64,000 nucleotides of DNA from positions 62,001-126,000 of the forward strand of contig NZ_JAPZDS010000005.1 of NCBI RefSeq assembly GCF_029813115.1. Reading direction: 5' to 3'. The position numbers were made by a program, and so were the translations under genes. This DNA is from Aureimonas sp. SK2. GTDB lineage: Bacteria; Pseudomonadota; Alphaproteobacteria; Rhizobiales; Rhizobiaceae. The notes beneath the pieces are model-generated. The model made no database searches and was not told the DNA's origin. It was given only the letters and a program-made list of their open reading frames with translations. Positions 1 to 64,000 of the stretch are shown piece by piece. The stretch's first letter is position 1, and each line of letters begins with the position of its first letter.

Positions 1-599
1 CCGAGCGGGGGAAGCCCCAGCGCGACGGCGCAGCGGCGGATCGTCTCGGCCTGCCGGCGCAGAAGGAGGCGGGCGACGCTCCGCCCGCCGCGATTGCGCT
101 TCAACCCGTCGGCGCTGTCGTCGAACGGCCAATCGAGGTAGGGCGGCGGCGCGGCGACGTTGGGATCGATCGCGAGCGCCGAGGCGACGGAAACGAAGGG
201 CAGGCCGAGATGCGTGGCGAGGAGCCCCGACGCCGGCTCCATCTGGTCGCCCAGGAGCGCGTCGACGCCGGCCGCGCGAAGCGCCGCAGCGCCCTCGGCC
301 GCCAGTCCCTCCGTCCGCCGCGCGGCCTCGGCCACGGTGCGCAGGATGCCGAACAGGCCGGTGGACCCGGCCGGCCCTCCTCGCAGGGGCGGCGCGAGCC
401 CGACTTCGCTGAGGTCCCACGGCCCGGCCCGAACGAGTTCGCCCGCCCCCGAGTTCACGACGAAGGTCGCGCGGTGCCCGCGCGCGACGAGCGCCAGAGC
501 CAGGGCCTCGAAGACGCGCACATGGCTTGGAAACGGAGGGCAGACGAGGCCGAAATGCAAAGGGATGCCGGGGTTGGTGCGGGCGACACGCAAAGACAT
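1..599 (-). CDS. crtX: Zeaxanthin glucosyltransferase-like protein CrtX (partial, N-terminal 199 residues)
   Basis: Macrolide-glycosyltransferase-type (GT1) enzyme; CrtX family members transfer glucose from UDP-glucose to zeaxanthin hydroxyls. The gene starts at ATG 597-599 and runs leftward off the window without a stop, so only the acceptor-binding N-terminal half is seen. Visible signatures are the opening 'CPPFPSHVRVFEALA', 'VARGHRATF', then 'DQMEPASGLL' and 'GLPFVSVASAL', which closely match my memory of Pantoea CrtX (DQMEPA...GLPFVSVA.AL). The UDP-binding C-terminal half lies outside. It is divergent from the DUF2585 gene at 690. Other carotenoid genes may lie to the left, but none is visible. 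Substrate is inferred from family only. Confidence 0.78.
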   Translation of the reverse strand, partial: MSLRVARTNPGIPLHFGLVCPPFPSHVRVFEALALALVARGHRATFVVNSGAGELVRAGPWDLSEVGLAPPLRGGPAGSTGLFGILRTVAEAARRTEGLAAEGAAALRAAGVDALLGDQMEPASGLLATHLGLPFVSVASALAIDPNVAAPPPYLDWPFDDSADGLKRNRGGRSVARLLLRRQAETIRRCAVALGLPPL

Positions 600-689
600 A
601 GCGTGACACGGCGCAACGGCGACGCACAAGCCTGTGGATGGCTCCTGGCCCCGGGGCAACCCGGAACGCCCCAAGCGCGTTCAACCGCC

Positions 690-1271
690 ATGACAGACAT
701 GGCCCCCCGCCCCGCGCACAGCACCTTTCTCGGCAGCCGGGGCGGACAGGTGGTCGCCGGGGCCGCGATCGTCCTCGTCATGGCCGCCGTGCTCGATCTG
801 ATGGGGCGGCCGCTCACATGCGACTGCGGCACCATCCGGCTCTGGGACGGCGACCCGCACTCGCCGGGTTCCTCGCAGCAGTTCGCGGACTGGTATTCGG
901 CCCTTCACGTCATCTTCGGCGTCGGGCTTTTCCTGGTCCTCCACCGGCTGCGCCCGCACTGGCCGACCAGCCGGCTCTTCCTGACGACCCTCGCCTCCAG
1001 CGCGATCTGGGAGATCATGGAGAATTCGCCTTGGATCATCGCCATGTTCGGATCGGCGGTCGGCGCGCCGGACTATCACGGCGACAGCGTCCTCAACGCC
1101 TTGGGCGACACGGTGTTCGTGGCGCTCGGCTTTCTGGCCGCGCGCGCGCTGCCGCTCAAGGGCACCGTCGCCCTCGTCCTCGTTCTGGAACTCGCCATCG
1201 CGCTGGCGATCCGCGACGGCTTCGTGCTCGGTACGCTCCGCCTTCTCGGCGTGCCCGTCCCCCCCGTCTGA
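690..1271 (+). CDS. DUF2585 (UPF0314) family membrane protein, divergent copy
   Basis: 193-residue integral membrane protein of unknown function. It has a hydrophobic helix near residues 20-36, then 'TCDCGTIRLW' with a CxCG pair, 'DWYSALH', a helix, 'IWEIMEN', 'DYHGDSVLNALGD', two more helices and 'IRDGFVLG' at the end. These polar motifs line up with the second copy at 29357 (CECG, DWYSPSH, WEIAEN, GDSVLN, IRDN). The H-x2-HG signature after DWYS in that copy is degraded here (ALHVIFG), so this is the more divergent paralogue. The start ATG 690 has no clear Shine-Dalgarno sequence; a second Met lies four residues on. It is divergent from crtX and converges on the GNAT gene with a 3-nt gap. 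Confidence 0.8.
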   Translation: MTDMAPRPAHSTFLGSRGGQVVAGAAIVLVMAAVLDLMGRPLTCDCGTIRLWDGDPHSPGSSQQFADWYSALHVIFGVGLFLVLHRLRPHWPTSRLFLTTLASSAIWEIMENSPWIIAMFGSAVGAPDYHGDSVLNALGDTVFVALGFLAARALPLKGTVALVLVLELAIALAIRDGFVLGTLRLLGVPVPPV

Positions 1272-1274
1272 CGC

Positions 1275-1799
1275 TCAGCGCGTCCGGGCGAAGATCCAGC
1301 AGTCGCGCGGCGCGTCCTCGACATTGGGATGCACCATCCAGCGCTTGAGCAGCCCCTCGCGCAGGAGGCCCGCCTTTTCCATCACGCGCGCGGACGCGAC
1401 GTTGTCGACGTCGCAGGTCGCGCCGACGCGCCAGACGTCGCGCTGCTTCATGGCCCAGGCCACCACCTCGGTCAGCGCCTCGGTCATCAGGCCCTGGTTC
1501 CAGGAGCGGCGGGACAGGACGTAGCCGAAGCCGATGCGCCCCGGCACGTCGCGCCGGATCGTCAGCGCGCCGCGCAGCTGCCGGTCGCGGCGGCCGAGCA
1601 GCGTGAAGGTGCGCGAGGTCTCGCTCGCCATGCAGCGGGAGATATAGTCCTCGGTCTCACGCACGGACGTGTGCGGCGCCCAGGTCAGGTAGCGCGTGAC
1701 CTCGGGGTCCTGCGCATACTCGTCGAAGATCGCGCCCGTGTCGCCGAGGGCGATGGGTCGCAGGATCAGGTCTTCGGTCCAGAGCGTCTCGGGAAACAT
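1275..1799 (-). CDS. GNAT-family N-acetyltransferase (RimJ/RimL type)
   Basis: 174-residue acetyltransferase of the GNAT fold that would use acetyl-CoA to acetylate an amine (protein N-terminus, amino acid or small molecule). N-terminal 'TEDLILRPIALGD' is the usual RimJ-like beginning; 'NVASARVMEKAGLLREG' near residues 135-151 is the typical conserved helix of this subgroup. ATG 1799 is chosen because AAGGG lies 8-12 nt upstream; an in-frame ATG 33 nt earlier lacks one. It precedes nothing obviously co-functional: the HerA-like ATPase gene upstream ends beyond it at 1861. The substrate cannot be told from sequence. Confidence 0.85.
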   Translation of the reverse strand: MFPETLWTEDLILRPIALGDTGAIFDEYAQDPEVTRYLTWAPHTSVRETEDYISRCMASETSRTFTLLGRRDRQLRGALTIRRDVPGRIGFGYVLSRRSWNQGLMTEALTEVVAWAMKQRDVWRVGATCDVDNVASARVMEKAGLLREGLLKRWMVHPNVEDAPRDCWIFARTR

Positions 1800-1860
1800 G
1801 GAGCCCTTCTGGCACGGATCGGCGACGGGCACGAGCCCAAGTCAGCGTTGCGGAGGAGGA

Positions 1861-3384
1861 TCACTTCACGCGGCGCAGGCGCGGCGGGGCGCTTGCTCCC
1901 CGCGGCTTGGCCGTTCCCGCGCCGGTGCGCCAGTTGCTGCCGGCGATGGTCACGACGCGGTTGCCCCGGAAGTCGGTCTCGGCGGCAATGTAACCTCGCT
2001 CGGCCATCCAGGTGAGAAGGAAGCGGCCGCGCGAGGGCGAATGGCTGCCGTAGGCCCGCGCCAGCACCTCGTCCCCGGGGCACGGTTCGGCGTCGCGCGC
2101 GGCCTTGGCGAGCAGGAGGTAGACGCCCTGCATATCCTCCGGCAGTTCCTCCGAGCGCGCGACGACCTGGCCCCAAGCCTCGTCCTCCTCGCCGTCCGCT
2201 CCGACACCGGCGCGCGCCAGCGCCAGCTTGCGGCGGAAGGCGCCGAGATCCAGCGCGCCCGGCGACAGGCGCTTCAGGCGGCAATGGGTCAGGAAGTCCT
2301 GGTAGAGCGTCTGGACCGGACGGAAGGCGGCCTCGGGGTCGGCCATCAGCTCGGCGAAGATCGCGTCGAGACCGGCCTGCCGCTCGGCGATCGTCGCCTC
2401 GTCCTCCTCCGGTTCCTCCTCCATCGGCGCCGGCGCGGCAAAGCGGGGCGCGGACACGCGCTCCAGAAGCTCGCGCGTCGCCACCGCCGGCTCGCGCCGC
2501 ACCGGAGCCGGCAGCGGCTCCGGCTCGTCGGCGCCGGCGGTGAAGATGAGGTCCGCCATCTCGGCCGGCGTCGCTTCGGGCAGCGCCATCAGCACCGGCC
2601 GGCCGGAGCGACCGGCCGTCTCGACCGGGCCGATTCGGAGCGGGATCGGACGGCGCGACAGGGCGGGGCCGAGCGCCACGAAGTGGCCGGGCTCGAGGTC
2701 GCGGAAGCGCTCGGCCTGGCGTCGGTCGAGGCCGAGGAGATCGGCCGCGCGCGCCATGTCGATGTCGAGGAAGGTGCGGCCCATCAGAAAGTTCGACGCT
2801 TCGGCCGCGACGTTCTTGGCGAGCTTGGCGAGGCGCTGGGTCGCGATCATGCCGGCGAGCCCGCGCTTGCGGCCGCGGCACATGAGGTTGGTCATCGCGC
2901 CGAGCGAGATGCGCCGCGCCTCGTCGCCGACTTCGCCCGCGATGGCCGGGGCGAAGATCTGCGCCTCGTCCACGGCGATCAGCATCGGGAACCAGTGGTG
3001 CCGGTCGGCGTCGAAGAGGCCGTTGAGAAACGCCGCCGCGCACGACATCTGAACCTCGGCGTCGAGCCCTTCGAGGTTGAGGACGACGGACGCGCGATGC
3101 TGGCGGATGCGCGTCGCGATGCGGGCGAGTTCCGCGGGCGTCCGGTCGGCGTCGACGACCACGTGTCCGAACCGGTCGGAGAAGGACACGAAGTCGCCTT
3201 CCGGGTCGATGATCGCCTGCTGCACCCAGCCGGCGCTCTGCTCCAGGATGCGGCGGAAGAGGTGCGACTTGCCCGAGCCGGAATTGCCCTGCACCAGAAG
3301 GCGCGTGGACAGGAGCTCCTCCAGGTCCATCTCCGCCGGCTCGCCCGTGGCGGTCGTTCCGAGATCGACGGCGACCTTGGTCAA
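1861..3384 (-). CDS. HerA/DUF87-type ATP-binding protein
   Basis: 507-residue P-loop ATPase of the HerA-FtsK superfamily. Walker A 'GNSGSGKS' is at residues 33-40 and Walker B 'LIAVDEAQIF' at about 135-144, followed by a 'MCRGRKRGLAGMIATQR' segment like the sensor/arginine region of HerA helicases. Residues 290-350 are acidic, Pro-rich and probably flexible. The C-terminal 100 residues ('SPSRGRFLLTWMAERGYI') resemble a winged-helix DNA-binding module. HerA proteins translocate DNA, usually with NurA nuclease; no nurA is present here. Related orphan ATPases are common in Rhizobiales and their substrate is unknown. The neighbouring GNAT gene lies 61 nt downstream and may be cotranscribed. Confidence 0.82.
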   Translation of the reverse strand: MTKVAVDLGTTATGEPAEMDLEELLSTRLLVQGNSGSGKSHLFRRILEQSAGWVQQAIIDPEGDFVSFSDRFGHVVVDADRTPAELARIATRIRQHRASVVLNLEGLDAEVQMSCAAAFLNGLFDADRHHWFPMLIAVDEAQIFAPAIAGEVGDEARRISLGAMTNLMCRGRKRGLAGMIATQRLAKLAKNVAAEASNFLMGRTFLDIDMARAADLLGLDRRQAERFRDLEPGHFVALGPALSRRPIPLRIGPVETAGRSGRPVLMALPEATPAEMADLIFTAGADEPEPLPAPVRREPAVATRELLERVSAPRFAAPAPMEEEPEEDEATIAERQAGLDAIFAELMADPEAAFRPVQTLYQDFLTHCRLKRLSPGALDLGAFRRKLALARAGVGADGEEDEAWGQVVARSEELPEDMQGVYLLLAKAARDAEPCPGDEVLARAYGSHSPSRGRFLLTWMAERGYIAAETDFRGNRVVTIAGSNWRTGAGTAKPRGASAPPRLRRVK

Positions 3385-3518
3385 ACGGCTGTTCTCCGCA
3401 CTACGAACGGACCCCGCGCGTGGAACACGCGGACCCGATGGTCTTCATGGTCGTGGAAGCCTTAACCTAGCGGAGCGGGTCCCCGATCAGGAGTCCCGCT
3501 CGCATCTGCGTCCACAGC

Positions 3519-4217
3519 TTATCGATGGCCGCCCAGCCACTTGTCGTAGTCCGAGACGAGGAGATGCAAGGGCTCCTCGTCCTCCTCGATCTCGGCGAAG
3601 CGCCCGATCGGCTCGGCGAACACGTTGTCCGTCAGGTCGTCGTTGACGGTGGAGACCTCGCCGATCAGCACATCCCCGCCCTCGCCCCAAAAGGCGTGCC
3701 AGTCGGTGCGCGGCATCAGGGTGACGCTCTCGCCGGGCGACAGACGCAGGATGTCGCCGCCCTTCATCTGGCGCCGCATGCCGTCGGTCACCACGTTGAC
3801 GGGCAGCGACTTGTCGATCTCGCCGTCCGGGCCGGCCGTATAGAGCTTCAGCGCCAGCGTCGCCCCGCCGCGGTTGATGATGTCCTCGGCCTTCAGGTCG
3901 TGCCGGTGCATCGGCGAGAGCTGATCCTTGCGCGAGATCATGATCTTCTCGGCATAGAGCATGCCGCGACCCGCCTTCAGATCGGCATTGTCGCCGTTGC
4001 GCGTCGTGAACAGGAAGAGGCCGAGATTGTCGAAGTCGCCGCGCCCGTAGTCCGTGATGTCCCAGCCGAGGCGCCGATCCACGACGGCCTGCAGATCCGC
4101 CTGCCGCGCCTTCATCTCGGCCGGCGATAGATAGGCGAAGGGCGGCATCACATAGCCGAACGAACGGATGAACTCGTCGCTCTGCCGGATGATCTCGTTG
4201 ACCCGCGATCTCTTCAT
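3519..4217 (-). CDS. D-lyxose ketol-isomerase family cupin protein
   Basis: 232-residue single-domain cupin. The family interconverts D-lyxose and D-xylulose (also mannose/fructose) with a divalent metal. Metal-ligand candidates are visible: His104 and His106 in 'SPMHRHDLKAED', Glu111, and His174 in 'RTDWHAFWG'. The N-terminus 'MKRSRVNEIIRQSDEFI' is typical of the family. ATG 4217 is chosen over upstream in-frame codons because GGAGGAGGG lies 5-13 nt ahead of it; upstream sequence belongs to the hairpin element. It stands alone: the gene behind it is 270 nt away and the one in front 134 nt away. The in vivo sugar is inference. Confidence 0.85.
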   Translation of the reverse strand: MKRSRVNEIIRQSDEFIRSFGYVMPPFAYLSPAEMKARQADLQAVVDRRLGWDITDYGRGDFDNLGLFLFTTRNGDNADLKAGRGMLYAEKIMISRKDQLSPMHRHDLKAEDIINRGGATLALKLYTAGPDGEIDKSLPVNVVTDGMRRQMKGGDILRLSPGESVTLMPRTDWHAFWGEGGDVLIGEVSTVNDDLTDNVFAEPIGRFAEIEEDEEPLHLLVSDYDKWLGGHR

Positions 4218-4297
4218 GCTGCCCTCCTCCGGCATGCCTCGTCGCCGAAGCCCTAGCACGAGACCGCGCCGAGGCGAGAGGGGCGGTGGCTGAATGG

Positions 4298-4470
4298 CGG
4301 GGCTGCCGCCCCGGTCCCAGCTCGGGAAAGAATTCCCGAACCCTTCTTTTCGTTTGAGATTTTCCAAGATCCAGGAGGGCCACCGGCCCTCCTGGATCTT
4401 GGACACTCCTCGAATGAGGAGGGTCCAGGGAAATCATTTCCCTGGCGGGGTGCAGGGGCAGCGCCCCTGC
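4298..4470. repeat. Cluster of six consecutive perfect hairpins (REP/BIME-like element)
   Basis: Six perfect inverted repeats follow each other in 173 nt between udgX and the lyxose-isomerase gene: 4298-4313 (6-bp stem), 4322-4339 (7 bp, loop AGAA), 4363-4403 (19 bp, loop ACC), 4406-4421 (6 bp, loop GAAT), 4425-4445 (9 bp, loop TCA) and 4452-4470 (8 bp, loop AGC). No protein-coding frame across it looks real. It lies just downstream of the udgX stop, so it may end or stabilise that transcript. The multi-hairpin build resembles bacterial intergenic mosaic elements. No second copy was noticed in the window. Confidence 0.75.
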
Positions 4471-4487
4471 TTCCACTGCCCGCGCCC

Positions 4488-5966
4488 TCACCCCAGCGCG
4501 ATCTCGGGCACGTAGGCCTTGGCGCGGTCCATGTCGGCGTGGAAGGCTTCGCGCTCGCGGGCCTGGGCGTCCGGGTCGGGCAGGCGCAGGATGTAGGCGG
4601 GGTGGACGGTGACAAGGAGCTTGGTGTCGCCGCCCGGTAGGTCGATGAGCCTGGAGCGGGTGTCGCGGATGGTGACGGTCTTGCCGAGCACCGAGGCGGC
4701 GGCGGTGGCGCCGAGCGCCACGATCAGCTTCGGCTTGATGAGTTCCCGCTCCTGCTCCAGCCACCAGCGGCAGACCTTGACCTCGCCCATGTTGGGCTTG
4801 GCGTGGATGCGGCGCTTGCCGCGCGGCTCGAACTTGAAGTGCTTCACGGCATTGGTGACGTAGGCCTGGCTCCGGTCGATGCCGGCGGCCGCCAGCGCCT
4901 CGTCGAAGACCTTGCCGGCGGGGCCGACGAAGGGTTCGCCAGCCAGATCCTCCTGGTCGCCCGGCTGCTCGCCGACGAAGATCACGGGCGCGTCAGCCGG
5001 CCCCTTGCCGAAGACGGTCTGGGTGGCGGGCTCCCAGAGCGGGCAGGCCTTGCAGTGCCGCGCCTGTTCGCGCGCCTCCTCGATGTCCTCGGGCGGCTTG
5101 TTGAAGCCGTTGAAGACCGGGACCGTCGATGCCGCGCGTGCCATGTCGTTGCGCTCCGCCTGTTTCTCGTGGCGGAAACTCGGAAGCGTCGGCTGGGTTT
5201 CGATCATGCGGCGCTGCGCCGCCTCCGCGCCCCGGATCAAGGGCTCGATCAGCGTGGCTTCGGGCAGGTTGTGCCAGTATTTCTTCGGCATCTCGGCCTG
5301 CATCGCCTTCACCTTCAGCCGCGCGGGGTTGAAGATCGAGGCGTAATAGGTGAGCCAAAGCGCCTCCATGTCGTCGTCGGCGGGCTTCTGGCTCGGGTCG
5401 GCGCCCGGTGCGAACACCATCTCGACGCCGTCCCAATGGACGGAGCGCTTGGGCGTCAGGATGCTCCAGATCATGCCGGGAAAGCGGCGCATGAAGAAGG
5501 GGGCGGTGAGTTCGACGACGTGATGGAAGGGCTCGAACCAGGCGATGTACTGGCGCTGGCCCTCGGCGTCCTCGATCTCGCGAAAGCGCACGAAGGCCTT
5601 CATCTTGTGGCTGTCGCGATAGACCGCCTTCTGCATCTCGACGGCGCGGCGCGTGTCCGGGTCGGAGACGATCTCCAGGAGCTTCTTCTCCTCCTGCAAC
5701 CGCCAGAGGAGGCGATAGGCGAAGACGAAGCGTTCGGGGTCGGCGTGGCAGATCAGCTTGCGCGCGACGTCCGGAAAGGCTTTCGGCACGTTGAACGGCG
5801 GGGCATCGGCGGGGCGCTCAGGGATCGGTTCGGCAAAGAGCGGCACGGGGTCCTCGCCGACCGCGAAGGCCATCCCTTCCGGCGGAACGCCGAGCGCCAG
5901 CGCCGTGCGGGCCGCCTCGCGCCAGCCGTCGAAATCCGCCGGGTGGTCGAGGCGCGCCAGAAACAT
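4488..5966 (-). CDS. udgX: DUF4130 domain-UdgX fusion (uracil-DNA-binding family 4-like glycosylase)
   Basis: 492-residue fusion. Residues 1 to about 270 match the DUF4130 (TIGR03915) domain; residues 290-492 are a UdgX-type uracil-DNA glycosylase. Visible UDG motifs: 'GEQPG' at 332-336 and 'VHPAYILR' from 454. The UdgX-specific R-loop 'KRRIH' is at 384-388; in mycobacterial UdgX the equivalent His makes a covalent bond to the uracil-derived abasic sugar in DNA. Cys305, Cys308 and Cys399 are candidate Fe-S ligands, and His376 sits where family 4 UDGs usually have another Cys. The start shares one base with the stop of the radical SAM gene (TGATG), indicating translational coupling. Role: recognition and capture of uracil in DNA, probably during damage. 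Confidence 0.9.
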   Translation of the reverse strand: MFLARLDHPADFDGWREAARTALALGVPPEGMAFAVGEDPVPLFAEPIPERPADAPPFNVPKAFPDVARKLICHADPERFVFAYRLLWRLQEEKKLLEIVSDPDTRRAVEMQKAVYRDSHKMKAFVRFREIEDAEGQRQYIAWFEPFHHVVELTAPFFMRRFPGMIWSILTPKRSVHWDGVEMVFAPGADPSQKPADDDMEALWLTYYASIFNPARLKVKAMQAEMPKKYWHNLPEATLIEPLIRGAEAAQRRMIETQPTLPSFRHEKQAERNDMARAASTVPVFNGFNKPPEDIEEAREQARHCKACPLWEPATQTVFGKGPADAPVIFVGEQPGDQEDLAGEPFVGPAGKVFDEALAAAGIDRSQAYVTNAVKHFKFEPRGKRRIHAKPNMGEVKVCRWWLEQERELIKPKLIVALGATAAASVLGKTVTIRDTRSRLIDLPGGDTKLLVTVHPAYILRLPDPDAQAREREAFHADMDRAKAYVPEIALG

Positions 5967-7210
5967 CAGAAGAGGCTCAACTGCTCGGCCTTGGGCGCCA
6001 CCAGCCCGCGCAGGTTCTCCCGGTCGGTCAGCCCGCCCGGCGTCCAGTCCAGCGCCTGCACGAAAGGGCGGACCTTTTCCACGGAGTGACAGAGGCGGGC
6101 GACGTCGTCGAGGCGCAGCGACCGGTGGCGGCGGGTGGACAGGATGCGGTCCACCGCCTTGGTGCCGAAGCCCGGCACCCGGAGCAGCATCTCGCGGTCG
6201 GCCTTGTTGACGTCGACCGGGAACCGGTCGCGGTTCTTCAGCGCCCAGGCGAGCTTGGGGTCGATCGCAAGGTCCAGCATCCCGTCCGTGCCGCCCGAGA
6301 CGATCTCGTCGCGCCCGAAGCCGTAGAAGCGCATCAGCCAGTCAGCCTGGTAGAGCCGGTGCTCGCGCATCAGCGGCGGCTTGGACACGGGCAGGCGCGA
6401 GGAGGAATCGGGGATCGGCGAGAAGGCCGAATAATAGACGCGCCGCAGCCGGTAGTTGCCGTAGAGGTTTTCCGAACGGCCGAGGATCAGGTCGTCGCTC
6501 GCCCCGTCGGCCCCGACGATCATCTGCGTGGACTGGCCGCCCGGCGCGAACTTCGCCGGCTTGGCGCGGTCCTTCGCCTCACCCTTGTGCTCGTCGATCT
6601 TGAGGCGGAGATGGCCCATCGAACGCTTGATGTCGCGCGGCTTCTTTTCGGGCGCCAGCGCTTCCAGCGCGATGTCCGTCGGCAGCTCGATGTTGATCGA
6701 CAGGCGGTCGGCAAAGAGCCCGGCCTCCTCGATCAGCTTCGGCGAGGCGTCGGGAATGGTCTTGAGGTGGATGTAACCCGCGAAGTTCTCCTCCATCCGC
6801 AGCAGCCTAGCGATGCGAACCATCTCCTCCATCGTGTAGTCGGAGTTGCGGATGATGCCGGAGGAGAGGAACAGACCCTCGATGTAGTTCCGCTTGTAGA
6901 ACTCCATCGTCAGCTTCACGACCTCCTCCACCGAGAAGCGGGCGCGCGCCACGTTCGAGGAGGAGCGGTTCACGCAGTAGACGCAGTCGTAGATGCAGAA
7001 ATTGGTCATCAGGATCTTGAGCAGCGAGATGCACCGCCCGTCCGGCGCATAGGCGTGGCAGATCCCGGAACCTTCGGTGGAGCCGATGCCCTTCGTCTTC
7101 GTCGAGTCCCGCTTCGATGTCCCGCTGGAAGCGCAGGAGGCATCGTACTTGGCGGCGTCGGAGAGGATCGCCAGCTTCTGCATCAGGGTCGGTTTGCTCA
7201 TATCAGACAT
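5966..7210 (-). CDS. Putative DNA modification/repair radical SAM protein (TIGR03916 type)
   Basis: 414 residues from ATG 7210. The radical SAM cluster motif is Cys72-Cys76-Cys79 ('CIYDCVYC', CX3CX2C); extra conserved Cys are at 26, 51 and 60. A helix-hairpin-helix region ('VNKADREMLLRVPGFG') begins near residue 334 and suggests DNA contact. The last five residues are QLSLF, which fits the bacterial sliding-clamp-binding motif QL[SD]LF. TIGR03916 proteins are usually paired with DUF4130/TIGR03915 proteins, as here, and their chemistry is not established. A LexA box lies 6-20 nt before the ATG. A second in-frame ATG is at 7201. An upstream extension past the LexA box is possible but unlikely. 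Confidence 0.88.
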   Translation of the reverse strand: MSDMSKPTLMQKLAILSDAAKYDASCASSGTSKRDSTKTKGIGSTEGSGICHAYAPDGRCISLLKILMTNFCIYDCVYCVNRSSSNVARARFSVEEVVKLTMEFYKRNYIEGLFLSSGIIRNSDYTMEEMVRIARLLRMEENFAGYIHLKTIPDASPKLIEEAGLFADRLSINIELPTDIALEALAPEKKPRDIKRSMGHLRLKIDEHKGEAKDRAKPAKFAPGGQSTQMIVGADGASDDLILGRSENLYGNYRLRRVYYSAFSPIPDSSSRLPVSKPPLMREHRLYQADWLMRFYGFGRDEIVSGGTDGMLDLAIDPKLAWALKNRDRFPVDVNKADREMLLRVPGFGTKAVDRILSTRRHRSLRLDDVARLCHSVEKVRPFVQALDWTPGGLTDRENLRGLVAPKAEQLSLF

Positions 7211-7215
7211 ATAGT

Positions 7216-7230
7216 GTTCCCGCTTCGTTC
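7216..7230 (-). promoter_or_regulatory. LexA (SOS) box, GTTC-N7-GTTC
   Basis: The plus strand reads GTTC at 7216-7219, seven bases, then GTTC at 7227-7230. GTTC-N7-GTTC is the established alphaproteobacterial LexA operator. It ends 5 nt before the ATG of the radical SAM gene and overlaps its GGGAAC putative ribosome site, so LexA would block transcription of the radical SAM-udgX operon until DNA damage. Exact match to the core; function inferred. Confidence 0.75.
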
Positions 7231-7427
7231 GGACCATGCGCAGGGCGCGCTTATCCACCGGCGGGCGATCCCGGCGCCCAAGTGCCGCACCCGTTCAGTC
7301 GGGGTTCAGGTTGCGCAGTCCACCTTACGGACCATGGATGGAACCGGACACGAGGTTGCCGGTTCCTGCGGTCCGCGTCCCGGCCGTCAGCCGCGGCGTT
7401 ACTCCGCCTTTTTGGGAGAAGCCCTTC

Positions 7428-7873
7428 ATGCGCAAGCTGTTCCAGTCCTTCATGGCTGCCGCGGTGCTGGCCACCGGCGTCGTCACCTTCTCGGCGCCGC
7501 AGGCCGAGGCCCAGAGTCTCCGCGAGCGCCAGCGCTTCGTGGAGCGCTTCTGCGCACGCAACCCCGGCGCGCGCGACTGCCGCGACTTCCGCCGCGACTA
7601 TCGGCGCTGGGACGATCGCCGCTACAATCGCTGGTACCGCGAGAACTACCGTGACCGGACCGCGGCGACGCCGCCGCTGCCGCCATCTTCGGCTTCGCCG
7701 CCGGCGCGGCCGTGGGCGCAGCAGCCAATGCCAATCGCGGTCCGGTCTATCGCAGCGCACCCGTGAGCCGCGCGCAGATCGCCCGCTGTGCGGCGCGCTA
7801 CCGCACCTATGACCCGGCGACCAACACCTATGTCGCCAACAGCGCCGGCGAGCGCCGCTACTGCAACCTTTGA
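7428..7873 (+). pseudogene. BA14K-family secreted protein, frameshifted
   Basis: From ATG 7428 there is a signal peptide (about residues 1-28, 'AAAVLATGVVTFSAPQAEA') and an Arg/Tyr-rich segment; this frame then runs into unrelated Pro/Ser-rich codons and stops at 7766. The frame one base back, open from 7655 to the TGA at 7871-7873, gives a glycine-zipper 'FGFAAGAAVGAAANANRG' and a complete BA14K ending 'RCAARYRTYDPATNTYV...RRYCNL', matching the intact neighbour at 8057. A single-base deletion between about 7655 and 7690 explains this. It may be a real mutation, a sequencing error or, less likely, a -1 frameshift. BA14K proteins are small secreted or envelope proteins first described as Brucella antigens. 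Confidence 0.75.
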
Positions 7874-7894
7874 TCCAGAAGGATGACGAGACGG

Positions 7895-7922
7895 AAGGCG
7901 CCGGCCACCCCCCGGCGCCTTT
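7895..7922 (+). terminator. Rho-independent-type terminator after the first BA14K gene
   Basis: AAGGCGCCGG at 7895-7904 pairs perfectly with CCGGCGCCTT at 7912-7921 around a 7-nt loop, followed by a short T run. It starts 21 nt after the BA14K stop. Confidence 0.6.
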
Positions 7923-8056
7923 CGGCTGTCCGGACGGCCGTCGCAGCAACCTTTGACGTTCAGCTCTCGTTCATGTGAATTCGTGCTTGATCGCCGTCGA
8001 CAAGCGGGCGGGTGCCCGTTCCGAACGAACCGGCGGTGCCGGATGGGAGTGATTTC

Positions 8057-8500
8057 ATGCGCAAGACTCTTCTTGCTCTCGTGACCTCGGCCGTGGCGCT
8101 GACCGCAGCCGTCCCGGCTGCCCAGGCGGACCCCTGGCGGCGCCACCATCGCGGCGTGGATGCCGGCGACGTGCTGCTCGGCGGCGCCGTGGGCCTGGCC
8201 GCGGGCGCGCTCCTGGGCTCTGCCCTTTCGCAGCCCCGGCAGCCCGAATACTACGCGCCGGCGCCGCGCTACTACGAGCCGCCGCCGCGCCCGGTCTATG
8301 TCGCGCCGCCCTCCTACGAGGACACGATCCCCGCCCCGCCGCGCTATCGCCAGCCGCGGCAGGCCCGCTACTACGACGACTACGGAACCTATTCGCGCAG
8401 CAGCCATGTCGAGCGCTGCCTCGCGCGCTACCGCTCCTACGACCCGCGCACCGACACCTATGTCGGCTACGACGGCTACGAGCGCCGCTGCAATCTCTGA
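8057..8500 (+). CDS. BA14K-family secreted protein (intact copy)
   Basis: 147-residue exported protein. Residues 1-24 form a signal peptide ('TLLALVTSAVALTAAVPAAQA'). A glycine-zipper-like hydrophobic stretch ('GGAVGLAAGALLGSAL') follows at about 37-52, then a Pro/Tyr-rich linker, and the C-terminal BA14K motif 'CLARYRSYDPRTDTYVG' ending RRCNL with two Cys that could form a disulfide. ATG 8057 has GGGAG 7-11 nt upstream. It is the tandem partner of the frameshifted copy at 7428. The family is confined mostly to Rhizobiales; roles proposed include envelope or LPS-related functions, none shown here. Confidence 0.85.
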   Translation: MRKTLLALVTSAVALTAAVPAAQADPWRRHHRGVDAGDVLLGGAVGLAAGALLGSALSQPRQPEYYAPAPRYYEPPPRPVYVAPPSYEDTIPAPPRYRQPRQARYYDDYGTYSRSSHVERCLARYRSYDPRTDTYVGYDGYERRCNL

Positions 8501-8520
8501 CGGGTGCACACGTCGGAAGG

Positions 8521-8555
8521 AAAAGGGGGCGGGTCCGATGGGCTCGCCCCCTTTT
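8521..8555. terminator. Bidirectional terminator between BA14K and coxM
   Basis: AAAAGGGGGCG at 8521-8531 pairs perfectly (11 bp) with CGCCCCCTTTT at 8545-8555. A-run and T-run on either side let it work for the plus-strand BA14K gene and the minus-strand cox operon that ends at 8577. Confidence 0.8.
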
Positions 8556-8576
8556 CAATGGCACCATCGGCGGGCA

Positions 8577-9380
8577 TCAGCCCTTGGCGGAGCGCACCGC
8601 CCGCTTGGTGACGACCGGGACCAGGGCCGCGCGATAGGCCGAGGAGCCGTGGAGGTCGCCGATCATCTCGCCCTCCGAAACCGACGCGCCGTCCAGCGCC
8701 TCCGGCTCGAAGCGGGCGGACAGCGCCGCCTCGCCGTCGCTCCAGCGGAAGGCGCCGGAGGAGCCCGCCCCCGTCACCGCGACCCGCACCTGCCCGCCGC
8801 GCCGGGCGACGAAGACGCCGCACATGGCGTAGCGCGAGGCCGGGTTTCGGAACTTCTCCCAGCCGGCCGCATCCGGCGCCTCGAACGAGACGCCGGTGAC
8901 GATCTCGTTCTCCTCCAGGGCGGTCTCGAAGAGGCCGAGGAAGAAGTCGTCCGCCCCGATCTCGCGCCGGTCGGTGTGGATCGTGCCGCCGAGCGCGAGC
9001 AGCGCGGCCGGATAGTCCGCCGCCGGGTCGAAATTGGCGACAACGCCGCCGATCGTGCCCATGTGGCGCACGGCCGGGTCGCCGATGAGGTTGGCGAGCT
9101 CCGTGAAGGCCGGGCAGACCGCCTCGATCTCCTCCGAAGCCGCGACCTCGGCATGGGTCACCCCGCCGCCGATCCGCACCCGCCGGCCCTCGACCGAGAT
9201 GCCCTTGAGCTCGGCGATATGGCGCAGGTCGATGAGGGCAGAGGGTGCGGCGAGCCGCGCCTTCATGGTCGGGATCAGCGTCATGCCGCCCGACAGGTAC
9301 TTGCCCTCGCCGCCGGTCTCGCCGATCAGCTGGGCCGCCTCGGCGAGCGACGTCGGGCGCTTGTAGTGCGTCTGGTACAT
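8577..9380 (-). CDS. coxM: Molybdenum hydroxylase FAD-binding medium subunit (CoxM-like)
   Basis: 267 residues. It carries electrons from the Mo/Fe-S subunits to the acceptor through FAD. Family signatures: the N-terminus 'YQTHYKRPTSLAEAAQLI', the FAD pyrophosphate loops 'YLSGGMTLIPTM' (about residues 28-39) and 'MGTIGGVVANFDPAADYP' (about 107-124), both typical of CO dehydrogenase medium chains. It is the last gene of the S-L-M operon, 11 nt after coxL. A well-formed terminator follows at 8521-8555. The substrate is set by CoxL, not by this subunit. Confidence 0.9.
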   Translation of the reverse strand: MYQTHYKRPTSLAEAAQLIGETGGEGKYLSGGMTLIPTMKARLAAPSALIDLRHIAELKGISVEGRRVRIGGGVTHAEVAASEEIEAVCPAFTELANLIGDPAVRHMGTIGGVVANFDPAADYPAALLALGGTIHTDRREIGADDFFLGLFETALEENEIVTGVSFEAPDAAGWEKFRNPASRYAMCGVFVARRGGQVRVAVTGAGSSGAFRWSDGEAALSARFEPEALDGASVSEGEMIGDLHGSSAYRAALVPVVTKRAVRSAKG

Positions 9381-9391
9381 GGCGTCCCTCC

Positions 9392-11746
<2,355 letters not shown>

Positions 11747-11806
11747 GTGATCCTCCCGAGATCGAAACTGGTTGGACCGGCGCGCTCCCGACGCGCCGGG
11801 ACGGCC

Positions 11807-12307
<501 letters not shown>

Positions 12308-12778
12308 ACGCGTCCTCCCGAGACGACCCTGCCCACGCGCCCATCGAGGCGCCGCCCGCCGCGCAGCTTGGTGAGGCGCTCCCGGCGCCGCCGCGTTCTC
12401 GTGTCGGACGAGACGAGACTGCAACGGCGGACAGCCGGGCCGCAAGCGAATTCTGGAACGGTTCCAGGCCCGGAGCTCCACACCGTCGGAAGGCCGATCC
12501 CATCGTGCGCGACGCATGGTCGCGGGACTCGCCTCGGACAACCGGGGCGCCGGGAAAACAACTGTGGCCCAACTCCCACAAAACCTCGTGCGAATCTTGC
12601 GCGGGGCTCACCAAGCGGTTGTTATTTGGGCCCGGTCCGGCATTTTGAACCCTTGTCGCTCGGGGACGGCGGGCACGGGTTCATCACGGGGGAACGGGCT
12701 GCCGATCGGGCCGCCGGCCGCGGAACCGCCATCGTCTTCGAACCCGAAAAGACCGCTTGAGGCGAGAGAGCATCCGCG
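12308..12778. other. Divergent intergenic region between coxSLM and tamA-tamB
   Basis: 471 nt with no convincing gene on either strand. It must hold the promoters of coxSLM (minus) and tamA-tamB (plus). The only structured site I see is the 15-bp palindrome at 12453-12467. I could not pick out reliable -35/-10 boxes. Confidence 0.6.
12453..12467. promoter_or_regulatory. 15-bp palindrome CTGGAAC-G-GTTCCAG, possible operator
   Basis: Perfect dyad with a one-base centre, in the gap between coxS and tamA, about 150 nt upstream of the coxS start. Shape and length suit a dimeric repressor site. No cognate regulator gene is in the window, so this is speculative. Confidence 0.3.
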
Positions 12779-14752
12779 TTGATTTCTGGATTGAAGCGCC
12801 TCGCCCGCCCGATGGCGGTCACCGCCCCGCTGGCCCTCGCCTTCGCGCTGACGCTCGGCGCGCCGTCCGCCCGCGCGCTCGATCTCGGCTTCCTCGACCC
12901 GTTCAACCTGTTCGGCCCCTCCGAGGCGGAAGAGGCCGCCGCCGAACTGCCCGATCCCGTCCGCTACGAGGTGACGATCAACGTCTCGCCCGACGAGGAC
13001 GATCTGCAGGATGCGATGGAGGCCGCCTCCTCGCTCAAGGCCGACGAGGACGAGCCCGTCTCCGGCTCGCTCGGCCTCCTCGCCAAGGCGAAGAACGACC
13101 GACGCCGTCTCGTCGGCGCGCTCTACGAGAATTCCCGCTACGACGGCCTGGTGACGATCCGCATCGAGGGCCGGGACATCGCGACCCTCGAGCCCGACGC
13201 CACCTTCGACACCTCGCGCCCCGTTCCGGTGACGATCGACGTCACGCCGGGTCCCCTGTTCCAGATCGGCACCGTGCGCATCGACGCCAACGGCGTGCCC
13301 ATCGATCCCGCGCGCTACGAGCTGACGCCCGGCTCCTCGGCCGATTCGGTGCGCATCCTCCAGATCGAGAACCGCATCGTCCAGGACCTTCGCAACGAGG
13401 GCCGCCCCTTCGTGGCCGTGACGAAGCGCGACGTCGTGGCGGATTCGGCCACCGACCGGATCGACATCGCCATCACCCTGTCGCCCGGCGAGACCATCCC
13501 CTTCGGCCAGACCTTCGTCACCGGCAACGAGCGGATGAACCCCGGCTTCATCGCCTTCATGACCGGCATCCGGCCGGGCGAGACCTATTCGCCGGAGGCG
13601 CTCGAAAAGGCCCGCGAGCGCCTGCGCAAGCTCAACGTCTTCTCCACTGCGACGATCCGCGAGGCGGACGCCCAGGCGCCCGACGGCACGCTGCCGATCC
13701 AGGTGACGGTGGCCGAGCGCCCCCGCCGCGTCTTCGGCGCGGGCGCTACCTTCTCCAACACGGAAGGCGCGGGCGCCAACGCCTACTGGGAGCATCGCAA
13801 CCTGTTCGGCCGGGCCGAATCCCTGCGCATCGAGGGTTCGGTCTCGCGCATCGGCGCCAACACGCTGTCGGACACGGGCCGCGAGACGGACGGGTTCGAC
13901 TACAAGGCCTCCGCCGTGTTCCGGAAGCCCGGCGTGCTCGGCCCGGACTCGGTCTATATCGGCTCGATCACGGGCCTTCGCGAACAGCCGCTCGCCTACG
14001 ACCGGGAATCGATCGCCGTCAGCAACGGCGTCGAGTACCGGATCGACAGCCGCCAGACCGTCGCCGTCAGCCTGCTCGCCGAATACGAGACGATCGGCAC
14101 CTATCTCGGCGAGGACGAGTTCCTTCTCGCCTCCCTGCCCGTGACCTACACCTATGACGGGCGCGACAACGAGCTGAACCCGACGGAAGGCTTCCTCGCC
14201 AGGCTCTATGCCGAGCCGACCTACGAGTTCGAGGACGGCACACCCTTCATCAAGGCGCGCGGCGACGTGTCGGCCTACCTGTCGCTCGACGAACGGGATC
14301 GCTTCATCATCGCCGGCCGCGTCGGCTACGGCGTGATCGCAGGGGCGGACCTTCAGGACGTGCCGACCGACCGCCGTTTCTTCGCGGGCGGCGGCGGCTC
14401 GGTGCGCGGCTACGTGTTCCAGTCGATCGGCCCCTATTATCCGCCGATCGCCTTTCCCGGCACGGACCCGGACTTCGTCAACACGCCGACCGGCGGCCTG
14501 TCGGTGTTCGAGGCCTCGGCCGAGCTGCGCTTCAACGTCACCGACAAGATCCAGATCGTGCCCTTCGTGGATGCCGGGACGGTCGGCGACGACTTCGCGC
14601 CCGATTTCGGAAACCTGAAGATCGGCGCGGGCGTCGGCGCTCGCTACCTCACGGGCTTCGGCCCGATCCGCGTCGATGTCGGCATCCCGCTGGATCCCGG
14701 CCCGCGCGACGGATCCTTCCAGATCTATGCCGGCATCGGACAGGCCTTCTGA
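12779..14752 (+). CDS. tamA: Outer-membrane assembly protein TamA (Omp85/BamA family)
   Basis: 657 residues: a signal peptide (about 1-33, ending PSARA), POTRA repeats over roughly residues 60-350, and a C-terminal 16-strand-type surface-antigen barrel. The barrel signatures 'FFAGGGGSVRGY' (Omp85 L6-type VRGF/Y loop) and the terminal aromatic 'IYAGIGQAF' are visible. With TamB it forms the envelope-spanning translocation and assembly module that helps insert autotransporters and supports lipid transport. The chosen start is TTG 12779; an ATG at residue 12 is the alternative but would shorten the signal peptide's basic N-region. The tamB ATG follows the stop with no gap. Confidence 0.88.
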   Translation: MISGLKRLARPMAVTAPLALAFALTLGAPSARALDLGFLDPFNLFGPSEAEEAAAELPDPVRYEVTINVSPDEDDLQDAMEAASSLKADEDEPVSGSLGLLAKAKNDRRRLVGALYENSRYDGLVTIRIEGRDIATLEPDATFDTSRPVPVTIDVTPGPLFQIGTVRIDANGVPIDPARYELTPGSSADSVRILQIENRIVQDLRNEGRPFVAVTKRDVVADSATDRIDIAITLSPGETIPFGQTFVTGNERMNPGFIAFMTGIRPGETYSPEALEKARERLRKLNVFSTATIREADAQAPDGTLPIQVTVAERPRRVFGAGATFSNTEGAGANAYWEHRNLFGRAESLRIEGSVSRIGANTLSDTGRETDGFDYKASAVFRKPGVLGPDSVYIGSITGLREQPLAYDRESIAVSNGVEYRIDSRQTVAVSLLAEYETIGTYLGEDEFLLASLPVTYTYDGRDNELNPTEGFLARLYAEPTYEFEDGTPFIKARGDVSAYLSLDERDRFIIAGRVGYGVIAGADLQDVPTDRRFFAGGGGSVRGYVFQSIGPYYPPIAFPGTDPDFVNTPTGGLSVFEASAELRFNVTDKIQIVPFVDAGTVGDDFAPDFGNLKIGAGVGARYLTGFGPIRVDVGIPLDPGPRDGSFQIYAGIGQAF

Positions 14753-17700
14753 ATGATCGCGATGCGCCTCCTTTCCGCCCTCCTCCTCAAGCTGCGCCTC
14801 GCGGCCCTGGTGGCGGCCACGCTCCTGGCCGCCCAGCCGGCGCATGCCCAGTTCCTGGCCGGGCAGCTCGAGAGCCTCCTGTCGACGGAGGACCGGCAGG
14901 TCAAGATTCAGGGTCTCAGCGGAGCCTTCAGCGGCGAGGTGCGGATCGAGGAGGTGACCGTCTCCGACCGCGACGGCGTCTGGCTGACCTTGCGCGATCT
15001 CGCGCTCGACTGGTCGCCGCTCGCCCTGGTGCGCAAGACGGTCGAGGTCGAGAACCTCACCGCCGGGCAGATCGTCATGGACCGCCTGCCGCGCGCGGCC
15101 CCGCCGACGACGGAAGAGAGCACCGAGCCCTTCTCCCTCCCGTCCATCACCGCGCGGATCAACCGCATCTCCATCGCCGAGTTCGTGCTCGGCGAGGCCG
15201 TCGCGGGCATTCCCGCGCGCCTGGCGGCCGACGCCACGCTCAACCTCCAGCCCGACCCGACCCAACTCGACGCCGCCGCCACGATCCGCCGCCTCGACCA
15301 GGGCGGCGACATCGCGCTGAAAGTGGGTTTCCAGCCCTCGGCCAACCGCCTGGAGATCGCGATCAATGCCAGCGAGCCGGCGGGCGGCATCGTGGCGGGT
15401 CTTCTCAAGCTGCCGGGCACGCCGCCCGTGCGCCTTTCGGTCAACGGCACGGGTCCGTTCGACGACTTCGCCGCCGACGGCACGCTCGATCTCGGCTCCG
15501 AGCGCGCCGCGACGCTCCGCGCCACCGTGCAGAACGGGGCCGAGGGCCGGCGCATCGGCGTCGATCTCACTGCCCTGTCCGCTCCCTTCGTGCCCCTCGC
15601 CTATCAGGGCGTCGTCGGCGAGAACCTAGCGCTTGCCGCCAATGTCCTGCTGCGGCCCGACGGCGTGATCGGCATCGACGCCGGCCGCCTCCAGTCCGGC
15701 CCGCTCGACCTTTCGGCCACCGGCACCTTCGATCGGACGGGGGCGGGCAACGACTTGACGGTCGCGTTGCGCACGGACGCCGCCAACCCCGTGCCGCTCG
15801 CCTTCGGATCGCAGGGCGCGCGCACGGCCCTCGAAATCTCGTCGATCGACGCCAGCCTGCAGGGCAGCCTGTCCGCCGCAGCGCTCCGGATCGCGGCCGC
15901 GGCCCGGACCGCCGGCTTCGAGGACTACGTCGCCAACGCGGTGACGCTGAACGCGTCGAGCACCGGCTTCGACCTCAACAATCTCGTCGGCCCCGTCGTG
16001 GTCGACCTCGACGCGCAGTCCGCTTCCGTGCCGGACGGCATCGCGACGCGGGTCCTCGAAGGCCCGATCGCGCTCGACGCCGACGGCGCGCTGACGGCCG
16101 AGGGTCTTGCCTTCAACACGGCGCGGCTGACGACGGGCGCGGCCAACCTCGCCCTTTCGGGCAGCGCGGCGCTGAACTTCTCCACCTTCCAGCTCCGCAT
16201 CGACAGCGACTTCGAGACGGCCGCCCTGTCGGCCGACGCGGTTCCCTATGTCGGCGAGCGCGTCGCGATCGCGGGAGACGTGCGCCGCGCTGCGGACGGC
16301 TCGTTCGGAGTCGACAACCTGCGCGTCGACGGCGACGCGCTGGACCTGTCGGGCTCGGCGAGCCTCACCGGCGAGGAGATCGCGGCCGCCATCACCGGCC
16401 AGCTCAACCAGGCCGCGATCGCCGACTCCGCCCTGAACGGCCAAGCGCAGTTCGACCTCCGCGCATCGGGCACGACGAGCGCGCCCGCGATCGACCTCAC
16501 GGCAACAGCCTCCAACCTCGAAGTCGTCGGCCGCCAGCTCACCGACCTCCAGGCCCGCATCCAGGGCACCTTTGCGCCGCAAGCTCCGAGCGGCACGGTG
16601 GCGCTGAACGGCACGTTCGACGGTGCGCCGCTGGCGCTCTCGGCGGACCTCGCGACCGAAGGCGACGTCCGGCGCCTGAACAACCTTCTCCTGCGCCAGG
16701 GCGAGAACCGGATCGAGGGCGCCGTGGCGCTGGACGGCGAGAACCGCGCGACGGGCGCGCTGAACCTCGCCATCGCCGACGCGACGACGCTCCTCTCGCT
16801 CGCCGGCCAGGACGGCTCGGGCGACCTCTCGGGCACGATCGGGCTGGCCGTGGGCAACGGCGGCACGCCAGTCGCCGATCTCGACCTCACCAGCAACGCG
16901 CTGACCCTCACGCGCGATGGCAGCGAGACGGCGCTTCGCGGCGCCCGCATCCAGTTGCGCGCGACCGACTACCTGGCCGCGCCCCGCGCCGCCGGCACAG
17001 TGGCCGCCGCCTCCTTCGCCAGCGGCGGCCTCACCGTCGAGCGGCTGGACGCTACGCTGGAGGAGATCAACGACGCCACGGCGCTGAACGCCTCGGCTCG
17101 AATCAACGACGTGCCGACCGAGCTGTCCGGCGACCTCGCCTTCACGCAGGCCGGCACGGTGATCGAGCTGCGCCGGCTGGACGCCGCGATTCCGGATGCG
17201 CCCCTTTCGCTGGCCGCTCCCGCCACCGTCACGCTCGGAAGCCTGCGCACGACCCTGAGCGAAATTCGCCTCAACGCTGGGCCGGGCTCGCTCACCCTGT
17301 CGGGCTCGGCGGGCGACCAACTCGACCTCGATCTGGCGCTCGACCGCTTTCCGCTCGCCATCGCGAACCCCTTCGTCGCCGGCCTCGATGCGTCGGGCAG
17401 TGCCAGCGGAACCGTGGCGGTCGGCGGTCTCGCCGCCGCGCCAGACCTCGACTTCGATCTCAGCGCCGACGCCATCGCGACATCGCAGACACGCGCCGCC
17501 AATCTCGACGCGATCGACGCCACGCTCGCCGGCCAGTATCGCGACGGAACGGCGACGTTGAGCGCCGCCCGCGTCGATCTCGGAACCGGCTCGGTGGAGG
17601 CCACCGGCACGGTCGGCCGGTCGCTCGATCTGGACCTCAACATCACCGATCTGCCCGTCGCGCTCGCCAACGGGTTCGTGGACGGTCTCGGCGCCGAGGG

Positions 17701-20131
17701 TACGATCAACGGCACGGCCCAGGCCACGGGATCGCTGGAAAACCCGGCCGTGACCTTCGACCTCGCCGGGCGCGGCATCACCGCGACGGAGATCCGCCGA
17801 GCGGGCGTCGAGCCGGTCTCGCTCGATCTCGCCGGCCTCTACCGCGGCGGCACGGCGCAGCTCGACCGTGCGCTCCTCACCGCCGGCACGGGCCGGATCG
17901 AGGCGACGGGATCGGTCGGCCGCGCGCTGGACCTCCAGCTCCAGGTGGTCGACCTTCCGCTGGCGCTCGCCAACGGCCTCCGGCCAGGCCTCGACGCACG
18001 CGGCGTGCTCAACGGGCGCGCGACGGCGACCGGCTCCATCGCCGATCCCCAAGCGACCTTCGAGCTGGCCGGCAACAATCTCTCTGCCGCGCCCTTGCGC
18101 CAGGCCGGCGTCGAGACCGTGACGCTGGATGTCGCCGGAGCCTATGAGCAAGGCACCGCCCGCTTCGACAGGGCGCGCGTGGACACCGGCACGGGCTCGC
18201 TGGAGCTGACCGGCACCGCCGGGCGCGCCCTCGACCTCCGCCTCGTCCTCGACCGCCTTCCCGTGGCGCTGGCCAATGCCGTCCAGCCGAGCCTCGACGC
18301 GCGCGGCACCCTGTCCGGCAACCTCGCCGCAACGGGGACGCTCCAGGCGCCGAACGCGACGTTCGACCTCCAGGCCACCGACGTCTCGGTGGCGCAGACG
18401 CGCGCCGCCGGCGCGCCCGCGATCGACGCCACCGCCGCCGGCACCTTCGCGAACGGCAGCGTCCAGCTCCAGACGGCGCGCGTCGAACTCGGCACCGGTT
18501 CGGTGACGGCGAACGGTACGGTCGGCCAGCGGCTCGACCTCAACGTCACCTTCGACAACGTTCCGGCTTCGCTGGCGGCCGCAGCGGCCAGCGGCATCGA
18601 CCCGCAGGGCACCCTGAACGGCACGGCGCGCGCCACGGGCACCCTCTCCGCCCCGCGCGCGGACTACGACCTGCGCCTCTCCGGCTTCTCCGTCACGCAG
18701 ACGCGCGAGGCCGGCGTCGGTCCGCTCGACATCGCCGCGCGCGGCGCCTTCGCCGACAACCGCGTGAGCGTGGACAGCTCGCTGTCGGGTTCTGGCCTCG
18801 CCTTCACCGCAAACGGTTCGGTCGGCGTCTCCGGCACGCCGACCTTTGACCTCGCACTGAACGGCACGGCACCGCTGTCGCTCGCCAACCGCATCCTCGC
18901 CGAAGGCGGGCGCTCGGTGCAGGGAACCGTCGCGGTCGATGCGCGGGTCCAGGGCTCGGCCGCAGCGCCCAACGTGACCGGCACGATCTCGACGCAGGGC
19001 GCGTCCTTCGTCGATACGGGCGCCAACCTCGCGCTCAACAACATCAACGCCCAGGTCGCCTTGAACGGCCAGACGGCGACGCTGACCAGCGTCACCGCCC
19101 AGCTTGGCGCCGGCGGGACGGTGAGCGTCGCCGGCACGATCGGCCTGACCCCCGGCTTCCCGGCCGATCTGCGCATCCAGGTGGCGGACGGTCGCTATGC
19201 CGACGGCGAACTCGTCACCGTGCGCCTCGACGCGGGGCTGACCCTCACCGGTCCCCTGACGGGCGACGCCCTTCTCGCCGGCACGGTCGACGCCCGCGAG
19301 ATCGCGATCCTCGTTCCCGACAATCTGCCGAGTTCGGTCGCGCAGATCGACCTCAAGCGCCGCAACACCCCGCCGGCCGTCCTCCAGCAGATCCGCGAGA
19401 TCGACCCGCAGGGGTCGGGCGGCGAAGGGGGAGCAAGCGGCGGCATCCGCCTCGACTTGACGCTGAACGCGCCGAACCGGGTCTTCGTGCGCGGCCGCGG
19501 GCTGGACCTCGAACTCGGCGGCACGATCCGGATCACCGGGCCGGTCTCCAATCTCGGGATCGCCGGCGCCTTCGAGCTGCAGCGCGGGCGCTTCCAGCTC
19601 CTGTCGCGCCGGCTCGACTTCCAGCGCGCGACCCTCACCTTCGACGGCAACCTCGTGCCGACGCTGGACCTTCTGGCCGCGTCCGACACGGGCGAGGTGA
19701 CGGTCTATATCGCGATCACCGGCCCCGCCAACGATCCCGCCTTCAACTTCACCTCCTCCCCTGCCCTGCCGCAGGACGAGGTGCTGGCGCGCCTGATCTT
19801 CGGGCAGGGCACGAGCGACCTGTCGCCGCTCCAGATCGCGCAGCTCGCCTCGGCCGCCGCGCAGCTGTCCGGCGTCGGCGGCGGCTCGACGGGCCTCCTC
19901 GAGAACCTGCGCTCGCAGCTCGGCGTCGACGACATCGACATTCGGACCACGGCGGACGGACAGGCGGCGGTCGGCGTCGGGCGCTATCTCAACGAGAACA
20001 CCTATGTCGGCGTCGATTCCACCGGCCGCGTGTCGATCGACCTCGAGCTCGGGGCCGACATCAAGGCGCGCGCCGCGGTGACGGCCAATGGCGGCGGCGA
20101 GGTCGGCGTGTTCTACGAAAAGGAATATTGA
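14753..20131 (+). CDS. tamB: Translocation/assembly module inner-membrane protein TamB (AsmA-like, DUF490)
   Basis: 1792 residues. One N-terminal membrane segment (about 8-30) anchors it in the inner membrane; most of the rest is beta-rich periplasmic repeat, ending in the DUF490 domain (about the last 350 residues, 'LDFQRATLTFDGNL', 'LARLIFGQGTSDLSPLQIAQLA') and the closing 'GVFYEKEY' that docks with TamA. It belongs to the bridge-like AsmA proteins thought to form a hydrophobic groove carrying phospholipids across the periplasm. Residues about 857-1361 hold five 101-residue repeats (see 17321-18835). It starts immediately after the tamA stop, a coupled operon. Confidence 0.92.
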   Translation: MIAMRLLSALLLKLRLAALVAATLLAAQPAHAQFLAGQLESLLSTEDRQVKIQGLSGAFSGEVRIEEVTVSDRDGVWLTLRDLALDWSPLALVRKTVEVENLTAGQIVMDRLPRAAPPTTEESTEPFSLPSITARINRISIAEFVLGEAVAGIPARLAADATLNLQPDPTQLDAAATIRRLDQGGDIALKVGFQPSANRLEIAINASEPAGGIVAGLLKLPGTPPVRLSVNGTGPFDDFAADGTLDLGSERAATLRATVQNGAEGRRIGVDLTALSAPFVPLAYQGVVGENLALAANVLLRPDGVIGIDAGRLQSGPLDLSATGTFDRTGAGNDLTVALRTDAANPVPLAFGSQGARTALEISSIDASLQGSLSAAALRIAAAARTAGFEDYVANAVTLNASSTGFDLNNLVGPVVVDLDAQSASVPDGIATRVLEGPIALDADGALTAEGLAFNTARLTTGAANLALSGSAALNFSTFQLRIDSDFETAALSADAVPYVGERVAIAGDVRRAADGSFGVDNLRVDGDALDLSGSASLTGEEIAAAITGQLNQAAIADSALNGQAQFDLRASGTTSAPAIDLTATASNLEVVGRQLTDLQARIQGTFAPQAPSGTVALNGTFDGAPLALSADLATEGDVRRLNNLLLRQGENRIEGAVALDGENRATGALNLAIADATTLLSLAGQDGSGDLSGTIGLAVGNGGTPVADLDLTSNALTLTRDGSETALRGARIQLRATDYLAAPRAAGTVAAASFASGGLTVERLDATLEEINDATALNASARINDVPTELSGDLAFTQAGTVIELRRLDAAIPDAPLSLAAPATVTLGSLRTTLSEIRLNAGPGSLTLSGSAGDQLDLDLALDRFPLAIANPFVAGLDASGSASGTVAVGGLAAAPDLDFDLSADAIATSQTRAANLDAIDATLAGQYRDGTATLSAARVDLGTGSVEATGTVGRSLDLDLNITDLPVALANGFVDGLGAEGTINGTAQATGSLENPAVTFDLAGRGITATEIRRAGVEPVSLDLAGLYRGGTAQLDRALLTAGTGRIEATGSVGRALDLQLQVVDLPLALANGLRPGLDARGVLNGRATATGSIADPQATFELAGNNLSAAPLRQAGVETVTLDVAGAYEQGTARFDRARVDTGTGSLELTGTAGRALDLRLVLDRLPVALANAVQPSLDARGTLSGNLAATGTLQAPNATFDLQATDVSVAQTRAAGAPAIDATAAGTFANGSVQLQTARVELGTGSVTANGTVGQRLDLNVTFDNVPASLAAAAASGIDPQGTLNGTARATGTLSAPRADYDLRLSGFSVTQTREAGVGPLDIAARGAFADNRVSVDSSLSGSGLAFTANGSVGVSGTPTFDLALNGTAPLSLANRILAEGGRSVQGTVAVDARVQGSAAAPNVTGTISTQGASFVDTGANLALNNINAQVALNGQTATLTSVTAQLGAGGTVSVAGTIGLTPGFPADLRIQVADGRYADGELVTVRLDAGLTLTGPLTGDALLAGTVDAREIAILVPDNLPSSVAQIDLKRRNTPPAVLQQIREIDPQGSGGEGGASGGIRLDLTLNAPNRVFVRGRGLDLELGGTIRITGPVSNLGIAGAFELQRGRFQLLSRRLDFQRATLTFDGNLVPTLDLLAASDTGEVTVYIAITGPANDPAFNFTSSPALPQDEVLARLIFGQGTSDLSPLQIAQLASAAAQLSGVGGGSTGLLENLRSQLGVDDIDIRTTADGQAAVGVGRYLNENTYVGVDSTGRVSIDLELGADIKARAAVTANGGGEVGVFYEKEY
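17321..18835 (+). repeat. Five tandem 303-bp units inside tamB
   Basis: Each unit encodes 101 residues opening with a 'LDLxL...LPxALAN' pattern and closing 'GTGSxExTGTVGR'. Unit starts are exactly 303 nt apart: 17321, 17624, 17927, 18230 and 18533. Units are diverged at sequence level but show no length drift. A sixth, more diverged unit follows with a small length change. Confidence 0.85.
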
Positions 20132-20211
20132 GGGGCGCAACCGGGCGCGCCGTTCGGACGTTCTGCCAGGCATCCTCCCGTCGCGAGGATGGCTTGTCAG
20201 GAGTTCCGACC

Positions 20212-20439
20212 ATGAGCACCGAGTCCCTCAAGCACGCCAAGTTCGACCGCGATGACGGCACGTCGTTCGATTCGCCGATGGCCGTGGTCGAGGACGGCTT
20301 CCTCGACGCGCACGAGAAGCGCTCGATCCTCGGCGAATGGAAGCGGCGCGTGGACGCGGAGAACCGGGCCGACGGCATCGACCCGATGTCGCAGACGCTG
20401 GATCACGCGATCGAGAAGCTGGCAGGCCTCAGGACCTGA
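20212..20439 (+). CDS. Small conserved hypothetical protein (75 aa)
   Basis: 75-residue soluble, charged protein that I cannot assign to a named family. It has no signal peptide or membrane helix; the middle 'FLDAHEKRSILGEWKRRVD' looks like an amphipathic helix. ATG 20212 has AGGAG 9-13 nt upstream, which fixes the start over an in-frame codon at 20128. It lies 80 nt after tamB in the same direction; a small 7-bp hairpin (20171-20191) sits between them. Function unknown. Confidence 0.7.
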   Translation: MSTESLKHAKFDRDDGTSFDSPMAVVEDGFLDAHEKRSILGEWKRRVDAENRADGIDPMSQTLDHAIEKLAGLRT

Positions 20440-20557
20440 GGTTCTCCACCCGGTCGTCCAGCTTCGCACCGGCACCGTTCCGTAATCCTCTGCGACTGAG
20501 AAGGTCACCCTCCGGCCGAGAGCCGGAACGGTCAGGCGGGAGCGTTTCGGGAAAGTG

Positions 20558-20586
20558 TTGGGCACTGCGGTAAATCGCACTATCCT
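20558..20586 (+). promoter_or_regulatory. Candidate sigma70-type promoter for pgi
   Basis: TTGGGC at 20558-20563 and TATCCT at 20581-20586 are separated by 17 nt. Transcription would begin about 45-50 nt ahead of the pgi start codon. Seen by eye only. Confidence 0.35.
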
Positions 20587-20640
20587 TCGGCACCCCTGCG
20601 CGAGTCTGCCGGCTCGCCGACGAAGCCATGGATCCGCTGC

Positions 20641-22290
20641 GTGACCGACCCGACCTCGAAGAACATCTCTCTCGACCAGATCAAGGCACGGGGCGAGGCG
20701 GCGGCGCAGACGGGCATCAAGGCCCTGTTCGCCGCTGATCCCGATCGCTTCGGGCGCTTCTCCTTCCGGCACGACGATCTCCTTCTCGACGTGTCGAAGT
20801 GCGCCCTGTCGGGTGACGACCTCGCCGCTCTCCATGCCTATGCCCGCCAGGTCGGCGTTCTGGAGCGGCGCGACGCGATGTATGCGGGCGCACGCATCAA
20901 CACGACGGAGAACCGCGCCGTTCTCCACGTCGCCCTGCGCGCCCGGCCCGACGACGGGTTCGCCGTCGAGGGCCAGGCGGTTGGTGGGGATGTCGAGGGC
21001 GTTCTGGAGGCCATGTCGCGCTTTGCGGAAGGCATCCGCGGTGGCACGATCAAGGGCGCGACGGGCAAGGCGATCACCGATATCGTCAATATCGGCATCG
21101 GCGGCTCGGACCTCGGCCCCGTGATGGCAGCCATCGCGCTCGGCCCCTACCATGACGGGCCGCGCGCGCATTTCGTGTCCAACATCGACGGCGCCCACAT
21201 GGCGGACACGCTGAAGGGCCTCGATGCCGAGACGACGCTCTTCATCGTCGCCTCCAAGACCTTCACCACGATCGAGACCATGACCAACGCGCAGACCGCG
21301 CGGGCCTGGGTCGCGAGCCGTCTCGGCGAAGCGGCGGTCGGCGCCCACTTCTGTGCCGTCTCGACCGCGCTCGACAAGGTCGGCGCCTTCGGCATCGGCG
21401 AGGATCGCACCTTCGGGTTCTGGGACTGGGTCGGCGGGCGCTACTCCGTCTGGTCGGCGATCGGCCTGCCCCTCATGATCGCGATCGGGCCGGAGCGCTT
21501 CCGCGAGTTCCTGGCCGGCGCGCGCGACATGGACCGGCATTTCAAGGACGCTCCGGCCGAAGAGAATCTGCCGCTGATCCTCGGCCTCGTCGGCTGGTGG
21601 CACCGCGTGCCGCAGAAGCACCGCACGCGCGCCGTGATCCCCTACGACCAGCGCCTCGCGCGCCTGCCGGCCTATCTCCAGCAGCTGGACATGGAATCCA
21701 ACGGCAAGCATGTCGGCCTCGACGGGCGGCGGGTGGAAACCGCGACGGGTCCGGTCGTCTGGGGCGAGCCCGGCACCAACGGCCAGCACGCGTTCTTCCA
21801 GCTTCTCCACCAGGGCACCGACATCATCCCGGTCGAGTTCATCGTCGGCGCCATGTCGCACGAGACGAGCCCGGACATGCGCGTCCACCAGGACCTGCTT
21901 CTGGCCAACTGCCTCGCCCAGTCGGAAGCCCTGATGAAGGGCCGCACGCTGGAGGAGGCCAGGCAACAGCTTCTCGACGCCGGCCGCCCGGCTGACGAGG
22001 CCGAGCGCATCGCCCCGCACCGCGAGTTCTCCGGCGACCGGCCGTCGATCACCATCCTCTACAAGCAACTCACCCCTTTCGCCTTCGGCCGGCTCGTCGC
22101 GCTCTACGAGCACCGCGTCTTCGTCGAGGCGCAGCTTTTCGGAATCAATGCCTTCGACCAATGGGGCGTCGAACTCGGCAAGGAGCTGGCCACCGGCCTC
22201 CTGCCCGTGGTTCGCGGCGAAGCCTCCACGCAAGGCCGAGATTCCTCCACCGCGGGCCTCGTGTCCGCCATCGCATCCCTGAGGACCTGA
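20641..22290 (+). CDS. pgi: Glucose-6-phosphate isomerase
   Basis: 549 residues, normal length for bacterial Pgi, which interconverts glucose-6-phosphate and fructose-6-phosphate in the cytoplasm. Signatures: '[18 protein letters not shown]' sugar-phosphate-binding region, '[16 protein letters not shown]' phosphate loop, '[12 protein letters not shown]' family pattern, catalytic 'MESNGKHV' Glu and '[11 protein letters not shown]', and late '[15 protein letters not shown]' with the active-site Lys. The start is GTG 20641, matching the family N-terminus. glgP begins 8 nt after the stop, so pgi and glgP form an operon linking hexose phosphates to glycogen. Confidence 0.95.
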
Positions 22291-22298
22291 GACCCGCC

Positions 22299-24788
<2,490 letters not shown>

Positions 24789-24815
24789 CGGGTGCGGCTT
24801 CCTCCCGGCATGCGG

Positions 24816-24844
24816 AGGCCCCGGCGATCCACCGCCGGGGCCTT
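24816..24844 (+). terminator. Terminator-like hairpin after glgP
   Basis: AGGCCCCGGCG at 24816-24826 pairs perfectly with CGCCGGGGCCT at 24833-24843 around a 6-nt loop. Only two T residues follow, so it may be weak. Confidence 0.5.
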
Positions 24845-24907
24845 CGCTTTGGGCGGGAATGCCGCAGGAGGGCAAAATCTCTGTGCAAACCGGGTGGAGC
24901 GCGGCTT

Positions 24908-24925
24908 GCCCGGCGATCGCCGGGC
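24908..24925. promoter_or_regulatory. 18-bp perfect palindrome upstream of glgC
   Basis: GCCCGGCGATCGCCGGGC is fully self-complementary. TTGCCC (24906-24911) and TATCTT (24927-24932) flank it with 15-nt spacing, so it could be an operator between the -35 and -10 of a glgC promoter. It has no T tract. Function is inferred from position only. Confidence 0.35.
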
Positions 24926-25012
24926 CTATCTTTGAGCTGTGGAAACGCCGAAGACTGACAACCGGCAGGCAATGCCGGAAGACCGGGGCGGACGGCGGAG
25001 GAGGAGACAAGC

Positions 25013-29351
<4,339 letters not shown>

Positions 29352-29356
29352 GCACC

Positions 29357-29935
29357 GTGACCGTCACTCCGGCGCGGCGCATCTCGCCGCGCGCCTCCCT
29401 CCTCGTCGCCCTGGTCGTGGTCGCGACGGCCGTCATCCTCCTGTCCATGGGCCGAGTGCCCATCTGCGAATGCGGCTATGTGAAGCTCTGGCACGGGCAG
29501 GTGGTGAGTTCGGAGAACTCGCAGCACCTGTCGGACTGGTACTCGCCCTCGCACCTCATCCACGGCTTCCTGTTCTACGGTCTGACGCATCTCCTGATGC
29601 GGCGCTGGTCGCTCGGCGGCCGGCTGGTGGTCGCGACCGTCATCGAGGCGGTCTGGGAGATCGCCGAGAACACCGACGCCGTGATCAACCGCTACCGCGA
29701 GGCGACGATCGCGCTCGACTACTTCGGCGACAGCGTCCTCAACTCGGTCGCCGACATCGGCTTCATGATCGCGGGCTTCCTGCTCGCTTCGCGCCTGCCG
29801 GTCTGGGCCACGGTCGCGATCGCGGTCGTCTTCGAGATCCTGACCGCCTGGCTGATCCGCGACAACCTCATCTTGAACGTCCTGATGCTCCTCTACCCCG
29901 TTCAGGCCGTGCGCGACTGGCAGGGCGGATTATAA
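29357..29935 (+). CDS. DUF2585 (UPF0314) family membrane protein, canonical copy
   Basis: 192-residue membrane protein with no known function. Segments: helix about 14-32, '[12 protein letters not shown]', '[16 protein letters not shown]', then '[11 protein letters not shown]', '[21 protein letters not shown]', a helix, and '[14 protein letters not shown]'. Repeated His, Asp, Glu, Asn and Arg next to membrane segments suggest an enzyme or metal site rather than a simple carrier. The start is GTG 29357, 5 nt past the pgm stop; no better in-frame start exists before the first helix. It sits inside the glycogen operon between pgm and glgX. A diverged paralogue is at 690. Confidence 0.85.
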
Positions 29936-29947
29936 GGGAGCGAAGTG

Positions 29948-31966
29948 ATGGCAGGGATCACGGCGGAGCGCGGGTGTCCGGATCGGCTGGGAGCGAGCGT
30001 TGCGGCGGACGGCGTCCATGTCGCCGTGTTCTCCGCCCATGCGGAGCGGGTCGAGCTTTGCCTGTTCGATCCCGCCGGGATCGTGGAGCGCGAGCGCCTC
30101 GCGCTGCCCGGGCGCGACGGCGACATTCACTTTGGTTTCGTGCCGGGGCTGAGGGAGGGCGCGCTCTACGGCCTGCGCGCGCACGGACCCTATGATCTGT
30201 CGCGGAGCCACCGGTTCGATCCGGCCAAGCTCCTGGTCGACCCCTATGCGCTCCGGCTCGACCGGCCCTTCGTCTATCACGCGGCGCTCGGCGCTCCCCC
30301 GGAGCGCCAGCTCGACACGGCGCCGCTCGTGCCGCGGGCCGTCGTCTGCCGGCCGGAGGGCGGGGCCGAGGTCCTGCCGAAGCGGGCGCCCGGCTTCACC
30401 TACGAGCTTCTGGTGCGCGCCTATACGCAGCGCCACGAGGGTGTGCCCGAGCCCTTGCGCGGCACGCTCGGCGCGCTGGCCGAGCCCGCCGTCCTCGACC
30501 ACCTCGCCCGCTTGCGTGTCGAGACGGTTGAGCTGATGCCGCTCACGGCGGCGATCGACGAGCGGCATCTCGTCCATCTCGGCCTGTCCAACGCCTGGGG
30601 CTACAATCCCGTCTGCCAGATAGCGCCCGATCCGCGCCTCGTGCCGGGCGGCTGGGCGGAGGTGCGGCGGGTCACCGGGGCGCTCCACGCGCGCGGCATC
30701 CGCGTCCTTCTCGACATGGTCCTCAACCATTCGGGCGAGAGCGACCACGGCGGGCCGACCCTGTCCTACCGCGGGCTCGACAACGCCAGCTACTACGCCG
30801 CCGACCCGAACGAGCCCGACCGACTGGTCAACGACACGGGCACCGGCAACACCTTCGCCTTCTGGCACGAGCCCGTGATGCGGCTCGGGATCGACGCCCT
30901 GCGCGCCTGGGTGGAGTTCGGCGGGATCGACGGCTTCCGCTACGATCTCGGCACGGTGCTCGGGCGCACGCCGCAGGGCTTCCGGCCCGACGCGCCCTTT
31001 CTCCGGCGCCTTGCCGCCGATCCCGTCCTGAAGGACCGGCTCCACGTCATGGAGCCCTGGGACATCGGCCCCGGCGGCTATCAGGTCGGCGCCTTTCCGC
31101 CGCCGTTCCTGGAATGGCAGGACCGGTTCCGCGACGATATCCGGCGCTTCTGGCGCGGCGAGAACGGACTCCTGTCAGGGCTGGCGACGCGCCTTTCCGG
31201 CTCGCCCGACCTCTTCGCCGCGTCGGGCCGCGATGCGGCGTCGGGCGTCAACTTCATCGCCGCCCATGACGGGTTCACCCTCCACGACCTCGTCGCATAC
31301 GAGGGGAAGCACAACGAGGCCAACGGCGAGGGCAACCGCGACGGGCACAACGAGAACCATTCCTGGAACAACGGGGTGGAGGGGCCGACGGACAATCCTG
31401 CGATCATCGAGGCCCGCCGGCAGGACATCCGTGCCCTCCTCGCGACCCTCTTCGTCGCGCGCGGCAACCCGATGATCGTCGCGGGCGACGAGATGGGCCG
31501 CAGCCAAGGCGGCAACAACAACGCCTATGCGCAGGACAACGAGACCGTCTGGATGGACTGGGGCGGCGCCGACGAGGCGCTGATCGCCTTCACCGCCCGT
31601 CTTGCCCGACTGCGAGCCGAGACGCCCGCGCTCAATGCGCCTGCCTTCCTGACCGGCGCCCCGGTGGACGGCGCGCCCGACGTCACATGGCTCGGAACCG
31701 ACGGCGCGGCGATGACGCCCGGCGCGTGGACGGACGGTGGCCGGCACTGGCTCGGCGCGCGGCTGGCGGCGGACGGCTCGGCAGCGCTGGTCTATCTGAA
31801 CGCCGGCCGCGAGGCGCTCGCCGTGCACCTGCCGCCTCCCCCGCCCGGCCGCGCCTATCGCCTCGCCCTCGCCTCGGATCGGCCGGACGAGGCCGAGGCG
31901 CCGCTCGACCCCGGCATGCCGCTCAATGTCGGCCCCCGCTCCGTCGCGATCCTCAGGGAAGGCTGA
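29948..31966 (+). CDS. glgX: Glycogen debranching enzyme GlgX (isoamylase-type, GH13)
   Basis: 672 residues. It hydrolyses alpha-1,6 branches of the limit dextrin left by GlgP. An N-terminal CBM48-like beta domain (about 1-140) precedes the GH13 barrel. Catalytic residues: Asp333 in 'FRYDLG' (nucleophile), Glu369 in 'HVMEPWDIG' (acid/base) and Asp441 in '[10 protein letters not shown]' (transition-state stabiliser); '[11 protein letters not shown]' is GH13 region I. ATG 29948 is preferred to the adjoining GTG 29945 by its spacing from GGGAG. It ends the operon. mutL follows 73 nt later. Confidence 0.94.
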
Positions 31967-32039
31967 AGCCGGCCCGTTTGCTCGCGGGCGGGATGAGGCC
32001 TATGTGACGGCGACAGACCCGCCCCCCGAAAGCCCGCGC

Positions 32040-33863
32040 ATGCCGATCCGCCAGCTCTCCGAGACCCTGATCGACCAGATCGCCGCCGGCGAGGTGGTGG
32101 AGCGGCCGGCGAGCGTCGTGAAGGAACTGGTCGAGAACGCGCTCGACGCCGGCGCCCGGCGCATCGAGATCGCGACGGCGGGCGGCGGCAAGAGCCTGAT
32201 CCGCATCACCGACGACGGCTGCGGCATTCCGGAAGCCGAGCTGCCGCTGGCCGTGCGCCGCCACTGCACCTCCAAGATGGAGGGCGGGCTCCAGGGCATC
32301 GAGACGCTGGGCTTCCGGGGCGAGGCCCTGCCCTCGATCGGCTCGGTGGCGCGGCTGTCGCTGCGCTCGCGGGCGCGCGGCGCTTCGGGCGCGCACGAGA
32401 TCCTGGTCCATGGCGGCCGGCAGGACGGGCCGCGCCCGGCCGCCCTGTCCGCCGGCACGGTGATCGAGGTGCGCGACCTCTTCCATGCCGTGCCCGCGCG
32501 GCTGAAGTTCTTGAAAAGCGACCGGGCGGAATCGGCCGCGATCACCGAGGTGGTGCGCCGCATCGCCATCGCCTTTCCCGGCGTGCGTTTCGAGCTGTCC
32601 GGCGAGGATCGGAGCCCGCTCGTCCTGCCGGCGGTGGACGAAACCCAAGCGATGGAGCGCATCGGGGCGATCGTCGGCGAGAGTTTCGCGGACAACGCCT
32701 TCGCGCTGGATGCCGGCCGCGAGGGCGTGTTCCTGGCCGGCCATGCGGGCCTGCCGAGCTTCCATCGCGGCACGGCGCAGCACCAGTATGTCTATGTCAA
32801 CGGCCGGCCGGTGCGCGACCGGTTGATCCTCTCGGCCATCCGCGGGGCCTATGCCGACGTGATGCCGCGCGACCGGCACCCGGTCTGCGTCCTGTTCCTC
32901 CAGGTCGATCCGCGCGACGTCGACGTCAACGTCCACCCGGCCAAGGCCGACGTCCGGTTCCGCGATCCCGGCCTCGTGCGCGGACTCGTGGTCGGCGCGA
33001 TCCGGGCCGAGCTCGCGCGCCTGTCGCTGCGCGGCTCGACGGAAGGGGCGGACGGCCTCCTGGTGCGGTTCCGGGCGGGCGGCGCGGGCGAGCCCGCCGC
33101 CCCGGCGCCGGCCCATGCCCCGCGCCCGTCCTTCGCCTTTTCCGAGCGGCCCGCCGCGCCCTACGATCCCGCGCGCTCGCCGTCCCGCCCGCTGGACGGC
33201 CGGCCCGCCGACTTCGGCGCCTTTCAGCCCTCCGCCCGCGCCGAGCGGTTCGAGGAGACGGCGCCCGCGCCGATCCGCGCCGAGTTTCCGCTGGGGGCCG
33301 CGCGCGCGCAGATCGGCAAGGCCTTCATCGTCGCCGAGACGGAGGACAGCCTCGTCCTCATCGACCAGCACGCCGCCCACGAGCGCCTGGTCTACGAAGC
33401 CCTGAAGGAGGCGATTCACGCCAAGCCCCTGCCGACCCAGATGCTGCTGATCCCCGAGGTCGTGGACCTCACGGAGGCGGAGGTCGAGCGTCTGGTCGCT
33501 GAGGACGAGGTGTTGAAGCGCTTCGGGCTTCATATCGAGCGGTTCGGGCCAGGCGCCGTGATGGTGCGCGAGACGCCGGCGATCCTCGGCGAGGTGGACG
33601 CCCCGGCCCTCGTTCGCGAGATCGCGGACGAGCTGACCGAGACGGGCTCGGGCGCCGGACTCGGCGGCAGGGTCGACCATGTCGCCGCCACCATGGCCTG
33701 CCACGGCTCGGTGCGGGCCGGGCGCCGGCTGCAGGCGCCCGAGATGAACGCGCTGCTGCGCCGCATGGAACAGGTGCCGGCCTCCGCCACGTGCAACCAC
33801 GGACGCCCGACCTTCATCGAACTGAAGCTCGCCGACATCGAGCGCCTGTTCGGCCGGCGTTGA
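32040..33863 (+). CDS. mutL: DNA mismatch repair protein MutL (endonuclease type)
   Basis: 607 residues. The N-terminal GHKL ATPase shows '[10 protein letters not shown]' (motif I), 'DDGCGI' (II) and '[10 protein letters not shown]' (III). A low-complexity Pro/Ala linker covers about 345-420. The C-terminal domain has '[12 protein letters not shown]', which fits the metal-dependent endonuclease motif DQHA-x2-E-x4-E, and 'CNHGRPT' as the conserved C-terminal Cys/His motif. So it should nick the unmethylated or new strand itself, as in bacteria without MutH. ATG 32040 gives the canonical start '[19 protein letters not shown]'. Confidence 0.95.
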
Positions 33864-33918
33864 CAAGCCGGGCCGTTGGTCCGAACAACGGCCGGGAATT
33901 TGCGAAAGAAGACCGACG

Positions 33919-34134
33919 ATGATGAACCGGATGGACGGCGGCGGCGAGGCGAAGCTGCGCTATGGCGACGGCGACTTCGAGGTGATCCGCCCCGGCGCCT
34001 TCGTGCGCTGCGCGGTGACCGGCGAGGCCATCGCCCTCGATCTCCTGAAATACTGGAGCGTCGAGCGCCAGGAACCCTATGCCGACGCCGCGGCCTCGCT
34101 CGCCGCCGAGACATCGGCCGGCGGGCGCGGATAG
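33919..34134 (+). CDS. DUF2093 family protein
   Basis: 71 residues. 'GDFEVIRPGAFVRCAVTGEAIALDLLKYWSVERQEPY' matches the DUF2093 pattern, a small alphaproteobacterial family of unknown function with one conserved Cys. It starts at ATG 33919, 55 nt after mutL, with a hairpin-like sequence (33868-33896, one mismatch) between. Its last 58 nt overlap, on the opposite strand, the 3' end of lpxK; both reading frames are used there. Confidence 0.8.
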   Translation: MMNRMDGGGEAKLRYGDGDFEVIRPGAFVRCAVTGEAIALDLLKYWSVERQEPYADAAASLAAETSAGGRG

Positions 34135-35162
34135 GACCCTTCGCCGCGACGCGCGAAGCCCGACAGCGCCGCTGCGATGACGGCATCGGGCGTGCCCGCC
34201 TCCTCGAAGCGGAGTTCGACATGGAGGACGCGTGCGGCCTCCGCCAGCGCCCGGGCACGCGGGCCGGCGTCCCTCAGGCGCGCGTGGTCCTTGGCCGTGG
34301 TGACGGGCACGAGACCCTTCGCCTCGGCTTCGGCCAGAAGCGCGGCGGCGTCCGCCTCGCCGAAGGGATGATGGTCGGGAAAGTCGCGTCGAACCTCGAC
34401 GACGGCCCCGGCCTCCTCCAGCGAGCGGTGGAACTTGGCCGGATCGGCGATGCCGGCAAAGGCGAGGCAGCGTGCGCCGGACAGGCCGGCATCGTCCGCG
34501 ATCGCCAGTCGGGCGCGGTGGGCCGATTTGCCCTCGGCTTTCGCCCGATGGAGAACCGCGTCGCCGGCCGCGCCCGGCCCGACCACGAGCAGGGCGTCCG
34601 CCAGCGGCCATTGGGCGGAAAGGGGCGCGCGCAAGGGGCCGGCGGGGAAACACCGGCCGTTGCCGAGCCCGCGGGTGCCGTCCACGACGAGCAGCGCGAC
34701 GTCCGGCCGGAGCTGGGCGCTCTGGAACCCGTCGTCCATCAGGAACAGGTCGCAGCCGGCATGGCGCAGGAGAAGCGCGCCGGCCGCCCGGACGAGCGTG
34801 ACGGCGGTGGGCGCCTCGTCGGCCAGAAGCAGGGCCTCGTCGCCGACAAGGCCTGCGCCGTGGCGCTCGGGATCGACCAGGAGCGGCAGAGGCGCCGCGC
34901 CGCCGTGACCGCGCGTCAGGAAGCCGGGCCGGAGCCCGAGGCGGCGCGCGGCCTTGGCCAGGGCGATGGCGGTCGGCGTCTTGCCGCCGCCGCCGAGCGT
35001 GAAGTTGCCGATGCAGATCAGGGGCATGCCGGCCGGGCGGCGGGGCGCTTCGGCCAGGCGCTTCGCCGCGACGCGGCCGTAGGCCATGGCGGCGGGCGCC
35101 AGGAGCGCCGTCTGCCAGCCGGCCGGCTCGAACCAGAAGCCGGGTGCGCGCGGCCGGATCAT
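34077..35162 (-). CDS. lpxK: Tetraacyldisaccharide 4'-kinase
   Basis: 361 residues. It phosphorylates the 4' position of the lipid A disaccharide at the inner membrane. The P-loop is 'GNFTLGGGGKTPTA' (about residues 52-65), preceded by a hydrophobic N-terminal segment; 'DDGFQSAQL' holds the catalytic Asp/His-region signature and 'FAGIADPAKF' is also conserved. ATG 35162 overlaps the waaA stop by four bases (ATGA). The last 58 nt run antisense through the DUF2093 gene; the tail there (Ala/Ser-rich) looks like a late extension. Confidence 0.93.
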   Translation of the reverse strand: MIRPRAPGFWFEPAGWQTALLAPAAMAYGRVAAKRLAEAPRRPAGMPLICIGNFTLGGGGKTPTAIALAKAARRLGLRPGFLTRGHGGAAPLPLLVDPERHGAGLVGDEALLLADEAPTAVTLVRAAGALLLRHAGCDLFLMDDGFQSAQLRPDVALLVVDGTRGLGNGRCFPAGPLRAPLSAQWPLADALLVVGPGAAGDAVLHRAKAEGKSAHRARLAIADDAGLSGARCLAFAGIADPAKFHRSLEEAGAVVEVRRDFPDHHPFGEADAAALLAEAEAKGLVPVTTAKDHARLRDAGPRARALAEAARVLHVELRFEEAGTPDAVIAAALSGFARRGEGSYPRPPADVSAASEAAASA

Positions 35163-36523
35163 CGTCCCTCGCTCCGGCGGTCGCCCGGACGCTCTGAGCC
35201 CTGCCGATCCCCCCCCTGCCGATCCATGCTGACCGCGAGCCTGAGCGGCAGGAGATAGGGGTCGAGCGCGTTGAGCGTGCGGCGCAGCGCGCCGCCCATT
35301 TCCTCGACGCTGTCGCGCGCCGCCGCGGCCATGGCCCGCCGCGTCTCGGGATGGGCGAAGAGCTCGGCGACGGAGGCTTCGAGGGCGGCCGCATCCGGCA
35401 CGATCCGCGCCCCGCCCCGTTCGATCAGCCGGCCGTAGATGTCGCGGAAGTTCTGCACCAGCCGGCCCGACAGGATCGCGGTGTTGAGCCGGGCGGCCTC
35501 CAGCGGGTTCTGCCCGCCCTCGGCATGGATCGACTTGCCGATGAAGGCGATGTCGGTGAGGCGGAGATAGAAGCCCATGTCGCCGATCGTGTCGCCGAGC
35601 AGCACCTCCGCCGTCGGATCGGGCAGCTCGCCCCGGCTCCAGCGCGCGACGGAAAGGCCCTTGGCCGACAGCATGCGATGCAGCGCGTCGGCGCGCTCCA
35701 CATGGCGGGGCACGATGATGGTGAGAAGACGCGGCCGGTCCTGGCAGAGGCGCAGGTGGATGTCGGCCGCCATCGCCTCCTCGCCCTCGTGAGTGGAGAC
35801 GGCGGCCCAGACAGGGCGCAGGCCGATCATGCGGCGCGCCTCGTCGAGGTCCTCGCGATTGACCGGCGGTGCGGCGATGTCGGCCTTGAGGTTGCCGACG
35901 GTCGAGACCGAGCGGGCGCCCAGGAGATGGTAGCGCTCCGCATCCACCTCCGACTGCGCGGCCACATGGGCGAAGCGCTCCATGATGGATTCGGCCAGCC
36001 GCGGCGCCGAACGCCAGCGCCGGAATGAGCGGTCCGACAGGCGCGCGTTGACGAGCACCTGGGGGATGCGGCGCAGGCCGAGCTCGTTCAGGGTCACCGG
36101 CCAGATCTCGCTTTCCGCCACCAGCGCGAGGTCGGGCTGCCAATGGTCGAGAAAGCGGGACACGCAGGGGCGAAGGTCCAGCGGCACGTATTGGTGGATC
36201 ATGCCGGGCACCAGCCGCTCGGCGATCATCGTGGCCGAGGTGACGGTGCCGGTGGTCACCAGGACGCCGATCCCCTCGCCGGCCAGGGTCTGGGCCAGCG
36301 GCATGATGGCGAGGCTCTCGCCGACGCTCGCCGCGTGGATCCAGACCAGCGGCCGGTCGTGCGGGCGGATCTCGGAGGCGAAGCCGTAGCGCTCGCGGCG
36401 GCGCGGCCGCTCCTCCTTGCCCTTGGACGCCCGCCAGGCGACATAGGGGCCGATCACGGGATAGGCGATCGAACCGGCGAGGCGATAGGCGCCGAGCGCC
36501 CGGCGAGCCCAGAAGTCGCTCAT
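35159..36523 (-). CDS. waaA: 3-deoxy-D-manno-octulosonic acid (Kdo) transferase
   Basis: 454 residues, slightly longer than usual because of a charged Gln/Gly/Arg tail. It adds Kdo to lipid IVA at the inner membrane. An N-terminal anchor (about 8-30) is followed by 'WIHAASVGE' with the catalytic Glu, then the GT-B acceptor domain and the CMP-Kdo domain with 'FIGKSIHAEGGQNPLEAA'. ATG 36523 overlaps the acyltransferase stop by four bases. It is coupled to lpxK downstream. Confidence 0.94.
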   Translation of the reverse strand: MSDFWARRALGAYRLAGSIAYPVIGPYVAWRASKGKEERPRRRERYGFASEIRPHDRPLVWIHAASVGESLAIMPLAQTLAGEGIGVLVTTGTVTSATMIAERLVPGMIHQYVPLDLRPCVSRFLDHWQPDLALVAESEIWPVTLNELGLRRIPQVLVNARLSDRSFRRWRSAPRLAESIMERFAHVAAQSEVDAERYHLLGARSVSTVGNLKADIAAPPVNREDLDEARRMIGLRPVWAAVSTHEGEEAMAADIHLRLCQDRPRLLTIIVPRHVERADALHRMLSAKGLSVARWSRGELPDPTAEVLLGDTIGDMGFYLRLTDIAFIGKSIHAEGGQNPLEAARLNTAILSGRLVQNFRDIYGRLIERGGARIVPDAAALEASVAELFAHPETRRAMAAAARDSVEEMGGALRRTLNALDPYLLPLRLAVSMDRQGGDRQGSERPGDRRSEGR

Positions 36524-37290
36524 GGCCGGCCTCCGTCGGCAAGCCGCAGCGCCTGCGCGTTGGCCGCCTCGATGGCGCGGGTGATCTCGGCGCGCAGGCG
36601 CTCCATCTCGGCGGGATCCGCGTCGGGCGGCACGGTGATCGGCTCGCCCATGACGACCGCGATGCGGCCGAACGGCAGGGGCAGGGTCGTCCGGTCCCAG
36701 CTCCGCTCCACCACATGGCGCCGGCTGGTGACGGCGGCGCTCGGGATGATCGGCCGGCCGGACAGCCGCGCCAGCGTGACGATGCCGAGGCCCGCCTCGC
36801 GCGGGGTGCCCTTCGGGACATCCGCGATCATGCAGACGCCCGAGCCGCGATCGAGGCTGCGCTTCAGCTGGATCAGCGCCCGCGCCCCGCCCTTCTCGCG
36901 CACCGCCTCGCGCACGCGCCCGCCCGAGCCGCGGATCGTTCCGATGCCGAACCGCGCGACGACCGCCGCGTTCAGCTCGGCATCGGCGCTCCGCGACAGG
37001 AGCGCGACATAGGGCAGCTCCTCGGGACGGAAGAAGGGGGCGAGGAGGTGCTGCCCGTGCCACAGGCCGACGATCGCGGGATGGTGGCGGGTCAGGATCG
37101 CCCGGTAATCGCTGGATCCGGCGGCGAGGGCCTGCGTGCGGCGGATGAAGCGCAGCGCGCCGTGGATCAGCCCGGCCCCGAGGCCGACCGCCGCGGGCGA
37201 GCGCAGCCAGGCCTTGGAGCGTCGCTGCAGGCGCACGCGCAGCCGCTTGCGGGGGCCTTTGGTCCCAGCCGAACCCGCGATCTCGTCCAC
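36520..37290 (-). CDS. DUF374 lysophospholipid acyltransferase-family protein
   Basis: 256 residues of the LPLAT superfamily (DUF374 branch), probably an inner-membrane acyltransferase for lipid A or a phospholipid. The catalytic region reads 'IVGLWHGQHLLAPFF', where the family's HX4D motif is modified; 'SRSADAELNAAV', 'GTIRGSG' and 'DVPKGTPREAGLGIVTLA' are the other blocks. The start is uncertain: GTG 37290 is chosen because it follows the DUF4170 stop by 25 nt and no ATG is near. Its position before waaA-lpxK supports a lipid A role; this is inference. Confidence 0.82.
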   Translation of the reverse strand: MDEIAGSAGTKGPRKRLRVRLQRRSKAWLRSPAAVGLGAGLIHGALRFIRRTQALAAGSSDYRAILTRHHPAIVGLWHGQHLLAPFFRPEELPYVALLSRSADAELNAAVVARFGIGTIRGSGGRVREAVREKGGARALIQLKRSLDRGSGVCMIADVPKGTPREAGLGIVTLARLSGRPIIPSAAVTSRRHVVERSWDRTTLPLPFGRIAVVMGEPITVPPDADPAEMERLRAEITRAIEAANAQALRLADGGRP

Positions 37291-37315
37291 GCGCGCCGAA
37301 ATCCCGCCCGCCTCC

Positions 37316-37552
37316 TCAGGCCGTCTCGGGGTCGAGCAGGCGATGGAGGTGGACGATGAAGTAGCGCATGGAGGCGTTGTCCACCGTCGCCTGCGCCTTG
37401 CCGCGCCAGGCGGCGAGCGCCGAAGCGTAGTCCGGAAAGATGCCGACGATGTCGAGCGCCGAAAGGTCGCGGAAATCGATGCCCTTGAGGGAGGAAAGCT
37501 CTCCGCCGAAGACGAGATGAAGGAGTTGGCGGGGCTCGGCTTCGCTGGCCAT
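37316..37552 (-). CDS. DUF4170 family protein
   Basis: 78 residues. The protein reads 'QLLHLVFGGELSSL', 'DIVGIFPDYASALAAWRGKA' and 'MRYFIVHLHRLLDPE', the DUF4170 pattern, a small cytoplasmic alphaproteobacterial family of unknown function. It lies in its conserved place between cysQ and the DUF374 gene. No good Shine-Dalgarno is visible before ATG 37552, so it may rely on coupling from cysQ 49 nt upstream. Confidence 0.85.
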   Translation of the reverse strand: MASEAEPRQLLHLVFGGELSSLKGIDFRDLSALDIVGIFPDYASALAAWRGKAQATVDNASMRYFIVHLHRLLDPETA

Positions 37553-37601
37553 GGGAGGGATCCGATCGTTGCGGCGGCGAGGCTTCCGCCGGGAGGGGAC
37601 G

Positions 37602-38387
37602 TCAGGCCGCCAGGGCGGCGTAGGTGCGCAGGCGCTGCACGATGTCCGGCGCGCCGGCGACCAGAACGCCATGCCTTCTGGGGACGGGATTGTAAAGGTG
37701 GGGTCCGGTCTCGAGCCCGGCAAGATGGCCGCCCGCCCGCTCCAGGATCAGGTCGGCTGCCGCGATGTCCCAATCGTTGGCCCGCGCGCCGACCAGCGTG
37801 CCGTCGAGGCGCCCGCTCGCCACCATGGCGAGCCGCAGCGCGAGCGAGGGAATGTTGGGTGAGAAGTCGATGGCGTGGCCCGGCTCGTCGGCGAGCCGGC
37901 GGCGCATCGGATCGGGCATGGCAAGATGCAGGGTCTCGCCCGCCCCGTGCCCCGTGCGCACCGCGATCGACGCCCCGTTGAGGAGCGCGGGGCCGCCGGC
38001 CGCGGCGGTGAAGACCTCCCCCAGCGAGGGCGCGTCGAGGACGCCGGCCACCGGGCGCCCGGCCGCCACCACCGCGATGGAGACGCACCAGGTCGGCTCG
38101 CCGCGCAGAAAGGCGCGCGTGCCGTCGATCGGGTCCACCACGAAGAAGCGCTCCTCTCCGCCTTCCGCCGGGCGGGACGCCGTTTCCTCCGAGACCCAGC
38201 CGTAGCCCGGCCGAGCCGTGAGAAGCGCGGAACTCAAGTATTCGTCCACCGCGAGGTCGGCTTCGGACACGGGCGACTGCCCCTTCCACCAGACGCGTGG
38301 GTCCTTGCGCCAGAACGCTTGCGCGATCCGCCCCGCCTCGGCCGCGACCTCCCGGAGGAGAGCGAGATCGTCCGGCGCTTCCGCCAC
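37602..38387 (-). CDS. cysQ: 3'(2'),5'-bisphosphate nucleotidase / inositol monophosphatase family (CysQ-like)
   Basis: 261 residues. The metal-dependent phosphatase motifs are 'SEET' (Glu67-68), 'DPIDGTR' (85-91) and 'DWDIAAADLI' near residue 208. CysQ members remove the 3' phosphate of PAP; IMPases use inositol phosphates. The start is GTG 38387, two bases after the pmbA stop, consistent with coupling. Substrate choice between the two subfamilies is not settled by sequence alone, but operon position beside pmbA is typical for the CysQ-like Rhizobiales gene. Confidence 0.85.
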   Translation of the reverse strand: MAEAPDDLALLREVAAEAGRIAQAFWRKDPRVWWKGQSPVSEADLAVDEYLSSALLTARPGYGWVSEETASRPAEGGEERFFVVDPIDGTRAFLRGEPTWCVSIAVVAAGRPVAGVLDAPSLGEVFTAAAGGPALLNGASIAVRTGHGAGETLHLAMPDPMRRRLADEPGHAIDFSPNIPSLALRLAMVASGRLDGTLVGARANDWDIAAADLILERAGGHLAGLETGPHLYNPVPRRHGVLVAGAPDIVQRLRTYAALAA

Positions 38388-38389
38388 GG

Positions 38390-39727
38390 TCAGCGGCCCG
38401 CCACCGTCATCTCGCCGATCCGCAGTGTCGGCACGACCACGGAGAAGCGCTCGTCCCCGTCGTTGGCCGGCTCGATGGCGAGCAGCATGTCGGCAAGGTT
38501 GCCGGCGACCGTGAATTCGGAGACCGCCTCGGCGAGTTGCCCGTCGCGGATCATGAAGCCGGAGGCGCCGCGCGAATAGTCGCCCGTCACGAGATTGGCG
38601 CCCGAGCCGATCATCTCGGTGACGAAGATTCCGGAATGGGTGTCGCGGATCAGCTCGTCCGCCGAGCGCGCACCGGGCGTCAGCGTGACGTTGGTGGAGG
38701 ACGGCGAAACGCCCGAGGAGGAGCGCGAGGCCCGGCCGTTGGTGGGAAGGCCAAGCTCGCGGCCCGTGGCGCTGTCGAGCAGCCAGTGGCGAAGGAACCC
38801 GTCCTCGACCAGCGCCAGCCGCTCGCCCGCGACGCCTTCGCCGTCGAAGGGGCGCGAGCCGGCGCGGCGCTTGAGGCTCGGCTCGTCCACGAGGTCGAGC
38901 CCGGCGGGCAGGACACGGGCGCCCATCCGGTCCTTCAAGAAGCTCGTGCCGCGCGCGATCGAGGCGCCGTTGATGGCGCCGAGAAGGCTGCCGATCAGCC
39001 CCCGCGAGACGCGCGGGTCGAGCACGATCGGATAGCGGCCGGTGTCGACCTTGGCGGGCTTCAGGCGCCGCACCGCGCGCTCGCCGGCCCGCCGGCCGAT
39101 CGTGGCGGCGTCTTCGAGATCGGCGGCGTGGATGCGCGAATCGAAGTCGTAGTCCCGCTCCATGCCGGTGCCCTCGCCCGCCACCGCGCTCACCTGCCGC
39201 GAGAAGCCGGAGCGCTGGCGCGAGCCGGAAAAGCCGGTGGAGGTGACGAGGACGAGGCCGGTGACGCCGTAGCCGGCCGAGGCCCCGTTGGTGTTGGTGA
39301 CGCCGGGCACGCCGAGCGCGGCCGCTTCCAGGGCGCGCGCCGTCTCGATCAGGCTCTCGGCCGAGATTTCCGTCGGATCGAAGAGATCGAGGTCCGGAGC
39401 GTCCCGGGACAGGAGCGCCGGGTCGGCGAGCCCGGCATAGCGGTCCTCCGGCGAGACGCGGGCCATGGCGACGGCCCGCTCGGCGAGGCGGTCCATGTCC
39501 GCGCGAAGGTCCGCCGAGACGGTGGCGACCCGCCGGCTGACGAAGACGCGCAGGGACAGGTCGTCGCTTTCCGACGATTCCAGCTCCTCCAGCTTGCCGA
39601 GCCGCACCTGCGCGCTCTGCGAGCGCGAGCGCACCACGGCGGCGTCGGCGGCGTCCGCCCCGGCGCGCCTTGCGGCCTCGATCAGGCGCGCGCCGAGGTC
39701 TTCGAGCCGTCCGATGTCGTCATTCAT
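38390..39727 (-). CDS. pmbA: TldD/PmbA family metalloprotease subunit
   Basis: 445 residues of the peptidase U62 family, close to PmbA/TldE. TldD-TldE degrade unfolded peptides and mature microcin/CcdA-type substrates; the E subunit lacks the zinc HExxxH site, and none is seen here. Family marks: 'FVSRRVATVSADLRADMDRLAERAV', 'YPIVLDPRVSRGLIGSLLGAINGASI' in short blocks, and 'TREL'-like late loops. It is the first gene of the minus-strand operon to lpxK and is divergent from the antiporter gene, with a 115-nt shared promoter region. Confidence 0.88.
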   Translation of the reverse strand: MNDDIGRLEDLGARLIEAARRAGADAADAAVVRSRSQSAQVRLGKLEELESSESDDLSLRVFVSRRVATVSADLRADMDRLAERAVAMARVSPEDRYAGLADPALLSRDAPDLDLFDPTEISAESLIETARALEAAALGVPGVTNTNGASAGYGVTGLVLVTSTGFSGSRQRSGFSRQVSAVAGEGTGMERDYDFDSRIHAADLEDAATIGRRAGERAVRRLKPAKVDTGRYPIVLDPRVSRGLIGSLLGAINGASIARGTSFLKDRMGARVLPAGLDLVDEPSLKRRAGSRPFDGEGVAGERLALVEDGFLRHWLLDSATGRELGLPTNGRASRSSSGVSPSSTNVTLTPGARSADELIRDTHSGIFVTEMIGSGANLVTGDYSRGASGFMIRDGQLAEAVSEFTVAGNLADMLLAIEPANDGDERFSVVVPTLRIGEMTVAGR

Positions 39728-39842
39728 GGGGAAACCGCCGAACCTTTTGCATCCGCACCATCTATTATGCCATTGGCTGCCTTCAAGCCGACGTCAAGCG
39801 GCGCCGCCGGGCGCGCGGCGCCGGCTCGCCCCGGAGACGTCC

Positions 39843-41678
39843 ATGGAAGAGACCGCCCCGCTGTTTCTCGAGATCCTCCTGATCCTCGGCGGCGGCATCG
39901 TGGCCGGGACGCTGTTCAAGCGGATCGGGCTCGGCACCATCCTCGGCTATCTCTTCGCCGGCATCGTGATGGGGCCGATCCTGCGCCTCGTCCAACATGG
40001 GCAGGACGAGATCCTCCACATCGGCGAACTCGGCGTCGTGTTCCTTCTGTTCATCATCGGCCTGGAGCTGAAGCTCTCGCGTCTCTGGGCGCTGCGCCGC
40101 CAGATCTTCGGGCTCGGGCTCGCGCAAGTTCTGGTCACGGGCGCGATCCTTACCGGGGGCCTCGCGCTGATCCTGCCCGGCTGGAACGCGGCGGTCGTGA
40201 TCGGCTTCGGCCTCGCGCTCTCCTCCACCGCCTTCGCGCTGCAGCTCCTCGAGGAATCGGGAGAGATGAACCTGCGCTTCGGCCAGACCTCCTTCTCCAT
40301 CCTCCTGTTCCAGGACCTCGCCATCGCGCCGCTTCTGGCGATCCTGCCGGTGCTCGCGCCGGGGGTGGACAACGGCGCGGCCTTCGACCTCTGGGCCATG
40401 GCGCGCTCGCTCGCCGCCCTCATCGCGCTGGTGGCGGTCGGGCGCTACCTCATCAACCCCTTGTTCCGCGTTCTGGCCAATTCCGGCGCCCGCGAGGTGA
40501 TGATCGCGGCCGCCCTTTTCGTGGTCCTGGCCTCGGCCCTCCTGATGGGGCTCGCCGGCTTCTCCATGGCGATGGGCGCCTTCATCGCGGGCGTGCTGCT
40601 CGCCGAATCCTCCTATCGCCACGAGCTGGAAGCCAATATCGACCCGTTCCGCGGCCTGCTTCTCGGCCTGTTCTTCATCGCGGTCGGGCTGACGCTCGAC
40701 CTTTCGGTCATCGCCGCGAACGCCTGGATCGTGCTTCTGGGCGCCCCCGCGCTGATGGCGGTGAAGGCCGCGATCATCTTCCCCCTCTGCCGCCTGTTCG
40801 GCGAGAGCCGGGCCGACTCGCTGCGCACGGCACTCGTTCTGCCGCAGGGCGGCGAGTTCGCCTTCGTCCTGTTCTCGGCGGCCACCGCCTCGGCGATCCT
40901 CGACGGCGCGACGGGTTCGATCCTTGTGTCGATCGTCACGCTCTCCATGGCGCTGACCCCGCTCGCCGACCGGCTCGCCCGCCGCCTGACGCCCGATCAG
41001 GAGCGGCCGGACGAGATGGAAGAGGACTTCTCCGGCGCCGGACAGTCGGACGTCCTGATGATCGGCTTCTCGCGCTTCGGCCAGATGGCGGCGCAGGTCA
41101 TGCTGTCGAGCGGGCTGGAGATGACGATCATCGATTCCTCGGCAGAGCGCATCCGCGCCGCCGGGCGGTTCGGCTTCCGCATCTATTTCGGCTCTGGGCT
41201 GCGCCGCTCCGTCCTGGAGGCGGCGGGCATCCGGCACGTCAGGATCGTGGCCGTCTGCACCAACAAGCCGGAGACCACCAACGCGATCGTCGATCTCATC
41301 CATTCGGAGTTCCCGAACGTGTCGATCTTCGCCCGCTCCTACGACCGCAACCACTCGCTCTCCTTGCGCGAGCGCGGTGTGACCTTCGAGCTGCGCGAGA
41401 CGCTGGAATCGGCGCTCCGCTTCGGCGGGCATACGCTGGAGGCGCTGGGGGTGGAACGCGACGAGTCACGGCGGATCGTCGAGGACGTGCGACGGCGCGA
41501 TGCCGAACGCCTGGCACTGCAGGGCGCGCGGGCGGCCGGTACGGGCTCGACGGTGCTCGGGCGCGGTCGCATGTCGCCCGAGCCGCTCACCAAGCCGAAG
41601 GAGGGCGCCCGGGTGCGCCAGCCGCGCGGCGCGGCACCCGCGCATCTGGCGAACGCCGATGGCAATCCGCCGACGTAA
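39843..41678 (+). CDS. Monovalent cation:proton antiporter-2 family (KefB/KefC-like) with RCK domain
   Basis: 611 residues. About 12 transmembrane helices fill residues 5-385 (Na/H-exchanger fold), with 'GLALSSTAFALQLL' and 'QDLAIAPLLA' as the CPA2 ion-site motifs. A TrkA-N/RCK domain follows from about residue 400 ('VLMIGFSRFGQMAAQVML') and should bind nucleotide and gate K+ efflux. The tail from about 560 is unstructured and basic. Kef systems protect against electrophiles by acidifying the cytoplasm; glutathione control is inferred. ATG 39843 has GGAG upstream. Confidence 0.92.
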   Translation: MEETAPLFLEILLILGGGIVAGTLFKRIGLGTILGYLFAGIVMGPILRLVQHGQDEILHIGELGVVFLLFIIGLELKLSRLWALRRQIFGLGLAQVLVTGAILTGGLALILPGWNAAVVIGFGLALSSTAFALQLLEESGEMNLRFGQTSFSILLFQDLAIAPLLAILPVLAPGVDNGAAFDLWAMARSLAALIALVAVGRYLINPLFRVLANSGAREVMIAAALFVVLASALLMGLAGFSMAMGAFIAGVLLAESSYRHELEANIDPFRGLLLGLFFIAVGLTLDLSVIAANAWIVLLGAPALMAVKAAIIFPLCRLFGESRADSLRTALVLPQGGEFAFVLFSAATASAILDGATGSILVSIVTLSMALTPLADRLARRLTPDQERPDEMEEDFSGAGQSDVLMIGFSRFGQMAAQVMLSSGLEMTIIDSSAERIRAAGRFGFRIYFGSGLRRSVLEAAGIRHVRIVAVCTNKPETTNAIVDLIHSEFPNVSIFARSYDRNHSLSLRERGVTFELRETLESALRFGGHTLEALGVERDESRRIVEDVRRRDAERLALQGARAAGTGSTVLGRGRMSPEPLTKPKEGARVRQPRGAAPAHLANADGNPPT

Positions 41679-41684
41679 GGCGCG

Positions 41685-41909
41685 TCAGTGCGCCTTCTTC
41701 TTGTGGACCTCGCTCTCGCTCTTCAGCGCCTTCGATCCGGTCTTGGCCTTCACGAGGACGGCGGGCTCGTCCTTGGAGGCGTTGCGCGTGATCTCCTTAC
41801 CCTTGATCGTCTTGGTCACCTTCTTGGTGAAGCGCGCCTCGACCGTGCCCTCCGCCTTGCCCTTGCCGTAGGACCACTCGACCGTATCGCCCTTGGAAAC
41901 TCCGCTCAT
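41685..41909 (-). CDS. DUF2945 family small protein
   Basis: 74 residues, Lys-rich, with 'KGDTVEWSYGKGKAEGTV' at the start and 'KDEPAVLVKAKTGSKALKSESE' later, the DUF2945 (hypervirulence-associated TUDOR-like) pattern. ATG 41909 has GGAG about 10 nt upstream; ATG 41927 would add six residues. It converges on the antiporter (6-nt gap) and is divergent from the topoisomerase IB gene. In other bacteria the family is near stress genes; function unknown. Confidence 0.82.
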   Translation of the reverse strand: MSGVSKGDTVEWSYGKGKAEGTVEARFTKKVTKTIKGKEITRNASKDEPAVLVKAKTGSKALKSESEVHKKKAH

Positions 41910-42056
41910 CGTCTGCGCTCCGCTCATTCGTTTCGGTGACCGGTGAAGGGCCGGGGCGCGCAGAGCGTTCCGCAGCGCCACGCCTTGTCCACGGGCATTC
42001 GGTCGCACCTCGGCAACCCGGAACCGCCCGGATCGGCCCGGCGTTTCCGAGGGCTG

Positions 42057-43124
42057 ATGACGCAGGTAGACGCCCCTCCCATGAACAAGCGCCTCGACTT
42101 CCACGCCGAACGGTTCGGCCTCACCATCGTCGATCCGGCCGAGTTCGGCGTCGAGATCCATCCCCATGGGCGGGGGCAGCGCATCTGCTTCACCAACGGC
42201 GAGACGATCACCGACAAGGTGCTCAAGGCGCGGATCAAGGCGCTGGTCCTGCCGCCCGCCTGGCGCGACGTGAAGATCTGTGTCGAGGAGAACGGCCATA
42301 TCCAGGCGACGGGCCGGGACGAGAAGGGCCGGCTCCAGTATCGCTACCACGACGACTGGGTGAACGTGCGCAACGCGGTGAAGACGGAGCGGCTCCTGCG
42401 TTTCGGGCGGGCGCTGCCGAAGCTGCGCAAGCGCATCGCCCGCGACCTCAAGCGGCAGGGCACGGACCGGCGCGGCACGGCGGCGGTGGCCGCGCGCCTC
42501 ATCGACGTCGCGGCCATGCGCCCCGGCCACGAGAAGTACGCCAAGGACGGGGGCCGGGGCGTCGCCTCGCTCCGGCGCGAGAACCTCAAGATCGCCAAGA
42601 AGCGGGCGGTGCTGAAATTCGTCGGCAAGTCGAACAAGGCGCACGTGATCGAGATCCAGGAGCCGGCGCTCGTCCGCTCGCTCGACCGGATGCGCCGCGA
42701 GCGCGGCGCCAAGCGCCTGTTCCGCTTTCGCGAGAAGGGGGCTGCGGCGGGGAAGGACCTGACCGCCAACCTCCTCAACGAGTACTTGCGCGAATCCTCG
42801 GGAAAGAAGGTCTCGGCTAAGGACTTCCGGACCTTCCACGGCTCGGCCGAGGCGCTGCGCTTCCTTCTGGAGGAAGTGCCGCCGGAAAAGGCCGACACGG
42901 CCCCGAAGCGCAAGCGGGCGGTGGCCAAGGCGATGAAGTCGGTCGCCGAACTCCTGCGCAACACGCCGACGGTGGCGCGCGCCTCCTATGTGCACCCCGA
43001 GATCGTCGCCGCCTTCGAGGAGGAGCGCCTGCCGGCCGACCTGATGAAGGGTCGCGGGCGCGAGGGCCTCAGCCGAGTCGAGACCGGCCTCATGCGCTTT
43101 CTGGAAGAGACCGCGACGCAGTAG
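42057..43124 (+). CDS. DNA topoisomerase IB (poxvirus-like type)
   Basis: 355 residues. It relaxes supercoils by nicking one strand through a 3'-phosphotyrosine. The active Tyr is Tyr311 in 'ARASYVHPEIV'. Family marks also include 'LPPAWRDVKIC', 'QYRYHDDWVNVRN', 'AARLIDVAAMRPGHEKYA' and 'FRTFHGSAEALRFL'. ATG 42057 is taken as the start; 'MNKRLDF' 24 nt later is the alternative. It overlaps the convergent patatin gene by 35 nt at the 3' end. Bacterial copies of this enzyme are common in alphaproteobacteria, often near stress genes such as DUF2945. Confidence 0.92.
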   Translation: MTQVDAPPMNKRLDFHAERFGLTIVDPAEFGVEIHPHGRGQRICFTNGETITDKVLKARIKALVLPPAWRDVKICVEENGHIQATGRDEKGRLQYRYHDDWVNVRNAVKTERLLRFGRALPKLRKRIARDLKRQGTDRRGTAAVAARLIDVAAMRPGHEKYAKDGGRGVASLRRENLKIAKKRAVLKFVGKSNKAHVIEIQEPALVRSLDRMRRERGAKRLFRFREKGAAAGKDLTANLLNEYLRESSGKKVSAKDFRTFHGSAEALRFLLEEVPPEKADTAPKRKRAVAKAMKSVAELLRNTPTVARASYVHPEIVAAFEEERLPADLMKGRGREGLSRVETGLMRFLEETATQ

Positions 43125-44001
43125 CGGCTTCCAGGAGGGCGCCCAGCCGCCGCTTCACCTCCTCCCGCACGCCGCGCGTTTCCAAGAGGATCGTTCGCGC
43201 CCGAAGGAAATCCAGCACGCGATAGGCGGAAACCGGTGGCTGCACCAGGATGTCGGGCGCCGTGCAGGCGAGCTTGGCGCGGATCACGGCCGACATCATG
43301 AGCTGCGAGGCGCCGAACATCGCCTCCATCGGGGTGGGGAGCGGCAACACGCCCCGCTCCGGGCCGCCGGTCACGTCGCAGGCGACGACGATCCCCGCCG
43401 GGGCGCCGAACACGTCGAACGGCAGGGGGTTGGTGATGCCGCCGTCCACCAGCACCAGTCCGTCGCGGCACACCGGGCGGAAGATCGCCGGCAGGGCGGC
43501 CGAGGCGGCCAGTGCGCTGACGAGATCGCCCGTATCGAGCGCGCATTCCCGCCCGCCGTAGAAGTCGGTCGCCATCACGGTGAGCGGGATGGCGAGGTCC
43601 TCGAAGCGGGTGGGCAGTCCGAGCGGCAGGAAGGCGGCGACCACCCGCTCGGCGTTGAGCTGGCCGAGCCGGAAGCCGCCTTCGGCGCGGAACTCGGCGA
43701 AGGTCGGCGGGCGCGTGCGCCAGAGCGTGCCGGCGACATGGCGGCGCGTCGACAGGACCGACAGGACGTGGTCCTCGATCGCGGCGGCCGAGAAGCCGCT
43801 CGCCGCGCCCGCGCCGACGATCGCGCCGATCGAGGCGCCGGCGATGCGCGCGGGACGAAGCCCCAGATCCTCCAGGGCGGCGAGGACATGGAGATGGGCA
43901 AGTCCCCGCGCCCCGCCGCCGCCAAGAGCGAGAGCGACATGAGGTTCGGATGCAGGTCGGCCGCCCTCGTGGGGCGGCCGCCGGGCTTCGTCCATGGTCA
44001 T
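43090..44001 (-). CDS. Patatin-like phospholipase (RssA/YchK type)
   Basis: 303 residues. A Ser-Asp dyad hydrolase: oxyanion loop 'GGGGAR' (27-32), nucleophile Ser57 in 'GASIG', and catalytic Asp in 'VDGGITNPLP'. It should release fatty acids from membrane lipids in the cytoplasm. ATG 44001 (with Met43995 as alternative) is 13 nt behind the M16 protease stop, so it is probably the last gene of that operon. Its last 35 nt overlap the topoisomerase gene antisense. Confidence 0.92.
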   Translation of the reverse strand: MTMDEARRPPHEGGRPASEPHVALALGGGGARGLAHLHVLAALEDLGLRPARIAGASIGAIVGAGAASGFSAAAIEDHVLSVLSTRRHVAGTLWRTRPPTFAEFRAEGGFRLGQLNAERVVAAFLPLGLPTRFEDLAIPLTVMATDFYGGRECALDTGDLVSALAASAALPAIFRPVCRDGLVLVDGGITNPLPFDVFGAPAGIVVACDVTGGPERGVLPLPTPMEAMFGASQLMMSAVIRAKLACTAPDILVQPPVSAYRVLDFLRARTILLETRGVREEVKRRLGALLEAATASRSLPESA

Positions 44002-44014
44002 TCCGGTCGGGGTC

Positions 44015-45346
44015 TCAGGCGTCGGCTGGGCCGACCGTGACGATCGTCGGCTCCACCGACATCAGCCGCCTGGCCACCGCCTTCACCTCGTCCAGCGTCA
44101 CCGCGTCGATCAGGCCCTGGCGCCGGTCGATATAGTCGGTCCCGAGGTCGGCGAGCTGGATGCCGACCAGCGTCGAGGCGATGGACAGCGAGGACGACAG
44201 GTTCTGCACGGCATAGGAGCCCTTCACGAAGGCCTTGGCGCGGTCGAGCTCCTCCTGGCTCGGCCCTTCCTCGGCCATGCGCTTCAGCTCGGCGCGGATG
44301 ATGTCGATGCTTTCCTTGGCCTTGTCGGCGCGCGTGGCCGTCGCGCCCGCCAGCATCGCGGCGTGGTCGTAGTTGGTGAGATACGAGCCCGCGCCGTAGG
44401 CCAGGCCCCGCTTCTCGCGGATTTCCTTGTAGAGTCGCGAATCGAACGTGCCGCCGCCGAGAATGTGGTTGGCGAGATAGGCCGCGAAGAATTCGGGCGC
44501 GTCGCGCTTCACGCCCGGCAGGGCGAACTGGATCTGCGTCTGCGGCAAGGCCAGGGCCACGTCGTCGCGCTGGCCGGTCACCGGCTGGATGTCCGGCACT
44601 TCGGTCAGCTCGGCCTTCTCGCGAAGGGGCAGGAAGATTTCGTCGAGACGCGTCTTCAGCGTCGCTTCGTCGATCGCGCCGACGACGCCGACCACCAGAT
44701 TGTCGCGGCCGAAGGTCTTCTCGCGGAAGGCCCGCAGATCGTCGGCGGTGACAGTCTTCAGCGTGTCCACCGTGCCCTCGGCAGGGCGTGCATAGGGATG
44801 GCCGGGGAACACCGTGTTGCGGAAGGCCTTGCCGGCAAGGGTACGCGGGTCCTGCTCGTTGGCGACGATGCCGGCCGCGATCTGACCACGGATGCGCTCG
44901 ACGGGCTCCGGGTCGAAGCGGGGTTCGTTGACGGCAAGGCGCAGGAGGTCGAAGGCCGCGTCCTCGTTCTCGACGATGGTGCGGAAGTTGCCGGAGAAGT
45001 TGTCGTAGCTGGAATCGAACGAGAGCGAGACGCCGAGTTCGTCGAGCTTGCTCTGGAAGGCGGCGCTGTCGATGTCGCCGGCGCCCTCGTCGAGGAGGCC
45101 GGACAGAAGATTGGCCGTACCCTCCTTGCCGGCCGCATCCTGCGTCGAGCCAGCGCCCTTGAAGGCGAAGCGCATGGCGATCAAGGGGTTGGTGTAGTCC
45201 TCGACCAGGAGGGCGTGGATGCCGCCGGGGCTCGTCACCTCCTTGATCTCGACGGCGTGGGCCAGCGAGACGAGGCTGCAGGACAGGCCGGCGACGAGGC
45301 CGAAGACGGCGCTGGCGCGGCGGAAGGTCGAAATCATCGCGTTCAT
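44015..45346 (-). CDS. M16-family peptidase-like protein, non-catalytic subunit
   Basis: 443 residues with a signal peptide (about 1-30, 'SCSLVSLAHA'). The zinc motif HxxEH, expected where it reads 'GTANLLSGLLDEG', is gone. The substrate-handling C-terminal block 'REKRGLAYGAGSYL' (the R/Y pair region) is kept. This mirrors mitochondrial MPP and other M16 pairs in which one subunit binds Zn and the other provides the R/Y site. Its partner is the preceding gene, 26 nt upstream; both are exported to the periplasm. Confidence 0.9.
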   Translation of the reverse strand: MNAMISTFRRASAVFGLVAGLSCSLVSLAHAVEIKEVTSPGGIHALLVEDYTNPLIAMRFAFKGAGSTQDAAGKEGTANLLSGLLDEGAGDIDSAAFQSKLDELGVSLSFDSSYDNFSGNFRTIVENEDAAFDLLRLAVNEPRFDPEPVERIRGQIAAGIVANEQDPRTLAGKAFRNTVFPGHPYARPAEGTVDTLKTVTADDLRAFREKTFGRDNLVVGVVGAIDEATLKTRLDEIFLPLREKAELTEVPDIQPVTGQRDDVALALPQTQIQFALPGVKRDAPEFFAAYLANHILGGGTFDSRLYKEIREKRGLAYGAGSYLTNYDHAAMLAGATATRADKAKESIDIIRAELKRMAEEGPSQEELDRAKAFVKGSYAVQNLSSSLSIASTLVGIQLADLGTDYIDRRQGLIDAVTLDEVKAVARRLMSVEPTIVTVGPADA

Positions 45347-45372
45347 GAGCGGGGATCCGTCGTCGCTGGAAT

Positions 45373-46896
45373 TCAGGAGCGGGTGTCGCCGGCGACCGGG
45401 GCGCCGTCAGTCGGGCTGACGGCGCCAGCCGCCTCGGGAGACCCTTCGGGAGCCTTGGCGTCGGCGCTGGTCTGCGCCCCCGCCGGCAGGAGGTAGCCGG
45501 TCACCGAGCGCGGCGGCTGGAGATACTGCTTGGCTGCCGCGTTCACCTGCGCCACGGTCACGGCCTCGATGCGGTCGGGCCAGGACTCCACGTCCTCGAT
45601 CGAACGGCCCGTCGAGAGCGCCGCGCCGTAGCGGCGGGCCATGGAGGTCTGGTTGTCGCGCTGGTAGATCAGCGCCTTGCGCACGCGGTTCTTGGCCGCT
45701 TCCAGCTCGGCCTCGGTCACCCCGTCGCGGACGATCTTCTCGACTTCCGCGTTCACCGCCTTCTCGACCTGATCGAGCGTGGCGTCCCCGCGCGGCGTGC
45801 CGTAGGTCATGAACTGACCGTCGTCGAGCGCGGTGCCCTGGTAGTAGGCGCCGGTGCCGGCGGCGATCCCCTGGTCCACGACCAGCGCGCGGTAGAGCCG
45901 GCTCGTCGTTCCGCCGCCGAGGATGTCGGCGAGAAGGTCCAGCGCCTCGGACTCGCCGGGCTTGCCGTTGTTGTCGGAGGGCACGAGCCAGGTCGTCTGG
46001 ACGCTCGGCTGGGTGACGCGGGCGTCCGTCAGGGTCACGGTGCGGGCGGCCAGCGGCTCGGGCTCCTGCGGGCGCACCCGCTCGCCCGGATCGGCGCGGC
46101 GCGGCACCTTGCCGTAGGTTTCCTCGGCATACTGCTTCACCTGCTCCAGCGTCACGTCGCCGGCGATCAGCAGCGTCGCGTTGTTGGGCGTATAGAAGCG
46201 GTCGTAGAAGGCGATGGCGTCCTCCTTCGACAGCTTCTCCATCTCGTTGCGCCAGCCGATGACCGGCGTGCCGTAGGGATGGTTCTGGAACAGCGCGGCA
46301 TCGACCGCTTCCGAGAGCTGGGCGCCCGGCTCGTTGTCGATCCGCATGCGGCGCTCCTCGAGGATCACGTCGCGCTCGGGAAGAACGACCTCGTCGGTGA
46401 GGACGAGGTTCTCCATCCGGTCGGCCTCGAACGCCATCATCTCGCGCAGCGCCTCGACCGGCACCTGCTGGAAGTAGGCGGTGTAGTCGTAGGAGGTGAA
46501 GGCGTTCTCCTCGCCGCCGATGGCGGAGACCGCGGCCGAGAACTCGCCCTGGCTGTGCGTCTTGGTGCCCTTGAACATGAGGTGTTCGAGGAAGTGGGCA
46601 ATGCCCGAGACGCCCTTCGGCTCGTCGGCCGAGCCGACCTTGTACCAGATCATCTGGGTCGCGATCGGGGCGCGATGATCGGGTAGCACGACGACCTTGA
46701 GACCGTTGTCGAGCGTGAAGCTCTCGATCGCCGGGCGCTTCGCCTCGGCCTTCTCAGCGGCCGCTTCGCCCGCCGGGCTGGCGGCGGCGGTGGCGGGCGC
46801 CGGCGGGGCTTGGGTTCCCTGCGCAAAGACAGGGGTCGACAGGGCGATCGCCAGCGCGATCGCGGAAATGCCGGCACGTCGGATCGAGAGGCTCAT
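45373..46896 (-). CDS. M16-family zinc metallopeptidase, catalytic subunit
   Basis: 507 residues. Signal peptide about 1-26, ending 'STPVFA', then an Ala/Pro linker. The inverted zinc motif is His101-Phe-Leu-Glu104-His105 ('GIAHFLEHLMFKGT'), and the downstream 'EERRMRIDNEPG' supplies the third ligand Glu. It pairs with the degenerate M16 gene that follows and would degrade peptides in the periplasm. ATG 46896 fits the signal peptide. It lies 94 nt behind rsmD, which leaves room for an internal promoter. Confidence 0.92.
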   Translation of the reverse strand: MSLSIRRAGISAIALAIALSTPVFAQGTQAPPAPATAAASPAGEAAAEKAEAKRPAIESFTLDNGLKVVVLPDHRAPIATQMIWYKVGSADEPKGVSGIAHFLEHLMFKGTKTHSQGEFSAAVSAIGGEENAFTSYDYTAYFQQVPVEALREMMAFEADRMENLVLTDEVVLPERDVILEERRMRIDNEPGAQLSEAVDAALFQNHPYGTPVIGWRNEMEKLSKEDAIAFYDRFYTPNNATLLIAGDVTLEQVKQYAEETYGKVPRRADPGERVRPQEPEPLAARTVTLTDARVTQPSVQTTWLVPSDNNGKPGESEALDLLADILGGGTTSRLYRALVVDQGIAAGTGAYYQGTALDDGQFMTYGTPRGDATLDQVEKAVNAEVEKIVRDGVTEAELEAAKNRVRKALIYQRDNQTSMARRYGAALSTGRSIEDVESWPDRIEAVTVAQVNAAAKQYLQPPRSVTGYLLPAGAQTSADAKAPEGSPEAAGAVSPTDGAPVAGDTRS

Positions 46897-46990
46897 CGAG
46901 GCGGGTATCCTTGGGCGCAGAGGTCCGGTTGGGTCCGGATATGGCGGAGCGCGAGGAAAGGCACCAATTACGATTTTGTAAGGGCGGCCG

Positions 46991-47548
46991 TCAGCCCGCG
47001 GGCCTGAGGAAGCGCAGGCGCGTCTCGCCCATCGGGCGCTCGTCCAGGAGGTCGAGACCCGCCACCGGCTCGAAGGGGGCGTCCAGCGCCTCCTCCAGGA
47101 CGATGGTGGCACCCGGAGCTAGCCAGCCGCCGGCAAGAGCGCCGGCGAGCGCCGCCTCGCCCAGACGTCTGCCGTAGGGCGGATCGGCCAGGACGAGGCC
47201 GAAGGGCTCGATCGTGCCGGCATCGCCCAGACGCGTCGCGTCGCGCCGCAGGATCTTGGTGCGCCCCCCGAGCCCGAACGCCTCGATATTGGTGCGGATC
47301 AGGCCGCGCCCCTCGGCGCTCTCCTCCACGAAGACGCCGTAACGGCAGCCGCGCGACATCGCCTCCAGCCCGAGCGCTCCGGTGCCGGCGAAGAGGTCGA
47401 GCACGCGCCCATCCTCGAAGCGGACCCCGAGCCCGTGGGCCAGGATGTCGAACAAGGCGCCGCGATGGCGCTCCGAGGTCGGCCGGATGGCGCTGCCCGC
47501 GGGGGTGGCGAGCGGGCGGCCCTTCAGGGCGCCCGCCACGATGCGCAT
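46991..47548 (-). CDS. rsmD: 16S rRNA (guanine966-N2)-methyltransferase RsmD
   Basis: 185 residues from 'MRIVAGALKGR'. It methylates G966 of 16S rRNA in the assembled 30S particle using SAM. Family marks: 'RPTSERHRGALFDIL', the SAM loop 'VLDLFAGTGALGLEA' and the catalytic 'DPPY' in 'LVLADPPYG'. An ATG six bases earlier (47554) is possible. The gene lies 12 nt after the pseudouridine synthase stop; both modify rRNA, an arrangement common in Rhizobiales. Confidence 0.94.
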   Translation of the reverse strand: MRIVAGALKGRPLATPAGSAIRPTSERHRGALFDILAHGLGVRFEDGRVLDLFAGTGALGLEAMSRGCRYGVFVEESAEGRGLIRTNIEAFGLGGRTKILRRDATRLGDAGTIEPFGLVLADPPYGRRLGEAALAGALAGGWLAPGATIVLEEALDAPFEPVAGLDLLDERPMGETRLRFLRPAG

Positions 47549-47560
47549 GGCCACGCGTGA

Positions 47561-49573
47561 TCAGCCCTTGCGCGGGCCGGAGCGGGGTCCGGTGCGCGGG
47601 CCGTCGCCCTTCGGACGGAACGGCTTGTCGCCCATGCGCGGCCGGTCGCCGCCGCCGCGTCCCTCGCTCCGGGGCGGCCGTGCGCCGCGCGCCTCGTCCT
47701 CCTCGGCGCGCTTGCGGGCGCGTTCCTCGCGGGCGGCCTTGGTCTTCTCGCCGACGGCACGCGCGCCGGGGGCCATCCAGACATTGGCCGTGCGCCGGGG
47801 CGCCGAGGCCGGGCGGCGCGCCGGACGCTCGGCTCCCTCCGCCCCCTCGCGCGGCGGCTTGTCGCCGAAGGCGCGCGGCTTGCGCTCGCCCGCCGGCTTG
47901 TCGCCGCGCTTCTCGAAGGAGCGGCCTTCGCCGCGCGGCGCGCGCGTGTCGAGGCGCCCGAGGGCTTCCTCGCGCTTGGCCATGCCGAACTTCTTGCGGT
48001 TGGGACGCGGGGCGTCGGGCGAGTTGCTGACCCACTCGCTCTTGGCCGCACCCGAACGCTTCGGCGCCTCCTCGCCTTCGTCGGCGCGTCGCTTTTCGGC
48101 GACCACCGGCTTGTTGGAGAACGGGTTGACGATCGGCGCGTCGAAGTCGGCGCCCGCTTCCTCGATCAGGGTCGGACCGAGCTGCTCGCGCAGCATGCGG
48201 CCCTTGATCTCCTGCACGGCGCCCTCCTCCAGCTCGCCGAGCTGGAACGGCCCGAAGGAGAGGCGGATCAGGCGGTTCACGTCGAGGCCGAGATGGCCGA
48301 GCACCCGCTTGACCTCGCGGTTCTTGCCTTCGCGAAGGCCGACGGTGAGCCAGACGTTGGAGCCTTGTGTGCGGTCGAGCGTCGCCTCGATCGCGCCGTA
48401 GAAGACGCCGTCGACGGCGATGCCCTGGCGCAGCTCGTCGAGCTTCGCCTGATCGATCTCGCCATGGGCGCGCACGCGATAGCGCCGCAGCCAGCCGGTC
48501 GAGGGCAGCTCCAGAATGCGCGCAAGGCCGCCGTCGTTGGTCAGGAGCAGCAGGCCTTCGGTGTTGATGTCGAGGCGCCCGACGGTGAGGACCCGCGGCA
48601 TGTCCTCCGGCAGGCGGTCGAACACGGTCGGCCGCCCCTCGGGGTCGCGATTGGTGGTGACGACGCCCGCCGGCTTGTGGAAGAGCCAGAGCCGGGTCCG
48701 CTCGATCGGCGGCAGCGGCTTGCCGTCGATCTCGATGCGATCCGCCGTCGTCACGTCCTGCGCCGGGCTGTCGAGGCGCTTGCCGTTCAGCGTGACGCGG
48801 CCGTCGGCGATCATGCCTTCCGCATCGCGGCGCGAGGCGATGCCGGCGCGTGCGAGGCGCTTGGCGATGCGCATCGTGCCGGACGCGCCGTCCTCGCCTT
48901 CCGCCTCGGGGCGGGTGCTGCGCGGACGCTCGCCGAGCGAACGGGGACGGCGCTCGGCGGCAGCACCGTCGTGGCTGAGGCGGCCGTAGGACCGGGGACG
49001 CTCGCCCCCCTCGCCGTCGCGCTTCGCACCGGCATGGGAGAACATGCCGCGCGAACGGGGCGTGAAAGGCTTGTCGCCGCGCTCGCCGCCTTCGGCACGA
49101 GGCTTGAAGGCACGCGCGGGACGCTCGCCCCCTTCGCTGCGCTCGCGCGGCGGACGATCGCCCGCCTCGGACCGATCGCGGAACGGCTTGAAACCACGGG
49201 CCGGACGATCGCCACCACCTTCCTCGCGCGGACGGAACGGACGGTCGCCACGCGGCGGACGATCGCCGCCCTCGGTGCGCTCGCCACGGGGCTTGAAGGC
49301 ACGTGCCGGACGATCGCCGCCGCCTTCCTCGCGCGGACGGAACGGACGGTCGCCGCGCGGCGGACGATCGCCGCCCTCGGTGCGCTCGCCGCGAGGCTTG
49401 AAGGCACGGACCGGACGCTCGCCGCCGCCCGGACCACCCGGCCGCTTGCCGCCGGAGCCGCCCTTGAAGCCGCCGCCTTTGGACCCGCGTGGCCCGGAGC
49501 CGCCCTTGCCGCCGCCCTGACCCCGGCCCGCGCCGCCACGGCCGGATCGGCCGCCCTGGTTCTCGTCGCTCAT
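47561..49573 (-). CDS. rluB: RluB/RsuA-type rRNA pseudouridine synthase with Arg/Gly-rich extensions
   Basis: 670 residues, about twice the usual length. The enzyme core is at about 235-475: an S4 RNA-binding domain ('[18 protein letters not shown]') and the catalytic domain with Asp in '[18 protein letters not shown]' and '[10 protein letters not shown]'. The N-terminal 230 residues are Gly/Arg/Pro-rich with a 35-residue tandem repeat; the C-terminal 190 residues are basic too. Such tails probably add RNA contacts, as in RNA helicases. ATG 49573 ('MSDENQ') is taken over an earlier in-frame ATG. It is divergent from tadA. Confidence 0.88.
49201..49410 (-). repeat. Two 105-bp tandem repeat units in the rluB N-terminal extension
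   Basis: Units 49201-49305 and 49306-49410 each encode 35 residues of the type '[18 protein letters not shown]'; a third unit begins at 49411 and decays. They are almost identical at DNA level, so the copy number may change by recombination. Confidence 0.85.
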
Positions 49574-49641
49574 CTTTTCGCTATGCCTTGTGTTCTCCGG
49601 CACGCATAGCAAACTCCCGCCCATCAAACGAGGGACCTTCT

Positions 49642-50091
49642 ATGTCGCGCTTGAATTCGATGGAGGAGGCGCTCGCCGAGGCGCGGGCGGCGGCCTCGCG
49701 CGGCGAGACGCCGGTGGGCGCCGTGGTGGTCCTCGACGGCACTGTGGTCGGGCGCGGCGGCAACGAGACCCGCGCGCTGTTCGACCCGACCGCGCATGCC
49801 GAAATCCTGGCGATCCGGCGCGCCTGCGAGGCGGTGGGATCGGAGCGGCTCGTCGGGGCCGACCTCTACGTGACCTTGGAGCCGTGCGCCATGTGCGCGG
49901 CGGCGATCTCCTTCGCGCGCATCCGGCGCCTGTATTTCGGGGCGGGCGATCCGAAGGGCGGCGCGGTGGAGCATGGGCCACGCTTCTACGCGCAGCCGAC
50001 CTGCCACCATGCGCCGGAGGTCTATTCCGGCATTGGCGAGACGGAAGCCGCCGCGCTCCTTCGCGACTTCTTCCGGTCTCGGCGCGATTGA
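49642..50091 (+). CDS. tadA: tRNA(adenine34) deaminase
   Basis: 149 residues. It converts A34 to inosine in tRNA-Arg(ACG). Zinc deaminase motifs: His52-Ala-Glu54 ('TAHAEILAI') and Pro81-Cys82-Ala-Met-Cys85 ('LEPCAMCAAAI'). ATG 49642 has GAGGGA upstream. It is divergent from rluB with a 68-nt shared promoter region and converges on the lipoprotein gene (7-nt gap). Confidence 0.93.
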   Translation: MSRLNSMEEALAEARAAASRGETPVGAVVVLDGTVVGRGGNETRALFDPTAHAEILAIRRACEAVGSERLVGADLYVTLEPCAMCAAAISFARIRRLYFGAGDPKGGAVEHGPRFYAQPTCHHAPEVYSGIGETEAAALLRDFFRSRRD

Positions 50092-50098
50092 GCCGAGA

Positions 50099-50767
50099 TC
50101 AGAACGGCCAGAGGCTCTTCAGCTTGGAGCCGACCGATTCCGTGCCGCCGGAGCGACGCTGCTTGACGTCCTCGTCCACGCCCGGGTCGCCGACCGGCGC
50201 CGTGGCGGCGGGCTGGCGGTAGGCCAGCGGCGGCTCGGACAGGTAGCGACGCTGCGTGGGATCGCCCTGACGGCCGACGCGCGAGCGATCGTTGGCGGCG
50301 ACGCGCTGGCCCGCCATGGTCTTGGACGAGAGCCAGCTGTTCTCCATCTCGGCCCGCTTGCCGACGGTCGAGACGACGGTCGGCGTCTCGCGCTCCATGC
50401 CTTCCTTGTCGGCCGTCATGAAGCCGACCGGCAGGGCGCCGTCGCGGTCGGGAGCGGCCGCGCGCAGGCGGGCGCGGCGCTGCTCGGGCGCTTCGGGCCA
50501 GTTGGCGTCGGCGCTCGCCGAGGCGGCCTCGCGCGGCGGCGGCAGCACGTCGCGCTTCTCCGACTTCACGAGCTCCGGGCGCGGCGCGTAGTCGACGCGC
50601 GCCTTGTTGGAGGAGCCGAGCGTCAGGATGCCGTCGAGGTCGTTGAAGAGCTGCTGGCCCTGGCTGGTGCCCGTGCCGTAGGTCGGCCCCATGCAGCCGG
50701 CCAGGCTCAGCGCCGCGCCGCCGATGGCCAACGTGCGAAGGCTCGCTCGAACGGTGGAGTGTTTCAT
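50099..50767 (-). CDS. Hypothetical lipoprotein
   Basis: 222 residues. The signal peptide ends in a lipobox 'LSLAGC' with Cys at residue 25, so it should be lipidated and held in the envelope. The rest is soluble, Arg/Pro/Ala-rich and probably poorly ordered; I recognise no domain. It follows ileS after 211 nt, an arrangement that suggests its own promoter. Function unknown. Confidence 0.8.
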   Translation of the reverse strand: MKHSTVRASLRTLAIGGAALSLAGCMGPTYGTGTSQGQQLFNDLDGILTLGSSNKARVDYAPRPELVKSEKRDVLPPPREAASASADANWPEAPEQRRARLRAAAPDRDGALPVGFMTADKEGMERETPTVVSTVGKRAEMENSWLSSKTMAGQRVAANDRSRVGRQGDPTQRRYLSEPPLAYRQPAATAPVGDPGVDEDVKQRRSGGTESVGSKLKSLWPF

Positions 50768-50940
50768 GCCGGGCCATTCCCCTTTGGTGCACCGCCAAGC
50801 GTTCCGAACGGCCGCGCAGGTGTCATCCGCGCAGCCATATCCCGCACAATCCGGCGATTTTACGAAAAGCTTCTAGGCGAGAGCGGCCTTCGAGTCCAGA
50901 AACGGTCACGTTTCGGTTGACGCGAGGCGCATCCGCGCCA

Positions 50941-50967
50941 GGGAAGGGGCGGCGAGCGCCCCTCCCC
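50941..50967. terminator. Terminator-like hairpin downstream of ileS
   Basis: GGGAAGGGGCG (50941-50951) pairs with CGCCCCTCCCC (50957-50967) with one mismatch and a 5-nt loop, 11 nt past the ileS stop. There is no T run. Confidence 0.4.
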
Positions 50968-50978
50968 GCTCCGCCGCG

Positions 50979-53900
50979 TCAGGCGGCGAGCGCCTCGGCC
51001 TTCAGCTCGCGCAACGCGTCGGCGTCGCGCGGGGTGACGTCGGGATAGTCCGGGTCGGTGCCGACCAGCGGCGACACCTTCCAGGACCTCGCGCATTTCC
51101 GGCCCTCGGCCTTGGCCGGCACCACCGCGATGCCCGGCGTGTCCGGCAGGGTGAAGGCTCCCTCCGGCGCGGCTTCGCCCGACAGGGCGATGTCGCTCGT
51201 GATCGCGATCTCCGCCAGGTCGATTTGTCCGAGGAGCGCGCGAAGGGCCTCGTCCTCCACATGCACCACCGGCGCGGCCTCCAGCGAGGAGCCAATCCGC
51301 TTGGCGCGGCGCTCCTCTTCCAGCGCTCCGGTGACGACCCGGCGCACGCGCCGGATCTGCCGCCAGCGGTCGGCGAGCGCCTCGTCCTTCCAGGCCGGAT
51401 CGCAGGGCCGGAAGGCCTCCAGATGCACCGAGCGCGCCTGCTGGTAGCGGCTGAGCCAGGCCTCCTCCATGGTAAAGGGCAGGAGCGGCGCCAGCCAGGT
51501 GACCAAGCGGTCGAAGAGGATGCGCACGACCTGCAGCGCCGCCCGGCGGCGCACCGACGAGGGCGCGTCGCAATAGAGCGCGTCCTTGCGGATGTCGAAG
51601 TAGAAGGCCGAAAGCTCCACCACCATGAAGTCGAGGAGCGTCCGGGCGATGCGCTTGAAGTCGAAGGCGTCGTAGCTCTTGAGCACCGTAGTCTCGATCT
51701 CGGCGAGGCGATGCAGCATCAGCCGCTCCAGCTCCGGCATCTCGGCGAGCGGGACATCGTCGCCCCGGTCGTGCGCCAGGGTGCCGAGCATCCAGCGGAT
51801 CGTGTTGCGCAGCTTGCGATAGGCGTCGACATTGGTCTGGAGGATCGTCTTGCCAAGACGCAGATCCTCCGAATAGTCCGACGACACGACCCAGAGGCGC
51901 AGGATGTCGGCGCCGGACTGGTTGATGACCTCCTGGGGCGTCACGACGTTGCCGAGGGACTTCGACATCTTGCGTCCCTCCTCGTCCATGACGAAGCCGT
52001 GCGTCAGCACGGCGTCGTAGGGCGCGCGCCCGCGGGTGCCGCAGGACTCCAGAAGCGAGGAGTGGAACCAGCCGCGATGCTGGTCGGAGCCTTCGAGATA
52101 GAGATCGGCCGGCCATTTCAGGTCGGGGCGCTTTTCCAGGCAGAAGGCGTGGGTGGAGCCGCTGTCGAACCAGACGTCGAGGATGTCGCGCACCATGGTC
52201 CAGCGCGCCGCGTCGTGCTCGTTGCCCAGAAACCGCTCCTTGGCGCCGTCGGCGAACCAGGCGTCGGCGCCCTCCTTGGCGAAGGCCTCCATGATGCGCG
52301 CGTTGACCGCCTCGTCCTTGAGGACCTCGCCGTCCTCGTCGGCGAAGACGCAGATCGGCACGCCCCAGGCGCGCTGGCGCGACAGGACCCAGTCCGGCCG
52401 GTCGGCGATCATGCCGCGCAGCCGGTTCTGACCGGTGGCGGGCACGAAGCGCGTGTCGTCGATGGCCTTGAGCGCGCGCGCACGCAGCGTGTCGCCGCCG
52501 GCGGACTTGCCGCCTTCGAGGCCGTAGCCGGCAAGGTCCTTGTCCATGTGGACGAACCATTGCGGCGTGTTGCGGAAGATCACCGGCTTCTTGGAGCGCC
52601 AGGAATGCGGGTACTGGTGCTTGAGCCGGCCGCGCGCCAGGAGCCGCCCGGCCGCCACCAGCGCGTCGATGACGCGCTTGTTGGCGTCGCCCTTCTTGCC
52701 CTTGTCGTCGATGACGCGGCCCGCGCCCCCGTCCGCGTCCGGCCCGAAGCCCGGCGCGTCCTTGGTGTAGAAGCCGTCGTCGTCCACCGGGAAGGGGATG
52801 GACGCGTCAATGCCGCGCGCCTCAATCTCGCGGCGCGCGGCGGTCCAGGCCTCGAAGTCCTCGCGGCCGTGGCTCGGCGCGGTGTGGACGAAGCCGGTGC
52901 CGGCGTCGTCCGTTACATGGTCGCCGGCAAGCAGCGGTACGGCGAAGCCGTAGCCGCCCGCCAGCCCTTTAAGAGGATGATCGCAGACGACCGCTGCGAG
53001 ATCGGCGGCCGACACGTCGCGCAGGCGGCGGAACCCGCCGTCCGGCACGCGCGCCTTGGCCAGCGCATCGGCAGCCAGCGCGTCGGCCAGCACGAGCCGC
53101 TCGCCCTGCGCCGCCCAGCGCGGGTTCTGCGCGTCGTCCGCCGCCGTCACCTCGTAGAGGCCGTAGGCGACGCGGTCGGAGTAGGCGACCGCGCGATTGC
53201 CGGGAATGGTCCAGGGGGTCGTCGTCCAGATCACCACGGACGCGCCGTCGAGCGGACCCACATCGGGCGCACCGGCCTTCGGAAAGGCCGACTGGGCACC
53301 GCCGAAGGCCGCCGCATAGCCGTTCGAGGCCGGGCGGACGGGGAACTTCACCCAGATCGTGTCGGACTCGTAGTCCTGGTACTCGACCTCGGCCTCGGCG
53401 AGCGCGGTCTTTTCGACCACCGACCACATGACGGGCTTCGAGCCTCGGTAAAGCTGGCCGGACATGGCGAACTTCAGGAGCTCGCCGGCGATCACCGCCT
53501 CGGCCTCGTAGGCCATCGTGAGGTAGGGGTTCTTGAAGTCGCCCTCGACGCCGAGGCGCCGGAACTCGCCCGACTGGATGCCGACCCAGGCCTCCGCATA
53601 GGCGCGGCATTCCCGCCGGAAGGCGATCATGGCAGCCGAGTCCATGAGGTCGGGCTTCGGCTTGCCCTTGGAGCGGTAGTTCTCCTCCTCGATCTTCCAC
53701 TCGATCGGCAGGCCATGGCAGTCCCAGCCCGGCACGTAGTTGGAATCGTAGCCCCGCATCTGGAAGGAGCGGGTGATCACGTCCTTCAGCACCTTGTTCA
53801 GCGCATGGCCGATGTGGAGGTGGCCGTTGGCGTAAGGAGGGCCGTCGTGGAGGATGTATTTCGGCCGACCGGCGGACTCCGCGCGCAGCGTGCCATAAAG

Positions 53901-54023
53901 GTCCATCTCGTCCCATCTGGCGATCCATCGCGGCTCGGCCTGGGGCAGGCCCGCGCGCATCGGGAATTCGGTCTCGGGCAGGAAGAGCGTCTTGGAATAG
54001 TCGGTCTCGGGATGGTCGGTCAT
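50979..54023 (-). CDS. ileS: Isoleucyl-tRNA synthetase
   Basis: 1014 residues, full length for the bacterial class Ia enzyme that charges tRNA-Ile. HIGH is at 70-73 ('[12 protein letters not shown]') and KMSKS lies near residue 685 ('[10 protein letters not shown]'). The editing (CP1) domain occupies about 190-430. The C-terminus reads '[10 protein letters not shown]' with only one Cys where many bacterial enzymes keep a Cys-rich zinc site, so that site looks lost, as in several alphaproteobacteria. ribF lies 273 nt upstream in the same direction. No T-box was recognised in the leader. Confidence 0.96.
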
Positions 54024-54296
54024 GGCGGCGAACTCTTGAGAGAAGCGTCGCTGCGGGGCTTCGGGCGCCCGGGGTCTCGCGCGGCGACGGCAGAATGCTG
54101 AGGAGGCCCGGATCGTGTCTCGTCCGGGCGCGGCACGTCGTCCCGGCTCCGGCGGCGCCTGTCAGCGCCGGCGCGGAACCGGGCGGCTAATTCGTGCCGG
54201 AGCGCGCAAGGGGGCGCCGTGCGGCAGGGTGGCCGGTCTGTCCATGGCCGCTCTCTATCAAAGGGTGCGGCTCCGATCCAAGGACTTTTCGCGCTT
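54024..54296 (-). other. Intergenic leader between ribF and ileS
   Basis: 273 nt with no convincing gene on either strand. It probably holds the ileS promoter and leader. I see no T-box, riboswitch or terminator that I could defend. Confidence 0.5.
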
Positions 54297-55277
54297 TCAG
54301 AACGCCACGGCGGCGTCGAGCGGAGAGAGCGGCCGGGCGCCGGCGAGCAGCGCACGGGCCTCCGCGCTGTCGAGATCCATCCGCCGGACCAGAGCCTCGA
54401 CCGAATCGAACCGCTCCTCCCCGCGGATGAAGCCGAACAGCGAGACCGACACCGCCTCGCCATAGAGGTCGCCGGCGAAGTCGAACAGGAAGGTCTCGAA
54501 GAGCGCCGCCCCGTTGTCGAAGGTCGGGCGACGGCCGTAGCTCGCCACGCCGTCATGGAGCGTGCCGTCGGCCCGGCGCAGGCGCACGGCATAGATGCCG
54601 TGGGCGAGGAGCCCGTCGTCGGGCAGGACCATGTTGGCCGTGGGATAGCCGAGCGTGCGGCCGAGCTTGGCGCCGTGGCCGATCGTGCCCTCGATCGTCC
54701 AGCGATAGCCGAGGAGCGCGGCAGCCGCCGCCACGTCGGCGTTCATCAGGTCCTCGCGGATGCGGCTGGAGGAGACCGTGTTCGCGCCCTCATCCACGAA
54801 GGGCGCGATGCAGGTGACCGCCATGCCGAGTTCGGCGCCGCGCGCGCGCAGGAAGTCGACGTCGCCCTGACGCCGTGCCCCGAAGCGGAAGTCGTAGCCG
54901 ACGACGAGATGGCGCGCGCCGAGATCGCGGTGGAGCGTGTCGGCGACGAAGGCTTCGGCGGGATGGGCGGCGAAGTCCATGTCGAACCGCTGCTCCACCA
55001 CGGCATCGACGCCGAGATGGCCGAAGAGGCGGGCCTTCAGCGGCGCCGGCGTCAGGCGCTGCACCGGGTGCTGCGGGCGGAACACGGTGCGCGGATGCGG
55101 CTCGAAGGTCAGGACGAGGCGCGGCGCGCCCTCGCGATCGGCCAGGGTCGACAGGGTCTCGATCACGGCCTGGTGGCCGCGATGGACACCGTCGAAATTG
55201 CCGATGGCCACCACGCCGCCGCGCAGCTCGGGCGGAAGCGACCCGGCACCCGGCACCCGGCTCGCAGGACCGCTCAT
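54297..55277 (-). CDS. ribF: Bifunctional riboflavin kinase/FAD synthetase
   Basis: 326 residues. The N-terminal adenylyltransferase (about 1-190) shows 'AIGNFDGVHRGHQAVI', the (H)xGH nucleotidyl-transfer motif, and 'SSSRIREDL'. The C-terminal riboflavin kinase (about 195-326) has 'GRTLGYPTANMVL' with the PTAN Thr that binds Mg-ATP. It makes FMN, then FAD. ATG 55277 overlaps the HAD gene stop by four bases (ATGA). In Rhizobiales this HAD-ribF-ileS order is common. Confidence 0.95.
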   Translation of the reverse strand: MSGPASRVPGAGSLPPELRGGVVAIGNFDGVHRGHQAVIETLSTLADREGAPRLVLTFEPHPRTVFRPQHPVQRLTPAPLKARLFGHLGVDAVVEQRFDMDFAAHPAEAFVADTLHRDLGARHLVVGYDFRFGARRQGDVDFLRARGAELGMAVTCIAPFVDEGANTVSSSRIREDLMNADVAAAAALLGYRWTIEGTIGHGAKLGRTLGYPTANMVLPDDGLLAHGIYAVRLRRADGTLHDGVASYGRRPTFDNGAALFETFLFDFAGDLYGEAVSVSLFGFIRGEERFDSVEALVRRMDLDSAEARALLAGARPLSPLDAAVAF

Positions 55278-56113
55278 CGCAGCGCGGGCATGACGAAGCG
55301 GGCGCCGACGCCGCGCTTCAGGAGTTCGGCCGACAGGAGCACGGGGTCGCCGATCGCCTCGGCCAGTTCGTCCCGGTGGATCCCGTGCGAGATGAACAGG
55401 CAGTCGGCCCCGTGATTGTTGGCGCCCAGCACGTCCGTCATCATCCCGTCGCCGACGCAGAGCACCCGGGCACCCTCGCCCACGTGTCTGCGGGCGACCT
55501 CGTAGATCGGCGCATGCGGCTTGCCCGCCAGATGCACCGTGCCGCCGAGCGAGGCGTAGACGGCGGCCACGGCTCCCGCGCAGGGGATCAGCCGGTCGCC
55601 GATATGGACCACGATGTCGGGATTGGCGCAGATCATCGGGAGGCCGCGCGCGACGAGCCGCTCGAGCAGCGGACGGTAGTCCTCCGGATCCTCCGTCCGA
55701 TCGTCGGCAAGGCCGGTGCAGACGATCGCCTGTGCGCTCGTCTCGCTTTCCAGAACGAGGCCGAGCCCGTCGAAGATGTCGAGATCGCGCTCGGGGCCGA
55801 TGTGGAGGACGTGCCGGGAGCCGGCCTCGATCAGGGCGCGCGTCGCGTCCCCCGAAGTCACGATGGCGTCGAAGGCCTCGCGCGTGACGCCGAGGCCCGC
55901 GATCTGGCGCTCGACGCCGTCCGACAGGCGGGGAGAGTTGGTGAGGAGAACGACCTGTTTGCCCGCCCGTCGCGCCGCGGCCAGCGCCGAAACGGCCGCC
56001 GGATGGCTGGCGACCCCGTCGTGCACCACGCCCCAGACGTCGCAGAACAGCGCGTCGTAGCCGGAGAAGACCTCGTCGAGGCTCTCGATCGCGCGCATCG
56101 CGCCCTCGGTCAT
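55274..56113 (-). CDS. HAD-superfamily hydrolase (TIGR01459 / IIA type)
   Basis: 279 residues. A C2-capped HAD phosphatase: motif I 'LFCDVWGVVHDG' (Asp nucleophile region, here DVWG rather than DxD), motif II 'LLTNSPR', motif III Lys in 'AGKPHAPIYE', and motif IV 'CVGDGMMTDVLGANN'. The substrate is unknown; TIGR01459 members are typically next to ribF, hinting at FMN or a flavin precursor, but this is only context. ATG 56113 is taken; Met56098 is an alternative. It overlaps ribF by 4 nt. Confidence 0.9.
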   Translation of the reverse strand: MTEGAMRAIESLDEVFSGYDALFCDVWGVVHDGVASHPAAVSALAAARRAGKQVVLLTNSPRLSDGVERQIAGLGVTREAFDAIVTSGDATRALIEAGSRHVLHIGPERDLDIFDGLGLVLESETSAQAIVCTGLADDRTEDPEDYRPLLERLVARGLPMICANPDIVVHIGDRLIPCAGAVAAVYASLGGTVHLAGKPHAPIYEVARRHVGEGARVLCVGDGMMTDVLGANNHGADCLFISHGIHRDELAEAIGDPVLLSAELLKRGVGARFVMPALR

Positions 56114-56218
56114 GGATGGCTCCGGCGTTTCCCTCAAGGTGCCCCGCGATATCGGAGCGCGGGGGCCGGGGTCAAGCAAGGCAGACCGCGTGCGACCTTG
56201 TGCGAAACTGACGCCGAC

Positions 56219-56248
56219 CTTGACAGCGCGGGGGCCGATCCCCTATTT
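56219..56248 (+). promoter_or_regulatory. RpoH (heat-shock sigma32)-like promoter of groESL
   Basis: CTTGACA at 56219-56225 and CCCTATTT at 56241-56248, with 16 nt between CTTGAC and CCCTATTT, fit the alphaproteobacterial heat-shock promoter pattern; TTGACA also allows sigma70. The start of transcription would fall at the CIRCE element. Confidence 0.6.
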
Positions 56249-56257
56249 CACCGCCCG

Positions 56258-56284
56258 TTAGCACTCGGCTCATGCGAGTGCCAG
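56258..56284 (+). promoter_or_regulatory. CIRCE element (HrcA operator)
   Basis: TTAGCACTC (56258-56266), nine bases, then GAGTGCCAG (56276-56284). The consensus is TTAGCACTC-N9-GAGTGCTAA, so there are two changes in the right arm. It lies just after the -10 box, where HrcA blocks groESL at normal temperature. Confidence 0.9.
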
Positions 56285-56351
56285 AGATCGGAACGGGTGC
56301 GCCCCGGCGGCCTGTTTCTTGTATCAAGCCTTTTGAGAAGGTTCGACTGAG

Positions 56352-56648
56352 ATGGCCAATGTGAACTTCCGCCCCCTGCATGACCGCGTCGTCGTGCGGC
56401 GCGTCGAGTCCGAATCGAAGACCGCCGGCGGGATCATCATTCCGGACACCGCCAAGGAGAAGCCGCAGGAAGGCGAAATCGTGGCGGTCGGCGCCGGCGC
56501 GCGCGACGAGACCGGCAAGGTCAACCCGCTGGAGGTCAAGGCCGGCGACCGCATCCTGTTCGGCAAGTGGTCGGGCACCGAGATCAAGCTCGGCGGCGAA
56601 GACCTCCTGATCATGAAGGAATCCGACATCCTCGGGATCGTCGGCTGA
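56352..56648 (+). CDS. groES: Co-chaperonin GroES
   Basis: 98 residues, the usual length. It caps the GroEL cage. The start '[15 protein letters not shown]' and the mobile loop '[18 protein letters not shown]' are standard, as are '[15 protein letters not shown]' and 'ILGIV' at the end. ATG 56352 is 68 nt past CIRCE. groEL follows 78 nt downstream in the same transcript. Confidence 0.98.
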
Positions 56649-56684
56649 CCTGATCGCCTCAAACCCTTCCCTTTCTTCCATTGA

Positions 56685-58370
<1,686 letters not shown>

Positions 58371-58417
58371 GTCCGACAGGGCTTAGGAGGCCGTAAAGCC
58401 GCCCGTCACGAAGCGTG

Positions 58418-58443
58418 CTGAAACCGGGCAAGCCCGGTTTCAG
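58418..58443. repeat. 12-bp-stem perfect palindrome after groEL
   Basis: CTGAAACCGGGC and GCCCGGTTTCAG are separated by AA. It lies between the true groEL end and the duplicated groEL tail. It could cause pausing but lacks a T run. Confidence 0.6.
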
Positions 58444-58445
58444 GT

Positions 58446-58468
58446 GGCGGCATGGACTTCTAAGTCCG
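58446..58468 (+). repeat. groEL: Duplicate of the groEL 3' end (23 nt)
   Basis: These 23 nt are identical to 58353-58375, which span the last codons and stop of groEL plus the next bases (reading GGMDF-stop). The offset is 93 nt. It has no upstream groEL body, so it is a fragment, not a gene. Confidence 0.8.
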
Positions 58469-58494
58469 GCTGTTCAGCTCGGCTGAATGGAATG

Positions 58495-58526
58495 AAGGCC
58501 CGGCGGAGCGATCCGCCGGGCCTTTT
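58495..58526 (+). terminator. Rho-independent terminator of groESL
   Basis: A 13-bp perfect stem (58495-58507 with 58512-58524, loop GCGA) is followed by a run of four T (58523-58526). It is the strongest terminator structure in the region. Confidence 0.85.
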
Positions 58527-58542
58527 CGATTCCGCAGCCGGC

Positions 58543-58562
58543 GAGGGCATCGTCCCGGGCGG
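58543..58562 (+). repeat. groEL: 20-nt fragment identical to internal groEL sequence
   Basis: 58543-58562 is identical to groEL 57951-57970, which encodes the EGIVPGG region. It lies between the groESL terminator and the end of the DUF29 gene, in non-coding sequence. Confidence 0.75.
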
Positions 58563-58569
58563 ACGGGGA

Positions 58570-59034
58570 TCACCCTGGCAAGAAGTCCTGATCGCGGAAC
58601 TGGTCGAGCGAGTAGGGACAGCCGATGGGAAACACGTCGAGCGCAAGCCGCGTCTCGATGGACGCTTCGCGGCGCGCCGTTCGATAGGCCTCGTCCGCGA
58701 TCGCCTCGGCAGTCGCCTTCAAGGATGGATTGTCATGCTCGCGGTCGAGGATGTTGGCCCGCTCGCGCACGATCGTGAGCTGCCAGGATCGGGACCGACG
58801 CGCCGGTTGGAACTGCCACTTGAGGAGATGCGCAATCAGGACGCGGTAGCTCGACCGAAGAGCGTTGCGCTGCTCGCGTCCCATGCTCTCCACCTCTTCC
58901 ACCAGATTGGCGAGATCCAACTCCCCGAAACGCCTCAGACGCAGAAGCTCTGCCTGTTCGAAGGCCCAGTCGTGGAAGTCGTCCTCGTAGTCCGTGGGCG
59001 AGGCGAAGTAGGGCTTTTCCTTGGCGAGGCTCAT
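58570..59034 (-). CDS. DUF29 family protein (copy B)
   Basis: 154 residues. The N-terminus reads 'YEDDFHDWAFEQAELLR', then 'DLANLVEEVESMGREQRNAL' and 'LLKWQFQP', the DUF29 pattern. These are soluble, helical proteins of unknown function, frequent in cyanobacteria and alphaproteobacteria and often in multiple copies. It starts 'MSLAKEKPYF', as the upstream copy does. The gap between the copies is 77 nt. The pair is convergent to groEL. Confidence 0.85.
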   Translation of the reverse strand: MSLAKEKPYFASPTDYEDDFHDWAFEQAELLRLRRFGELDLANLVEEVESMGREQRNALRSSYRVLIAHLLKWQFQPARRSRSWQLTIVRERANILDREHDNPSLKATAEAIADEAYRTARREASIETRLALDVFPIGCPYSLDQFRDQDFLPG

Positions 59035-59111
59035 GGGTGCGCCCTCTCTCTTATCGTCATCAAGCTGACCTCGACATCGTCGTATCGTGAGAAATGGCTC
59101 GCCCACCCGAT

Positions 59112-59576
59112 CTAATCCGGCAGGAAGTCCTCATCCCGAAGCTGCGCCAGCACATAAGGACAAACCGTTGGAAACACGCCGCGATCTAGACCCGTCTCGA
59201 TGCCGGCTTCCTTTCGCGCGTCGGCGTAGACCTCGGCGACAATCTCGGAAGCCGTCGCTCCAAGACTCGGATTGCGCTTCTCGCGCCTCCCGATGTTGTT
59301 TCGCTCGCGAAGAATGGTGAGCTGCCACGATCGCGACCGCCGCTCGGGCTGGAACTGCCATTTCAAAAGATGAAAGATCAGGAGGCGATAGCTGGACTCC
59401 AGCGCGTGCCGCTGCTCGCTTCCCATGCTCTCCACCTCCTCCACGAGATTGGCGAGATCCAACTCCCCGAAGCGCTTCAGACGCAGAAGCTCGGCCTGTT
59501 CGAAGGCCCAGGCGTGGAAGTCGTCCTCGTAGTCGGTGGGCGAGGCGAAGTAGGGTTTCTCCTTGGCGAGGCTCAT
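59112..59576 (-). CDS. DUF29 family protein (copy A)
   Basis: 154 residues, the same length as copy B and sharing most residues, including the first 20 ('MSLAKEKPYFASPTDYEDDF'). The C-terminal third ('RREKRNPSLGATASEIVAEV') differs more. Tandem orientation, with starts 542 nt apart, points to a duplication. It is divergent from the TauE/SafE gene. Function unknown. Confidence 0.85.
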   Translation of the reverse strand: MSLAKEKPYFASPTDYEDDFHAWAFEQAELLRLKRFGELDLANLVEEVESMGSEQRHALESSYRLLIFHLLKWQFQPERRSRSWQLTILRERNNIGRREKRNPSLGATASEIVAEVYADARKEAGIETGLDRGVFPTVCPYVLAQLRDEDFLPD

Positions 59577-59707
59577 GGGCGGCGCTTCCCCGTTCGGTTG
59601 CAACGAAATCTAGCGCCCCCGCCGTCGTTTTGCACGGGCCTGTGCATTGTCAGCGCCCGCTTCACGCTCCAATAAGCCCCTTCGGTCGCATCGCGGGGGC
59701 GGTTTAT

Positions 59708-60484
59708 TTGAGCGAGTTCTTCATCTTCTTCTTCGTCGGCGCGCTGGCGCAGCTCGTGGACGGCGCGCTGGGCATGGCCTACGGCGTCATCTCCTCCACC
59801 GTGCTGCTCAGCTTCGGCGTGCCGCCATCGGTCGCCTCGGCCTCGGTCCATACGGCCGAGCTCTTCACCACCGCCGCGTCCGGCACGGCCCATATCGCCA
59901 ACCGCAACATCGACTGGAAGCTGTTCCGCCGCCTCGTACCCTTCGGCGTCGTGGGCGGCGTGGTGGGGACCTATGTCCTGACCTCGGTGGACGGATCGAC
60001 CATCCGGCCGTTCGTCGCCGCCTATCTCGGCATCATCGGGGTAATGCTGACGCTGCGCTCGTTCCGAAGGATCCCGCGCGCGGCGACACCCATGCACCTC
60101 GTGCCGCCGCTGGGCGCCGCCGGCGGGTTCCTTGATTCGGTCGGCGGCGGCGGCTGGGGGCCGATCGTCACCTCGGGCCTTCTCGGGGCGGGCGGACAGC
60201 CGCGCTACGTCATCGGCACGGTGAACGCGGCCGAGTTCCTGGTCACGCTCGCGGTCTCGCTGTCGTTCCTCTTGGCGCTCCTGACCGGTCATTGGGAGGA
60301 GGCGGGCGACCTATCCACCCACGCGCTCTCGGTTCTCGGCCTGATCGCCGGCGGCATCCTGGCCGCGCCGCTGGCCGGCTATGCCGTGCGCCGCATCCCC
60401 GAGCGCCTGCTCCTGCGCATCGTCGGCCTTCTCATCTGCGTTCTCTGCGTGCAGCAGATCGTCTCGCTCCTTACACAAATGTAA
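59708..60484 (+). CDS. TauE/SafE (TSUP) family sulfite/anion exporter
   Basis: 258 residues from a TTG start (59708-59710), which gives 'MSEFFIFFFVGALAQLVDGALGMAYG', the family's normal N-terminus. About eight membrane helices; the two conserved glycine-rich repeats are 'LVDGALGMAYGV' and 'GFLDSVGGGGWGPI'. Members move sulfite, sulfoacetate or related anions across the inner membrane. A near-palindrome TGCACGGGCCTGTGCA (59631-59646, two mismatches) precedes it, possibly an operator. The exact substrate is unknown. Confidence 0.88.
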   Translation: MSEFFIFFFVGALAQLVDGALGMAYGVISSTVLLSFGVPPSVASASVHTAELFTTAASGTAHIANRNIDWKLFRRLVPFGVVGGVVGTYVLTSVDGSTIRPFVAAYLGIIGVMLTLRSFRRIPRAATPMHLVPPLGAAGGFLDSVGGGGWGPIVTSGLLGAGGQPRYVIGTVNAAEFLVTLAVSLSFLLALLTGHWEEAGDLSTHALSVLGLIAGGILAAPLAGYAVRRIPERLLLRIVGLLICVLCVQQIVSLLTQM

Positions 60485-60494
60485 TCCTTGGCCA

Positions 60495-60519
60495 GGAACC
60501 TATTTTCGAAACCCTCGTT
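60495..60519 (+). promoter_or_regulatory. EcfG-type general stress promoter of csbD
   Basis: GGAAC at 60495-60499, 16 nt, then CGTT at 60516-60519. This is the established alphaproteobacterial EcfG consensus GGAAC-N16/17-CGTT. The csbD ATG is 52 nt further on. Confidence 0.8.
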
Positions 60520-60570
60520 TTTCTCCCCGAAGTCGGCAGACGCTGACACATCAACGAACGGAGACTTCCG

Positions 60571-60765
60571 ATGGTCGATAAGAATCAGGTCCAGGGCGGC
60601 GCCAAGGAAATCGGCGGCAAGATCAAGGAAGCCGCCGGTAAGGTCGTCGGCAACGACCGCCTCCAGGCCGAGGGCATGGCCGACCAGGCCGAGGGCAAGA
60701 CCCAGAAGAACTACGGCAAGGTCAAGGACGCCATGAAGGACGAGGTCGGCCTGAAGAAGCACTGA
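60571..60765 (+). CDS. csbD: CsbD-family stress protein
   Basis: 64 residues, hydrophilic. It reads 'QGGAKEIGGKIKEAAGKVVG' and 'QAEGMADQAEGKTQKNYGKV', the two CsbD repeats. CsbD-like proteins are small, abundant general-stress proteins of unknown molecular action. ATG 60571 has GGAGA upstream. The EcfG promoter at 60495 and the terminator at 60790 make it a single-gene transcript. Confidence 0.93.
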   Translation: MVDKNQVQGGAKEIGGKIKEAAGKVVGNDRLQAEGMADQAEGKTQKNYGKVKDAMKDEVGLKKH

Positions 60766-60789
60766 TCGCAATACAATCGTTTGAGTGGG

Positions 60790-60816
60790 AAAAGCCGGCC
60801 GAAAGGCCGGTTTTTT
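60790..60816 (+). terminator. Terminator of csbD
   Basis: GCCGGCC and GGCCGGT with a GAAA-type loop are flanked by A residues before and six T after (60811-60816). Canonical rho-independent shape. Confidence 0.85.
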
Positions 60817-60907
60817 CGTTGCGCCGGCGGTTTCTCGCGCCCGCTCGCCGTGGTAACGCCGCTCGGACGGCCCGGCGCAACGCGGGCGGCTTTCCGAGGG
60901 GAACGCG

Positions 60908-62299
<1,392 letters not shown>

Positions 62300-62325
62300 G
62301 CGCCCGCGCCGAACGACTTCCGGAC

Positions 62326-62350
62326 GGGGCCGCCCTTGCGCGGCCCCTTT
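62326..62350. terminator. Terminator between fumC and the BCCT gene
   Basis: GGGGCCGC (62326-62333) pairs with GCGGCCCC (62340-62347) around six bases, then TTT. Genes converge here, and the BCCT stop is 5 nt away. Confidence 0.7.
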
Positions 62351-62354
62351 CGTT

Positions 62355-64000
62355 TCAGGTCCGGGCGGCCGGCGAGGTGGTGTAGAGCTGCGTGCTCTGC
62401 GCCTGCGTCAGGATCTGGTAGCGCTCGAACTGCGCCAGCACGTCGGACAGGAGATCGGCCTTGGTGAAGCCGATCACGTCGTAGCCCCGGCTGCCGTCCG
62501 AGAACAGGGTGCGGGCCGACCAGACCATGCGGCGCCCTTCCGGAGAGGCGCGCGTGTCGGCAGCGGAAAAGGCCATGGCGGGCTGAGCGATCGGCTCGAT
62601 CCCGTAGACGAAGTCTCGCACGCCTTCTGCGGGAACGGTCAGAATAGCCGGGCCGCCGTCCTCCTCGTCCAACCGGGCGGCGAGGCCCCGGCGCACCAGC
62701 TCGTCGCGCACCTCCGACAGGGCGGGCCGTGCCGTGTGGTCGATGAAGCGCCGGACGTCGCGCTTGTTGGGCTCGTGCAGGATCGCGCCGAGCCGCGTCT
62801 GCCAGTTGGCACCGCGTACCGCGATGGCCGGCTGCGCCTGCCGGTGTTCCGTCAGCCGCGCGACATCCGCCTGCATGCCGCGCAGGAGACCGAAGGCGAG
62901 GAGAAGCAGGATCACCGAGAAGGGGAGCGCGGCGATGAGCGTCATGGTCTGCAGACCGACGAGCCCGCCTGCCATAAGCAGGAGCGCGGCGACGCTGCCC
63001 TGAACCACGCACCAGTAGAGGCGCTGCCAGACGGGTGTGTCGTCGTTGCCGCCGGACGCCAGCGAATCCACCACCAGCGAGCCCGAATCGGCCGAGGTGA
63101 CGAAGAAGACGCTGACCAGCGCCACGGCGAGCGCCGAGGTCACGCTGCTCAGGGGCAGGTACTCGAAGAACTGGAACAGGGCCACCGAGATGTTCTCCTG
63201 GACGTCGCGCGCCAGGGCGCCGTCGGCGATCCCAAGGTCCAGCGAGATCGCCGAATTGCCGAACACGGTCATCCAGAAGAAGGTGAAGGTGGAGGGCACG
63301 AAGAGGACGCCGAGCACGAACTCGCGCACCGTGCGCCCGCGCGAGATGCGGGCGATGAACATGCCGACGAAGGGGGACCAGGAGATCCACCAGGCCCAGT
63401 AGAACAGGGTCCAGTCGCTGATCCAGGCGCGGGGCTCGTAGGCGTAGAGCGTGAAGGTGCGCGGCAGGAGATCGTCGAGATAGGCGCCGATGTTCTGGAT
63501 GAAAGCCTTGAACAGGAAGGTGGTCGGCCCGACGGCCAGGACGAACAGCATCAGCAGGATGGCGATGGCGAGATTGCCTTCCGACAGGCGCCGGACGCCG
63601 ACGTCGAGGCCCGTGATCACCGAGACCGTCGCCGCGCCCATGACGACGGCAATGAGCAGGACCTGCACCCAGACCGCTTCCGGCACGCCCAGGAGATAGT
63701 TGAGCCCGGCGTTCATCTGGAGGACGCCGAGCCCCAACGAGGTCGCGATGCCGAACACGGTTCCGCAGATGGCGAAGACGTCCACCGCATGGCCGATCGG
63801 TCCGTCGATCCGTTCGCGAATCAAGGGATAGAAGCCGGACCGGATCGTGAGCGGCAGATTGTAGCGGTAGGAGAAGTAGGCGAGCGACAGGCCGACCACG
63901 GCATAGACCGCCCAGGCATGCACACCCCAATGGAAGAAGGTGAACTCCATGGCCTGCCGTGCGGCGAGTATCGTGCGCGGCTCCGCCTCCGGGGGAACCG
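62355..64000 (-). CDS. BCCT family (choline/betaine/carnitine) transporter, BetT-like, N-terminus outside the window
   Basis: 548 codons are visible and the frame stays open to the right edge, with '[19 protein letters not shown]' ahead of the first Met at 63950. That Met is therefore internal; the first helices lie outside. The BCCT signature '[20 protein letters not shown]' and '[15 protein letters not shown]' are clear. About 170 hydrophilic residues follow the last helix, as in BetT-like transporters with an osmosensing tail. It would take up a quaternary amine such as choline with H+ or Na+. Which one is not visible. Confidence 0.92.

Follow-up and report, generated by a model that had tools for sequence, protein, structure and literature searches.

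The locus lies on the minus strand of a 64,000-nt window (the whole stretch of DNA analysed here) from Aureimonas sp. SK2, and consists of a gene for a radical-SAM protein followed by one for a DUF4130-UdgX fusion, with a LexA box ahead of them. The features are, in the order of transcription:

7293..7307, minus strand: second GAACN7GAAC match, GAACCCCGACTGAAC (exact match, without conservation)
7216..7230, minus strand: LexA (SOS) box GAACN7GAAC, GAACGAAGCGGGAAC (exact match and conservation in relatives)
5966..7201, minus strand: TIGR03916 radical-SAM gene, likely start MSKPTLMQKL at 7201, alternative ATG at 7210
7031..7135, minus strand: extra conserved C26, C51 and C60, with H52 (invariant in a 52-sequence alignment)
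6974..6997, minus strand: CX3CX2C motif CIYDCVYC, C72/C76/C79 as numbered from the ATG at 7210 (invariant residues)
6128..6223, minus strand: putative helix-hairpin-helix (HhH) region, FPVDVNKADREMLLRVPGFGTKAVDRILSTRR (weak Pfam HHH_3/HHH_5 matches; PGxG invariant)
4488..5966, minus strand: DUF4130-UdgX fusion gene, 492 aa (TIGR03915 and TIGR03914 profiles)
5247..5966, minus strand: DUF4130/TIGR03915 domain, residues 1-240 (TIGR03915 and PF13566)
4491..5096, minus strand: UdgX domain, residues 291-492 (TIGR03914; match to M. smegmatis UdgX)
4803..4817, minus strand: UdgX R-loop KRRIH with the cross-linking histidine H388 (read from the sequence)

The two genes have base 5966 in common, which belongs to both the stop codon of the radical-SAM gene and the ATG of the fusion (TGATG, a one-base overlap). 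Overlaps of -1 (47 pairs) or -4 (8 pairs) were found in 55 of the 101 pairs measured in relatives. The start of the radical-SAM gene is likely to be at 7201, because this keeps the box-to-ATG distance of L001 (14 nt). The nearest relatives are Aurantimonas species, with at most 86% identity. In five Aurantimonadaceae genomes (L008, L009, L010, L011 and L012) the DUF4130-UdgX gene is displaced from the radical-SAM gene, by 1.3-2 kb or past the flank, and two of these five displaced genes have a GTTCN7GTTC box of their own. This separation, with an own box in just two of the five, counts against the explanation as an SOS operon. Downstream of the udgX stop, by about 90 bp, lies a perfect 18-bp inverted repeat with a 3-nt loop (4364-4402, CCAAGATCCAGGAGGGCC), which occurs at a single locus genome-wide and is devoid of the T-run of a standard terminator. 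A gene for a HerA/DUF87-like ATPase (1861-3384, minus strand) is also found downstream of the operon and shows no sign of belonging to it.

The radical-SAM protein scores 566.8 bits against TIGR03916 (rSAM_link_UDG, cut-off 343.5), which places it within this family. The cysteines of the CX3CX2C motif are invariant in the 52 aligned sequences and in all 17 of a cross-phylum alignment. The additional C26, C51, H52 and C60 are shared by the different phyla, the divergent Gemmatirosa sequence being the exception, and it is possible that the three cysteines, together with H52, form a second cluster or a hydrogen-donor site. An HhH region had been reported for this protein in the sequence-only reading, and this holds in part: the PGxG hairpin is invariant among the 52 sequences, but the profile match is weak (HHH_3, E=0.0015, below the Pfam cut-off). 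The best fold matches of the structural model (pLDDT 79) are general radical-SAM enzymes, HydE, PFL-activase and viperin among them, and none is a DNA-repair enzyme. The weak HhH match and these general fold matches of the model may both be counted against a role in DNA repair.

The N-terminal part of the fusion scores 214 bits against TIGR03915 (cut-off 112) and 135 bits against PF13566 (DUF4130, cut-off 27), and the C-terminal part 331 bits against TIGR03914 (UdgX, cut-off 190), all within the respective families. The family assignments made in the sequence-only reading, as well as the one-base overlap, are thus confirmed by the profile scores and by the TGATG at 5966. M. smegmatis UdgX matches the UdgX domain with E=3.7e-48, and the motifs GEQPGDQED (motif A, GEQPG), KRRIH and HPAYILR (motif B, HPxxxLR) are all retained. 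H388, which corresponds to H109 of M. smegmatis UdgX, the residue through which that enzyme binds covalently to AP-DNA (PMC10359453), is invariant in 56 relatives. The AlphaFold2 model of the fusion (pLDDT 90, pTM 0.52) has two well-predicted domains joined by a low-confidence linker, with pLDDT of about 90-98 for residues 1-190 and below 50 for linker residues 279-286. A search of the solved structures found no sequence match for DUF4130, and in the Foldseek search with the fusion, matches to its UDG domain took up the whole list. The residues common to fused and standalone DUF4130 are R127, F128, P146, R161 and W231, according to a rough cross-phylum alignment with one misplaced row. Since so few residues are universal, a role in binding or substrate handling is favoured over catalysis, and DUF4130 is more likely to be a binding or substrate subunit than an independent enzyme.

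From the end of the LexA box at 7216-7230 it is 14 nt to the likely ATG at 7201, and a TATAT stretch comes after the box. There are four matches to GAACN7GAAC in the window against 1.5 expected, which is not significant on the window alone. The copy at 7293-7307 was considered as a functional box and is probably due to chance, as close relatives carry a single box. A pattern scan of the window found no E. coli-type LexA box near the operon. The lexA match in the same genome is preceded, 43 nt upstream, by the same type of box (GAACACAAACGGAAC), and a direct repeat of GAAC or GTTC with N7 is the alphaproteobacterial LexA motif given in PMC8565304. In 77 of 80 relatives, GAACN7GAAC was found as an exact and equally oriented match at most 60 nt from the matched start, where 0.24 would be expected from Markov-simulated upstream sequences, while the mirror pattern was found in 2 of the 80. 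Because close relatives are over-represented among these 80 loci, 26 alphaproteobacterial carriers sampled evenly from the phylum were added, and all 26 have an N7 direct repeat upstream (20 GAAC and 6 GTTC on the coding strand). The operon therefore has what marks members of the alphaproteobacterial LexA regulon, a GTTCN7GTTC direct repeat near the start that is conserved in relatives, and the box noted ahead of it in the sequence-only reading is real. The comparison strongly supports the predicted SOS control of the operon.

Other lineages carry boxes of other types. Among 17 beta- and gammaproteobacterial carriers, an exact CTGTN8ACAG, the box of the E. coli type, is present upstream in 12 (0.04 expected by simulation) and a one-mismatch copy in three more. 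Two Bacillota-type GAACN4GTTC boxes precede the radical-SAM/DUF4130 pair on L150, a faecal contig that has no annotation and probably stems from a Bacillota host. On L152, a faecal contig deposited as phage, the gene directly upstream of the pair on the same strand (303-932) encodes a LexA-like repressor of the S24 type. The type of box thus tracks the LexA of the host, so the regulation was kept while the motif changed. Pairs without UdgX mostly retain an SOS box (G023, G046, G082, G190, G196, G225, G298, G099 and G183). As for separate UdgX genes, only one of 13 has an SOS box upstream, and in the genome concerned DUF4130 has decayed to a remnant. A decayed cassette is seen in L178 (G071, 1-2801), with a LexA box, a stop-bearing DUF4130 remnant and an intact UdgX; its radical-SAM gene is gone.

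Co-occurrence was surveyed at curated cut-offs in 300 genomes of the phylum, including that of SK2 itself. The radical-SAM family is over its cut-off in 53 genomes, DUF4130 in 56 and UdgX in 52. DUF4130 is present in all 53 radical-SAM genomes, Caulobacter being one carrier of both families, and lacks the radical-SAM gene in three genomes, in one of which it lies beside a contig end. The search across genomes for conserved pairing and LexA boxes, proposed along with the sequence-only reading, bears out the co-occurrence with DUF4130 in all 53 radical-SAM genomes and the boxes at the frequencies given above. UdgX, on the other hand, is over its cut-off in 40 of the 53 radical-SAM genomes but not in the other 13, and occurs in 12 genomes which do not have the radical-SAM gene. 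A standalone DUF4130 of 239-265 aa is encoded after the radical-SAM gene in Acetoanaerobium, Acinetobacter, Parabacteroides, Bacteroides and three faecal contigs. No UDG domain was found in these partners, which include those of Bacillota, Bacteroidota and Acinetobacter. The Acetoanaerobium noterae record (L144) is filed as a 2.6-Mb plasmid and looks like a chromosome. Traced on a tree with 58 radical-SAM rows, the presence or absence of UdgX changes seven times, at least five of the changes being forced by well-supported branches; the tree was rooted at midpoint, which does not fix the ancestral state. The best reading of this distribution is that UdgX would be an optional addition to a system whose core lies elsewhere.

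We consider it probable that the locus is an SOS-induced DNA-repair operon, in which a radical-SAM/DUF4130 core acts on a DNA lesion and UdgX is an accessory trap for uracil and AP sites. LexA would sit on the promoter beside the start codon and be released upon DNA damage, and the radical-SAM protein and DUF4130 would then be made as a coupled pair, presumably a conserved functional unit. The radical-SAM protein probably recognizes the lesion through its HhH region, DNA being the presumed substrate, and a 5'-deoxyadenosyl radical would then act on the lesion, by analogy with spore photoproduct lyase. DUF4130 would be its obligate partner, more likely as a substrate or binding subunit than as an enzyme of its own. 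UdgX, held by a flexible linker and fused in many Proteobacteria, appears to be an accessory domain. To judge by its invariant motifs, it probably excises uracil and caps the abasic site covalently, an activity shown for M. smegmatis UdgX (PMC10359453). It could shield abasic sites during error-prone synthesis, and would not be the only source of substrate for the radical enzyme. More specifically, we tentatively propose that the pair is a widespread two-subunit, SOS-controlled enzyme which directly reverses or converts a DNA lesion not assigned to any known repair enzyme, and that in some Proteobacteria the optional UdgX takes over uracil-like or abasic products. As SOS control stays on the pair across at least three types of LexA box and outlasts the loss of UdgX, the chemistry is to be sought in the pair itself, in a model such as Caulobacter, rather than in the repair of UdgX adducts.

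Other explanations fit the data less well. The pair could convert a damaged base to a uracil-like base or an abasic site, which UdgX then removes or caps; an ordinary UDG would do so in lineages that lack UdgX. UdgX is fused to the obligate partner DUF4130, its repeated gain and loss fits an optional downstream step, and many genomes have other UDG-family matches; but standalone UdgX exists where there is no pair, with no SOS box except in the cassette remnant, and we regard such a hand-over as doubtful. The operon could also belong to an SOS-induced programme of stress response or defence and modify a target other than damaged DNA, be it a nucleotide, an RNA or a protein. The fold matches of the radical-SAM model are generic enough for this; however, the HhH-like region and the fusion to UdgX point to DNA and, as regards defence, no PADLOC model matches, which makes this explanation unlikely. 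Least probable is the proposal of the sequence-only reading, a damage-induced pathway of two steps in which the covalent adduct of UdgX with DNA is processed by the radical-SAM enzyme. The adduct that UdgX forms is indeed covalent and stable (PMC10359453), and many Proteobacteria encode the three domains together after a single SOS box, but the distribution argues against this as a general role: DUF4130, and in most cases the SOS box, is retained in the 13 radical-SAM genomes that have no UdgX over its cut-off, the pairs of Bacillota (Clostridia among them), Bacteroidota and Acinetobacter do without UdgX, and 12 genomes retain UdgX without the radical-SAM gene. SOS-controlled radical-SAM and DUF4130 genes thus occur repeatedly without the presumed source of the adduct.

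A defence system was rejected, as the locus matches none of the PADLOC models. A phage origin was also rejected: the PHROGs matches are weak, and the viral sequences comprise one full match in viral_contigs, which resembles host DNA next to a Mu-like prophage, and some unannotated faecal contigs. On the IMG/VR contig L198 (1-7025), Mu-like phage genes adjoin a radical-SAM gene with 63% identity, and this contig is probably host DNA at the edge of a prophage.

With regard to known systems, the names given by NCBIfam to TIGR03914-16 already tie the three families together. The COG1573-COG4277 operon, in which we take COG4277 to be TIGR03916, and the gene pair CAC3343-CAC3344 combine, like this locus, a UDG- or DUF4130-type gene and an HhH radical-SAM gene under the control of LexA or a LexA-like repressor. 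What sets this locus apart from them is its fusion of DUF4130 with UdgX and a GAACN7GAAC box of the alphaproteobacterial type. LexA control of the operon is reported or predicted for Alphaproteobacteria, Verrucomicrobia and Bacteroidetes in the SOS-related passages of PMC8565304, and for Clostridium in those of PMC3828012. The former place COG1573-COG4277 in the Bacteroidetes SOS regulon and cite regulon papers on Verrucomicrobia and on Caulobacter/Alphaproteobacteria for a UDG-based system under SOS control; in the latter, LexA control is inferred for CAC3343-CAC3344 of C. acetobutylicum. The same passages describe a UDG-based excision system or leave the function of the second gene unknown (PMC8565304, PMC3828012), and our literature search found no paper assigning a chemistry to the radical-SAM/DUF4130 pair.

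Both the pairing and the SOS link are therefore already known, and this locus adds one more case to an SOS operon described before. The pairing with DUF4130 had rightly been taken as known from the family, as the NCBIfam names and the neighbourhood analysis of PMC3765255 attest. The view that the SOS link was undescribed is mistaken, since it is preceded by what PMC8565304, PMC3765255 and PMC3828012 say on these genes. In its account of the SOS network, PMC3765255 groups DUF4130, by gene neighbourhood, with UDGs and with radical-SAM proteins like SplB, the same domain association as at this locus; DUF4130 is predicted there to be a mutagenesis-related enzyme, whereas its few universal residues make it look more like a binding subunit here. 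M. smegmatis UdgX shares with the fusion a UDG domain of about 44% identity, the GEQPG motif A and the KRRIH R-loop with its cross-linking histidine, but stands alone as a protein of some 210 aa, while here the domain is fused behind DUF4130 and shares an SOS operon with the radical-SAM protein. Spore photoproduct lyase (SplB) is likewise a radical-SAM enzyme with a CX3CX2C motif and a link to DNA damage, and is SOS-regulated in several species according to PMC8565304. A sequence search of the solved structures gave no match at E≤1, and SplB is not among the best 50 fold matches of the model (pLDDT 79). Compared with SplB, the radical-SAM protein of this locus is set apart by its HhH C-terminus, its extra conserved cysteines and its DUF4130 partner.
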